64,000 bases of DNA from assembly GCA_027625915.1 (NCBI GenBank), contig JANTQA010000032.1, positions 7,564,001 through 7,628,000 on the forward strand, given 5' to 3'. Below, in pieces: positions 1 to 64,000 of the stretch (the first letter of the stretch is position 1; every line of letters begins with the position of its first letter). Under the pieces are notes generated by a model that was not told where the DNA came from, did not search any database, and worked only from the letters and a program-made list of their open reading frames with translations. The DNA is from Anaeramoeba flamelloides (lineage: Eukaryota > Metamonada > Anaeramoebidae). Both the position numbers and the translations under genes were made by a program.

Positions 1-222
1 AAAGGGAATTTTGAAAAAAGTAAAAAGTCTAAAAAATCAAAAAGTTCATTAATTTTACTTCAATACAATAACATCTCATTTATAGAAGCAAAAAAGCAAT
101 TAAAATTAGTTGCTTATTATTTTTTTAATTTTAAAAAAAATATTAAAACCTTTTTTACCTCTTTCTTTTTCCTTTTCTTGTTGTTAATACATAATAGATA
201 AACCCAAATTTTATTTTGACAG

Positions 223-2968
223 CCTCAACAGATAAAAATGTAATACTTTGGCATTTAGAATATGGAATGCTTGGAAAATTTAAGCATTTGGATATGGTTA
301 TTTGTATTGATTTTCACCCAAAAAATGATAAAATATTTATGTCTGGATCATTTGACGAACATTTAAGGATCTGGGATATCGTTAATAAAAAAGTATTATA
401 TTATGTTAAAGTTTCAAATTTTATCACAGCTGGTTGTTTCGATCTCACAGGTAAAACTGTTGTAGTTGGATCACAAAATGGTAGATGTTATTTTTTCGAA
501 ACAAAACAACTTGTTTATATTACTCAATTACATGTACATTCGACCCGTGGTAAAAATAAAAAAGGGAAAAAGATTACAAATATTGAATATCCAAAAGAAA
601 ATAATGTTATTTTAGTTACCTCAAATGATTCTCGAATAAGAAAATATTCTTTAGATAATTATTCATTAATTATGAAATTTCAAGGAAATATTAATAATTC
701 AAAACAGATAAAAGCTAGATTTTCGTAAGTAATTTTATCCGCATTATCACCGATTCTCGTTTTTTTGTTTTTTTTTGTTATTTTTGAAATTTTCCTTCAT
801 TTTCAATATTTTAATTTTTTTTAAATCCTCTTTATATCTCAAAAATTCTCTTTTTTATATTTTTTTTTTCGATTTTATGAATTTTGAATGAATTTTAATT
901 CAAATTAATAATTGAACTTTTTATAAATATTGTTTTTCAAAAATTTTAAAAAATATTTATAAATTTAATTTCAATTATCAAAAAAAAAAGTTCATTTGAA
1001 ATAAAGAAAAAAAATCTAAACTTGAATTAAATTAGTTAAAAGAAAATTAAAATAATAAAAAATTACTTTTTCGAAAAAAAATGACCAAAATTTCTTTAAC
1101 AGAAATAAAAATTGTTTTTTTCGAGTTCGATGAGTATGTTTTGATATATCAAATTCAAGAATTTTTCCAAAAGACGTAGTGTTTTAATCATAAATATTGA
1201 GAAAACTGAATAATAGAAAAAGGAATATCTTATGAAACTCTTCATTCTATTACAAAATAGAATATTTTAAATTAAAAATAATAATAATACTGTTAAATTC
1301 AAATGAATGTTTGAAAATTTTTGATTCTTTTTCCAATTTTTTTTACATATTGTTCCTCAGCTTTGGCTAAAATAATATACCAATGGGATCCAAATGTAAA
1401 GAAACTTTGTAAAATTAGTTGCTTTTCCAAATATTCTTTGTAAAGAACTGTTTCGAAAGTTGATTGATTCGAAGTCTAAAATAGAAACTATCAAAAATTT
1501 TTATAAATTTTTTTGAATTTATCAGTAATGACAATAAGAATAAAATCTTTGTTATTAGTCAAAATAAAGACGCATTATTCATCTTATCATTGACAAAAGA
1601 TCATGAAAATTATGTTTCTTTATTTAAATTTCTAAACAAAATTTTAGAAATTAGGGAAGTGTAATCAAGTGCCGTGGAGTGCCGTGGAGTGCCTAGCTTT
1701 TCCAGAATTCAAAAGAGTTGAGCAAAATCTATAATTTTTTCTATTCTTTTGAATTCTGGAAAATCTAATGGGGATTTTTTTTAATTCTTGGTTTGCTTAG
1801 AAAAACTATTGATTTTCTATTCAAAACAAAATTTTAAAAAAAAATCTAACAGTGGTTTTCTTTCGATTTTCTATTTTATTTTGTGAAGTGTTCTAGGTTT
1901 TTTTTACTTTTTGAAATAAACCGAAAATTTATTAAAATTTTCTGTTTATTTCAAAAAGTAAAAAAAACCTAGCGAAAATCTATTGATTTTCGGAATAAAC
2001 AGAAAACCCAAGAAAACAAAAAGACGCTCTTCCCAAATTTAAAAAAATAGAGTAAAATCTTTGATTTTACTCTTTTGTTTCAAATCCTGGAAAATCTAAT
2101 GAATGTAAGAGGAAATTACACCTCTTAGAAAGTAAAGAAAGGAAAAGAAAAAGAATATTTGATTTAAGATTTATGAATATATGGTATTTTTTTTTCAGAA
2201 ACTGGATTTAGATTTTTTGTTTTTTTGAAAATAAAATTTCCAAAGTTAACCTTTTCTTACAGAAGGTATATGATTTTTTAAAAAATTGCCTTTAATTAGG
2301 GTTTTTAATTTTTAGAAAGCTCTATGGAAAGACATATAAGTAATTCTGTAATAAGACGAATTCAAGATATGCCATGTTAAAATAAAAATTGTTATATTGA
2401 ATCAAAATAATTAATGATAATTTTTTTCTTTTAATTTTCATTACCTCATATTAATATAAAAATATAAAAAAAAAATTATAGTGAATATGGAGATTATATT
2501 ATTTGTGGGTCTGAAGATGGGTGTGTTTACATATGGAATTCCAAAAATGAGTATGCAAAAAAAAAAAAATCAAGACTAAAAAAGAAACGTAAAGATAGAA
2601 TCCAGACCTATGAAAGAATCCATGCTTGTAACAAAATTGTTACATCTACGATATTTTTTCCAAGTAATTTATATCACACAAAAATTAACGAACAAACAAC
2701 AGAGTTGGATCAATTGGGAACACAAGTTCAAAATGAAGAAAAAATTCCTAAAAAAAATAAATCAAAAGAAGAAAAATCTCTTGATTTAAAAGACCCTTTT
2801 TCAAAAAATAGTTCTAAAGAAAAAAAAACTCAGTTCATTCATAAAATTCGTAAAGAAAGTAAACCAACACTTAGAACAAAAACTCAGAATTTAATTTTTA
2901 TTACTGCTGATCAAGGTGGGTCAATAAAAGTTTTTATAAATAGAGGGAAAATTAAAAAAGACATGTAA
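223..2968 (+). CDS. WDR44-like WD40 repeat protein, 3' part (5' end outside window)
   Basis: Two exons are visible: 223-724 and 2482-2968 (stop TAA). The first opens after a TTTTGACAG acceptor and the upstream exons lie left of the window. The protein reads as successive WD40 blades: STDKNVILWHL, SGSFDEHLRIWDI, VVGSQNGRCYFFE, then VTSNDSRIRKYSL and NNSKQIKARFS, joined across the intron to ICGSEDGCVYIWN. The order of a 'NDSRIR' blade, a 'QIKA.FS' strand and a 'GSEDG.VYIW' blade is characteristic of WDR44 (the Rab11-binding protein) and its plant and protist relatives. The C-terminus holds a basic Lys-rich linker and a last blade, TADQGGSIKVFINRG. The join restores phase (TC|T). The intron is 1.76 kb and contains a palindromic repeat. 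Family homology predicts a Rab-linked membrane-trafficking adaptor; direct Rab11 binding is not shown here. The family call is strong. The last exon end is likely but could be followed by another exon, since GTAAAT overlaps the stop. Confidence 0.85.
1676..2100. repeat. Modular nested-palindrome repeat (copy in WDR44-like intron)
   Basis: The centre is an almost perfect 80-nt palindrome (1893-1972) whose arms begin CTAGGTTTTTTTTACTTTTT and end with its complement. It is flanked by inverted segments carrying 'CTATTGATTTTC' and 'CCAAG/CTTGG', and outside these by two smaller hairpins (1702-1759, CCAGAATTC...GAATTCTGG; and about 2033-2090). The whole unit therefore reads A-C-B-C'-A. Just left of it, GTGCCGTGGA is tandemly repeated at about 1669-1690. 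The same modules recur at about 12880-13210, 30795-31315, 44860-45285, 51690-51840 and 60950-61100. No coding capacity is seen. Confidence 0.75.
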
Positions 2969-4084
2969 ATATAATTTATTTACATTTTGAATTTTTTTTA
3001 TAAGCTTTCCTATCTTCAATCTTCTTTTTTCTTTCGTTTTTTAATAAAATCTATTCTAAATAATATCTAAATACTAGTTTGTAATAATACGTTATTTACT
3101 TTAAAAAAAAAATTAAGTTACTATCATTTTTTAAAAATAAATGAAATCTTGTTGAGATCCGAATTATTTTTTTTTTTTTTTAAATTTGTGTTATGGTGTA
3201 TGAAATGAATGAGTTAGCCCATCTAAACAATTTATTAATTTGAGTCTCATTTTTGAATTACAAAATTTCCAATTGTTTCCTAAATAAAAGGAAAAAAAAG
3301 GAACCTATTATTTTTATTATCAATTAAGTTAATTCTTGAAAATGGGAAAAAATATCTTTTTTGTTTTATGTTGGAAAGTATTACCTTTGAAAGAAAATTT
3401 CTTTTGTTTGTATTTTCAGTTATTTAAAATTCAATTAAAATTCCAAGAAATAAAATTAATTGGGGTATATAGGGTTTATGAAATGAAAATTTGAAAAGAA
3501 ACTTAAAAAAGTTGATTAATGAAATTCTAGATATATTAAGTAAACAATTTTTATTCTTACTGGTTTGAAGAAAGATATTTTCTTGTTTTCAAAAAATTGT
3601 GAAAAAACATTTCCAAAAGAGAATCAATTTCACTTAAGAAAATTTTTTTTAAAAAATTGTTTGGACTTATTCATCAAGAATCCTTATAACAATTCAAATT
3701 ATTTTTGGCAATAAAAAAAATTCTTTTTGAATTTTGAGAGATAAAATTACTTAATTCTCAAATATCTTTAAGTTAATTTGTTTTGAAAAAATCAAATTTT
3801 ATCTTAAAATAGAATCACAATTTCAAAGTAATATTTGTAAATAGCTTGAAATTTTTAATTATTAAAACTATTATTTTTGAAATTAATAAAATTATTTTTC
3901 AATTGGTTGAATAAATCATTTTTAAGGTAAACCAAAAGAATTATCTCAAAAAAGAAAAAATATTTTTACTTTATTAATTTATTACAATAACTGTGCTTCA
4001 TAGTGTAATCGTGAAGTTATATTTAATAATTTGATAAAAAACTATTTATAAGGTGAGGAAAAAAATAGGTTTTTTTTTATATCT

Positions 4085-4303
4085 TTAAACAAGAGTTAAT
4101 AACACAGTAGTTACCCTTATACATAAATTATCTATCCGAAATTTAAGCTTAACATTATAAATTTCACCATTATTAATTAATGAAAATAATTTTATACTGT
4201 CTGGATTCAAAATTAATTCATTAAGATTTATTTCTGTTAATTTATTTGGAAAAATAAATCTATTTTTTTGTAGGTGGAAATATATATCATAAAAAAGTGA
4301 CAA
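4085..4303 (-). pseudogene. Possible coding relic of unknown family
   Basis: A 72-codon open frame on the minus strand has a more protein-like composition than the surrounding chance frames (NKLTEINLNELILNPDSIKL, mixed charged and hydrophobic residues). I do not recognise the family. There is no convincing start codon context or flanking splice sites, so it is listed as a probable relic. It could equally be chance. Confidence 0.2.
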
Positions 4304-5989
4304 TATTTTCCATTATTTCTTTTGGTACATATTTTGGCATAAGAGGAAAAATTGGTTTGAGTTTTTATCTATTATATAATTATATCTATTTAGGTGGAAA
4401 AAATTCAATTTAAAGATTTTTTTTTGTTTAAAAAAAAAAACAGAAAAAATATTTCATTTCATTGAAAACCTTCATTTTATGGGTTTCTAATTAAGATCAT
4501 TTTTTTATCACCAGCCAATCTTCTTAATTTATAATTATACAGCGTGTCCAATAATCCATTTTAATATTTTAACCATGTTACAGTGGAAGAATCACATTTT
4601 TACCTTTTTTTTTTTAATTATTAATTTTAATTCATTTTTTTTATTTTTATGAAACTTAAAAAAAAAATAATTGACTTTTTGTAAAAATAATAGTTTAAAA
4701 AAGATCTAAGAATTCAGCAACTTTGGTTATTATTTTCGATAATTTTTGTTAACTTTATACATAATAATTTATAAAAAGATCTTTACTAACAATTGCGAAT
4801 ACAATTATTTTAAATATATATTTTATTGAGAAATACCATCAATTTAATAATCCAAAATATTGATAATGACTTTATAAAATCATTTTAATATCAAAATAGA
4901 AATAGTGTTTTAGACAAAAAATAAGGAAATTAACGTTTTTTTGATCAATTAAAAATATTAGTAATAAATTAAAAAAATTAAATTTTTACACATATTTGGA
5001 TTATTAAGTATCATTTAAAGATAAAATAAACCAATTTGAAACTAGTTTCTGAATTAAAAAAATATGACAGATTTCCTAATAAAACGATGATCAAAAATCC
5101 AAAATTTTTAGTATCCCTATAGCTCTTTTTTTGATTCAAGTGGTATTTTTCGAAATAAAAAATATTGCTTTATTCGAAATTATGTAGTTCTTAAGTACAC
5201 AATTAATATTTATTTTTTTAGATAAAATAAAAAAAATTTTTTTTTAAGTGGCTATAATTCTGATTTATTTATTTATTTTTGTAAAATGCAATTGAGTGCT
5301 TATTTACATAAATATATAATTAAAATCGATAAAAAAACTACTTTATCAGGTTTATAGAGCTGTTTTATCATTTTTAAAAAGAATTTATTTTTTCAATTTT
5401 GAATTTTCAGTAAAATAATCAGAGATACTTTCGGTTCAATTTTTGGATTTATAAAGAAAAAAGATAAATTTACAAAAACCTTTTTATTTTATGGAAATCT
5501 CACTTTTAGTAAATTTTGAGAGTTTACCTGAATATAGACCAATGTAAATTATATCTTATTTTAAAAATAAACGAAAAATAAATCAAATATTTAATCTCTT
5601 GAAAATCCTGAAAAAATTAATCATTTCTGTTTCCCACAAATATTTATGAGATTTGAAAAAAAGTTGAGGTAATATTTTTTTGACATATTAAGACTATAAA
5701 AAACGATCTTTTGTTCTTAAAATCAGTTATTTAATAATATTTTTTTTTAATTATTATCTTATATTATTAATTTGAATTTTTTTTATCTATTTTCAAATAT
5801 AGCAAAAACCGTTGAAAAATATTAAAAACTAGTGATTTTTTTAATCTTTGTGTTGTTGCTAACCTACTGAATTAATTAACATTGGGTTTTTAATTATTGA
5901 TTTAAAATAATCTAATTAAAAAGAATTCCTCTGGGGTTTAAGTTGAATTTCCGGTTTTTAAAAAAGTATTTTGAGTAATAATTTTTGCT

Positions 5990-6240
5990 TTAGGATTTGG
6001 CTGTTTTTCTCATATTTTTATACGATTTTTGTAAAATTTAAGGAACAAAATTCTCATTTCGCTTTCCAAAAAAGGAATTTTATAAATCCTGTAAAATTTA
6101 GAATTTTTAATTACTCAAACCATCAATTTCTTAATTTATCTTTTACAATTAGTAACTTTGATGATTTATTTTAATTCTCTGAGAGTGATTTATTTCGAAA
6201 TCAGAAGGAAAATTTTGATCTTTTTATTCTGTAATTAACA
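5990..6240. repeat. Dispersed repeat R3, copy 1
   Basis: The stretch 'AACTTTGATGATTTATTTTA', followed by 'GAAAATTTTGATCTTT' and 'AATTAACAGTATTAAATT', reappears in diverged form at about 28930-29170 and 53680-53890. The preceding ~130 bp (GAACAAAATTCTCATTTC.CTTTCCAAAAA) also matches between this copy and the one at 53.7 kb. It is an old interspersed repeat; no ends or target duplications could be fixed by eye. Confidence 0.5.
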
Positions 6241-7065
6241 GTATTAAATTAAAAGGAAAAAATGATTTGAATTCTTCTTTGAAAAATTTGTTTTCAGAAC
6301 GAAATGATATTTTTTTCAAGTTTAAAAGGAAACCATCATAATTTTTTGAAATTTTGGAGATTTCTTTAAGAGTTATTCCCAAACTAAGTGGTTTTATTTT
6401 TCAAAATTAATATTGTAGACTACCTTCATAGGTAATAAGATAACGTTCTTCTTCAACCAAAAAAAATGATTTTGAAATAATTTGGAAATATGTTGGATTT
6501 TGGACTTTATAAAAATGAGAAAAAGTGATCCAACTTTGAAAAAAAAATGAATTCCTTTCGGAAAATTACTAAAAAGTAAGTTGGTATGATGGGAATCAAG
6601 ATTTACTTTCTTTTTCTATATCAAGATGTAGTAAATCTTTTTTTGAATTTCTTATTTGGATTTACTTGAAATTTTTTTTTAGTTTGCATGTACCTTATAC
6701 AAAAAAAAAACATTCCATAAATCAGCATTAAAAGATTATTTTAATTGGGAAAAAACTAGAAATTAATTGTATATTAAAAAATAGATTACTTCCACTTGTT
6801 AATAATAACTAAAAACATTCTTATTTAAAAATTAAAGAACAAAGAAAATGACTGTTGTGAGTCAAAAAAGATCAAAAATTTCCAAATAATGATCAACAAT
6901 AAAGATAAATTTGAGAAGGTTTCAATCTCTAACTTAAGTGTAACTTAAGAAAATAATAAACCCAATACTGTTTTTGTTTCTTTTTCTAATTCGAAATGAC
7001 TTCTGAAAATATCACCCTTAAGCTTATCATTTTTCGTAATTTTTTCCAAAAGTCACGTTCTCACA

Positions 7066-10000
7066 ATGAGTTATTACGATCCAGTAAAATTACAAAAGGT
7101 GAAGATTTTTTAAATACCTGAAGGAACAACTTCAGGTTCTATTTGTTTAATTTGAAAACTTTTCCGACGTTTTAATATTAATAAAACAATGAAAGTTTTT
7201 TTTTTTTTTACTTTTTTTTTCCAAAATTTTTTCCTTTTTTTGCAATTGCTCGGACACAATAGGAAAAAGAAGATCAAAAAAAACATTTTTATCAAGAAAA
7301 AGATTTCATTCTTGGAAAGTTTGGAAATGAAATCAAGGAAAGAAACAAAGACTTAACAATCTTATCGACAACAATCAAAAATTTATCTGTCAAGCATAAG
7401 CAAACCCAAGAAAAATACGATCAGCTGCTGAAATCATTAGACGAGGTTCAACAAATCCAAAACGAAGTCAAAAAATCTGAAAAGGAGGTATTAAGGCTAA
7501 CTGGGCAGCTGAACACCGGGTATGTCGAAAATCCAGAGATCTTAAAAAAAAAATGTAAAGAAGAACAAGACGAGGTTACCATTCTTGAAAACGAATTAAT
7601 GAAAAAGTCCTTGGAATTAAAGGGGATCCAAGAATTGAAAGTGCATGTACAAACACTCGAAGACGCCTTACAAGAAAGACTTTCAGAAAACAAACAAATA
7701 AACACAAAACTAAATGAGGCTAATCAGGAATTAGAGGATAAGTGTAATAATATTCAGCAAATATTAGATGAAAAGCCAAAAGAATTGACACAAGAAGAAA
7801 AATTGGATGAAAAAAAAAAAAATTTAGGTCAACTCCCAAGTTGCTCTGGTAATGTTTTATACAAAACGGGTGAAAGATTTGGTAGAATCAAATGGGCTCC
7901 TGGGTTTATGCAAGTTGTTGACGGATCACTCGAATTAATGAAACAAAAGGTATTTCTTCTTTTTAAGCGTTCTCTTTTTCTTTTTCTTCTTCTTCTTCTT
8001 TTTCTTCTTTCTTTTCTTTTTCTCTTTTTCTTTTTGTTATTCAAATTTTTGTCTTCTGAGCAATTTGAATTATCAAAAATAGCAAAACTAATTACAACAA
8101 AACCGAGTTCTCGATTAAAACATTGAATATAGTCAATGAATGATTCAGTTCGAACAAGAATATTTAAATTAACAAATTTCTCAGAAAAAGAATTTGTTTT
8201 ATGGCAATGGAAATAAACCATTTTTTTTATTTTTTTTTGGCTCTTGAATTTGGACACATTGTCTCATTTAGACATGTGAACGTACTTGGTTTCAGATTTA
8301 AAGCAATTTTAAAGGTTACAACTTGAATTACTATGGTTTAAATAACCTTTTAATGGATCGACCTCGATTTTTTTGTCAATTCTTTAATAATGAACTAATT
8401 TTGCTAAAATTCGATATTTGATTTTTTTATTCCATAATACTACTAGAATTATAAGAAGAAAAATGCCAGATCTATCAATTCTTCAAAATATTAAATAAAG
8501 GGGTTTTAGTGTAAAAATAATCCCATTCTACAATCTCAAAAAACATCCAATAATAAGTATTCTTAGATATCTGAAATAATTCTTTTTTATATACTAATTC
8601 AATTTCATCTTGGTAGAATTCATTTTGGGTATTTGATTTAACTCTATTTCAATTTTTAAATTTATTTGTCAAATTAAAAACTTTTTAAAAATCAAAAGTA
8701 ATTTTTGACAAATAAAAAAATCAAAAGAAACGAAATTTTCAAATAGAGACAATAAAAATGATCTCCAAAACTCACACCCAACAACAACTATAACAACACA
8801 CCTCTTTAAATATTGCTTTAGTTTTGAAATATTTCCAAGATAAGAGGAATTATTACCTAATGAAGAAACACTAAATATTGAAAATTGCCGAACAACATTT
8901 TGAGGTTAAAAAAAAACTTTCCATACTTTAATGATCAGAACTTTAAAGAGAAAAAACTCACACAGCCATTCCTTTCTTTATAAAAATAACAAATTAATTC
9001 CAAATAGAGGAAAAATAAACCACAAATTTTTAATCGAGGTCGTTTCAATTATTAATCAAATTTAACCATTATTTTTTTATTTTTTTATCTTGGCTCGTGT
9101 GTTTGTGAACATTAGCTCATTTGTCCGAAAATGGTTCAGATTCAAATTGGATTTTGAGATTAGATCTTGGTTTAATTTAAAAATTAAATAACAATTTGGG
9201 AAAAAAAGCTCAACAGTACAAAAAAGTAAAACATAGTTTTTAATTGGGAAACTTAATCGAACCTGAAAATTGAAAAGTAAAATCAATTAAAAAAAGAATA
9301 AATAAATAAATAAAGATAAAATGAAGTATTCGACACAATAACAATTTTTTTAATACTATCTTTTGGTATGGGTTTTTCTTTGATTGATCAATTATTAAAA
9401 ATTTGTTCAAAAAAATTGACCATTTTTACGATCTCCAAAACTACACTAACAATTTCGATAAGAAAGTAGAATTAAATTGTATTTGTTGATTTGATTTAAA
9501 AAAATATAATGGATTATTCTTTGAAGTTGATTTGTTTCTTCTGTTAATTGATTTTACTTTTCGTATTCGGGTTCTATTAAGGTTCCCAGTTAAAAACTGT
9601 GTTTTACTTTTTTGTATTGTTTCACTCTTTTTTCCGAACGACAATATTAATTGATTTTGTTTCAAAAATTTCATTATATTACAAATTTTGTCAAATTTAA
9701 TGATTTTTTTTTTATTTTTTATTTGAAATTAAAAAACGAAAAAAATGATCTTTTTCTATATTTTTTTCAAAAAATAGAAAATTTAATGGATTCATTTTAA
9801 AAAAAATGTGAACAAAAACTTCTCAAAATAATCTTTAAAACAGTCAACAAATGAGTTAGACCTATTTTTAAGAATATAATAAAAACTTTTTAGTCAGACT
9901 TTTTACACATGAATTTATTCGAATTTCTTCATAATTCTTTTTTACAATTTTATTTATTTATGTATTTATTGAGAGAAAGGAGTAATTTAAGAAAAATTTT

Positions 10001-11275
10001 CAAAATAAAAAAAGAGAAAAAGATTATTTATTTATAGAACTCTAAATCTTTTTTGTGTAAGGAACTGAAGGATTACCTAAATATTTTTTTTCAAAAAAAT
10101 AGTTTTCATTCAAGGATCAAAGATCTCAAAATGAATAATTTTGATTCTAAACTCCATTTCAAAAACCGTTTCTCATCTGAAATAATAAATTGAAAAAAAA
10201 ATATATCTCCTTTCCTATTCAAGAACTACTAATAACTAAATCTTAGAAAGATTTCACTTTTTTAATCATTCAAAATAATGAAAAACTCTCATATTTTAAA
10301 AAATTAAAACAAATAAAATCAAAAAATAAAAAAAATCAAATCATGTTTTTTCAAATGGGTATTACAGATTTTTTTATTAATGAACTCTCAACTAAAAACA
10401 GTTAAAAAGAAGATTTTTTGGTAATAAATAGACGAATTTTAAAAGATATTAGATAGTCTCAATTTTTTTAATGTTTATTGGTATTTAATAAGATCTTTTT
10501 TTTCTTTTTTTATTCAACTTGACTTATTTAAAAAAGGAAAATTAAAAAGAGAAATTCAGAAAAAAACGAAAAAAAAAAAAAAAAGAAAAAAAGAAAAAGT
10601 AAAAAGAAAAACAAATATTTGAAAAAGCAAACTAAAATTTATTAAATTAGAAAGAATGATTCTGATCTAAAAATTGAAAAAATGATTCTGATCAAAAATT
10701 TAAAAATTTCTTTTGACGATTCTGATCCAAAAATTTAACAATATTTATTTGATAAGGATATATAACAAAACTCAATAACACCTCTTCCAATAATATTATA
10801 AGGTGAGTCAACATTTTTGAAAAATAGTTTAATTGCATAATATTTTCAAAATTTTTCTGTTTACAAATAATTTGATTCTTAAAAATATATTTAAATTAAC
10901 ACAGCACTTAACTGAACTTTGTTTTGAAAAAAATAATTTAAAAAAAAAAGCAAAATAATACAATAAATTTTAAAAATTAAATATGATTATTTCTCCTTTT
11001 CTATGATTGCTCTATTCTTCTTTTCTCTTTTTTTTTTTTTATTTATTTTTTTGTATTTCATTACTTAATTCAAATGTTATATTCTAAAGGAATCAGAAGT
11101 CATTAATTCTCTTGATCTCGTCAAACAATCCAGAACAATTAGAAAAGATAAAAAAGATACAAAAAAAGAGTATTGCTTAGAAGTGCGTTCTTGTGGGGAA
11201 TCAATACTTTTTGCTTTAGAAAATGCACCTATCTTAAATATTTGGTACAAAACTTTATTACAATATCCTTTGTAA
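7066..11275 (+). CDS. Coiled-coil protein with C-terminal PH domain
   Basis: Three exons, all joined in phase 0: 7066-7098 (MSYYDPVKLQK), 7263-7949 and 11090-11275, giving 301 aa. Residues ~12-195 are a long, heptad-rich, highly charged coiled coil (e.g. EEQDEVTILENELMKKSLEL). From ~200 a pleckstrin-homology domain begins: GRIKWAPGFMQVVDGSLELM supplies strands 1-3, and the last exon supplies EYCLEVRSCGESILFALENA and the closing helix with its conserved Trp (NIWYKTLLQYPL). Neither half is a PH domain alone, and joined they are, which supports a 3.14-kb intron (7950-11089, GTATTT...TAAAG). An alternative short splice to 8061 would give a truncated product without PH. Expected role: dimeric or oligomeric membrane- or phosphoinositide-binding protein. 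Exact family not recognised. Confidence 0.75.
8220..9165. repeat. Pair of degenerate direct repeats inside the large intron
   Basis: Segments at about 8230-8310 and 9085-9165 share a diverged pattern (GGCTC...GTCTCATTT...GGTTTCAGATT versus GGCTC...AGCTCATTTGTC...GGTTCAGATT). A second short match, GATCTCCAAAACT, occurs at about 8760 and 9430. They look like the remains of an intron-resident duplication. Open frames of 60-80 codons in this area (9077-9286, 9441-9674) are not convincing genes. Confidence 0.35.
10560..10790. repeat. Dispersed repeat R5 with tandem GATTCTGAT motifs, copy 1
   Basis: After a purine-rich tract, the motif GATTCTGATCTAAAAATTGA occurs three times in slightly altered form (about 10654-10735). 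The purine tract plus the first motif, followed by 'AA.CTCATA/AACACC...CTCTTCCA', recurs at about 40975-41155. No coding function is seen. This copy lies in the 3.1-kb intron, about 300 bp before the acceptor. Confidence 0.45.
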
Positions 11276-14200
11276 CTTTAATAAATTTTTATATAAAGTT
11301 TTTTACCATTAAATATTCTATTTTCTACTTGATGTATTTTATTTAATTTTTTTTTTTATTTTTTTTTTTTTTTGAGACAAACAAAAGATTTTTCAAATAA
11401 TTCTGTTTTTATTGATCCAAATTTTTTCCAACAAATTTATTTTTTTTTTATTTCTCTTAATTCTTTGATTCCTTAAATAATGTCTTTTTTTTTTTTTAGC
11501 TTTAAAGAGATATTATTTAAATATTATTAAAAATAAAAAATATCGATTAATATTTTTTTAAACATTCCTAAATTTGATTTTTCAAATAAGTTTTTTATCT
11601 AGTTCCCTTTAAATTTTCTAACTCTCAGTTTTTAAAAAATAATTATTTAAAGAACAATATATTTCATCTACAAATTAACCTAATCTAATATTTATTGGTT
11701 ATTTTGTTATCGAAAAACTTCACACTAGTAAACTTTATCTTAATCTTAATTAAGAATCAAAAGATTCAAGTTTTAATAATATCGATAACAAAAATCATTG
11801 ATTAGTGCTTTTTCATTTTTTACTATGAATGATTAATAAGATAATTTTTTAAAATGTATCAGTTTTGATAATTTTTAAGAATATAAAAACATGTGTTAAA
11901 TCGAATTTGAAATTTTAATAGAGTTAACTTTGGAATAAGGGTGATCAAGAAAATTATGGTTAATTTGATAAGTTATTCTTTTTCATTATTTTTTCAGAGA
12001 TTCAGATGTTATAGTTAATTAACAAAGAACTCTACTAAGGGATCGATTACTGTGAAATGGGGGAAAAAATCGATACTTTTTGGAAATATTTAATCTTTTA
12101 CAATTATTTTCAAAATTTGAAGCCTGTTATTTGGATTTATAAGAATTTTTTGAAAAAAATGAATTTTTGAAGTAACCAAAATAATTTTTTCAGACAGTGT
12201 ATCTGAGTTATAATTGATGAATTACATTTTCAAAAGCATTTGAATATATATTTTGTGTAAATTTTTATTTTTTAGATTTCAAAATTGAAATCCTTTTTTA
12301 GTACTTCTCTAACTTTTTTTCTTTACAATTTATTGTTTTAAAACAGAATTATTATTTTGAAATATTGTTTTATTAAAAGATCTATGAATCTCCAAGTAAA
12401 AACATGTTTTTCTAATGTTATTGTAATAGTAGTGGTATGATCGTAGAAAAATCTTATTTATTTATATTGAAATATTCTTGTGGATCTTCAACTAAAGATA
12501 AAATTATTTTTTTTTTTTTTCTTTGAGGAATCTATGCTTTTTGGTTTTTCATTTTTTAAGAAAATATATTGATTTTTTAGATTAACTTTAAACTGGTATC
12601 AACGACTCTCCGATTTGTATTATTCTACACTTTCAATTTTTTTTTTTAAAGATTATTTCTAAAAATAATTGATTTTTAAAAAACAAAAATTTGGGAAACT
12701 TTGACAAAAACAAGGTTTATAAAAGTGTTTAGTAAATTCCTTAAATTTTTTTTTGTTGAAATTAGTGTATAAATTAAATATCTTTGAAGTTAATAAACAA
12801 TTAAAATTGATTTTTTATTGATTTTTAAATATAATTGTCAAGTGTCGTATAATATTGTACATAGTTATAGATAGTTGAGGTTTTTCAGAGTTTAAATAAA
12901 ACATTAACATCAAATATTTTCCCTTTTTCTTTTAAATTCTGGAAAATTTAATTTTTTTTTTTATTTTTGAGTTTTCTGTTTGTATTTTAAAAATCAAATA
13001 AGTTTCGAAAATGTCAATAAAATAAAATATAATAAAAACAATAACAACTTTTTTTTTTGCATTTTTAAAACCACTTCTTGAAAAATTATTAATTTCTAAA
13101 AATAAACAGCAAATTCAAAAAAGTCAACAATAATTTTCCAAAATTCAAAATAATTGATTAAAATCTTTTATTGAACTCATTCATTTAAAATTCTGGGAAA
13201 ACTAACAAAATTTCCAATTCTTATTATCCAATAATTCATAATTAATAGATATTTATAGATTTCTTTTTTTAAAATTTTTAAATTTTCTAAAACTCAATTA
13301 ATTTTATAGTTTATTTTTAGGTTGAATTTTATAAATTTTTCCAAGAAACGGGATATTTAATTTCCTAATTTATTTTTAAATTTAAATTTCTTTTTATTAA
13401 TAAAAATTACATTTTTTTTCCAATTTAACTTTGTTTTTTAAAAACAGAACATGTGTATTTCTTTTTATTTTGACTATTATAGTAATCTTTTTAATAATTC
13501 AAGAATTGAAATAATTTTATATTTAGAATAATTTTATTGTTATTACTAATCTATAAATTAATTGAAAAATATAAAAGATCTGCTTAATATCTAATTTGTT
13601 AAATTACTATTTCATTACTTTACATAAAAATAGTCCAGTTAACCTTATATTTTTTTTGACCTTTTATATATTATAAACTAAATTTCTGAAGATTTTTCTA
13701 AATAAATGTCTAATTATTGAATCCTGATAAAATCTGGTGGAATTTCAGTTTTTTTTTATTGTATCTTAATCTAAATTGTGTTATTATTTGATATATAGAA
13801 TTTAATCTACTGATTTAAATGATTTTTATTTTCTTTTATAATAAAAATTAAATCAATAGCAAACATTTGAAAATTATTTTTAAATTGAATGATTTTTAAT
13901 AAAAGAAAATGTGAAATTAGAGCAAAAGAAATAATCGATAATGAATCCCCTTGGAATATACCAAGTCCGTCACTGTGATGATATTTTAATCAAATTTAGT
14001 CTGATGATTTTATATAAAATAAATTATTGAATTGTTTTTATAATCATTATAAAACCAATTGAATCAAAATATTTTACTATACCAATCATTATAATAGATT
14101 TTTTTAAATTTTTTTATTTTTAGATTTTATTGATCTTAATATATTTTAAATATTTATCAAATTTTGTATTTATCAATATGAGTATCAGTATAACATTTTT

Positions 14201-16299
14201 TTCGAAAGTTGATTTATGTAATATCTATAAATTCTCAATAAGGTTCAATTAATTCATAGAGAGCATTTTGATAAAGTATCTTAGTAAACTTTGATTTCAT
14301 GAAAAGGGTCTAGAATTTAAGGTCTTCCCTTCATTTCCTTTTTTTTTTTTTTGAATAAATAAAATTAAACTTGTTTTCTGATATATCTAGTTGATTTATC
14401 TGTAGATTTTATTAACAAGATATTAAATATATTATATATTGAAATCAATAAAATTTTATTATTTTTGTTGTTAATTAATTAGGAATCTATATTTTAATCA
14501 TTATCAACATGGATTTCAATTTCTTGGTTTTTTTTGAAATACTTCACTGATTTATTGTTTGGATGTTTTATTGTATTTTTGATATTTTCTATAGGGAAAA
14601 AAATTATTATATTGAACTCTTTTTAAATTTTTTATATTTTAACATATTTTGACTTGATTCAATTTATTTTTTATTTTTATCAAGTAAAATATTCATCAAT
14701 TGTTTTTGTATTATTTAAAAATATTTTTATTTCTTTAAAACTATAAAATTATTTTTTTCCAATAATTTTGTTTTTCCTAATTCAAAGATTATTTTATCAA
14801 TAAATATATTAATATAAAAAATAATTTTTTTTTTCCAAAGTTTAATTTTCAAAATAGTAATTTAGCTCCAAAATAATGTTAAATTATTTTTTTAGTTATC
14901 CTGAATTAAATAAACCAATATCATTTTATTTACCATATAAAAAATTTTCCAAAATTATAGAATCCCAAAGAACATTTTTTTCAAAGAAAGTAGAAAACTT
15001 TTTAATATAGGAGTGTTGACTAGTATATTCTTATTTCTAAATTTCTAACTAAAAATAATAAGATTACAATGTAAAATTTTTTTTAGTTGGTTTTAGAAAC
15101 CAACTTTTTTGAAACTTTTTTTAAAAAAAATCCAACCTCATATAATAAAATTATAAATAAAAAACGTTTAATTCTTTATTTTTTATTTCAAAACTATCAA
15201 TCTAGGCAATTCTGAACAAAAATGAAAATAATTCATAAATTTTGTATAAATTTATTTTCAGACAACATCTAACAGACAAAGTTAGTCATCGATATAACAA
15301 CAGAGTATCAAAATAACAAATGTGTAGACGAAAAACAAAATTATTTTCTTTTTCCTACATCCTAACCAAAGACATTAATTTAAAATGAAACTGGTATTTG
15401 AAATTTTAAATAGGAGATTTTTTCATCTCGTTCTGACTATTGTTAATTCTTCAAAACAAGTCAGTTAAGTACTACTTTCCCACCCCTGAAGACTTTTGTT
15501 ATTGTGTTATTTGATATTCACTTCTCAAAAATAATTTTAATTGGAGAAAGTTGGTTTAAAAAATGAAAAAAAAGCATTTTTTGTCATCTTTACCTTTTCA
15601 CAAAGGCTTTTTTTATTTGTTTTTCAATGAAAAGGAAAATTGAAAAAAAAATTTAAAAATAATTGTAAAAATGGCTTTATAGGATTTTCAAGGACAAGTT
15701 CAAATTTGAAAACATTTCAAACTTGTAAAAATAACTCTAAAAAATATTTAGGATAGCTTGGGAATTGTTTTGTGTTGATAGTTATGAAATGGAAAAGATT
15801 ACATTTTTAAAATACAAATTAAACATGATCTAACAAGGTAAAAATTGTGAAAATTGTTGGAATTGTGAGATTATTTATAATTTTTTTTGTGAAAGGGAAT
15901 ACTCAGTGTATCAATTTAACTGAGATCATGGAACTATTTCAAGAGTGTTTTTATCAACAAACACATCATTTTCACCACGAAACGTAGTGTTTAAACATTT
16001 TTAGTCACTTCAAATATAAAAGGAAATTGAATCAAAAAAAAAAGGATTCCTAATTTCATTCTATTTTTTGGACTTTTTATTGAAAAGAATAAAAAAGGAA
16101 ATGTGAATGAATTTTGTTGCATTTATTATTCACATACCAATAATGATAATTAAAATATCCCAACCCTATTTTTTAAAAAAGTTGAATTATTTTTGTAATC
16201 AGTTCTCTTTTACAACCCTTTCACCTTCTCAAAGCTTGAAGAGTCAATTTTATTTCAAATTTAGTCAATTTTTTCATTTTTTTTTAGTTTTTGGTTGAG
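11276..16299. other. 5-kb gene-free interval
   Basis: Very AT-rich DNA between the PH gene and Raptor exon 1. I found no exon-like segments, RNA genes or long open frames except the trivial frame at 16107-16298. It contains one diverged copy of the modular palindrome repeat (about 12880-13210). The promoter of the Raptor gene must lie near the right end, but no recognisable element stands out. Confidence 0.6.
12880..13210. repeat. Modular nested-palindrome repeat, diverged copy
   Basis: It starts with TTTTAAATTCTGGAAAATTT (module A right arm), passes through GAGTTTTCTGTTTGTATTTT and AATAAACAGCAAATTC (module C/B fragments), and closes with TTTTCCAAAATTCAAAATAA and ATTTAAAATTCTGGGAAAAC (module A). 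The central palindrome is eroded, suggesting an older copy than the one at 1.9 kb. Confidence 0.45.
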
Positions 16300-19200
16300 A
16301 TGAACAGACGAACAATACAATCAGTATATTTTCAATCTATCGAAAATCAACCAGTCTTTTTTAAAAATAGTCGACACTCTAGAACAAGGTTCAAGCCTGA
16401 ATTAGATTTCCCACGTGAAGAATGGAAAACAAAGAGCAAGGTAATTAAAAGGCTTCTTTTTTTTTTTTTTTTAATCTTCTTATTTGGTTATTTTTTTTTT
16501 CTTATTTACAGGCCAATTATAAAATGATTCAAACTTGACTCTTAAATTTGGATCCTAACTAATCTTCAAAAAGAAAGTAAAATAAAAAAAAAAGATATAA
16601 AAAAACTCTCATCACTTAAAAGAATTGTTACTAATTCAAAAACTCCAATTAAAAAGATTTTCCATCACACTTTCATCTTTACAATAGTTTGTTTTTGTAA
16701 AACTGTTACTTATTATTCTTGCCAAAATAACAACCCTGAAATTTTGAATTAGAAACTTTTTTAGGTTTCAAACCCTCTTTCCAAGAAATAATTCTCGATC
16801 TTTTTTTTTTAATTTTTTTTTGGTGACCCAATTCGAAAAAAAATGGAAACGTCTTACCAATTCAAAAAATGTCTTTGTAATAAGAAAAGGATGCTTTTTT
16901 TTCGATCACAAAAGTAATTTATTAAAAAAGATTAATTAAACGATCTGTCACTACAAAAAAGGAATTTAATGAGCTTCTCGAACAAAATTCTTGGGAAATT
17001 CTTTTTTTGTTTTTTTTTTGTTTTTTTGATTAATGTGGGATATTGGAGAAAAATTAAGAAGAATTTTATGAACAATTCTTAAAAATGATTCCAAAAAGAA
17101 ACAACCAAAGCATATGGTTTGGATCAAGATTTATTAAAAACCTAAAAAATCAAATAACAAGAAAAATACTGTTAGACTTTAAAAAAGGATCACTTTTTTT
17201 TTTTTTCTTTATCAATAAAATTAAAACAAGACAATCTTTTTTCATTCTTCAGGGGTTGTAATCCTTAACAAAACAAAGAAATTAACACTTTTTTCAACAC
17301 AATTACAAAGTACTTTGTTTTTCTTTTAGCAAATGTAACATGCTGCAATAATTAAAAATTTTTACAATTTTCTTTTTTCCAAAAATAATTTGTTAATTTT
17401 TAACTATTTCCAAAGAAAAATTTTTCAAAAACCTTGTTGGGGTCAAAAAAAATAAATTTTCAAAAAGTAATTCGAAAGGCACTAATCAAGGTGTCTTCAA
17501 AAAACGAGAATTTGGATTTATTGTTCAGAGTTAAAAGTAACTACAATACTTGATCTTGTTAGTAGAGAGAATTTTGAATTGACTAAAGTTTTGTTTCTTC
17601 GATTTCAAAGAGTTTCTGGAAAAGGTCATTAAAAGTATTACAAACTAAATATAGTTTTCTAAGATAAAATGTAGAATCTATAAAAAAAAAAAGAGCATAA
17701 AAAAAGGTGAAGAAATAAATAATAAAGATTTAAAACACAAAAGTAAATATGGGTGTTGTAAAAAATGGAGTTTTTACAATTTTCGAGATAAATAAAGAGT
17801 TTCATGCAATTACACATTTTTGTTATAGTAAATATAATCTCCGATTATCTTAATAGACTAATAATAATTTAAATCAAAAAATCGTTTGGTGAACAACAAT
17901 CTTTCAAATCTAAAAAAAAAAATCATTTTTCAAACAAAGTATTGGTATTCACCAAACGATTTTATATTGAAAATTCCTTTGAATCCAACAATCAAAACTG
18001 GTATTTCGTTTACTATTACCAAAGTGTGGGTAAATTTATGGAAATCTTTGTTTATCTCTAAAATTGTAAAAAATAGAGTTTTTACAACAATCCATATTTA
18101 CACTTGTGAAGTAATTTAAGGGACTAGTCTATATTAAATTTTTTTAGGTAAATTTAATAGAGATTTAGAATTTTTTTGCCAATTACTTAGATTTGAAATC
18201 AAAGTGAAAAACTTCTTAGTATAGTAATGAAATCTTGCTAAATGACATTCATTAAATTTAGTTATTGTTTTTATAGAAATAAAAAAATTTTTCCTTTTTT
18301 TCACTTTCTTGAAAGTTGCTTTTTTTCAACTTTTTGCAAAAATACAAAAAATAAAAAAAAATATGAGCAAGAAAGCAAAACCTTGTTAGGTTTGTGGAAG
18401 ACCTACAAAAAATAGTTTGAAAAATAAACCTGAAAAGGTTTTTTTGGATTTGCATGAAAACATAGTTTGATTCGAAAAAAATATACAATATATACTTTAC
18501 TCTTAATAAAAGATTTTCTTTCTTTTCTTGTACCATTCTTTTTTTTCATGAATCTACTTTTTCAGTTTACACTCTTTTGTTTTTGTTGAATTTGAAGTTT
18601 TTTTAAGTGTTCCCAAATTACCATCCCAAAAGTTTTTGTCAGAGTCAAAAAAAATCAAAGAAAAGAATAACTATTTTTTTAAAAAGTAATTATTGATAAA
18701 ACAAATTGAGTTCTTTATAGAGTCAAGTTGGATGAACAGAAGTGAAAGAGAAAATATTCACTAGTTTTAAATTATTTTTTCGTTTTTAAAAATGAGAATA
18801 AATATTATTTTTGAGAAAATATTTAAATCCCAAATTAATCAAAAAATTCTCATCCGTTAAAGATATCTTTTTTTCAAAAAAAAATTTTTAAAAGTCACTT
18901 TTTTTGACAGAATTGTAAAATTTTAAAAAAACAAGAACTAAAAGTTCTAACAGTGAAAAAACCTGTCTATTTTCAATTCTAAACATATTTCAAGATAAGG
19001 ATTCCTTATTTAGTTATTGGTCAAAAAAAAAATTAATAGAGACTAGTCCCTTAATGTTAAATAAGAAAAAACTTGTAGTTATTGGATCCAAGATGGATTA
19101 TGTGTTGGATATATGTTCAGGATCATTTGGATTTGAGTTCCTTTTCCATCAGCTTCTTGGTCAAATTGGTAAAAAGGTATTCTACCGTGATTTCATAGAT

Positions 19201-22200
19201 TTCTTTTATGTTACTTTTCCTCGGCAGTTCATATGTATCCTTTATGGCAATGATGCTAAAGTTAAAATTTTTGATTTTTTTGAGGTATTTTTTCCCTTGT
19301 CTTCTAGTTTTTTCATATTTTTCATTCCCATATGAAGTGGTCTATGTCATCAATTTTCTTTTACATCATGAGCATATTTTGTCAAAAAATGGGAATTGCA
19401 GGTTATATTAATAATTTTTTTTGGTTTTTAATAAAGCTGTTGTAAAAACTGTTACTCAAACTGCCTAAAACTTGCGAACCGGGCAGTTTGGGCAACACTG
19501 ATAAAACTTTTTTAAAAATTTTTCTGAAAAGAAATGCTATTGATCGAAATCTATTACCCTTCTGGAAAAAAATAAAAATTACAAAAAAATTGTCGAATAG
19601 ATTTTAATTGTAAGCATTAGTAAAAGTGATTTTTTATATCTTGAATTCATTTATATTCTTACAATTCCCTAAATTTTTTAATTATACTTGAATATAAAAA
19701 AAATAAATAAATAATTGATTCTAATCCTCTCCCATTTAAAATCAATAGATTGATTAATGTTTATTGATCTATATTGCAAACCAAATACAGAATAAATTTA
19801 AATTTCTTTTAACTGTACAATAAAAAATCTCAATTCTCAAAAGGAGTTTTTTGAGTTTTTTTTTAATATTTTTGTAACAGCTTTTAAATTTTTAAGAATA
19901 ATATGAGAACAATCTTTTTGCTTTTTACGAATTATTTTTCTTTCAACAAATTTTAGTTTAATATTTTCACAAAATTCAAAAAGAAAAAGAAAAAATGATC
20001 AATTCTTATAATTATAATAAATAATGATTTATTTCTTTTCAAAAATAACAATTAAAATAACAATTAAAAAAATAATAAAAATAAATAAACAAATAAATAA
20101 ATAAAAAAAATAAATAAATAAAAAAAAAAATAATAAATAACAATAACAAACAAAAAATAAACAGACACAAACTGTTGTAGGTCTTTTAGTTCTTTGTTTA
20201 AACATAGGAATAGATCCACCTGATATCATTAAGCCGGATCCATGTTCTGTACTTGAATGTTGGGTTGATCCGATGCAATATTCACAAGATAAGGTGTTAA
20301 AAATGATTGGACAGAATTTAGAATCACAATTTGAAAATTTAGAACCAACGTGTAAATATTTTCAATGTCTAGATACACCAAAAATGATGTTAAAAAATGA
20401 TTGTCAGCAGTCAAGGAAATATGGCGAAAATGATCGTATATTGTTTTATTACAATGGGCATGGTGTACCAAAGCCAACAAAATCTGAAATCTGGCTGTTT
20501 AATGATGATTTTACTCAATACATTCCTGCAACTATTAGAGAAATAAAATCGTGGGTTGGTTCGCCATCTATTTATGTATTTGATTGTTATTCTGCGGGAA
20601 TTTTAGCAGATAATTTCATCAATAATAATGGCGAAAAGAAGAATCGGGATAAAAAGGAGAAAATTTCGGTAATTTTGGAAGAAACTTTAAAATGCGAAAC
20701 TTTAGAGACGATAGTTTTATTTTCATGCTCTGCTTATGAAAATTTGCCAACTGATCCCAATATGCCGGCGGATTTATTTACTTCATGCTTAACTACACCA
20801 ATTAAAATTGCGTTAAGGTGGCATATTTGTTCGAAATTTAGTTCAAATACCATCTTAAGGAATTTAAATTTAGATATTTTGGATAATATTCCTGGAAAGT
20901 TAAGTGATCGATCAACAATTTTGGGAGAATTGAATTGGATATATACATCTATCACTGATTCCATCGCTTGGAATATATTGTCAAACGATTATTTCCAAAA
21001 ATTGTATCGGCAAGATTTAATGATCGCCTCATTGTTTCGGAACTTTTTATTAGCCGAAAGGATAATGAAATCCTTTAATTGCAATCCGTTTACGATTCCA
21101 TTGATTCCTGAAACTTGTAAGCATGAATTATGGAATAGTTGGGATTATATTGTTGACTCTTGCTTATCTCAATTGAATAGTGCCGAAAATAATAAGAATC
21201 TACATTCCATAGAATACAGATTAAATAAAATGATTTTAAATAATTCAAGGGGATTTTTAACAGCCTTTTCCAAAAAAGAACAAGAACGAAAGCAAAAAAA
21301 AAAAAAAAAAAAAATGCATTTAAATCGCTCAAGCCACCGAGAAAATAATAATAATAATATAAATAATATCGAAGGTAATTCAGGCAATATTAATATAAAT
21401 AGTGGTGGTGGCGGCAATCAAGATAATAATAATAATAATTTAAGTGTCCATAATAATAATCTCAATAATAATTTTAATAACAATCAAAATTCCTTTTTCA
21501 ATGATCAATTAACTAGTTTTGAAGTTTGGTTAAGCTCTGGCAGAAATCAAAAAATTGGGGTTGGGCAATTACCAATCTTGTTGCAAGTGTTGCTGTCACA
21601 GTCCTATCGTAAACGGGCCTTACATTTATTAGCAAAATTTTTGGATTTGGGCCAGTGGGCAGTTAATAAGGCGCTATCTGTGGGTATTTATCCTTATATT
21701 TTAAGGTTGTTGAAATCGCCGGTTCCTGAATTGCGTTCTGTTTTGGTATTTATTTGGGCAAAGGTTTTGGCCTTCGAAAGAGATTGCCAAATCAATTTAA
21801 CAAAGGATAATTCTTATTTATATTTTATTAATGTTCTATCTTCGCCGACTGTTGACCAAGAGCAATATTCTTTATCTGCGTTTGCCCTATCAGTTATCCA
21901 ATCAAATTTTAAAAAGGCTAAAAGCGCTTGCCATCGATCAAACATTTTACAGATTTGCTTGTCTAGATTAGAAGATGAAGATTCAAATGTTCGGAAATGG
22001 ATTTGCTTTTGTCTGGCAAAGTATTGGGAAGATTTCGACATTGGGAAAAATGCTGCATTTAAAGAAAATGCAGACAAAATTTTAATTCAATTGCTGAACG
22101 ATAATATACCAGAGATTAGAGCTACAGCCGTGTATGCCTTATCAACCTTTTTGAGTGGATCTAAGGATAATTCCAATCAAGAAAATTCTGAAAGAATTAA

Positions 22201-25200
22201 TTCTGAAATGAAGATTTCCTTAACTTTGATTAATACATCTTCTGATATTAGCTATTTGGTGCGCTATGAATGTTTATTGGCAATCATTAAAATGATTGTT
22301 TTATATTATGAAAAAATTAAAAGAATTGTCAAAAAAACAGCAAATTACCAGTTTCATAAGAAGCTATTCTTCAATGAAAATAACAATCAAAATAATACCA
22401 ATAACAAAATTTCCAAAACTTTAAAAGAGAAAAATAATTCTAGTAATAAAAAAAATAAAAAAAATAGCAAATCAACGAAAATTAAAAGACAGCAAACTTC
22501 TCCTAATTTAAAAAAAAGCAGAGACTCAAGCCAAGATCAAAAAACTACTTCCAATTTAAATTCTCAAAAATCTTTAAAGAAAAAAAAAAAAAAAAAAAAA
22601 ATAAAAAAGCTTTTTACAAAGGAGAATTCTCAAAGTAGATCGTTAGAAAATGATTTACAAGGATCAGAATATTTTTATCAAAATTTACAAAAAAATGATA
22701 TTTCAATAAATGTAAATGATCAAAAGAATTATGGTTCTGGCTCTAGTTCGAGTTCTATTTCCAATTCAAATTCGAATTCTATTTCTAGTGAATTGAATTC
22801 AAATATCAATAAGGAAATTTCTGATGACAGGGGGAAAGAGACAGAATCAAAAACTAAAAAAACATTTAAAAATAAAATTAATATAAGGAAAAAAATCAAA
22901 AAGAAAAGAGAGAAAAGAAAGGAAAGAGAAAGGGGGAAGGGGAAGGGGAGAGGAAATGAATCAGAATTAGAACGGGATGGTGGTAAGGGAAACAAAAACG
23001 AAAGGGGGAAGAGAAATGAAAACAAACATGAAAGGGGGAAGGGGAAGGGAAACAAAAACGAAAAGGAAAGGGAAAAAGAAAAAGAAAAAGAAAAAGAAAA
23101 AGAAAAAGAAAAAGAAAAGGAAAAGGAAAGGGAAAAGGAAAAGGAAAAGGAAAAGGAAAGGAGTAAAGGAAAAAATGAAATCAAACTTGACTCTGATTTT
23201 GAAAAACCTTATTATGATTTTTCCAAGCCATTTAATAAAAATTTATATATTAAAAAAATCTTATTTCCAAATGAAGAAAAAATGACTACTTCAAAATCTG
23301 CAAGTTATTTATCTTCACAGACTTTAGATACAAAAGAAAACAATACTAGTGTTAATAATTATCATGATAATATAGTTGCCTCCTATCTTTGGGATTGTTT
23401 AATTAATTTTTCAAATGACCCATATCCATTTATTCAAATTATGGCAAATAAAATTCTTGATAAGTTTTTTATGTTTTGGTTTGAAATAGAAAAGGAAAAT
23501 CAATTAAAAAAAATTAATAATAAAAATAAAAATATTAAAAAAAATTTAAAAAATATTAATAAAAATTTAAAAAATATTAATAAAAATAAGAATTCTAATA
23601 GCAATAACGAAACTGAAAATAGAAAAAAATCAATAAAAAAAGAAAAGAAAATTAATGATAATAGTACTAAGAATAATAATGATGATGATGATAATAATAA
23701 AAATAAAAATAATAAAAACGAAAAAATTAAAAACGAAAAAAATAAAACTAATAAAATAAAAAATGAAATTAATAAAAATAATAATAAAAAGAAGAAGAAA
23801 AAAAATGAAATTAAACAAAATAAAAAAAAAACAAAAACTATAAATGGTTCAATTAAAACAAAAATTAAAAAGGGAACAAATAATATTAAAAGGGAAAATA
23901 AAACGAAAAAATTCTTAAATAATATATTAATGGAAACCAAATCCAAATTATTTGATTGGGATGTTAATTGTTTTTTAAATCCTTTATTTTTTTTAAATGA
24001 ACAAGAAAATGATCAATATGATCAATTATTTCAAAATAATAATAATGATCACGATTTAAATCAAAATCAGAATTCTAGTAGCAATAAGGAAACAATTAAT
24101 AGAAAGAATTTAATCACAAAAGAAAATAAAAATAATGATAATAGTACTAAGAATAATAATAATAATAAGAATAAGAATAATAAGAATAATAATAATAATA
24201 ACGAAAGTAATGAAGGTAAGAATAATAATTTAAATCTGATGAATCAAAATTTTAATAATAATGAAAATTTAAATTCATCAATTATTTTAAATAAAAAATC
24301 AAAAGAAAGGGTAATGTTTTCAAACAAAAATTTAATCTTGGATAATTTATTAAATGAAACTTTAAAAACAATACACTTTCAAGGAAGAATGTTAAGTCAA
24401 TTAACTTTGAATTCTCGAAATTTGCAATTAAGCAAATCTCTAAATAGCAACAACAACAATAACAATAAAAATAAAAATGGTCATGACAATAATAGTAATT
24501 TAATTCAAAAAAATAATAATGATAATCAAAATAATCTTAATCAAAGTCGGATTGATGGTAATAAAAGCATTAATGGTAAAAATGGTGACAATAATAGTGA
24601 TAATAAAAATGGTAGTAAGAATCTAAATAATAATGATGATGATAATAGTAATGATAAGAATAATAAAACAAAAAATAATAAAAATAAAAATAAAAATAAA
24701 AATTATAATGATAATCAACAAAGCAATATTGTTAATAATTTTCGTTCCCAAATACCAAAAAAATATTTAAATTATTACAAGGCAAAATCAAGAAAAAGAA
24801 TTATAGAAAGAACCAAAATAACTTCAAGAATATTATTTTCAGATGAGAATATGAAAAATGTCAAATTTGAAGAAGAAATTTCGACTATTGACTCGTCATT
24901 GACGACACCTATAAAAAAAATAATATTCCATCCATACGAAACTTATTCGATTGGTGCCAATAGTAAAAATGACATTTATGTTATGAATTGGAATAAGCGC
25001 CCATGTAAAATCATTAATAGTTTCAATAATGGCAATAACCAATCTCAAAAAATTAATTCGCTTTCTATAATTAATGATGAAAACGATGCGTTTTTAATGG
25101 TTGGCAGCAATGATGGTGTAATTAGAATCTGGAAGAATATCTGTGGCGATTCAATAAATAATGGACATAATGATCATCAAGGCAATAGGCCCCATCATTC

Positions 25201-26314
25201 ATTTTCCTTTTCTTTAGGCCAAGATCAGGATTCTGCCTTTTCCAAATTTAATTCTTATTACCGCTCCAAATATCGATTTAATAATTTTGTTGGTCCACAT
25301 CAAAATTTTTCCAAAACTGAATTAGTAACTAATTGGGTTGCCTTTCCAAAATTAAATAAATATATTAATTACCATAATATTATAAACAGCAACAACAATA
25401 ATATTGGCGGTAGTAGTAGTGGTAGCATTGGTGGCGGCGGTGGCGGCGGTGGCGGTAGTAGTAGCAGTAGTATTAGTAGTAGTGGCAGTAGTAATGATAT
25501 TCTTATTAATGGTGGCAGTGGCACTATCAATGGCAATAGCAATGGTGGTAATAATGGCAATAACGGCAATCATAATAACAACAATAATTACATGAACAAA
25601 AATAAATATAATTATTATTATGATTATGACTATGATTTTGAAAAAAATAATAATAATACTAAAATAGGACTCGTTGTGGAATGGAACCAAGATAAAGGCG
25701 AAATAATCGCGGCAAGTGATTCATCGGGAGTGATCAAAATCTGGGACGCAGAAACAGAAAAAATCAAATTGCAACTTTCAACAACATGCAATTTCCCATT
25801 AACTTGTTTGAAATCGAACGAAGACACCATTTTATATGCCGGTGCTTACGACGGATCAGTTATAATTTATGACATAAGAGAAAAGCCCAATTCCGGTTTG
25901 ATAGCGAAATTTTCCGAACACAATTCACCCATTGTAAATGTATGCACAAGAAAATTCAACACAAAAAATTTAATTTCAGGATCCAAAAATGGTCAAATTA
26001 GGTTGTGGGATCTGAGAATCAATTCTTCTGTTTGGTCGATATCAGCTTTTCAAAATAATAAGGAAATAATGACATCAATGGATGTTCACAATTTCGCCCC
26101 CTTTTTTGCAATAGGATCAAAATCCCAATTCATCAGTATTTATGACCTTGACGGCAAGTTAATCACAAATGGTAAAAAATGGAAAAATAATATTTCCACC
26201 AAACTTGCCAGTGTAAATTCAGTCAAATTCCATCCGTATAGACCTTTGTTGTCATTCAGTACAGATTCAATAGTTGCTACCTACGCTCCTCTTAATATAT
26301 CAAAAAAAAAATAA
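16300..26314 (+). CDS. RPTOR: Raptor, regulatory-associated protein of TOR (TORC1 scaffold)
   Basis: Two exons in phase 0: 16300-16440 (47 codons ending REEWKTKSK, donor GTAATT) and 20165-26314 (after AAATAAACAG), total about 2096 aa versus about 1335 in human. The join TKSK|TQTVVGLLVLCLNIG matches the human segment W-RMKDRM-KTVSVALVLCLN residue for residue in spacing. Residues ~48-375 are the caspase-like RNC domain with YNGHGVPKPT (His ~146) and VFDCYSAG (Cys ~188), then DLPADLFTSC-like and CLTTPIKIALRW blocks. HEAT-type repeats span ~495-770 (LPILLQVLLSQSYRKRALHL, LALSVGIYPYIL-like). Two long K/N/E low-complexity insertions (~782-1100 and ~1155-1600) surround a conserved SNDPYPFIQIMANKIL helix. 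The end (~1626-2096) is a WD40 propeller. Function by family: presents substrates to TOR kinase in nutrient signalling. The insertions are unusually large. Initiation at 16300 is inferred. Confidence 0.93.
17736..18109. mobile_element. Foldback MITE-like element F1, copy 1 (in Raptor intron)
   Basis: The left end (GTAAATATGGGTGTTGTAAA...GAGTTTTTACAATTTTCGAG...ATAAATAAAGA) is the reverse complement of the right end (TTTATCTCTAAAATTGTAAA...GAGTTTTTACAAC...CATATTTACACTTG). The arms exceed 100 bp each and a second, internal inverted repeat (ATCGTTTGGTGAA...TTCACCAAACGAT) sits near the centre. A second copy at 36036-36413 shares the full structure. No protein is encoded, so it is a non-autonomous inverted-repeat element. 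A clear target-site duplication could not be read; TA or TTA is possible. Confidence 0.75.
18116..19054. mobile_element. TTAA-flanked inverted-repeat element, ~930 bp
   Basis: The left end reads TTAA|GGGACTAGTCTATATTAA and the right end TTAATAGAGACTAGTCCC|TTAA, giving 18-bp terminal inverted repeats with one mismatch and a TTAA duplication on both sides. TTAA target sites are the signature of piggyBac-type cut-and-paste transposons, so this looks like a piggyBac-like MITE. The interior contains only a low-complexity open frame (18258-18536, minus) that does not resemble a transposase. It lies 6 bp right of foldback element F1 inside the Raptor intron. Near-identical ends suggest relative youth. 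Confidence 0.75.
19055..19335 (+). other. Exon-like open frame inside the Raptor intron, family unknown
   Basis: Directly after the TTAA element there is a 93-codon open frame beginning at an ATG (19054-19056). Its first ~75 codons look protein-like (KLVVIGSKMDYVLDICSGSF, VFYRDFIDFFYVTFPRQFIC) and end at a donor-like GAG|GTATTT at about 19284. The complementary strand is also open across part of it, so the coding strand is uncertain. Local base composition is less AT-rich than the surroundings. I do not recognise the family. It may be a relic of a gene or element captured in the intron, or an exon of a nested gene. Confidence 0.25.
20050..20160. repeat. (AAAT)n-like microsatellite at the 3' end of the Raptor intron
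   Basis: A run of AATAAATAAAT-type units interspersed with A tracts directly precedes the AAACAG acceptor. The usual pyrimidine-rich tract is missing here. Splice-site use still seems certain because the following exon continues the Raptor reading frame and homology. Confidence 0.7.
23063..23164 (+). repeat. In-frame K-E dipeptide tract in Raptor
   Basis: A polypurine run of AAAGAA and AAGGAA units encodes alternating Lys-Glu (KEKEKE..., with occasional EREKE). It sits inside the first large insertion of Raptor. Because the units are hexamers, length changes stay in frame. The opposite strand is correspondingly open but only as a shadow. Confidence 0.85.
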
Positions 26315-26720
26315 GATATGTTATTTTGTTTTTTTTATTATTATTTAAACCTAATGATTCTATTCTTTGCTTTTATTTTATTTTGTTTGAACAATTAAAT
26401 ATGTTAAAATATTTCAGAAATTTATTTTTTTTGTTAATGCTTCATGTTTTATTCTTTTTTTTTTTTTTTTCTTTCAATTGTAATTATTTAAAAGGAATTT
26501 ATTTTATTACATTATCACTATTACAAATAATTAAATATTTTATTATTATATGTTTAGCAGTTATATTTTTTAAAAATGAATTCTGGTTTTGATACAGTTC
26601 TCATTAATTTTCTAGTTGGGTTTTAATGCTTTGTTAACCATTGTATATAATGGTTACTAAATGGGTATTACAAGAAGGGAGAAATAATTTATTGCCAAAA
26701 ATTTTTTTTGGATCTTGATA

Positions 26721-27272
26721 TTAAAAAGTAAACTAAATTCCAAAATTTTGGACACAGTTTAAACAGTTGAAAGAATAACAACACTTCACTTTACATTCAA
26801 TTTGGGAATAATTTTAATTTTACAAACTATTTCATTTTTTATCTTTTTTGTTTTGTTTTCGTTTCCTTTTTTCCAGTTAAGTAATCTGTTTGATTAGATC
26901 TGGATTTTTTTTTCGATGGTTGAGAGAAGGTTAGTGTTGAGTTTGTTAAATAGAAAAATGCACACACAATTAGTTGATATTATCTTATCATTTGATCGAT
27001 CAACAATTGTTAGTGAAATTTCAACAAATTTATCCAATACATTTTTTTTTCCGCTCGTTTCATTATTTAGGACATACCGATTTTTATTTTTTAGTTTTAT
27101 ATTTTTTTCTTTTATTTGGATGAAAAAGATTACTAATAAAAACATTAATACTCGTTTACTTAAATGTGGTTTTATATTAAGTTTATAAAAATATAATAAA
27201 TTGAGTTTTATTTTTTTTGCCTATTTTTGATTTTGGGTGTATCCAAATTTTTAGAATGGGGTTTAGATTTTA
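26721..27272. mobile_element. ~550-bp TIR element F2, copy 1 (3' of Raptor)
   Basis: The left end TAAAAAGTAAACTAAATTCC plus AAAATTTTGGACACA matches the reverse complement of the right end (TAAAATCTAAACCCCATTCT plus AAAAATTTGGATACA) as an imperfect 36-bp terminal inverted repeat. The body is shared, at roughly 80-85% identity by eye, with 58652-59200, in the same orientation. Short open frames on both strands (26894-27188) are not conserved between copies, so no gene is inferred. It begins about 400 bp after the Raptor stop codon. Confidence 0.7.
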
Positions 27273-27684
27273 CTATGAATCATAATTGAAAGTTTTTGTA
27301 TAGAGTATTTTAATAATTATCTTCTTTCCAAAAAATTGGTCAATCTTGAAATCAAAAATATTCAAAAAAAACAAAAAATTGAGTATCTATATAAATAATT
27401 ACAAAAAAAAAATAGAATAATTAAAAATTTAATAGAATATTTAAAAATCTAATTCTTATTTATTGAAATTTTAAAAAACAAATAATTAAAAAAAAAAAAA
27501 TAGAATTTGGTAAATATTTAATTGAAAGGGGTTTTAAAGGTGTAATTTTCCTAAAAAGAAAGATAATAATTAATATTTTCCAGATATATTATATTTAAAT
27601 TATATAGTAGTCAATATTATCTATGATCTTTTTAGATAAAAGAATTTTTTTTTCTCTGCATTGCAAAAAAAATTATCCCATTCA

Positions 27685-28500
27685 TTAATTGATTAAATCA
27701 AAAAATGTTTTATTAAAGAACTTGATTTTATTTTGGGTTTTCTTATCGATTTCATAATCTTTTATTATTTGGTTCCTTTTTTTTTCTATTTGGGAAAATA
27801 AGTCCCCTTGTAAATCCGAAAGTACTTGGTCGAGATCTGAAATCGAATTAATTATGCCAAGTTCACTTTTTTGTTTTTTTTTCAATTCAACAACCTTTTC
27901 AAATAATTTTCTTGTTTTTTCAGGTAATTTGACCTTGTTGATCAAGTCTGGTACATTTTTCATTAGTTGACCAACTTGTGAATTTTGGATCAACCATAAA
28001 GCTGATACTTGTGCTCGGATAATATATGCATATTTTTTAATTTTAACTCTCATTTGGTTTTTGATAAATCGGTTATAATTGTTTCTTGACATGTTCAAGT
28101 AATGATATATTAAGGGAACACGACATGTGTATTTAAGAATTACTTTTCTTAGCATTTCCATTTCTGTGACTTTCTCATAATACACAATGGTTGACAGTGC
28201 CCACTCCAAGACACTTGGATTAGATTTGGCGAGAAGCTTGAACATTTTCTTAATGTCCCATAATGAAAAATCAATGATCCTATCCTTTGACATGTAGTCT
28301 ATTTGCCCAAGGTAGTCAGGACTGTCGAGGGCTGTCATATACATTGACTTGTCGTTGTGATAAAAGAAACCGCGTATATCATAATCAGAATCTGGATTAT
28401 CAAAGCCCCATTCCCTTGATCCTGATTCACAACATAACAAGACTGTGATGTTATATTGCTCTTCCATTTTTCTTATCAATTCTTGTATAGTTTTTTCCAT
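27685..28500 (-). CDS. RlaP/YcgL-type predicted nucleotidyltransferase
   Basis: An intronless gene of 271 aa. The N-terminus carries the DNA polymerase beta superfamily signature CCESGSREWGFDNPDSDYDI: Gly27-Ser28 and the metal-binding Asp39-x-Asp41. It is followed by WDIKKMFKLLAKSNPSVLEW and the helix VPLIYHYLNMSRNNY, then IKKYAYIIRAQVSALWLI. This order matches the bacterial YcgL/RlaP family (PF10127, linked to RNA repair). The C-terminal ~70 residues are Lys-rich and helical. Expected activity is transfer of a nucleotide to an unknown substrate. The gene is convergent with Raptor, with about 1.37 kb between stops, and that gap holds element F2. Absence of introns beside large-intron neighbours, and the mainly bacterial spread of the family, suggest horizontal acquisition. 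Length is typical, and all visible active-site residues are present. Confidence 0.85.
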   Translation of the reverse strand: MEKTIQELIRKMEEQYNITVLLCCESGSREWGFDNPDSDYDIRGFFYHNDKSMYMTALDSPDYLGQIDYMSKDRIIDFSLWDIKKMFKLLAKSNPSVLEWALSTIVYYEKVTEMEMLRKVILKYTCRVPLIYHYLNMSRNNYNRFIKNQMRVKIKKYAYIIRAQVSALWLIQNSQVGQLMKNVPDLINKVKLPEKTRKLFEKVVELKKKQKSELGIINSISDLDQVLSDLQGDLFSQIEKKRNQIIKDYEIDKKTQNKIKFFNKTFFDLIN

Positions 28501-28929
28501 TTTCTTGTTTGTGTTGTGTTTTGAGTTTGTGAATTGGTTTTTAAAATTATAAAGAAAATAAATAAATGTTAGAGAATGAGGTTTCTCATTCTTTTAAAAT
28601 CACTTTTAGAATAAAATTTAGTATTGTTTTTTGTGATTGTTTGAACAATGTGTGTAATTGTCCTCTATCAAATCATTTTAAAAAGGATTGATTTTTCAAG
28701 ATATATTTTTCGTCTTTCATCTTACAAGATTACTCAAAAGAGGTGAGACGAAGGTATTTATTCTATTAAAATTACTTTGGTATCAAAGATTTTATTTTGT
28801 TTATAATTTTTTAACTTTGTTTTGAAAAAAAAATCTTTAGAAAAATAAAAAACGTGTTCAAAGAAATAATGACGTAAATTTCTTCAAAACAAGAGAAGAA
28901 TACTTTGAAAATAAAATACTATTAATTGC

Positions 28930-29170
28930 AAAATAAATGGAACAATATTTCCATTCAGCTATCCCAAAAAAGATATAAAAAATCATTATACATTTCGAAT
29001 TTTTAATTCCTGAAATCACTGTTAAGTGATTTCCCTTTTTAAAATTGGAACTTTGGTGAGTTATTTTAGTTCTTGTGATTTGTTTTTGTTGGAAAATACG
29101 AAGGAAAATTTTGATCTATTGATTTTACAATTAACAGAAAGTAAACAGGAACTAAATGTATTTGAATTAT
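28930..29170. repeat. Dispersed repeat R3, copy 2
   Basis: It contains GGAACTTTGGTGAGTTATTT, then GAAAATTTTGATCTATTGAT and ACAATTAACAG, aligned with the copies at about 5990-6240 and 53680-53890. The left half also matches the 53.7-kb copy (ATTTCCATTC...CCCAAAAA). It runs into the locally duplicated segment that starts near 29176. Confidence 0.5.
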
Positions 29171-29175
29171 AAATA

Positions 29176-30470
29176 GAAACTACTATAGTCAAAATAAAGC
29201 GTTCAAAAAAATTTAATCTGTGTTTCAAAAGAAAAATCGTGTTTTTTTTGTTATTGAAGGATATACTTTAACCGATCCAAGAAACGAATAAAACCATAAT
29301 TAAAGATAGTATTGGTTTCTGAAAGTTTTATTATTATTTAAAAAGAAATTCTAAAATTTAATATCAAATTATAAAATTTATCTCAAAAAAAAGAGTAAAT
29401 TTTTCATAAAATTTTTTAGAGGCAAAAAAAAGCAAAAATTCAAAAAAATTGAGAAAATTACGAAAATTTTCAACAAATTGCATTGATATATTAAATTAAC
29501 TGAAAATATCATGAGTTTTACCTTCAAAATTGATTTGAACTTCGGTAAATTATTGGGTAGTCGATTGGATGGTGCCTAAGAACAAGAAGAAAAAAAAGTA
29601 AGGATTATATTTTGAAAGATGGATTCTAGTTGTTGTGAACACATTATTTTGATCACTGCCAGGTATATTTGTATTTGATTTTAGGGATTTCCATTTAAAC
29701 AAGGAATAATCTCGAGAACCTAGCAATTTCAAAAGAAAAATTTTAATTTCTTTTCTGTTTTGTAGAAATAACTGAAAATTCTTCCCTTAAAACTTCAAAG
29801 GATTGAATTTATTCATTTTGATTTTGGGTTATAAATTTTAGAGGGAAAAATTAAACTTTTGATAAAACAATTGAAAAGAAATAAATTTAGAACGAATAGG
29901 CAACTCAGATTTTATCATTGAGTAAAAGGTAATCAACTAAAATGTTATCCAATTTAAACTAATTAAGAATCACTTTCCTTATTATTTTTGATTGGGTATT
30001 GATAAAAAAACCCGATAATAAATCAAAAAAATCCCAGGTAAGATTTTTAATTGTTAATATTAGGAAAATTGTTGTGTAATTTCTTATTTCAAAATCAAAT
30101 TCTTTTTTATAAATAACCTAATTGTTCAGAAACTAAAAATATAAATCAGTATAACGTTCGTTAAAGTGTAATCTCTTGAGAATACTAATTTCGTTGTTTG
30201 ATAACATATGTAAAGCTATTTTTTTTTTCTAAAATAATTGAGTTTTTTATATAGGTTTTTTAGAGTTTGGACAATGATAATTTTTATTAAAGTTTTTTGA
30301 TTGATTGGAATGGTGTTTTGAAGAGGTGAAATTTGATTAATCATCCTTCTAATCAGTATATGAGTCATAATTTTCAAAGTTTGATTCTTAAAAAAAAAAT
30401 TGATTTCAAATAAAAGAAATTAAATTACCCAATCTTACCAAATTCGCCCCATGATTATGAAAAAAATTAT
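29176..30470. repeat. Local direct duplication, left copy
   Basis: From GAAACTACTATAGTC onward the order of landmarks (AATAAAGCG, GTGTTTCAAAA, TAACCGATC.AAGAAAC, TTTACCTTCAAAAT, TTTTGATCACT, AGATTTTTAATTGT, TTTTGATTGATTGGAATGGTG) repeats 2.64 kb to the right at 31817-32920. Identity is patchy, about 75-80% by eye in the best stretch, with an insertion/deletion in the middle. Confidence 0.65.
29909..30018. repeat. Inverted repeat arm (partner 32941-33055)
   Basis: TGAGTAAAAGGTAATCAACT, TTATCCAATTTAAACTAA and TATTATTTTTGATTG reappear as the reverse complement at 32941-33055. The arms are about 110 bp and 2.9 kb apart. They could be terminal repeats of a composite element, or two copies of one dispersed repeat in opposite orientation. 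Confidence 0.6.
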
Positions 30471-30794
30471 TTTCAAAAAAAATTATTCATTTACTAATTT
30501 TTCACTTTTATGATAACTTCACTTAGAATAAACACTATAATTTAATGAAAAATCTTGGATCAAGAATTATCTTGAAATAAATGTTAGAATTGAATTTGAA
30601 AAATCCAATTTTACAGGTTCTTTTCAGATTTTTTATAATTAAATAGTAAAAAATTGTAATATTTTTTTTACATTGTTAAGAGGTTCTAGTAAAATCTCAA
30701 AAATGATTTAAATTTAATAATATCTTTCAAATGGGTAATTATTTATTTGTACTATTAAAGAATTATTAATTGATTTATATTGAAAAAAATATTT

Positions 30795-31315
30795 TTTTTT
30801 GATTTTCGGTTAGATTTTTTTGAATTTTTTTAATAAACCGAAAATTTTTGAATTTTTCTGTTTATTTCAAAAGGTGAAAAAAACCTAGGACACTTTCGTT
30901 AGGTATACCAGAATTTAAAAGGATTGAGTAAAATCATAAATTTTTCTCTATTCATTTGAATTATGGAAAACCACCGTTATCTTTTCTTGAATTTTCTGTT
31001 TATTTGTAAAATCAATAGATTTTAGTTACGTTTTTTTGGGGTTTTCTATTTTATTTGTGAAGTTTTCTGGGGGTTTTTGGGGGGGTTTATTTTCTTTGTG
31101 AAGTGTTCTAGGTTTTTTTCACTTTTTGAAATAAACAGAAAATTTTAATAAATTTTAGGTTTATTTCGAAAAGTATAAAAAACCGAATGAAAATCTATTG
31201 ATTTGGAAAATAAATAGAAAACTCAAAAAAACTAATGGCGATTTTCCAGAACTCAGGAGAGTTGAGTAAAAGTAAAGATTTTACTATATTCTATTATATT
31301 CCAAAAAACCTAAGA
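30795..31315. repeat. Modular nested-palindrome repeat, extended copy
   Basis: It contains two B hairpins: 30804-30888 (AATAAACCGAAAATTTTT / TTTTTCTGTTTATTTCAAAA) and 31108-31184 (CTAGGTTTTTTTCACTTTTT...). It also has A modules at about 30909-30966 and 31240-31300 and C modules (TATTGATTTGGAAAATAAAT). The shared linker TTTGTGAAGTGTTCTAGG is identical to the one at about 1880 and 44980. A G-rich stretch (GGGGGTTTTTGGGGGGG) lies at about 31068-31087. Confidence 0.65.
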
Positions 31316-31816
31316 TGTGGAATATTTATCATAATTATTTTATTCCCTTATTTCAGTTTTCTTAGATGGACACAGCATTTTCGAAACTATTGGTTTTAAT
31401 CTATTCATAATAAATAACACAGAGTTGAGTTAAAATAAAATTCAACCATTCTTTTTATTTGGAATTATTTACCTGGAGGAGCACCCTATTTTTCTTAACT
31501 AGAGACTTTTCAATGGGGTGAAATTACTGACAATAATAAATATAATAGATCAATAATTTGAAGTTCTGAATTTAAGATTGTATTGTAAATAAACCTTTTT
31601 ATTTACAAATGGGTTAATTAAAGTTATAGTGTGGACTTACTTTCATTTTTTCAATTATTTTGATTCATACTAATGTTATGAAGATATTAACCCATTTAAT
31701 TTTTCACTTAAGTCACCTATATGTACAAATTTATTAAGAACTTAAGGAAACCTATTAGTATCCCCATAAACCAATATAAGCCTTTGTCGTTGTTTTGAAG
31801 TAAGGGGAAGAAAAAA

Positions 31817-32920
31817 TAAAACTACTGTAGTCGAAATAAAGCGTGTATAACAATTTAATCCGTGTTTCAAAATAAAAAGTGTGTTTTTTTGTTATAGAAG
31901 ATCTCTACATTAACCGATCAAAGAAACTGATAATAAAGCCTAAAAAAATAAGGTATTGGTTTATTAAAGATCTATTATTTAAAAAGAAATTCTAAAAATA
32001 AAAGATCTAGATTATAAAATTTATCTGAAAAAATAGAGTGAAATTTTCATAAAATTTTTTTCATCAAAAAAACAAATAAACTCAAAAAAATCAAAAAAAT
32101 TAGAAAAATTTTCAACTATTTACATGAATAATTTAAATTTTACTGAAAATACCCAGAGTTTACCTTCAAAATCTATTTGAACTTAGGTATACTATTTGGT
32201 AGTAGATTGGATGTTGCCTTGGTACAAGAAGAAAAAAAAAAACACGGATAATTATTTTGAAACTCGGATTGTAGTCTTTGTGAAAACCTTATTTTGATCA
32301 CTATAATAAAAAAAAACCGTTTTTTATAAATTTAATCTATTTTAATCAGCTGACTAAAGACTATATAGCTAGTTAAACAAAGGAACGTGATAGTATTTAT
32401 TGTTGGTATCTGAAGAATTCATTTGGGACATGACTCTTTAATTTACTCACTTTTAAATCATTTTATTTGGGATAGTATATTATATTTATAGTATAAAAAA
32501 AAATACCTGACAAGATTTTAATTGTGAAAAAAGGAAAATTGTTTTTTAATTTCTTTTTTTAAAATCAAATCCCAATTATAAATAACCAATTTTTTGTGAG
32601 ATTTGTAATAAACCTACCTAAAGTTCATCAAAGTGGGGTTTCTCTAGAAATACTCGGGTAATTGTTTGATAGTATAAGTAGATCAACTTTTTTTGAAAAA
32701 TAATGGAGTTTTAGAGAGGTTTTAGAATTTGCAAAATGATAATTTTTATTCTTGTTTTTTGATTATTCCAATGGTGTTTTGAAGAAGTGAAATTTTATTA
32801 GTCATCATTCTAATCAGTGGGTGAGTTATAATTTTAAAAGTTTGTTACTTAAAAAAAGGTTTTGATTGTAAATAAATGAAATTACACAACAATTTTACCA
32901 AATTCACAATTATAAATCAT
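31817..32920. repeat. Local direct duplication, right copy
   Basis: Counterpart of 29176-30470: AAACTACTGTAGTCGAAATA, GTGTTTCAAAATAAAAAGTG, TTTACCTTCAAAATCTATTT and ATTCCAATGGTGTTTTGAAG are the clearest shared landmarks. No gene lies in either copy. The right end runs close to the inverted segment at 32941-33055. Confidence 0.65.
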
Positions 32921-33879
32921 GTAAAGGGATTTTTTTTAGGTCCGGTATTTTTTTCACTCCTCAATCAAAAATAATATGTAAGGTGATTCTAAGTTAGTTT
33001 AAAATGGATAAAATTTTAGCTGATTACCTTTTACTCTTAATTATTAATAAAATTATGATACTTTTCAAAAAATTTTGGTTGGGTATTACTTTAATATCTG
33101 TTCAGTATACATTTGGAAGATAGGTCCCAATCCGTATTGTTTTCCTTTTCTTATCCCTATATAAGAAATCATACATTTCATAACAATACATCTAAAACAA
33201 ATCAATTTTTAGGTAAACACTGTAATATTTTGAGAAAATTTTAAATTAAAATATGAAGAAGTTACACTTTTTTCCGACTTTTTAATTTTTTTCTTAAATT
33301 GATCCTATTTTTATCGAAATTTTGATTTTTTTTTAAATGAATAAAGTGTGAAAAAAATATCACATTTAATCTGTTAATTTATGAATTTCTCTTATTTTCA
33401 GAGAACAAATTTAAAAAATAAATATAATTTTTTCTTATTGTAGATTGAAAGATTATTTGATTATTCAATTTGCTTTCTCTGAAAAAATAAACAAGTCTTT
33501 GAATTCAAAACACCTGTTTATCAATTCTGATCAGACAACTTCAGTAACTGAAATGAAAAAGTATAATAATCAACATTTTTTAAAATCTAAAAATTTGCCT
33601 ATTACCTAACAAAAAGTGGATAAAAAACCCAATAATTGTTTGGATTAATCGATCTTCGGTCTATTCACAAAGACCAAATTTCCAAATCCCAAAACATAAA
33701 AAGTATTTCTGTTTCAATAACATTTTTCCAAATAGAAAAAGTGGAAAAGTAAACAGTAACATATTTAATCTTTTCAATTTTTGAATAAATCAATTTGTTT
33801 TGAAGAGAAATAATCATTTTGAGAAAATCGAATATTTAATTTATTTTTTTAGTTTACCCTTTTACCCAAAACAAAAACT

Positions 33880-36800
33880 ATGAAGCTTATTTTAATTTCT
33901 CTATTTTTTCTTGTTCTTTTGGTTGTTCCAAGTTTCCAAGAAAAAGTAACTCCACTCGAATATCCAAGTAATAACTTTTTTTTGCGTGTTTTTTCCATTT
34001 GCCTTTTTATATTTCTATTTTGTTTGTAAAAACACAGAAAGAAATCTTTTTTTTAATGGTTTAGCAATTTCTAAAACAAGAATAATAATTCACAAACTTT
34101 ACTGTTTTCAAAAAAAAAAAAAAAAAAAAAAACCAAAAAACAAAAAAAAACAAAACACATTTTAGATGAAAAGCAATACGATGAAAAATGGAAAAACGAC
34201 GAAATGGGAACAAACGGACAAACAATTGGACAAGTTGGTTGTTTGATGAGTTCAGTTTCCAATGCAATTGCTGGCCATAACATTTTGATTGATGGAGAAA
34301 CATCGAACCCAGATACCTTGAATCAATTCTTAAGAGCAAACGATGGTTACACTGCTGATTCTGGCTTGAGACATTATGTTGTTGTCGAAGTGAATTCAAC
34401 ATTGATTGAATACGTTGGTGATGAGGACAGCATGACCAGATCTGAGATAATTGAAGCACTGCAAACAAAGACAAAGGTTTTGCTACCAAAAGTTGGAAAC
34501 CCACATTGGGTCTTGCTTACTGGTTACGATACTGAAGACGAAAGCATTTATTATGTAAGCGACCCTGGGTATGCAAAGGAGACAACAACTGTGGATGCAA
34601 TTTCTGAATGGAGAATTTACACAATGGATTTCCAGGGACCTACTCCCACCCCAGAACCAACCCCAGAACCATCACCTGTCCGACCAGTTGGGTACAATCA
34701 TTTTGACCAATGTGACGACGCATGGGGTGATGAGATCATGGGTGACGATCAGCACACTATTTGCGATGTAATTTTCAAAATCTTTTTTTAATTCTTAATT
34801 TCCAAAATTTTGCTATTTGATCCTCTCACTCTTCGTTTCTTCAAAGAACCGGAATACACCGAATTACAAGTCGTTAAAATCGTTCACAGAATTACAAAGA
34901 TTCGAATTTTGGTTTTCACATTTTCAAATTGTTTGCTAAACTCTTTTCCAATAATTATGAGCATTTAAAAACGAAAAAAAAAACTATTTTTTTCAGAATA
35001 TATTTCTTTTAATCGTTGTCATTAAAATACAAAATGCTTTATCTCGCTAATACTGAGATACCCCAAAAAAATATTTCTGGAATCCTTGTTTTTAAAAGAA
35101 GGAAAATATTTTTTCTTGAGATTATTTCTCTCTTTTAATAATTGGGTAATTTTTTGTTTTTACAAAAATTACAAAGTACAGTGGTGTAACTAACCCATGT
35201 TTTTTATTTTAACCCATTACTAAAATTTAACTCATGCAAAAAATATTGGCTGGCTCTAGAAATAAAAGAAACAAATCAATGGGATTAAAACAGTATATAA
35301 ACAAGAAATTGGGTTCTTTAAATAAATTTTAAAAAAGAATTATGAAGATACTGGAAGATTAAAATGTAATTTTTTGACAAAAAAATGAGCAAAATTTCAT
35401 TTTTTGAATTTTTAGAAAAAAATCATTTAATCTCACAAATTTTGTAAATATGATGAAATTTTTGAAACAAAAGCATTTAATATTATTTAACTATTTTGAT
35501 TAATCAAAGATCTAACCTCTAAAGTCAATTTAAATCTGAACCAAGAATCTAGAAGTGATTTCTGTTCTTCCAATACCCAAGTTTGAAAAAAAAACACGAG
35601 TTAAATTTTAGTAATGGGTTAAAGGTTGTCAACACGGGTTATTTACACGACTGTAGAATTGAAAAAAAAAAAAGAGGTTTAAAATTTTCGGATAGCACAT
35701 CCCAAATTATAACTGGGCTAAAATTATTGGAAAAGAGTTTAGAATTTGAAATTTTCACTGGTTAAAACTTTCGGTTCATTTTCTTTTTTAACTTTCTTTC
35801 CTTTTCGATACTTACTTTAAGCGACTAGTAACCATAAAAAAAACCTTCGAGTAAATTTAAAGCAAATTCAAAAAAACTTTTGCTGTATCTTGAAATTGAA
35901 AAAGAAAGCAAAATCCTGATGACTATAATTCCAAACATGACTTTATTTAAAAGCTATTTTCAGAAATGAATTATTCGTTTTTAAAAGTCTTGATCCATTT
36001 TTCCCATTTCCAAAAAGTTCAAAATTAAACTTATTCACAAGTGTAAATATGGAATGTTGTAAAAAATAGAGTTTTTACAATTTTAGAGATAAATAAAGAT
36101 TTCCATAAATTTATACAAACTTTGGTAATAGTAAAAGAAATACTCCGTTTTGATTTTTGAGCTCAAAGGGATTTTCAATATAAAATCGTTTGGTAAATAC
36201 CAATACTTTGTTTGAAAAATGATTTTTTTTTTAAAAAATTAAAAGATTGGTATTTACCAAATGATTTTTTTGATTAAAATTAACATTAGTTTATTACGAT
36301 AATCAGATATTATATTTACTATTACCAAAATTTGGATAAATGAATGGAACTCTTTATTTATCTCGAAAATTGTATAAACTCTATTTTTTACAAAATTCAT
36401 ATTTACACTTGTATTTTGAAATTATTTCAAAAAAAAAAATATTTTCTTTTCTGAAAAAAGAAATCTTATTTTCTCTGAAGAAAGGAAACATATAAAAACA
36501 TACTTTAAAAAATGAAATCACTAAGTTTTGAAAAAACTCAGAAAAGAAAAATCTACTACATTTCCAAAAAAAATTGCAATAATTATTTTACACTTGAAAA
36601 AAAATATGATTTGCTTTTTTAGACTCAGATTTCGAAACAAATTTTTCTTTTTGTTTAATCAAAAAAATATGAGAAAAACAACCAAATCTATTAAATTAAA
36701 AATGCACCCAAAATACTTTTTTAAAACCTGGAAAAATCAACGGAAAACCTAAAATAACTACTTTCCCATTTGTTTATTTATTAAATAATAATTAAGAACC

Positions 36801-39800
36801 TAATCTTGATTATTTCAGTGAATTCGTAATAACTCAAATCTTAAAAGTATAAATAGGTTTATAATAATATTTCTCAACTTTTTAAATATTTTCAAACAAA
36901 TAAAATTAATTCTAATAATAAAAAAAATTAACAAATATTATCAAATAACTTATTTTAATAACAACATTTCGTTATTTATACTCTCCTTTTGATTGAAAAA
37001 AAAATATTACTTAATTATTTAAATTTCAAGAAATTTAATAAATTAAGGTATTTCGAAAAAAGTGTGGCATTTTTTTTTACATTTCATAAAAAATCATCTT
37101 TGTTAGCGCAGGCTATTCGTTAATTGGCCATACCGAATTAAGTTTAATATTAACACCGATTGAATCAATGACAAAGGTATTTATTTCAAAATATATTCAT
37201 TGCAATATTTGTAAAAAATGAAAAAAAAAAATAACACTTTTTTTCGTGAAAACAATTTACTGAACAATTTCAAAAAAAAAACTGGAAATATGAAAATGGC
37301 ATAAAGGATTTTTTAAACAATAAAATACAGTTATATCTTTTTAATTGTATTTGAAAATTTGTTGAGATTAAACAAGTTATGATAACGATTTTTTCCAATC
37401 AAAAAAAGAAAATAATAAACACCAATTTTTACCCCTAAAAAATATCAGATAAAATCGAGATCAGAAAATTTAATATCACTTATAAATGTAATACAATACT
37501 AAGAAAGCAATTGAATTATTATCAAGAATCAATAAATGATAGTTAATGATTTTTTATATTTAAATAATTTTTTCAAAAATTTAGTTTAATAAATATATTT
37601 TAAAATAAATTTGCCCCACTTTCTTGGAAATAGCTCATTGAAAATAAAAAACAAAGATCAATTTTTTCTGATCTTCAATTATTAAATATTTGATTTATGG
37701 TTTATTGTTAAGGGTTAAGGGTTAAAAACATTTAATCTATGAAAGAGATAAAATTGAAGTGACAAAAATTTTCATTTCTCGTTCAAAGAGTTGATAAACC
37801 CCCAGTCATTAGAAGCTTTTTACACTTGAATTTAGTTTTCTAAAATAAGGCTGAATTAATGTGAATTTTTGTAAAATGTAGATATTTGTAGATTCTCGAC
37901 ATTTGTAAACAATTTTTTTTTCACAATCAACTTCAAAATGATAAATATTGCTTGATCGAAGCGAGGCACTTTATTTCTTATGACTTATTTTTAGTCTTGA
38001 TTTAAAATGGCTGATATTTGCGAAAGCAAATGTATTTTATTTTTAATTTTCCATTAATTTTCTCGAAAAATAAATGACCTTGGTGCAAATCGAACCTAGC
38101 TTAGGTGTTTAAAAGTCAAATTACCACCCTGAAAAAAACGACAAATTTAGAAAATCTTTAAAAATCTACAAAAATTACCATCAGCTGCATTAATGAGCCT
38201 CAAAAAAAAAAAAAAAAAAAAAAAAAAATGAAGAATAAAAATTGAAGAAAATGTAAAAAATAAATAATTTAAAAATTAGATAAGAAAAAATACTTAGAGT
38301 TAATGGAATTGAGATGAGTTTGTGCGACTATATGATCCAAAATCAAATATTTGGTTTATTTTTCTTGAGCTTTTGAAAATAAGATTTGATTTTCAATGTT
38401 ATTTGTACATACAAACTCTCACAGAGATTACCAAAAGCGAGATTTCCTTGAAAATAAAAATGGTTTGCAAATTTTTATTTTTGTTTTTTCAAATCAAAAA
38501 ATTCCATAAAACAAAAAGGATCAGATCTTTTTTACTGAAAACTTAATTGTAAAAAATCAATTCTTTTAAAAATGAAAATTCATTTCTCTAAAAGTTGATC
38601 AAGGAGTTTGTTTATCAAGTTTAATGGAATCCTTGTAAAAATAAGTGCTCTATTGACTTTTTTTTTTTTTTTTTTACGGGGGGGGTAAATAAGAGTAACT
38701 AATACCTTAACCTGTTTTTATTCTCACTTCAATTTGTGTAAATGTCAGAATCCATTTTCTCTAAATAATCTCCTTATCGACAAAATAATATCAGTGTTAT
38801 CTCTTTGAGTTTTAATTGGAAGTTTGTCAATCTAAAACATACTATCAAATTCCAATTTAAAAATACTTTAATTTTATCTCAAAGTTCAATAAGGAAGATT
38901 AAAATTAATATTAATAGACAATTTTTGTTTTTAATTGATTTTTGAAGGACTTTTTATTATTTTTACGAATTTTTAAGAAAAAAGAAACTGTTTGGGGAAA
39001 ATGAAATAAAATTTTTAATTTGTTAATTTGAAAATGATCGACATAAAAAAAGAAGAAAAAGAAATACAGTCATTTTCAAAAAATGCTGACTAAAAGTTTT
39101 TTATAGTGGTACTCCAAATTACACAATTCATCTCTATGAAGCAGTTTCGGTAACACTTTATCAAACTTTTAGAACACACTTTTTGAAAACAGCTATACAA
39201 AGTTTGCTCGACATTTAACGTTCAAATACTGCATTGACTTATTCAATGAAACAATTATTTTTATCGTTGAAAAGTTTGGCCATTTCTGTAAGAAGTCGGA
39301 AGAATTGAAAACTCATCCTCATCCCATTCAGAAATGGCTATTTAACTTAGCTTTGGACAAGAATTATTGTATTTTAATAAACAAAAAAAAATTAGAAAAC
39401 AAGCCAAAAAATAAATTTGAAAAATCGCTTCTCCCAAATGTAAAACCTAATTTTTTTTTTCTTGGTTTAATTTTCTCATTTTTTCTTGAGAGATTTTCAA
39501 AATAGTATCAAAGTTGACAAATTTATATTTTAAATTTAAAAATAATATTAAAAACAAAAACTTAAATATAACAAATAATGTTAATCAAAAAAAAAAAAAT
39601 CAAAAAAAAAAAACATTTTGTTCTTAATTGTTAATTTTACTTTTTCAATTGTTCTTAATTTTTATAATAATTTGATTAAATTATAGTATGGTGATTTTAT
39701 GACAAGTCTTGCAATGGCACTTAATGGACACAATATTAAATATGATGATAAAGATATTACTCCAAAAACATTCAACGGATTCCTTCAACAAAATGAAGGT

Positions 39801-40352
39801 TATAGCGATGGGTATGTAGTCTGGCACAGTGTTGCAGCGAGTATTGATGAAGAAAATGTTAAATATGTTGGTAAAAAGGAATCTCTAACACGTGATGAAG
39901 TTATTGAATATCTTAGTAATAAAACTTATGGATTAGTAAGCCACTTTTCTGATTATTTATTTGATTTTTGCCTATAATTTTATAATCTTTTCTTTATAAA
40001 AAATTTTTCTAATCCGAAATAACAACTGTTTTTTTGTTTTTTTTCTTTTTTTTCTTATTAATAATTACTAATCTAGATCATGGATACTGAAGACGGTTTT
40101 TATCTTTGTGATGGGTACGATGAAGCTTTGACAGAGATATATTATGTTCTAGACCCTAGTAACAAACTTCTCCAATCCGTACCCACTTCCACTGTTGACT
40201 CATGGAGAGTTTATTATATTGAAATGCTTAAAGGAGATGATGATGATGATGATGAAACAACTTCTAATTCATTTTTGATCAAAGACTTAAATACTCGAGT
40301 GGTTGCAACATTTTTTGCTTTGTTGATCTTTATTGTTTTTGTTTCGCTCTAA
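33880..40352 (+). CDS. Secreted tandem C39-like peptidase-fold protein, tail-anchored
   Basis: Four exons: 33880-33967, 34166-34767, 39687-39935 and 40077-40352; phases agree and give 404 aa. Residues 1-19 are a signal peptide (MKLILISLFFLVLLVVPSF). Domain 1 shows the C39_2 pattern: QYDEKW (Gln33), TIGQVGCLMSSVSNAI (Cys55), NPHWVLLTGYD (His143) and YVSDPGY (Asp162), so a papain-like catalytic set seems complete. A Pro/Thr-rich linker (PTPTPEPTPEPSP) leads to domain 2, which repeats the layout (FDQCDDAW, HTICDYGDFMTSLAMALNGH, YYVLDP). There the Cys is replaced by Asp and the His motif reads GFYLCDGYD, so it is probably inactive. An Asp run and a hydrophobic C-terminus (VVATFFALLIFIVFVSL) suggest membrane or GPI anchoring. 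Expected site: cell surface or lysosome. Substrate unknown. Introns are 198 bp, 4.92 kb and 141 bp. Confidence 0.8.
36036..36413. mobile_element. Foldback MITE-like element F1, copy 2 (in C39-like gene intron)
   Basis: It begins CACAAGTGTAAATATGGAAT and ends CATATTTACACTTGT, with arms that match each other and both arms of the copy at 17736-18109. The internal inverted repeat (TGGTAAATACCAAT...ATTGGTATTTACCA) is also present. It encodes no protein. Both copies seen in this window lie in oversized introns of genes on the plus strand. Confidence 0.75.
37100..37172 (+). other. Exon-like segment in the C39-like gene intron
   Basis: After an acceptor-like GTTAG/GCGCAG, an open stretch reads GYSLIGHTELSLILTPIESM and ends at AAG|GTATTT, the same donor form used by the PH-protein gene. 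Its composition is less AT-rich than its surroundings. Inserting it between exons 2 and 3 of the C39-like gene would break the domain alignment, so it is not part of that reading. It may belong to a nested gene or a captured fragment. Confidence 0.25.
37698..37860. repeat. Dispersed repeat R4 with telomere-like start, copy 1
   Basis: TTATTGTTAAGGGTTAAGGG begins a ~160-bp segment also found at 48595-48785 (TTATTGTTAAGGGTTAGATG...TTGAAGTGAC...AGTCAT.AG...GAATTTAGTTTTCTAAA). The two GGGTTAA units resemble telomeric repeats, but only two or three occur. Confidence 0.55.
38074..38146 (-). pseudogene. Degenerate tRNA-like sequence (possible tRNA-Lys relic or SINE head)
   Basis: On the minus strand I see a D-arm-like TTTTTCAGGGTGGTAATTTG, an anticodon-loop-like GACTTTTAA (anticodon TTT) and a T-arm-like GGTTCGATTTGCACC in the right order and spacing. 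The anticodon stem does not pair and the T stem lacks the conserved closing C after TTCGATT. The 3' acceptor-like AAGGTCA has no clear 5' partner. It is therefore not a functional tRNA gene as read. Confidence 0.3.
39107..39420 (+). other. Exon-like open frame in the C39-like gene intron, family unknown
   Basis: After TCAAACTTTTAG an open frame reads NTLFENSYTKFARHLTFKYC and continues with CKKSEELKTHPHPIQKWLFN before drifting into Lys/Asn-rich sequence. A second frame is open through the first ~100 bp (YTIHLYEAVSVTLYQTF). Composition is clearly richer than the surrounding DNA, and the segment precedes exon 3 of the C39-like gene by about 270 bp. I do not recognise the family. It is probably a coding relic or part of a nested gene. 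Confidence 0.25.
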
Positions 40353-40974
40353 ATAATTCAAAATGAAGCAACAAAAAAATCTCAATTTTAAAGATTAATC
40401 AAATAAAACAAAATAAAACAAAAAAAAAAAAAAAAAAAAACAAAATGAAAAGCAAAAGTAAGGAAAAATTATTTAATGTTCTAAGATTTTTACATTTTTA
40501 TTTTTAGGACTAATTGTGAAGTTTTATTCTTGTTTAAAAAGGAATAAAAATAATAATTTTCAGGTATTTTTTTTGATTTTGTTTTACATCTTTCTTTATC
40601 TCTCTATCTATCTACTTTTAAATATATAAATTCCATTTTGCTCAAAGAGACCAACCAAAAATGAAAAGTTCAATTTTTTACAAAACAATCAACCAAACAT
40701 ACGATTGTTTAAAAATAAGAGAAATTATAAACTTCATATTAAAGTTGAGATTCATAAAAGAAATGCTCAAACAAACTATAAATTTCCAAAAAAAATTTTT
40801 TAGGCCTTTCATTGAAAAGTTGATGAGAAAATTTTTCAATTTCTTTAGAGTAATTAAAATTGTTGACAATAAGATTTTTTTAATCGTAAATGTATTGACT
40901 TTATAAGAAATTACAAAGCTTCAATTTTCTTAAAGTTAATTTGGAGTTTCAAATATTGTTTTTTTGAAATTGGA

Positions 40975-41155
40975 TATTGTAAAAAAATAAAAAAAAAAGG
41001 AAAAAGAAAAAAAAAATAAAATTTGACTAAATTAGAAAAAATTGATAAAATTTGAATAAATGATTCTGATCTAAAAATTGAAAATTTATTTTGAGAAGAA
41101 TACTGCATTAAACTCATAGAATATGTTCTATTTCTTCAATAAAACTCTTCCACTT
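40975..41155. repeat. Dispersed repeat R5, copy 2
   Basis: A purine-rich run is followed by TGATTCTGATCTAAAAATTG and AAACTC...CTCTTCCA, matching 10560-10790. Only one GATTCTGAT unit remains here against three in the other copy. Confidence 0.45.
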
Positions 41156-42248
41156 TTGACTGAAAAAGAGTTTATATTTAAACAGTTTTTAGGCAAAATA
41201 ATAAAAAAAATATAAAAAATTAATTTATTGAAATATACAATCGATTTTAAAAAGAAATTTGACCAATTAAAAACACAAATAATTGGGTTATAGCAACTTA
41301 TTTTTTTTTCCTTTTTATATCTTAAAAAATTTTTTATTTTTTAACGAATTTTTGTTATGAAAGTAAAATTATAAAATAATATTTTGTGATCTTTCAATTT
41401 TTTTTTACCATTGGGTTACTATTACAAAAAATCGTTTTAAATTTTTTAATATTATCTATTTAAAGTTGAATTTTCAAACTAATCTAAATCAAATGTTGAA
41501 GTTGAAGATTTTTTTGTTGTTGTGATTTAAAAGGGAAATTTCACGAAAAAAAAAAAAGTAAATAATTTGTTTAATGAAAAGACCTTTGAAGAACAAATAA
41601 GAAAAAAGTAGAATAATACACATCAAAGAATTGTTGATATCAGTCTGAAAGAAAACTAATAAATCAATAATTTGTTTTTAAAAAACTTGAAAAACTGAAA
41701 TTCTAAGTTCCCCTATTGAGAAAAACAGTACTTTTGGTTTTGAACTTCGATTGGTATTTGAATAATAAGTAGGAAACAATTTTCACTTCGTTTTCCTTAC
41801 TTTTCTTTTACCAATCAAGTCCCCAAACGAAGTAGGTTGGGATTTGTGACCCCTATTTAAAAATGATGTGAAAAATTTTGACATTTATTATTAAAATATT
41901 AGTTTTCAAATATCAGGATCAAAGATTGAATAAAATTCCAATAGAAATCATAATTCATTTCCCAACAATAATTTCCACTGTTTCAATAACATTAGAATAA
42001 CAGATTTTTTACCAAGTGAATATTGATCTTGCAATTAAAAAATATTTTGCAAATGAATTAGTCTCAAAAAATAATAGAAAAAAAAAAAACAAATCTGCAA
42101 AAATGTCAAAAAATGATTTCAATTTTGAAAATTTCCAAAATAAAATTTTTCTTCTAATATCCTTGTAAACCCTTTTAACACATATAATTTACTCATTGTA
42201 ACTGGAAAATGGCTTATTACCTATTAAAACTATTATCAACCAAAGACA

Positions 42249-42704
42249 ATGAAAATTTACTCAAAAAAATTCAAAAAACAGAATAAAAAAAAACTAAAAA
42301 TACTTATTAAATTTGATTATTTACCAAACAAAGAAATAAATATTTGGAAAATAGAATCTTTTAATGTTTTAAAAAAAAAGATAAAAAATGTATATCTAAA
42401 TAATTTGAAAAACAACCAAAGTTGGAAAATATAAGAATACTGCAAAAGTATCAAAAATGAAAAATTGAATTTTACAAGAAAAAATTATCAAAAATTTAAA
42501 TCAGGTACTACATTCCTCAAATTTAGAACTTTTAAAAATAGACTAAATAGATACTCATATACCTTAAAAAATAAATCTGAAAATAACATATTGAAAAAAA
42601 AAATGGAAAACTGTAAAAAATGTGATTATTGTAACCAATATTACAGAAATAAAAACCATTTCCTTTGGTCCTGTGAAAGATATCAATTTATAAGAATCAA
42701 ATGA
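42249..42704 (+). mobile_element. LINE-like 3' fragment with terminal CCHC-type zinc motif
   Basis: The frame ends in TTFLKFRTFKNRLNRYSY and a zinc-binding motif KKCDYCNQYYRNKNHFLWSC followed by ERYQFIR. The spacing is C-x2-C-x8-H-x4-C. This arrangement, a 'LR.g...l..y' block followed by a C..C...H....C knuckle and an aromatic-x-x-I-R tail, is typical of the C-terminal region downstream of reverse transcriptase in non-LTR retrotransposons. No reverse-transcriptase or endonuclease block is visible upstream, so the piece is 5'-truncated, as LINE copies usually are, and the frame is interrupted at least once. A host zinc-finger relic is the alternative. Confidence 0.45.
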
Positions 42705-44029
42705 AAAAAAAATAATTGTCAAAAATTCGATAAGAAACTATATGAAGAAGTTATCCTTAGAAAAAATGCACATAAACTCTTCAATACAACTCATTGAAAT
42801 TATGAAATTTATTTTTTTTTGTCGAGAATTTTTTCTCAAAGCTTTTATGTTTAGAAAACTTGAGGTAATAAAGAAAAAGTTATAATAAAAAATTGAAAAC
42901 AAAAAATACTTAAAATAGTAATATATGTATATTTGGGTACATATTGCCCCCACCAGAGAGTTGAGGAATACCAATTATTAATTAGAGGTTGTAGAAATTT
43001 TATTTATGAGGGACCATCTTTCTATTGTATTTTCTCCGTCATGTAAATTCAGGATGTGGATTGTCTTTAATTTGGTCACACAAATGATATAAATATATTA
43101 AATCTTTTTCTATTTCTCTCGTTTTTATTAGTTAAAATTTTATTTAATTACTCCTTTCACTCATTAAAAATTAATAAAAATAAAAAAAAATATAGAAGGT
43201 TTTTAAAAATGATAAACGGTTCAAAATAAATCTAAAGATAAATATTTTTGAAAGAATATCTAAAAAATTAAATTTGTAAAAAGATATTTTAAGAAAATAA
43301 TTGATAAAATAATAATAATAATCTTAAAACAATCGATAATTTCCCTAAAAAAATATTTTTGCAGAAAATCACCTTATGTATTTCCATCATTTTTTGCTCG
43401 TTATAATTAAATCGACCTTTGCTTTTTTTTTTTTTTTTTTTTTGCATTTTGAAGGAAATTAAATAATAATAATGATCAATTTTTTAAAATTATAAACCGA
43501 AAAATACACACCCTGATACTTATTCCAATTCTTTTCCAATACCATATTTTGTAATTATTTTTATGATTTACTAAAATAAAAAAATTGTAATTTCTCAAAA
43601 CAGTATCTGTTTTAAATTCCAAAAATAATAATATGTTTCTAAACTTAGTTTTTAATAATTAATGTAAACATCTTAAAAATTTTGTGTAGATTATGAAGAA
43701 AAAAAATTCAAAATATTTTCATTTTCTCATTGGAGGTCTGCTGTTGACTTTAGAAATTAAAAAAAAAAAACACCAAGAATTAGAAATTAATATATTTTTT
43801 TTCTGGAGTATTAAAGTTTTTTGGGGAGAAAACTAAACTTTGGAATTGATTTCAGAAATCCTAAGCTCAAATAAAAAAAAAACAAAATATAATAATTATT
43901 AGAATCATATAAATCTACATTTTCAGATAAAAACCTTTTTTTTAAAAAAAAATTTCTTTTTTAAAGTAAAATAAAAAGAAACTCATTTTTATTTTGATCA
44001 AATATTTTTAATACAACAATAACAAATAC

Positions 44030-44131
44030 CTTTATTAACCATTGTATAGAACTAAAATATATTTTACTCTTTTCAAAGTTTTCTTTATTTAAACTTAGGA
44101 ATTCTGGAAAACTCAATGTACAATCAGACAT
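44030..44131 (-). other. Candidate first exon of an unresolved minus-strand gene
   Basis: An ATG-started, 34-codon open stretch (MSDCTLSFPEFLSLNKENFE, then YFSSIQWLIK) ends exactly at AAG|GTATTT, a donor form used by other genes here. Its composition is protein-like. Downstream exons could not be identified: the nearest acceptor would give only a ~40-residue product, and larger introns are common in this window. The family is unknown. Confidence 0.25.
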
Positions 44132-44859
44132 ATTAAAAACAATCAAGGTAAATTAAAATAACAAAAATAGAAACAAATTTTGTTTTTCTGTCAAAAAAAA
44201 GAGAATACAAATGATAATAAATCATCAAAGAACTCGATTTATCAAAGGAAAAGGTTAATATAATTATTTAAACGAATTAAATAGTTGGTCTTTTTGACTT
44301 AACTTTCCAAAAATATTTAAATAATTCATGGAAAGAGAGATGGAAATCCTGCTTTCAATGTAGAAAAAAATTCAAAGGGAAAAACAGTTAAACATGGAAT
44401 TTAGTCGAAAATATTACGCAAAATAATAAGAGAAATCAATTTAAAGTGGAAAAATTTTACCTTTAAAGAATAAATCATAATATTTGTTTTGAATCAACAA
44501 AAACAATTTATAATTTTTTTTTCTTATGAAAATTCGGAGTTTTTTTTAGAAATCTCACAATTAGTCAATTTTTTTAATAATTTTTTAATCATAGATCTAT
44601 CAAAGAAAAACACCCACCTAAAAGTAAACCTGTATTTTTTTATTGTTTTAAATCCTCTATTTTATGTTAAATTAACCATTTTTTCTTTTTCTAATCGATT
44701 TAACTTTTTTCACTAACATTCCCACTTAAAAAGTAACATTGAACTTTTTTTCCTATTTTTTTTTTTAAAATGATTCTTTTATTTTTCAATAAATATCTAA
44801 AATAAAAAAAAACAATCTTTTTATAAAATTTCTCAATAAAAATTTAGGAATTCAGGAAG

Positions 44860-45285
44860 TGTCCTCAATTGCAGTAGATTTACTAGATTTTTTCGGGTGT
44901 TTATGTTTTATTTGTTAAGTGTTATAGGTTTTTTTTTTTTTTTTTTTTTTTTTTGGGGGGGGGTTCTATTATGTTTGTGAAGTGTTCTAGGCTTTTTTGA
45001 TGTTTTCTATTTTATTTGGTAAATCTATTTATTTGGAAAATCAATAGAAAACTCAAGAAAACCGCACGAAAATTATTGATTTTCCAAATAAACAGAAAAC
45101 TCAAGAAAACCTAACAGTTTTTTTCCATAATTCAAAAGAATAGCGAAAAAAGCATAGATTTTACTCTATTCTTTTAAATTCTGGAAACTCTATTGGCAGT
45201 TTTTTTTAATTTAAGAAATAAACAAAAAAATTAAATAAATTAGGGTTTATTTCTGAAATTAAGAAAAAAACCTAACAGCAAATAA
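44860..45285. repeat. Modular nested-palindrome repeat, copy
   Basis: Contains the linker TTTGTGAAGTGTTCTAGG, C modules (ATTATTGATTTTCCAAATAA ACAGAAAACTC), an A module (about 45126-45190, TTCAAAAGAATAG...CTATTCTTTTAAATTC) and a shortened B hairpin at about 45203-45272 (AAGAAATAAACAAAAAAATT / TTTATTTCTGAAATTAAG). A 27-nt T run followed by G8 lies at about 44932-44963. Confidence 0.6.
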
Positions 45286-45999
45286 GAGGGACTAATAACT
45301 TGTCTGTTAAATAATAATAAAAATAATAAAAATAATCTTTTTTTTTTTTTTAAAAAAAAGATTATTCATAGAATTAGTTCTAAAGACACTTTCAACTATT
45401 TTTAAAATGATCTTCCGGATAATATGGTGCTAATGAAAAGTGAATATTACTAATATTACTAAAAAAAATCTTTTTGCTTAAAATAATTTACAGTTAAAAA
45501 ATCTTGTAATGTTTAGAAGTTAGTATTTTATTTGAATTTTAATCATTATAAAAAATTAATTTCATCCAAAATTCAAAATTTTCCTTGAAATGATTTGAAA
45601 ATTAAATTCCTCGGAACTTTGGGACTTTATAACATATATTAAAATATTCTAGAGTTATCATATACGGTGTAAATATACTTTCAGAAAAAGTTCAAAGTAA
45701 GAGAAGTTAGAGATAAAAAAAATAGACAATTTAAATTTACCAATATTTTGTTTGATATTTTATAAAAATTTCTTGGGATCGTTAATTGAATTTTTAATTC
45801 AAAATTCGAAAAAATTTCAAATTTGTAATATTTTGGTTTTTCTTTGAAAAGTCATTCTTTTAAACAATTTTTTCGAGTGGAAATATTAATTCCAGTTCAC
45901 ACAAAACATAAAAGTGTGTTCATCCTTAACCCAAGTAAAAAAATCAAAGGGAATTTTTTCAAAATTATCATTTTTTATCTTTATTACTCTTTTCTCAAC

Positions 46000-46699
46000 A
46001 TGCCAAAATATTATTGTGCTTATTGTGATGTTTATTTAACTCACGATAGCCCAAATGGTAATTCATTGATTTTATTCAAATCTTTCTTTTTGAAAAATTC
46101 TCACCAACTTTTAATGAGCTTTCTTCTTTTTTTAAATACTTTTCAAAAAAAAACAAAAAATGAAAAAGTTAGAAGGGCCCATAACCGGGGGTGGAAACAC
46201 AAAACAGCTGTTAGGTGTTATTATGCAATGTTTGAGCATACACGTAAGTCAATAACCTTTTTTATAAAGAACATTCTTTCCCTTTACTTATTGATAAGCA
46301 ATCCTTCGATTACTTTTTTGTAAAAAAAAAACTTTCTTCAATTTATCCAACCAACAAACACACCTAAAAGTACTTGAAAAAAAACAAGAAGAGGAAAAAA
46401 CTGTTCAACAAATCACAAAAAAAGGATCTGAAAAAATAGCCACAAAATTGAATGTGAAGGGACCTTTAATTATGTCTCGTGGTGTCATTCTTCCAAACGA
46501 ACAGCAAACAGTGGTTAAAAAAGGTGAAAAGTTGGAACTCGAAAAAAAAACTTCTGTAATGAGCAAATTTACTGTTATTAAAAAAGTAGAGGAAGAACCC
46601 AAAAACATTTCAACAAACTTTATCGAATTTATGATCAAAGACAATCCACTAAATCTACCAATTAACAAAGGAAGCAAAGTTTTATTTGATTTTGATTAA
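46000..46699 (+). CDS. SNRPC: U1 small nuclear ribonucleoprotein C
   Basis: Three exons: 46000-46057, 46169-46243 and 46371-46699, with phases 1 and 1 restored, giving 153 aa. The start MPKYYCAYCDVYLTHDSPN is almost the same as the human MPKFYCDYCDTYLTHDSPS. Across the first intron it continues VRRAHNRGWKHKTAVRCYY. The matrin-type zinc ligands Cys6, Cys9, His24 and His30 have exactly the human spacing. The protein stabilises base pairing of U1 snRNA with the 5' splice site in the nucleus. The C-terminal ~90 residues are Lys/Glu-rich (SRGVILPNEQQTVVKKGEKL) instead of the Pro/Met/Gly-rich tail of animals. Introns of 111 and 127 bp begin GTAATT and GTAAGT and show this genome's ordinary intron size. 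It stands alone between gene-poor regions. Confidence 0.95.
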
Positions 46700-46787
46700 T
46701 AAAAGATTTATCTTTTTTTTTCTTTTTCTTTTTCTTTTTCTTTTTTTGTTATTTTTTGAATGCAAGAACAAAAAAAAAATAAAAAAA

Positions 46788-46818
46788 CAACAAACAAACA
46801 AACAAACAAACAACAACA
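46788..46818. repeat. (CAAA)n microsatellite
   Basis: Repeated ACAAACAAACAAACAAACAA directly in the 3' flank of the U1-C gene, about 90 bp after the stop codon. Confidence 0.85.
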
Positions 46819-47492
46819 AGATCGGATTTAAAACTTTAAAATCAATTCAACACTGAAGCTTTTCAAACAATTCAACGAATTTTTCGAAAAGTTCTTTCTT
46901 TTCTTTAGGTTTGGTTGTAATTTCTTGCAAAATTATTGTATTTTGCAAAAACAATTGAGAATTTTGATTGCTATAATTCGTTATGTGAGACTAGCAACAA
47001 CTTACTTTAAAACTTGATATTCATTTCCACATCATTAAATAGCATCATTGTAATTCAAGATCAATTTCCTTTTTACACTTTTGAAAATAATGAAATATAT
47101 AACCAAAATTCCATACATCCATTTTAAAAAGCAAGGACTAAAAGTTTTACTGCAAAATTCTTACTCAAACCACTTAAAATAAGTGAACGAAACAGTTTGA
47201 GCAACATTTTTTAAACTTTTTAGTTACCACTTATGTAAAATTTCCAGAAAACAAGTTTTTTTTTTTGTTTTTTTCATTTCCTGACTTTCTCAACTTTTTA
47301 ACTTGCGAACTTTTCAAATTCCAGAATTAGTAATTAGGACACTTGTAATTCTAAAACATCAAACCAAAAGTCGTAAGAATCATTTCTTCCTCCTATTTGA
47401 TCTTGTAATGCATATTTTTTTTTTCCAATAAAATTTTGATAAAAGCAAGGGTCTGACAAAATAGTCATAAAATCCTGAAAAATCCTTTTAAC

Positions 47493-47854
47493 CTAATTCC
47501 TGATCAATATAAATGCTGATATATTCCTGATAAACAGGTGGGACAAAACAGTCAACTGGTACGCAATATCTTCAAATCCCAACTCCTGAGGAGAATTTAT
47601 TTTAGCTGTATAGTGTGGATTTTTAAAATCCACATAAAACAGAAAAAGCGAGTATCCTAGTATGAGTGTATTAGGAATTGTGCTTGACAAATAATTACAA
47701 ATTTAGGATATGGCCCACACGTGAGGATGTAATTCCCAAATGAATTCTGAACATACATTCCAAAAAACATCCTTTTATATCTGTCAAGGTTTCTAAGATC
47801 TTTAATCAACCGATTAAATGAATTATTTTTGCAAAAAATGGTGTTTTTTGGCAT
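47493..47854 (-). pseudogene. Decayed coding relic of unknown family
   Basis: Two overlapping open fragments on the minus strand have protein-like composition: one contains NRLIKDLRNLDRYKRMFFGM and NSFGNYILTCGPYPKF, the other DFKNPHYTAKINSPQELGFE. The DNA is less AT-rich than its flanks and there is no convincing start or splice framework. I do not recognise the family; a transposon-derived origin is possible. It appears broken. Confidence 0.35.
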
Positions 47855-48594
47855 CTTTTTATCATATTTAAAACCCCACTTACAAAACCAGCTGAAACAT
47901 CCTCAAAAGATATTAATCCAATTAGTTTTTTCATTTAAGATGGTTATTCGTATCAATGTATTAATAACTTGATAAAATTTAATAATTTCTCCATAAAATC
48001 AATACCACGCTTCATTATTACTCTATGGTAAGTGGGTATTTACTAGAGAACAAAAAATAAAAATAAAAAAAATTCTGTAAAACGAACAAAATCCTTTTGT
48101 TTTTTTTTTTTGGAAAAATGGAACTATAATTTTAATCTTTGGATAAAAGATCGTAAATACCTTGGTTAAAATGAAAGTGTTGCTTTAGTAGTGTAGATTC
48201 AGAATTCATTTAGAAAGTAGATCCTTAAATATTACTCACCAATGTGAAAATCTAATTTAAAAGGGTGGAATTATATCGTGCCTCGCGTAGAAGATAACAG
48301 AAGTTGTTTCTTCTAAAGATCGTTTTATATCAAAAAAAAAAACTCTATAAATAGAACATTATAAACTCCAATTCAAAATTTTTCACACACCAAAATTCGA
48401 TTTTTGAAAAAAAAATCTTATTTAATCAGTTCTAGAACAAATACCAAATTAGAACCATTCACTAATTGAATAGTTAACAATCGGTTATAAATTAAAATAT
48501 TCACTAAACGAAAAATAAATAATCATCAATACTAATAAATCGACACCGTGTTTTAAAATTTTGGAGATAGTACAAAATAATAAAATATATTGGA

Positions 48595-48785
48595 TTTATT
48601 GTTAAGGGTTAGATGATACTTCATCTAATCTATTAGGGAGGGGGGGTTGAAGTGACTAAATTTGAGACTTCTTTCGTGACCAAATTCATGGCTAAATTTG
48701 AGACTTATAATTCAAAGGGTATCTAAAATAGATACAGTCATCAGGAGTATTTGAATCTTAATTTAGTTTTCTAAAAAAAAAAAAA
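48595..48785. repeat. Dispersed repeat R4, copy 2
   Basis: Starts GATTTATTGTTAAGGGTTAG and shares TTGAAGTGAC, AGTCAT.AG and GAATCTTAATTTAGTTTTCT with 37698-37860. It carries an extra imperfect duplication of CCAAATTCATGGCTAAATTT/GACTAAATTTGAGACTT (about 48652-48702) and a G7 run at 48640. Confidence 0.55.
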
Positions 48786-51689
48786 AATGTATTGGTAAAT
48801 TTGTTTAAATTCTATTAGAGATATAGATCAATCAAATGGTAGATACCATTGAAATAATTTTATTTGAGTTCTTTTATTTTGAAGAGCTCAACTTTAACAA
48901 AATCAATTGTTGAAAAAAAAATTTGATCCAACTAAACAAATTAAGTAATTTAAAAAAGAAATGAAAACAAAAAATAAAAGATGAAAAAAATATTTTCATA
49001 TTTTACAAAAAATCAAATTTTTCTTCCAATTTGAATGAAATTGTATTATTGTGCTTGTTTGACTAGTTTTAACTCTATGGAAATTTTTTGAATTTTAGTT
49101 TATTTACATTGATATAATCTCTATTTCCGTTGGTGATATTTACTGATTAATATGATTTATTTTCAAAAGTTTAAACAACTTAATTTTTCATTTTTAATAA
49201 AACTTTTTCTACTTATATGTTTTGTGAGAGTCTATCAAATATCCTATAAAATATCCAAAAACGGATAATATTCGAAAATTTTTTAAAAAGATTAAAAACT
49301 GTTTTTAGATAACTTCTAATTTGCACAAGTGTTCAGAGACTCAGTTTCATAGTAAAATTACAATTTTATCATTGAACATATTTTTTTTAACTGCAAGTAT
49401 CAGATGGTAAATTTTACAAAATTTTCGGAATAGTATTCGAACAACTTGATGTGAAAAGAAACAGTGACTTAAGCTTCATTTCAAAAATAGTGGCAAGATT
49501 TTTCATCAAAAAAAAAATTTGTTTCATCGTTTTTTTTTTTGAATAATAATGTATTTTACTAAAGTGTTTAAAAACGATAACCAAGGTGAATTCATAAATA
49601 AAAAGACAGTAAGTCATTTTATTTTTTTGAAAGACAAATGAAAAAAAGAAAATAATAATAATAATAAAGCTTACCTGTAATTTTGAAATTTGGATTAGAT
49701 GTCTATAACATTTCTGTCTAGTTCGAGTAGATATTAAAAAAATATAAAAAATATTGTTGTAAGAGAGTTTTTATTCGTATAACTGTAATAGAAATTTTGA
49801 GAAGACATTATGTCATCCCAAAAATAACAGAGTAATATATTAATATCTAATATTACTTACAGTTGACTCCCATCAATACAAAGCAGCCCATATTTAACAT
49901 GATTTAACTTTCCATTCAATTAAAAGTATTGATTTAATCTTACATTACCTATAATAACTCAATTCCATACAATACTTCTCTTATAAAACCCTTCCGTCTT
50001 TTCCCCTTCTTAAAATATTCTGATATATTTAGATACCATCAGAAAAAAAAGCTATGATATACAAATAAACTTAAAAATTATATTAGGCTTCATAAAAGCT
50101 TAATTTTGGAAATTTAAAAGAAATGTGTTTTATTGAAAAAAATGTGTTATTTTATCACGAAATTAAGTGTCTGAATTCTTGTGTTTATTATTAGTTATGT
50201 AAAAAAAGTTTTGAGTCTTGTAAAAAATATTCAAATGTTATTTATTTTTCAGTTTTTTTGAGAATATTCTAAACGGTCATAATCAATATATTGAAATTTA
50301 AACGGATTTTATAAATGAAATTCACTTTTTCAGAGCGCAAATAATAGGATATTAGGAACTTTTTATTTTTTTTTTCATTTTTTTACTCTTTACAAAACTT
50401 TTTTTTTGAAATGATATTTATTTTGATAATAATTCAACAATATTTTTTTGATCTTTTTAATTTACATAAAATTGTGCCTCTATTCTATACAATTATTTTA
50501 TTTGATTAATTTTATCTATTAAAAGTTTAATTTTCACCTTATTATAAATAATTGATTTTTTTGAAGAAATTTAAAGTGTGAGTATCTACCGAATATATCT
50601 ACTGTGTGTAGTGAAATAAATCCAATAACTTTTTTTTTTTTTTTTTGTAAAATGTATTTAACTTGTCTTTGAAAAATAATATATTAATTAAATTTTCATC
50701 ATTTTCTTTTTGATAAAATAGAATCATAAAAAATATAAACCAAAAAATGTAAAAACAATTCCAATTTAGTAAAAACATAATAAATTACAATTAAATAGGT
50801 TATTAATATGAAATTTCATTTTGAATTTTTATAGTATTAATGTTAATTATGACATCTTGGATCTAACGATAAAAGAAACAATTATGAAAAAAATAACCTG
50901 AATATCTATAAAATCAAAATCTCATTAAAATCGAAAATGGAAAAGAAAAAAATCAATTTTAAATTATTCATTTCATAAACATCCGATGCAACGAAGAAAT
51001 CAACACAATAATAAAAAATACTTACAATATATTGATATTAAAAACACATATATATCAAAAATGAAAAGGGTCCAAATGCTTTAAAAGGGGTTATAAATAA
51101 TGATATAAAGAAAAAAATATCACTAACTTTCAGTTTTTTTTAAAATAAAGGAATTTTAGATTTTAAACTGAAAGAAAGTTTTATTCAACTAGAACCAACA
51201 AATTCTACACAACCGTTGACCTTATAATTTCCCAATCATAAAACCAATTTAGCCAGTTTAAAATCTTTTTTTAATATTATTTTTGTAATATGTTGAAAGG
51301 AAATAAAACACAACATATTTCTTTTTTTTTTGTTGATTTTATTTGTTATTTTTTTCTTTTTTGAATTTTCATTAAAAATTTGTTGATAATTTCATTTTCG
51401 TTGATTCTTGAAAGAAAATCAAATTTTCGATCAAAAAAAATATTTTGTTCAAATTTTTGTGCAAACAAAAGAAATTTTTTTTTTTAATTTGTATAGATCT
51501 ATCAAGGAAAAAGACTAAAAACTTGAGAGTATAAAATCAATTTTGTAGAATTTTGAATGATTTCTTCTATTTATATATATAATTGTTTTGTATTTTTATA
51601 CATGATATTTTTTTAATATATATATAGATTCCTAAAAACGGTATATATGTATATATCCACCCCCATTTTAAGAACGGTGATATTTATAA

Positions 51690-51840
51690 AAATTCAATGG
51701 AGTGCTTAATAAATATTCTGTTTATTTCTCAAAAAAAAAAAAAAAAAAAAAAAGGGAGTTCACTTTGCTAAAAAATCAAAGAATAGAGAGCAATAAAAGA
51801 TTTTATTCAATTCTTTTTAAATTCTTAAAAAAACGCCAAA
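51690..51840. repeat. Modular nested-palindrome repeat, fragment
   Basis: Has CAATGGAGTGC, ATTCTGTTTATTTCTCAAAA, an A24 run and an A module whose arms read AAAATCAAAGAATAGAG and GATTTTATTCAATTCTTTTT. Only part of the full A-C-B-C'-A order is left. Confidence 0.4.
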
Positions 51841-52254
51841 TAACTGGTTTCGTTTTTAATGCATAAACTTTGAACGAAATTTAAGGAACCGAAAAAACTC
51901 AAAATTAAAGCACATTATTCAAATTCTAGTAAAATAATTTGTGTAAAAAAAAATTCCAAAAAAATATGCTTTAAATTGAGATTTTTTTGTACCTTAGATT
52001 ATGTTATAAATTTGTGTCTTAAAAAGGGAACTTAGTGTAAGATGTTTTTGAATTTTTATTTTAGCTGGAAAATTAATAGATTTTCTAATCAAAAACAACA
52101 GTTATGGAAAAAACACAGGTATTATAAAACACAACTTTTTATTTTTTATACTTTTTACCTTTTCCAAATTTCCCTTCTTAAGTTACTTGGGCTCTATGTT
52201 CCTTCTCTTTTTGTTTTTTTAGGTGTTTGGGAAAGGTAAAAAGTATAAAAAATC

Positions 52255-52500
52255 ATTATAAGAATTGGTTGACCTGATCATGACTAACCCAACCAAACTT
52301 GTTCATGATCGGATCTTCGACGAATTGAGCTGGACTTATGCAACTGAACTGAATCCAACGAATGCGATCTGAAACCAACCAAAGTGAACCGAATTGAACT
52401 TTCCGTACTATCTGTCGAGTCGTTACCTGGACTGGATTTTTGCTGTCGAGTCGGTATCTTGTACTGGGATTTTGCGAAAACAAGATTTGGGAAACTTACA
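52255..52500. other. GC-richer patch of unknown origin
   Basis: By hand count 52261-52380 is about 43% G+C, against roughly 20% around it. It is bounded left by AT-rich sequence and right by a long A tract. It contains CTGTCGAGTCG twice (52412 and 52443), the starts of two ~31-bp tandem units, as well as several CCAACC and GAACTGAA-type motifs and GATCATGA/TCATGATC. Frames are open on both strands (minus 52256-52483 reads SSPGNDSTDSTESS-type sequence in one frame), but none resembles a known protein. It may be an insertion of foreign DNA or a non-coding RNA locus. Confidence 0.5.
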
Positions 52501-53679
52501 AAAAAAAAAAAAAAATAAAATAATAAAAAAAAAAACAAAGCAAAGCAAAGCAACTGAAAAGAAAATTTCGAAAACCAAATCTTATTCTTAAAAACCAGAG
52601 CTTTTTAGATTCAACCCGTCTATAAAGTTCTAAATCAAAATTTAATAAACAGCCTTTTTCATTTGATCTATAGTTGTTCAAATATTTAGAACTCTTTATT
52701 AAAACAACCTATGGTGGCGATCCAAAAATAACGACATAAAAGGAAACAACCACCAGCCCATTCAACACTTGTGGCACAAAAAAAACTTTTCACTGAAGTT
52801 TTTTCTTTTTTCTATTATTTTTTGACTCTCTTTCATTTCTTGCTTTTCTTTCTCTTTTTCTTGTCTTTTTTCCGAAATAATTTATTCTTTTCATTTTTTA
52901 AAGAAAAGATATCCTTTGAGCTGTAATCCTGCTTACATTACAGTTAGGATAAAAAAAACCCTAAATACAATTTTAGAGTTTCAGGCAAATAGGAGGTAAT
53001 TTTGTTGAATCACCTCTGCTCAACAATAAAAAAAAAAAAATAAAACACAACTTTTTTATTTATATTATTGGGTTTATAATTATATTTAATAATTTATTTA
53101 ATATTCTTGATCTTTACACTGGGTGTTATTTATTATTAGAATATTTCATAATTGGTTTGTTTTTTGTATCTAATAATTTTAAGTTTTACAATTTTCAATT
53201 AATATCCAAATTATTTATTATTGAAATCTTAATTTTTTTGATATATATTAAAAAGCCAGAAGTTCGAATTTCTAATTTCATTTTAACCTTCTTTTCATAT
53301 TAAAATTCTGATTTGGTTGATTTTTACTTCTGTTTTAGAAATTATTCTTGGAAAATGGAGATTAATTTTTAAATATTTTGTAGCTTTTTTCTTTATCCAA
53401 AATACTCATACAGGTATTTGAATTCTAAATTAGGGAAAATTTTTACTTTCTTTTCCATATTTATCTTTCCTAAACAGAGTTTTCAATATAGTCGGCTTTA
53501 ATTTGTGTACCTTCTAAAAAGTAAAAGGATAATTAAAATGAAGTAAAAATTATTACTATTTATTATTCAAATAACAGTAAGATTAATTTTTTTTGAGACA
53601 AATAGAAATTTTAAAATATATAGAAAAATTGATGAATGTGTAGTGTGTGAAAATACTATTTGTTATAAAATAAATCGAA

Positions 53680-53890
53680 CAAAATTTTCATTCATCTTTC
53701 CAAAAATTGTAATTTATAAATCTTATAAAATCATTTCAAATTTAAATGGGAGAAAAGAAGCTTATTTTATTAATTTACCTTTTAGAACTGGGGGAACTTT
53801 GATGATTTATTTTAATTCTTGAATCGTTTGTTTTTTAGGAAAGTTGAATGAAAATTTTGATCTTTCTATTTGGAAATTAGCATTTGAATT
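53680..53890. repeat. Dispersed repeat R3, copy 3
   Basis: AACTTTGATGATTTATTTTA and GAAAATTTTGATCTTTCTAT match the copies at about 5990-6240 and 28930-29170 in the same order. The left part, GAACAAAATTTTCATTCATC TTTCCAAAAA, matches copy 1 most closely. Confidence 0.5.
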
Positions 53891-54888
53891 TAAACCGATT
53901 AGGTAATTTTTTTTTTACTTTGAAATATTTTTTCCTAAATAAAACTATCATGTTTCTTTTTACTAGTTTTTTTCTTAATGTTTTTACTTTTTAGAATCCA
54001 ATTCCTAAATATTTAATTTTAATAACTGGCTTGATTTCAAAGTTTTAGCAGTGTTTGTGTCAATTCCAAATTCTATAATAATGTAGAACTGATGCCTTTA
54101 TAATAAAGGGGAAAAAATTATTACTTCATTTTACTTGTACATTTGTCTTTTATCTTTTTTAGACTAATAAACCAATTCCAAGAAATAGATCCCGATTTGA
54201 AGTCTCTATTTAATTCTTTGGTGCTTTTTTTCTGAAAACCATTGTATATTTTGGGTGAAATAACAACCCAAAATGAAATAAAATGGAATTGAAAAAAAGA
54301 GAAACAGTTAATAATTTCTCATACTTTATTGTACATACCTCCGAAAAAATTTTCAGACTTTTAATTGATTTCTAAAATTTGTGATTGTGTCATTAAAAGT
54401 TAATCTCCAATTAACGTTTGAATAAAAAGATTGAAGTTTGGTCTTTCTCCCTTCCAAAAAAGAAAATAAAAAAAGCCTTTCCCAATAAAAATGGTATTTC
54501 CAAAAACAATCAGAACTTCATAGGAGTTGAAAGCTCAAACTAATTGTAAGTAATAAACAAAGAACTCACTTTTCAAATCATTAAACAAGTGTGTTTAACA
54601 AAATGATGCTTGTAAAGTTTTTTTGATAACATTCAGAAATGTTCTTAAACTCAAACAAAACGAAAAGGATAAAAGTCCAAAAAAAAAAAAAAAAAAAAAA
54701 AAAATCTAACAAACAAAATGGAAGATTTCTTGTGGGTCCTCAATACTGCACATTCACATATATTAAGCAAACATTTATTTTTTTTAAATCTTGTCTGGAG
54801 TGATTGCTTTTTTAATTTTATTTTTTCTTTTATTTATCTTCAGTTGAGGAAGAAATAATAAAAATTTTTAAAAGAACAAACGTAAACA

Positions 54889-57800
54889 ATGTCCAAACTT
54901 TTTGCAACGTTAACAAAATATGATCTAGGAACTATCCGAGGAAAAATAAAGAAAGAAAGAAACGAAGATCTTCTCACGTCTTCTACTGTTGTGATTGAAT
55001 GGTTTCGAATGATGTTCAAAATCAAAAACCTCACAGAGAAAGAAGCGTTTAACGAGAACGTGCTTTTTTTACTCCAGCTCATTAACATTTTAAGGCCAAC
55101 ATCCGAAATCCAATTTACTTTAATCAAATTAAGGAGGGCACAAATCCAAGAAAATTTAACGTTGTACCGTGACGTTTTAATTCATGAGTTTGGTTATGAG
55201 GAATCTGGAATTTTTGAGGTCTCGGAAATATTTAATAACCCAAAACAAGGAAGAAAAAAGTTATTAGAAACTGCAAATTACCTCTACGAGTGGAACAAGA
55301 AAAATGGGTTGGTTCGATCAAAATCAAAAAAAAAAAGAAAAATATATATTATTGAAAAAGATCTCGAAACACGATCCCCTATTTCCCGAGAGCTGAATGA
55401 AAAATTACAACAAATCGATCTTGATAATAGCAACGAAGACGAACGTTCTTTGCTTACAAAAAATGTTGTCTATACATTGCTCAACGAAGAAAACGAGGAC
55501 AAAAAATCTAGCTCAGATCATGATTCCAAATCAAGTTCAAATTCAAATTCGAATTCGAGCAGTGGGAGCGAGTCGACACCCCCTGAATACGATCCAATGA
55601 ACGAAAAATCAGAACAAGAATCTTCTCAAAATAAACAGCAATCCAATTCAAATTCAGAAAAACACTCCAATAGCGGAAACGATCAATCCGAGAAATCGAT
55701 ATCTGAACCAAAATCAAGTTCCGAGTCCAATGGCGAACAAGAGTCTTCGTCAGAGTCTTCGTCTGGATTTGAAATTGAAGAAGAAGCAGAAAAAGAAAAT
55801 GGAAAAAAAAAAAAATTCTTGGCCAAAAAAAAAATCGGTAAAAATGAATTGAATGATGAAATTCAAGAACTAAGTGACAAAGAATTGAAATCACCTTCCG
55901 CAACATCTAGTGGCATTGGCAGTGGTTCGGATTCTGGGGGATTGATGGAAGAAGAAACAGAAAAAGAAAAAGGAAAAAAAAAAAGATTCTTGGCCAAAAA
56001 AAAAATCGGTAAAAATGAATTGAATGACGAAATTCAAGAGAAAAGCGGCAGAGGAATGGAATCGCATTCTTCATTTTCAAGTGATAATGATAATGAGAAT
56101 GATAATGATAATGAAAATAAAAATGAGAATGAGAATAAAAATGAAAATGAAAATGATACTGATAATAGTTCAGAATCTTCATCTGGATTGATGGAAGAAG
56201 AAACAAAAGAAGAAAAAGGAAAAAATAAAAAATACCTGGCCAAAAAAAAAATCGGTAAAAATGAATTGAATGACGAAATTCAAGAACAAAGTGGCAAAGA
56301 ATTGGAGTCACCCTCGGCAATTTCTAGTAATACTGACAATGAATCAGAATTAGATTCCGATTTGGAATTTTTAAAAACCCAAAAGCAATTGAAACTAAGA
56401 CAGAAAGAAAGGAAAAAGAAGCACTCTGAATTAAAAAAATTACAAGATCAAATGGAACGGTTAGATTTAGAATTAAATGTTCTCCATAAAGATTATCAAT
56501 TTTTGAATATAAGTGATTATAGTTCAAGCGGTAATGATTTTAAAAATCTTGACGACAGTAATACTGATCAAGAGAACTTTTCTCCAAATAGCACCAGCTC
56601 AAATTCACATTCAAATTTTAGTTCCGATTCTGATCAAATTGATGAAAATAATAAATTAAGAAATCAATCAACTAACAAGAAATTACTTGAAAATCAACAA
56701 ATCCCAGAAAAGAATAAAAAAACAGAAAATGATGCAAACAAATATATGACTATTCAACATAGAAAATTCCAAAAACAGGAGGATGAGAAATTAGGGGGCA
56801 CTAAGAACAAAAACGGGCAAGATCTGAATAGCAGCAGTGGTAGTGATGGCGATGATGATGACAATAAAAGGCATAAGGGTGGCAAAACGAAATCAAATAA
56901 AAAAAGGCGTCAAATCAAAATTTCTAATTCGGAAAAAGCCAAAACAAAAATTAAGGAAAAAAAAAACGATCAAGAATTGGATGATTATAACAATAGTCCG
57001 CTTATTACCACATACAAGGATTTCCGATATTATTTAAAAGGCAACCTTGAAGAAATTTATCCTGATCCTGATCCCAAATATGTTTGTTATGGAAATGATG
57101 AGAAATATTTATTCGAATTATTTGAAAAATCTGAAGAAAAAATTGATCCTTTTATTTTATTAAACACCTTAGACAATTGGGAGCATTTTGACAAAAAAAA
57201 TGCGAACATTAAAAAAATATTTAAAAATAAGGGCGATATCAATTCAGAAAAATTAAGCAAAAATGGCAAATTATTGAAACTTAAAATGAGGAGGTACAAT
57301 AGGGCATTAGGCGAAACAAATAAATGGCTGAACATTGGCTCGTGCTACCACGATATCTTTGTTGACAATTCAAACACAGGGTTATTTAGAGCAGGGAAAT
57401 TGTGGTTGCGGGAAGATTACTTGTCGATCGAAATCAATGGCATTGGCGAAACATTCCGGATGAAGTGGAATTCCAAAGTGAGAATTTTTCTTGATTTGGA
57501 TAAATTGAAGCAATTCGAAATTATTGACGGCGCGTATGGCGAAAAAAAGAATGCGAAGAATAAAAAAAAAAATAAAAATAAAAATGTTGAATCAATAATA
57601 GTCCAGACAACCACTCCTCAGAAAAGAAGAGTTCTGCTTTACTTATTAATAAAAATATTTAGTTCGGGTGGTAAAGATGCACTGTTTGGCAAGCGAAGAA
57701 AGAAGACCATTGAAAAAATTAAAAAGCAGAATAAAAAAAATCCAAAAATAAATAACACCAAATTCCAGAAGATTGACCTTTCCAAAATCGATTATTCAAT

Positions 57801-58230
57801 ATTGCCCCCATTGTTTAAAGTCAAGAGCAATGAAGAATCTTATTTCCTTGGCTCCTACTTCCTCCAGCGCGAATTCATAGATGGCCAGAAAAGAGCGAAG
57901 GATATCCAACGCACCTTCCACAAACTTGGCAAAATGTACTTCCTTACGCATCTATATACTAATGAAAATCCAGAAGAGCCCTTTGAGACAGCCACTTTTG
58001 CAATTGAAAAGGATAATTTCAGATTCAGGATCGCTCATGGGAAGTTTACCAATTTCTCATTTAAAATGCCATGGAAATTAATTCAGGACAAGAAAAATGA
58101 TCGTATATTGATTATAGGCCAAAGACACGCCAATAAAATAGTACCAAGATATTATTTACTTGCTATAGATACTCTACAAGCTCAATTTATCGCCAGTTCT
58201 GTTGATTTTTTTCAAAAGAAATTCAAATAA
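54889..58230 (+). CDS. Large protein with N-terminal CH-like and C-terminal PH-like domains
   Basis: Intronless frame of 1113 aa starting at AAACAATGTCC. Residues ~25-140 look like a calponin-homology-type helical domain: VVIEWFRMMF, NVLFLLQLINILRP, then LRRAQIQENLTLYRD and IFEVSEIFNNPKQGRKKLLE, ending LYEWNKKNGL. Residues ~150-690 are a low-complexity Ser/Glu/Asn/Lys region containing three copies of a GKKKKFLAKKKIGKNELNDE unit and a short coiled coil (~500-550). After ~700 the sequence is globular again: a PH-like fold (~820-930, RAGKLWLREDYLSIEINGIG and the closing RRVLLYLLIKIF) and a second related block (~985-1113, FLGSYFLQREF, ATFAIEKDNFRFRI, RYYLLAIDTLQAQF). Expected role: actin- or microtubule-linked, membrane-associated adaptor. 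The CH and PH calls come from residue pattern only. It is followed by a strong hairpin and element F2. Confidence 0.7.
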   Translation: MSKLFATLTKYDLGTIRGKIKKERNEDLLTSSTVVIEWFRMMFKIKNLTEKEAFNENVLFLLQLINILRPTSEIQFTLIKLRRAQIQENLTLYRDVLIHEFGYEESGIFEVSEIFNNPKQGRKKLLETANYLYEWNKKNGLVRSKSKKKRKIYIIEKDLETRSPISRELNEKLQQIDLDNSNEDERSLLTKNVVYTLLNEENEDKKSSSDHDSKSSSNSNSNSSSGSESTPPEYDPMNEKSEQESSQNKQQSNSNSEKHSNSGNDQSEKSISEPKSSSESNGEQESSSESSSGFEIEEEAEKENGKKKKFLAKKKIGKNELNDEIQELSDKELKSPSATSSGIGSGSDSGGLMEEETEKEKGKKKRFLAKKKIGKNELNDEIQEKSGRGMESHSSFSSDNDNENDNDNENKNENENKNENENDTDNSSESSSGLMEEETKEEKGKNKKYLAKKKIGKNELNDEIQEQSGKELESPSAISSNTDNESELDSDLEFLKTQKQLKLRQKERKKKHSELKKLQDQMERLDLELNVLHKDYQFLNISDYSSSGNDFKNLDDSNTDQENFSPNSTSSNSHSNFSSDSDQIDENNKLRNQSTNKKLLENQQIPEKNKKTENDANKYMTIQHRKFQKQEDEKLGGTKNKNGQDLNSSSGSDGDDDDNKRHKGGKTKSNKKRRQIKISNSEKAKTKIKEKKNDQELDDYNNSPLITTYKDFRYYLKGNLEEIYPDPDPKYVCYGNDEKYLFELFEKSEEKIDPFILLNTLDNWEHFDKKNANIKKIFKNKGDINSEKLSKNGKLLKLKMRRYNRALGETNKWLNIGSCYHDIFVDNSNTGLFRAGKLWLREDYLSIEINGIGETFRMKWNSKVRIFLDLDKLKQFEIIDGAYGEKKNAKNKKKNKNKNVESIIVQTTTPQKRRVLLYLLIKIFSSGGKDALFGKRRKKTIEKIKKQNKKNPKINNTKFQKIDLSKIDYSILPPLFKVKSNEESYFLGSYFLQREFIDGQKRAKDIQRTFHKLGKMYFLTHLYTNENPEEPFETATFAIEKDNFRFRIAHGKFTNFSFKMPWKLIQDKKNDRILIIGQRHANKIVPRYYLLAIDTLQAQFIASSVDFFQKKFK
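55795..56320 (+). repeat. Three coding repeats in the CH/PH-like protein
   Basis: The ~100-nt unit encoding GKKKKFLAKKKIGKNELNDE plus IQE.S occurs at about 55800, 55970 and 56217, with differences at only a few codons, and each is followed by a variable acidic Ser/Asn-rich spacer. High nucleotide identity, including the A-run, suggests recent duplication or gene conversion. Confidence 0.85.
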
Positions 58231-58411
58231 ACAATTTGCAAATCCTTTCATTTATTTTTATTTTTTTTATTTTTTTTTATTTTTATATTTTTTATTTTTG
58301 ATATTTTGACTTTTTCTTTGGTTACTGATTTTTAAAAAAATATTCACATTAAAGCTCTCATTTTTTTTTTTATTTTTATTTTTATTTTTTTTATTATTAC
58401 ACCTCTTTTTT

Positions 58412-58454
58412 AAAGTATGGATAAAGGCATAAATGCCTTTTCAGCCCATACTTT
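58412..58454. other. Two-tier perfect hairpin in the 3' flank
   Basis: An outer stem AAAGTATGG/CCATACTTT (9 bp) encloses an inner stem AAAGGCAT/ATGCCTTT (8 bp) with a 2-nt loop and a small asymmetric internal loop. T-rich tracts lie on both sides. It sits 180 bp after the stop codon of the CH/PH-like gene and could be a transcript 3'-end structure or a small-RNA precursor. Confidence 0.7.
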
Positions 58455-58651
58455 TATTTTTATTTCTTTTTAAAACTTTTTCATATTTTAATATCCAAGA
58501 ATTTAAAAATTATTAATTCATAGATACAGAATTAATACAAAAGCAAAAAAACATAAAATTATCAAAGGATTTTTCAGATTACAAAATATCAAAATATTGA
58601 AATTTTTACAAGCTTGTATATATATTTTCAAAATATTATAAAAAACTGGTA

Positions 58652-59200
58652 TTAAAAAGTAAACTAAATTCCAAAAATTTGGAAACAGTTTAAACAATTA
58701 AAAGAATAACAATATGCACTTTATATTCAATTTGTAATTAATTTTGATTTTTAGAAACTACATCATTTTTTGGCTTTTCTGTTTAGTTTTCATTTCCTTT
58801 TTTCCAGTTCCGTAATGTGTTTGTTTAGATCTCGTATTTTTTTTTTGATGGTTGATTGAAGATTAGTGTTGAGTTTTTTCAATAGAAAAATCACATACAA
58901 TAAGTTGATGGTATCTTAGCATTTGATCGATCAACGATTATTGGTGAAATTAAAACAAATTTTCAAATAGAATTTTTTGTTACTCAGTTTCATTATTTTG
59001 GACACATCACATATTTTGGTTTTTTCAATATATATATTTTTCTTTTATTTGGATAAAAATTAATACTTATAAAAGATTTAATACCCGATTACTTAAAGGT
59101 GGTTTTATATCAAGTTTGTAAAAATATAATAAATTGAGTTTTTTTTTCCCTATTTTTGATTTTGGGTTTGTCCAAATTTTTGGAATGGGGTTGAGTTTTA
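58652..59200. mobile_element. ~550-bp TIR element F2, copy 2 (3' of CH/PH-like gene)
   Basis: Starts TTAAAAAGTAAACTAAATTC and ends TTTGGAATGGGGTTGAGTTTTA. The ends are inverted copies; the inner block ATTCCAAAAATTTGGA is perfectly repeated. The body aligns along its length with 26721-27272. Like that copy, it begins about 400 bp after the stop codon of a large gene and lies in the same orientation. Confidence 0.7.
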
Positions 59201-59549
59201 AAATAAAAATTTATCACACGTAAGGAAATGGAATAAAACAAAGAGAATTTTAGTTAATTTGATTAACTATTTTTTTTTATGAAACATTTTTGAACATTTA
59301 AAAAAAAAAAAAAAGATAAAAATAAATTGTACAAAATGTATATTTTGGTTATCAAGTAGAATGTTTATTTAATAAAAATTTCAATTATTAAGCTATTTTT
59401 TTTTTTTTATTATTCTGATTTTTATTATTAATTATTTCTGTTATTTTTATAGCTATTGTGAAGTATCACGATTTTTTTACAATAAAAATACAATTTTGAT
59501 ATGATCAGAAATTCCGAAAAGTATATCTGTTTAATAATATGCCCCCCCG

Positions 59550-59580
<31 letters not shown>

Positions 59581-60691
59581 ATTATATCAGTGTAATTTAA
59601 ATAGAATAAAAAAATTTTTCTAATTTTTTTTCCTTCCACTCTAATTAAAACTGCATTTTTTACAAAATAAGAATTCAAATATTTAAAAAATTTCAATTTA
59701 TCATTTATTGTGATAGTTCTAAATTTTTTTACAATGGGGTTACTTTCCCAAAAATGGATTAATTTTTTAAATTTTTTTTATTAAAAGTTGCAGTTTCCAA
59801 CTGATCAAAAATAATTAATAAAATACAAGAAACTTATCTTGAAATTAGGAAAATTCAAAGAAAAAATATAAGTTATTGGGCGAAAAGGATATTAGAATAT
59901 TATTAGTTCCCTTTTTTAAAAAAAAACTTTTTTAACATATTTTTGATTAATCATCCATGGGTTTAATTGGTTCTCTTTTCCTTTTTCCCATTGAAAAAGA
60001 AAAAGATAAAAAATGAATACGAAAAAATGGAAAATAATTACAATCGGATAATAATATAATAAATGAAAAATTTAATAATGATAAAATAGGAAAATTGATT
60101 TAGGATTCAAATACTGAATTATTAAATGTTAATATTCTTGCCCCAACGATCAAAGAAAAGCCATCTTTAAAATAAATAACAATTATAACAACTTTAATCA
60201 TTTATTCAATAATTAAATTGATTGTCTTCAAAAGTTATTTTTTTTAATTACATTGGAAGTTCACCGTTTACTAAGTCATGGTTTGATATTTAGCATATTT
60301 TTTTCTATAATTATACACAATGAAATAGCAAAAAAATGTATTTTAATTACGTTAATGAAACTGTATTTTAAAGGCTATTATTACTAATCACCAATTATAA
60401 AATAGAACAATCTCAGTTATATTAAAAAAAACCTAAAAGAATAAAAGACTTTAACACCACAATTTAAAGTATTTTGAACTATTTTAAATTATTAATAAAA
60501 AAAATTGTTACTTATTCTTTAACTTTTTTTTTAACAATCAGACTGGATTATATATATATATAATATTTTAAAGAATACTATTACATCTGATTTTGGATAA
60601 CGTGTTATTCAGAATTTATTTTTTTAAAAAAATAATTGAAATTTTCAAAAATTGAATATTTCGAGGAAACAAAATAATTTTGATGGAAATA

Positions 60692-60696
<5 letters not shown>

Positions 60697-60724
<28 letters not shown>
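60697..60724. repeat. (AT)n microsatellite
   Basis: About 28 nt of alternating AT. A shorter tract of the same type lies at about 60550-60564. Confidence 0.85.
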
Positions 60725-60728
<4 letters not shown>

Positions 60729-60949
60729 TGTTGGTTACTGAGTGTCTAATTATATTACTTGAAAGATAAAAATTGTTAATTACAAAGTGAAAAATGCTTA
60801 TTTATCATTGATAATCTTTTATTAGGTTCTTACCACTCTTAAATAATTATTGGAAGTGTGACCCAACCTTATAGATTTTCAAAAATTTAATTGAATATGA
60901 TTTAATCTTTGATTATAACTCCTTATTACAATTCTGTGAATGTTGACAA

Positions 60950-61100
60950 CAATTATCTAGAATTCAAAATACTTTACGATTATCATTGATTTTACTCAAT
61001 TCTTTTAAATTTTGGAAAACGAACGACATTATTTTTAATTTTTAAATTAAATGGTAAATTTTCTTTTTATTTATTAAATTAAAAAAAAACTCAATGATAG
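60950..61100. repeat. Modular nested-palindrome repeat, fragment
   Basis: AGAATTCAAAATACTTTACG, ATTGATTTTACTCAATTCTT and TTTAAATTTTGGAAAACGAA correspond to the A module. It is followed by a poor match to the B hairpin (TTTAATTTTTAAATTAAATG / TTTATTAAATTAAAAAAAAA). Confidence 0.35.
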
Positions 61101-62372
61101 TGGATTTATTTTGATTATTTTCATCTAAATATTATTATTATTTTATTATTCTAATATTTTTCTTTCTTTTCCCTTTTCACTCTTGAAAATTTTTCTTGAA
61201 TTACTACTTTCTTTCAATAAACAATAATGAATAAAAATTCCATTCACTTTCAATAATTAACTATCTGGGTTTTTTTTTAACAATTATAATTACACAGTTT
61301 AATTTATTCTTTAATATTGTTAATATTGGCAAAATTAATATTATTGTTATTACCCGAATAAGAAAAAAAAGTAAATGTTTAGCAAATCGATCACCAATTT
61401 CCCAAGCTCCATAAATAAAAAAAAATTAAAAAAATTCGAACTTTCATAAATTCTAGGAATTATTTTTATACATTTTGAAAAAAAACGATCATTTTTAGAT
61501 TTTATAATCAAAATCAGTCTTTAAAATATTATACCATTCTAATACTGTCTCAAAATAACTTTATCATACCTCCTAATGATTTTTAAATGTACTTAATTTT
61601 GGGAAAATAAATAATTTGTAAAATTTCGTCAAATTCTAAATTGTTTTAAAATAGTGAATTCAATTGAAATCAATTATCTATAGGTATTTTAAAAAACGCT
61701 TTTTTTCAGGCAATTTAATGAATGTTAATGTAATTTAGGCCAGAGTTTGGAGGTTGGGATCGTTTGGATGGTATGTTAATGTATTTTGGCAAGGATTTTG
61801 AAAAAAAAAAAAAAATAAATTAAGAGAGGGATCAAAAAAGCATAATTTTTTTTGAAGATAAAAAATTTTCACATAACTTTATGGTTAAAATTGGGTTTCA
61901 AAAAAAATTTTCTTACAATATTGAGTATTGATGATTTCAATATTTTGGATTGTAAACAATTTAAGTAATAAAATACTACTAATCAAAAAATATTCTTTTT
62001 GTTTTTTTCCTCCAACAATTCTTAAAAACCCATTAAAAACTTTTGTAGCAATGAAAATAATCAAGAAACTCTTCAAAAATAAGACAAAAAATTTCAAAAT
62101 TGATTAAAATTTGGAATTTAATAATATATACTTGATTTTCCTTCACATATTATTATAAATCGTAATCAGACAGCTCATAGCCTTTCCAAAATGTATAATA
62201 ACAATACTTTATAAATATAAGAATAAATTTGAGTAATAACTTGCAAAAAAAAAAAAAAAAAACAAGAGGGGAGTGAAACAAAAGAAAATTAGTAATTTAT
62301 TTATATAATACAGTTATGAATAAAAATCAAAAAAAAATTATTTTTCAAATTTTCTATTGACAAATTATTAAT

Positions 62373-64000
62373 TTAATTATTAATGTCATGAGTTAAATAA
62401 TTCATTCTGGCCCTTTCAATTTCTTGAGCTAATTCTTCATTAGTTTGAGGGAAGGGCAATTGGTCATCACTGGAAAAGATAGAACTTGAAAAATCGTTTG
62501 ATGATGAATTCTGTAATTTAATATCATTACTAATAATTCTATTTGTATTATGAATATCCAGATGCAAACTATTATTAATTTGGTTATTAACATTAGTTTT
62601 ATTAAAATTAATATTAATTTCGTTATTAATAATGTTGCCATTTTGATTGTTATTAATAGTGCTTTCAATCATGTTATTGGTTGGGTTATTATTTTCATCA
62701 ACATTAACATACTTTTCTTTATTAGAAAAATCGGAATCTGTGCCAACGACTGAAATAAAAGCAACTTTATGTATGGTGTCTGAAAATTTGATAGTGTTAC
62801 TTGTCTCTGTTTCATCAAAGTCTTCAAAAGAAAATTGTTCTGATCCAAATTTTACTTTTTTTTTTTTTTTCATTTGATCAATATCTTTGGAATCATTTTG
62901 TGTTGTCTTCTTGAGATTATCTTGTTTATTAATATTTTTATTATTATGTCTATTCTTATTAACACTATCCTTTTCATTAATTGAAGAATTGCTTTTTTCA
63001 TCATTATTTTGATTTTTTTGATGAATATAATTATTATTATTTTCGTGATCATTACTATCTCCTTCATCATCATCGTCATCACTATCATTTTTGTTTGGTT
63101 TGGAAAAAAAAGTAATAAAATTAGAAAGATATTTCTGTTTATCTTTTTCATTTTTAATAAAATATGAAATATCTTTTGCACTTTTATTATCATTATCATT
63201 ATCATCATCACCATCACCACCATCATCATCATCATTATTATTATAATTATTATTATTTTTATTATTATTATTATTATTATTTTTATTGTTATCGTGTTTT
63301 TCATTCTTCTTCACATTTTGATTAATACTTCTGATGGTATTGAGATTTGATAATTCTATATCTTGTTTAATTATTCCAGCATTGATCTTGTTGTTATTTT
63401 TAATTTTATTACTAAAAGTTTTTAAAAAAGTTCCAGATTTTTTTCTTATTTTTCCTGAATAAGAAGAATTATTTGAGCGAATTGATTCAATAGATCTTTC
63501 TCGAAGATATCTTAATTTATCTTGACATTTTTCAATTTTTTCTAATAATTGTTTTATTTCTTTTTGATTTTTTGAACTTTCAACTGACAATTGCATAATA
63601 ATCACATTAATGTCTTCCTCATCAGAAAAATCATCAGAATATGAATAGGTTTCTAATTCGATATTATTAATTCCAGAATTCATTATTTGTAAGAGACTAT
63701 TATTATTATCATTAAGATTATTATCATTATTATTAATTATTGAATCCAAATTATACTGGTTATGATTAAAAGTTTTTAAAAAATTATTTATGTCATTATT
63801 CGCATCATCATCAGTTTTGTTAAATTGGTCTTTTTTTAATTTCATTTTTTTATATTCATTTTCTTTTTTTTCACGCAAGCCTATAAATATAAATACTGTA
63901 CTGATTGGAAATAAAACTAATAGAAAGAAATATTCGAAATAACTAATTGTTAAAGAAATTAGAATTACCAAATAAAGGTATAATCCAAAGAAAATTTTAT
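62373..64000 (-). CDS. C-terminal part of an Asn/Asp-rich membrane protein (5' end outside window)
   Basis: The open frame continues to the window edge; no ATG is visible near it, so the gene is partial. The first ~45 residues are two predicted membrane helices (FFGLYLYLVILISLTISYF and FFLLVLFPISTVFIFIGLR) followed by a basic KKEN..KKMKLKK stop-transfer. A cytoplasmic tail of almost 500 residues then follows. It is rich in Asn, Asp and Lys, with a short coiled coil (QLLEKIEKCQDKLRYLRERS) and a less repetitive patch near the end (VKFGSEQFSFEDFDETETSN, THKVAFISVV-like). This layout fits the end of a multi-pass receptor or channel with a long regulatory tail. The family cannot be assigned. CAT/CAA-type trinucleotide runs on the plus strand (63190-63290) encode the Asp/Asn tracts. 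The stop is TTA on the plus strand at 62373-62375. Confidence 0.6.
   Translation of the reverse strand, partial: KIFFGLYLYLVILISLTISYFEYFFLLVLFPISTVFIFIGLREKKENEYKKMKLKKDQFNKTDDDANNDINNFLKTFNHNQYNLDSIINNNDNNLNDNNNSLLQIMNSGINNIELETYSYSDDFSDEEDINVIIMQLSVESSKNQKEIKQLLEKIEKCQDKLRYLRERSIESIRSNNSSYSGKIRKKSGTFLKTFSNKIKNNNKINAGIIKQDIELSNLNTIRSINQNVKKNEKHDNNKNNNNNNNKNNNNYNNNDDDDGGDGDDDNDNDNKSAKDISYFIKNEKDKQKYLSNFITFFSKPNKNDSDDDDDEGDSNDHENNNNYIHQKNQNNDEKSNSSINEKDSVNKNRHNNKNINKQDNLKKTTQNDSKDIDQMKKKKKVKFGSEQFSFEDFDETETSNTIKFSDTIHKVAFISVVGTDSDFSNKEKYVNVDENNNPTNNMIESTINNNQNGNIINNEININFNKTNVNNQINNSLHLDIHNTNRIISNDIKLQNSSSNDFSSSIFSSDDQLPFPQTNEELAQEIERARMNYLTHDINN

Follow-up and report, generated by a model that had tools for sequence, protein, structure and literature searches.

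Near the left end of the window, by which we mean the whole stretch of 64,000 nt of Anaeramoeba flamelloides DNA analysed here, a cluster of nested palindromes raises the question of what kind of element it represents and how it spreads. The original prediction described protein-free units of A-C-B-C'-A layout and considered foldback transposons, templates for double-stranded RNA or sites of instability. In the reading that we regard as probable, the cluster is an array of hairpin cassettes that rides as a passenger on LINEs, where it occupies fixed sites, gains and loses cassettes and passes between LINE lineages.

Anatomy of the window copy

Table 1. Features of the window copy and further arrays in the window.
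Feature	Position	Strand	Basis or remark
LINE ORF C-terminal remnant (...FILSLTKDHENYVSLFKFLNKILEIREV)	1491..1661	+	stop at 1662-1664
Leader of ~10-nt units (TCAAGTGCCGTGGAGTGCCGTGGAGTGCC), opening the array	1665..1693	+	direct reading of sequence
A hairpin cassette (CCAGAATTC...GAATTCTGG)	1692..1771	+	34-pair helix in RNA fold
Second hairpin, B2-like	1772..1847	+	29 pairs in RNA fold; similar hairpins at other loci
C left arm	1855..1881	+	22 pairs with 1993-2017 (RNA fold)
Linker TTTGTGAAGTGTTCTAGG	1880..1897	+	exact 18-mer
B palindrome, nested between C arms	1893..1972	+	arm comparison and RNA fold
Small hairpin 1973-1992, then C right arm 1993-2017	1973..2017	+	RNA fold
Degenerate right A hairpin (A')	2033..2090	+	RNA fold; A-alignment row window:2024-2098
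LINE 3'-end terminal hairpin, decayed in window	2104..2129	+	RNA fold
Another array, degenerate; flank class not clear	12875..13210	.	array search
Further array, fam2 repeat on both sides	30790..31313	+	array search and flank signatures
Further array, LINE ORF end (KFLNKNLGIQEV, by eye) left, third tail type right	44872..45281	+	
Array fragment	51706..51831	.	array search
Array fragment	52037..52098	.	array search
Array fragment	60946..61112	.	array search

The array adjoins, at 1667, the C-terminal remnant of a LINE reading frame directly, which is at odds with a protein-free unit. A profile of the LINE C-terminus matched this remnant at profile positions 128-184 with an i-E of 6e-18. Its nucleotide identity to seven other loci was 76-86%, and ~125 bp of it could be aligned with LINE copies elsewhere. 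Judged by its sequence, what the window contains is the 3' end of a 5'-truncated LINE, with an array at the third of the insertion sites described below.

The almost perfect 80-nt central palindrome was confirmed, its 38-nt arms (1893-1930 and 1935-1972) being 97% complementary and separated by 4 nt. The predicted modules were likewise present, but their order in the modelled RNA fold fits A-B2-C(B)C'-A' better than A-C-B-C'-A; the hairpin B2 is apparently what had been counted as C. As to the outer A hairpins, the left one stood (arms 1694-1726/1735-1767, 85% complementary; exact matches to CCAGAATTC at 1702 and to GAATTCTGG at 1751), whereas the right one is degenerate. The terminal hairpin scored 15 against the tail signature, a weak match at a threshold of 13; less decayed versions at other loci read GAGGAAATTAATTTCCTCCCTTCAAAATAAAAAA. 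Leader units of like kind were seen by eye at other loci, with one to ~eight per array. At L047, at LINE site 3, the leader comprises ~eight ~10-nt units (AGTGCCATAG and variants), and the number of tandem repeats varies between copies.

A genome-wide family of hairpin cassettes

The exact 18-mer linker occurs in 2,747 copies (1356 forward, 1391 reverse) in the genome (254 Mb, 76 contigs), and the reversed control gave 0 + 0. In the window, arrays were detected by the array search in all regions for which further copies had been predicted (~12.9, 30.8-31.3, 44.9-45.3, 51.7 and 61.0 kb). The claim that these copies keep the linker held in part: it is exact at only three places in the window (1880, 31095 and 44974) and not kept in the copies near 12.9, 51.7 and 61.0 kb. 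With up to 3 mismatches the linker was found at 5 places in the window, compared to a chance mean of 0.09, and this number was reached in 0 of 100 shuffles.

For comparison of loci we used L001-L060, which combine two sets of 30: the first matches to the linker on contig C1, and the loci most similar to the window copy. This sample is not random, and the overlapping loci L008, L012, L014, L015, L019, L027 and L028 were removed, as was L031, which is identical with the window copy. From the 4678 first-look candidates of a genome search with window positions 1640-2130, 40 were scored. The unit that emerged is a cassette, i.e. a hairpin of 65-80 nt with TAGGTTTT...AAAACCTA as its usual boundaries. 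Cassettes are either nested or joined through ~10-nt units (GTGCCGTAGA, GTGCCGTCAA), and a typical insert has GTGTC at its start and CCTAACG at its end. The order of cassettes differs between loci. Rather than sharing only short AT-rich motifs of no common order or ends, the copies thus form a modular genome-wide family with shared ends.

Rfam returned no match to a known structured RNA at gathering score and ARAGORN, run with the bacterial code, no tRNA in the window and seven loci. A SINE was therefore rejected, no tRNA-, 7SL- or 5S-derived head being found there by either program. IMG/VR contained 13 stretches with the exact 18-mer, at a GC content of 43-50%, and the 35 array matches were 18-19 nt long among the matches listed; in view of this GC content and length, viral relatives were discarded as chance matches. 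A flavodiiron-like fragment was noticed in L064.

The carrier of the arrays

At eight loci, 109-449 bp to the left of the array were alike between pairs, no pair reaching a full-length copy. This sequence codes for a protein end (in L032: ...WDCPFYEKNGTTWIKKLIQINKNN..FILSLVNDKENYDSLLKFLNKNLEIRE), and several arrays are followed on the right by the hairpin GAGGAAATTAATTTCCTC and then CCTTCAAAATAAAAA. A-rich 3' tails are present in L032, L042, L047, L048, L051, L055, L056 and L079. Two queries from the C-terminus were run against the genome; out of 5951 first-look candidates for one and 9893 for the other, 150 each were scored. Within one open frame of 490 aa, an RVT_1 domain (C75:2584889-2585515) and the C-terminus (C75:2585645-2586025) were found together. 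The reverse transcriptase (RT) piece of this copy (L097) matched Pfam RVT_1 at 1.8e-21, and its nearest PDB entries were LINE-1 ORF2p (4.6e-7) and then R2 (1.6e-5). With its RVT_1 domain, a C-terminal CxxC...HxxxxC motif, 5'-truncated copies and an A-rich 3' tail, the array carrier is by its sequence features a LINE (non-LTR) retrotransposon. Of 191 candidates for the endonuclease family PF14529, 150 were scored and 5 weak matches obtained; three of these (C11, C33, C13) lay upstream of RVT_1 matches in LINEs not tied to the array family. By eye, no target-site duplication could be made out for two carrier copies, the window copy and L042.

A truncated LINE with a site-1 array at L067 (8817-9574) ends in its tail, and another LINE lies close behind, whose RT (C37:3912964-3913593) is free of stops and is followed after 531 nt by a single-hairpin junction.

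Arrays occupy three fixed sites that also exist in empty form

Insertions were found at three fixed positions of one LINE family. Site 1 (..YNNNINKQ / KYLKW..) interrupts the LINE ORF, site 2 (HFLWD / CP) falls within the terminal Cys/His motif, and site 3 is located where the ORF ends, immediately ahead of the terminal hairpin and the A-rich tail. All three are empty in L079, whose frame is open over the stretch analysed and whose tail is present. Its empty sites read AACAAACA-ACAAAAATATTT (site 1), TATGGGA-CTGCCC (site 2) and TTAGAAATTAGGG-CTGTAAGAGGAAATTAATTTCCTCC (site 3). In filled form, site 1 reads AACA + insert GTCGTGTC...CCTAACG + ACAAAAAATATTT in L071, with small changes in L072, L074 and L075-L078. 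In L033, site 2 reads TGTGA + insert TCGTGTCG...CCTAACG + ACTGC, and the ORF picks up again as CLAYENNRKIW; site 3 reads TTAGGG + insert AAAGTGTCG... + GCTGTAAGAGG in L032 and similarly in L042. By our reading of the junctions, filled and empty versions differ at each of the sites by the insert and about one base.

A census of the genome was based on junction patterns at up to one mismatch. For site 3, two 18-mers with 14 letters in common detected 226 empty (109 + 117; control 1) and 502 filled junctions (271 + 231; control 4). For site 1, a 24-mer for the empty state and 18-mers with five LINE-flank letters for the filled states gave 512 empty, 65 single-hairpin and 190 array-type junctions (controls 0); as these patterns differ in length and place, the counts indicate that all states are common and do not give exact proportions. 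Site 2 was seen in a few empty and filled versions only.

The filled versions of site 1 form a series, assessed by eye. A single hairpin is present in L071 and L075 (~95 nt) and in L072, L073 and L074; its ends are nearly alike in L071, L072, L074 and L075, and the right end is decayed in L073. L076 carries two hairpins, L077 three, and L078 four including a nested one. Apart from a few changes, L076 and L077 have the hairpin of L071 in right-most position, and the right-most hairpin of L078 resembles that of L072. From this series of one to four hairpins we conclude that the number of cassettes changes and the ends stay, and the expected variation in module number was borne out.

In a tree of 16 copies built from site-1 flanks (midpoint root), the filled L073 grouped with the empty L093 and L094, and the filled L047 and L056 fell among the empty L032, L070, L079 and L095. 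FastTree supports at these nodes were 0.65-0.96 and the copies were not randomly drawn, so the alternation of filled and empty copies speaks for several changes of state, leaving their number and direction aside. Distances from RT to site 1, a hand-picked part of the listed places, were 531-538 nt for empty (C28, C1, C48, C61), single-hairpin (C37) and array-bearing (C9) copies; three other pairs were at 619 nt (C46), 888 nt (C19) and 924 nt (C16). The RT frame contains no stop in C28 and C37, one in C1 and C9, and two in C48 and C61. The C1 copy has a site-3 insert in its 3' part (L096), and this insert begins with an A cassette.

Flanks of the arrays are partly unlike

To the loci compared we added window arrays, which gave a set of 56 arrays (52 loci and four from the window). 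With the threshold for each hand-typed signature exceeding the highest score among 112 reversed flanks, 44 of 56 arrays had a LINE-type flank, 6 another repeat only and 6 none, counts that include trivial self-matches of the set loci from which signatures were taken or blended (L033, L037, L044, L047 and L057 for LINE types; L023 and L060 for others). Raising the threshold by a margin of 3 changed these numbers to 35, 9 and 12, a margin of 5 to 34, 9 and 13, and a margin of 8 to 28, 8 and 20. The LINE-derived flanks (44 of 56, or 34 or 28 at the stricter margins) contradict the idea of a stand-alone unit. A LINE flank is missing in at least 12 arrays, a number that rises to 22 with a margin of 5 and to 28 with a margin of 8, and 6-9 of these show only an unclassified repeat (fam2, fam5) at their flank. 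The fam2 context applies to L007, L039, L041, L046, L060 and the window array at 31 kb, the fam5 context to L010, L017 and L023.

Several arrays join flanks that do not belong together. They lead from site 1 to the tail in L004, L050 and L051, and from site 2 to the tail in L011 and L055, with L026 just over threshold. In L044, site 1 is joined to a fam4-type tail that resembles the tails of L005, L020, L034 and L037, loci which carry the ORF end of another LINE family. Site 3 is joined to fam2 in L038 and, weakly and near threshold, in L029.

Folding and covariation of the cassettes

The RNA fold of window positions 1676-2145 reached -143.2 kcal/mol, compared to -84.7 +/- 6.0 for 100 shuffles (z -9.8), and a second array (L033) gave a z of -21 against shuffles. 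Compensatory changes in the arms, which the original prediction named as support for a structured element, were detectable in B cassettes and not in A cassettes. In the B alignment (98 hits minus the duplicate L031, i.e. 97 cassettes, 96 of them distinct) 84.0% of cells pair, and the covariation score of 0.136 exceeded the shuffled mean of 0.079. None of 500 shuffles reached this score, and slid versions stayed at or below 0.058. The outermost five pairs were formed in only 52% of cells, and much of the covariation comes from a small number of subtypes (ACTTTTTGAAA, ACTTTAGAAA and AATTTGAGAAA, each paired with a matching partner), so that few events are counted. Among the 62 aligned A cassettes (64 hits minus two L031 duplicates) 85.0% of cells pair, and covariation was not above shuffles (0.069 vs 0.070; 304/500). 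It is therefore only in B that paired change is demonstrated. A pattern like that expected from selection on RNA could also be left by template switching in DNA that corrects palindromes.

A probable passenger of LINEs and alternative explanations

The location of the arrays, their empty and filled states, the growth series and the unlike flanks are directly observed. In the passenger reading, the array would be transcribed as part of the LINE RNA and copied with the LINE by target-primed reverse transcription. Its number of cassettes would shift via slippage or switching between similar hairpins, and template switching or gene conversion might carry arrays from one LINE lineage to another. 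The near-identical junctions across LINE clades could instead reflect one old insertion followed by precise losses. Since inserts at sites 1 and 2 break the ORF, we think that the array most likely travels along as a selfish or neutral component.

More tentatively, and with some doubt on our side, the hairpin cassette itself may be a parasite of LINEs. As a structured RNA, it would move from one LINE RNA to another while these are reverse transcribed, by template switching into and out of hairpins at preferred positions, multiply as an array and spread through divergent LINE families without a protein of its own.

We consider it unlikely that the unit is a foldback or MITE-like DNA transposon preferring LINE targets, i.e. 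a single hairpin GTCGT...ACGAC moved by a transposase encoded elsewhere. The single-hairpin inserts at site 1 (e.g. in L071) are indeed almost perfect inverted repeats whose outer ends, GTCGT and ACGAC, match each other, and arrays sit at a fixed place in at least one other repeat family. However, we read no constant target duplication at any of the three sites, only the insert and about one base, the left ends differ by site (GTCGTGTC, TCGTGTC, AAAGTGTC), and the identical few LINE positions recur many times. These observations argue against the foldback transposon considered originally.

Similarly improbable is a functional 3' structure of the LINE, serving RT recognition, export or stability and lost by some subfamilies. 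The position of site 3 just before the terminal hairpin and tail, the strong folding and the covariation in B would fit such a role, but 226 site-3 junctions lack an array, and L079 combines an open C-terminal frame and a tail with no array. Moreover, sites 1 and 2 interrupt the ORF, and A cassettes do not covary beyond shuffles.

Very little speaks for an intron-like insert that is removed from the RNA, letting the LINE ORF survive insertion at site 1. CTAAC near the right end of the insert resembles a branch-point motif, and a frame-keeping GT..AG pair exists in three of eight site-1 inserts (L071, L072, L075). However, the other five have no GT..AG pair that restores the frame, and with 3-5 donors tried per insert we estimate that some fits are expected by chance. 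The right junction CCTAACG/ACAAAAAATATT has no AG, and site 3 needs no splicing. A spliceosomal intron was rejected because excision restores the frame in only three of the eight. We give practically no credence to an artefact of composition or assembly: the genome is AT-rich (23% GC in the window) and palindromes can mislead long-read assembly, but 2,747 linker copies face 0 reversed ones, hundreds of junctions face 0-4 in controls and cassette order differs between loci, and the reversed-pattern control and the shuffles rule out composition.

Relation to known systems

Our searches of open-licence PMC papers brought up no title or abstract that describes LINE-borne hairpin-cassette arrays. 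From known LINEs the array-bearing ones differ by variable hairpin arrays at fixed ORF positions and at the ORF end. Among the closest known systems, TRE5-A of Dictyostelium is described as a non-LTR element with an oligo(A) tail and UTRs built of A-, B- and C-modules, A and B at the 5' end and B and C at the 3' end, which are parts of its own UTRs (PMC5911963). It shares with the array carriers that it is a protist LINE with modular ends; unlike the modules of TRE5-A as described there (PMC5911963), the cassettes are variable in number, break into the ORF and are missing in many copies. Tetris of Drosophila virilis, described as a foldback DNA transposon with terminal inverted repeats, shares with the arrays a modular, rearranged build, inverted repeats and an apparently nonautonomous nature, whereas the arrays are carried at LINE positions and show no constant target duplication (PMC4079207). 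Hairpin-forming repeats of sponge mitochondria resemble the cassettes in repeated invasion and scattered distribution, but are described from mitochondrial intergenic regions, whereas the cassettes are LINE-borne and grouped in arrays (PMC2800124). In LINE-1 chimeras, LINE copies are joined to foreign RNA, and the available description mentions neither hairpin cassettes nor fixed recurrent sites (PMC13174262); by analogy, a similar process could be a route for arrays between lineages. The descriptions of TRE5-A, Tetris and the sponge elements mention no variable hairpin arrays at fixed LINE-ORF sites with matched empty sites.

If the passenger reading holds, one genome would provide a natural record of a structured RNA entering, growing in and moving between LINEs, with one and the same site empty in hundreds of cases, filled by a single hairpin in dozens and by an array in hundreds. 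Provided that transfer occurs during reverse transcription, template switching of LINEs on hairpins would be directly measurable. Arrays would place long double-stranded stretches in any LINE transcript that carries them, and they bear on host silencing of retrotransposons.

Other features of the window

Two more places with C-terminal sequence of the same LINE family, at 4115-4300 plus 4319-4426 (-) and at 42435-42698 (+), have no array beside them. A separate inverted repeat at 36052-36398 (91-nt arms, 88% complementary, 165 nt apart) was missed by the array search, and another one at 52141-52253 (28-nt arms, 96% complementary, 57 nt apart) adjoins an array fragment. The window also encodes an RlaP family protein at 27688-28500 (-) (PF10127, 4.3e-46; 'RNA repair pathway DNA polymerase beta family') and a Raptor homologue at 20273-26311 (+) (Raptor_N 1.5e-35, HEAT, WD40).
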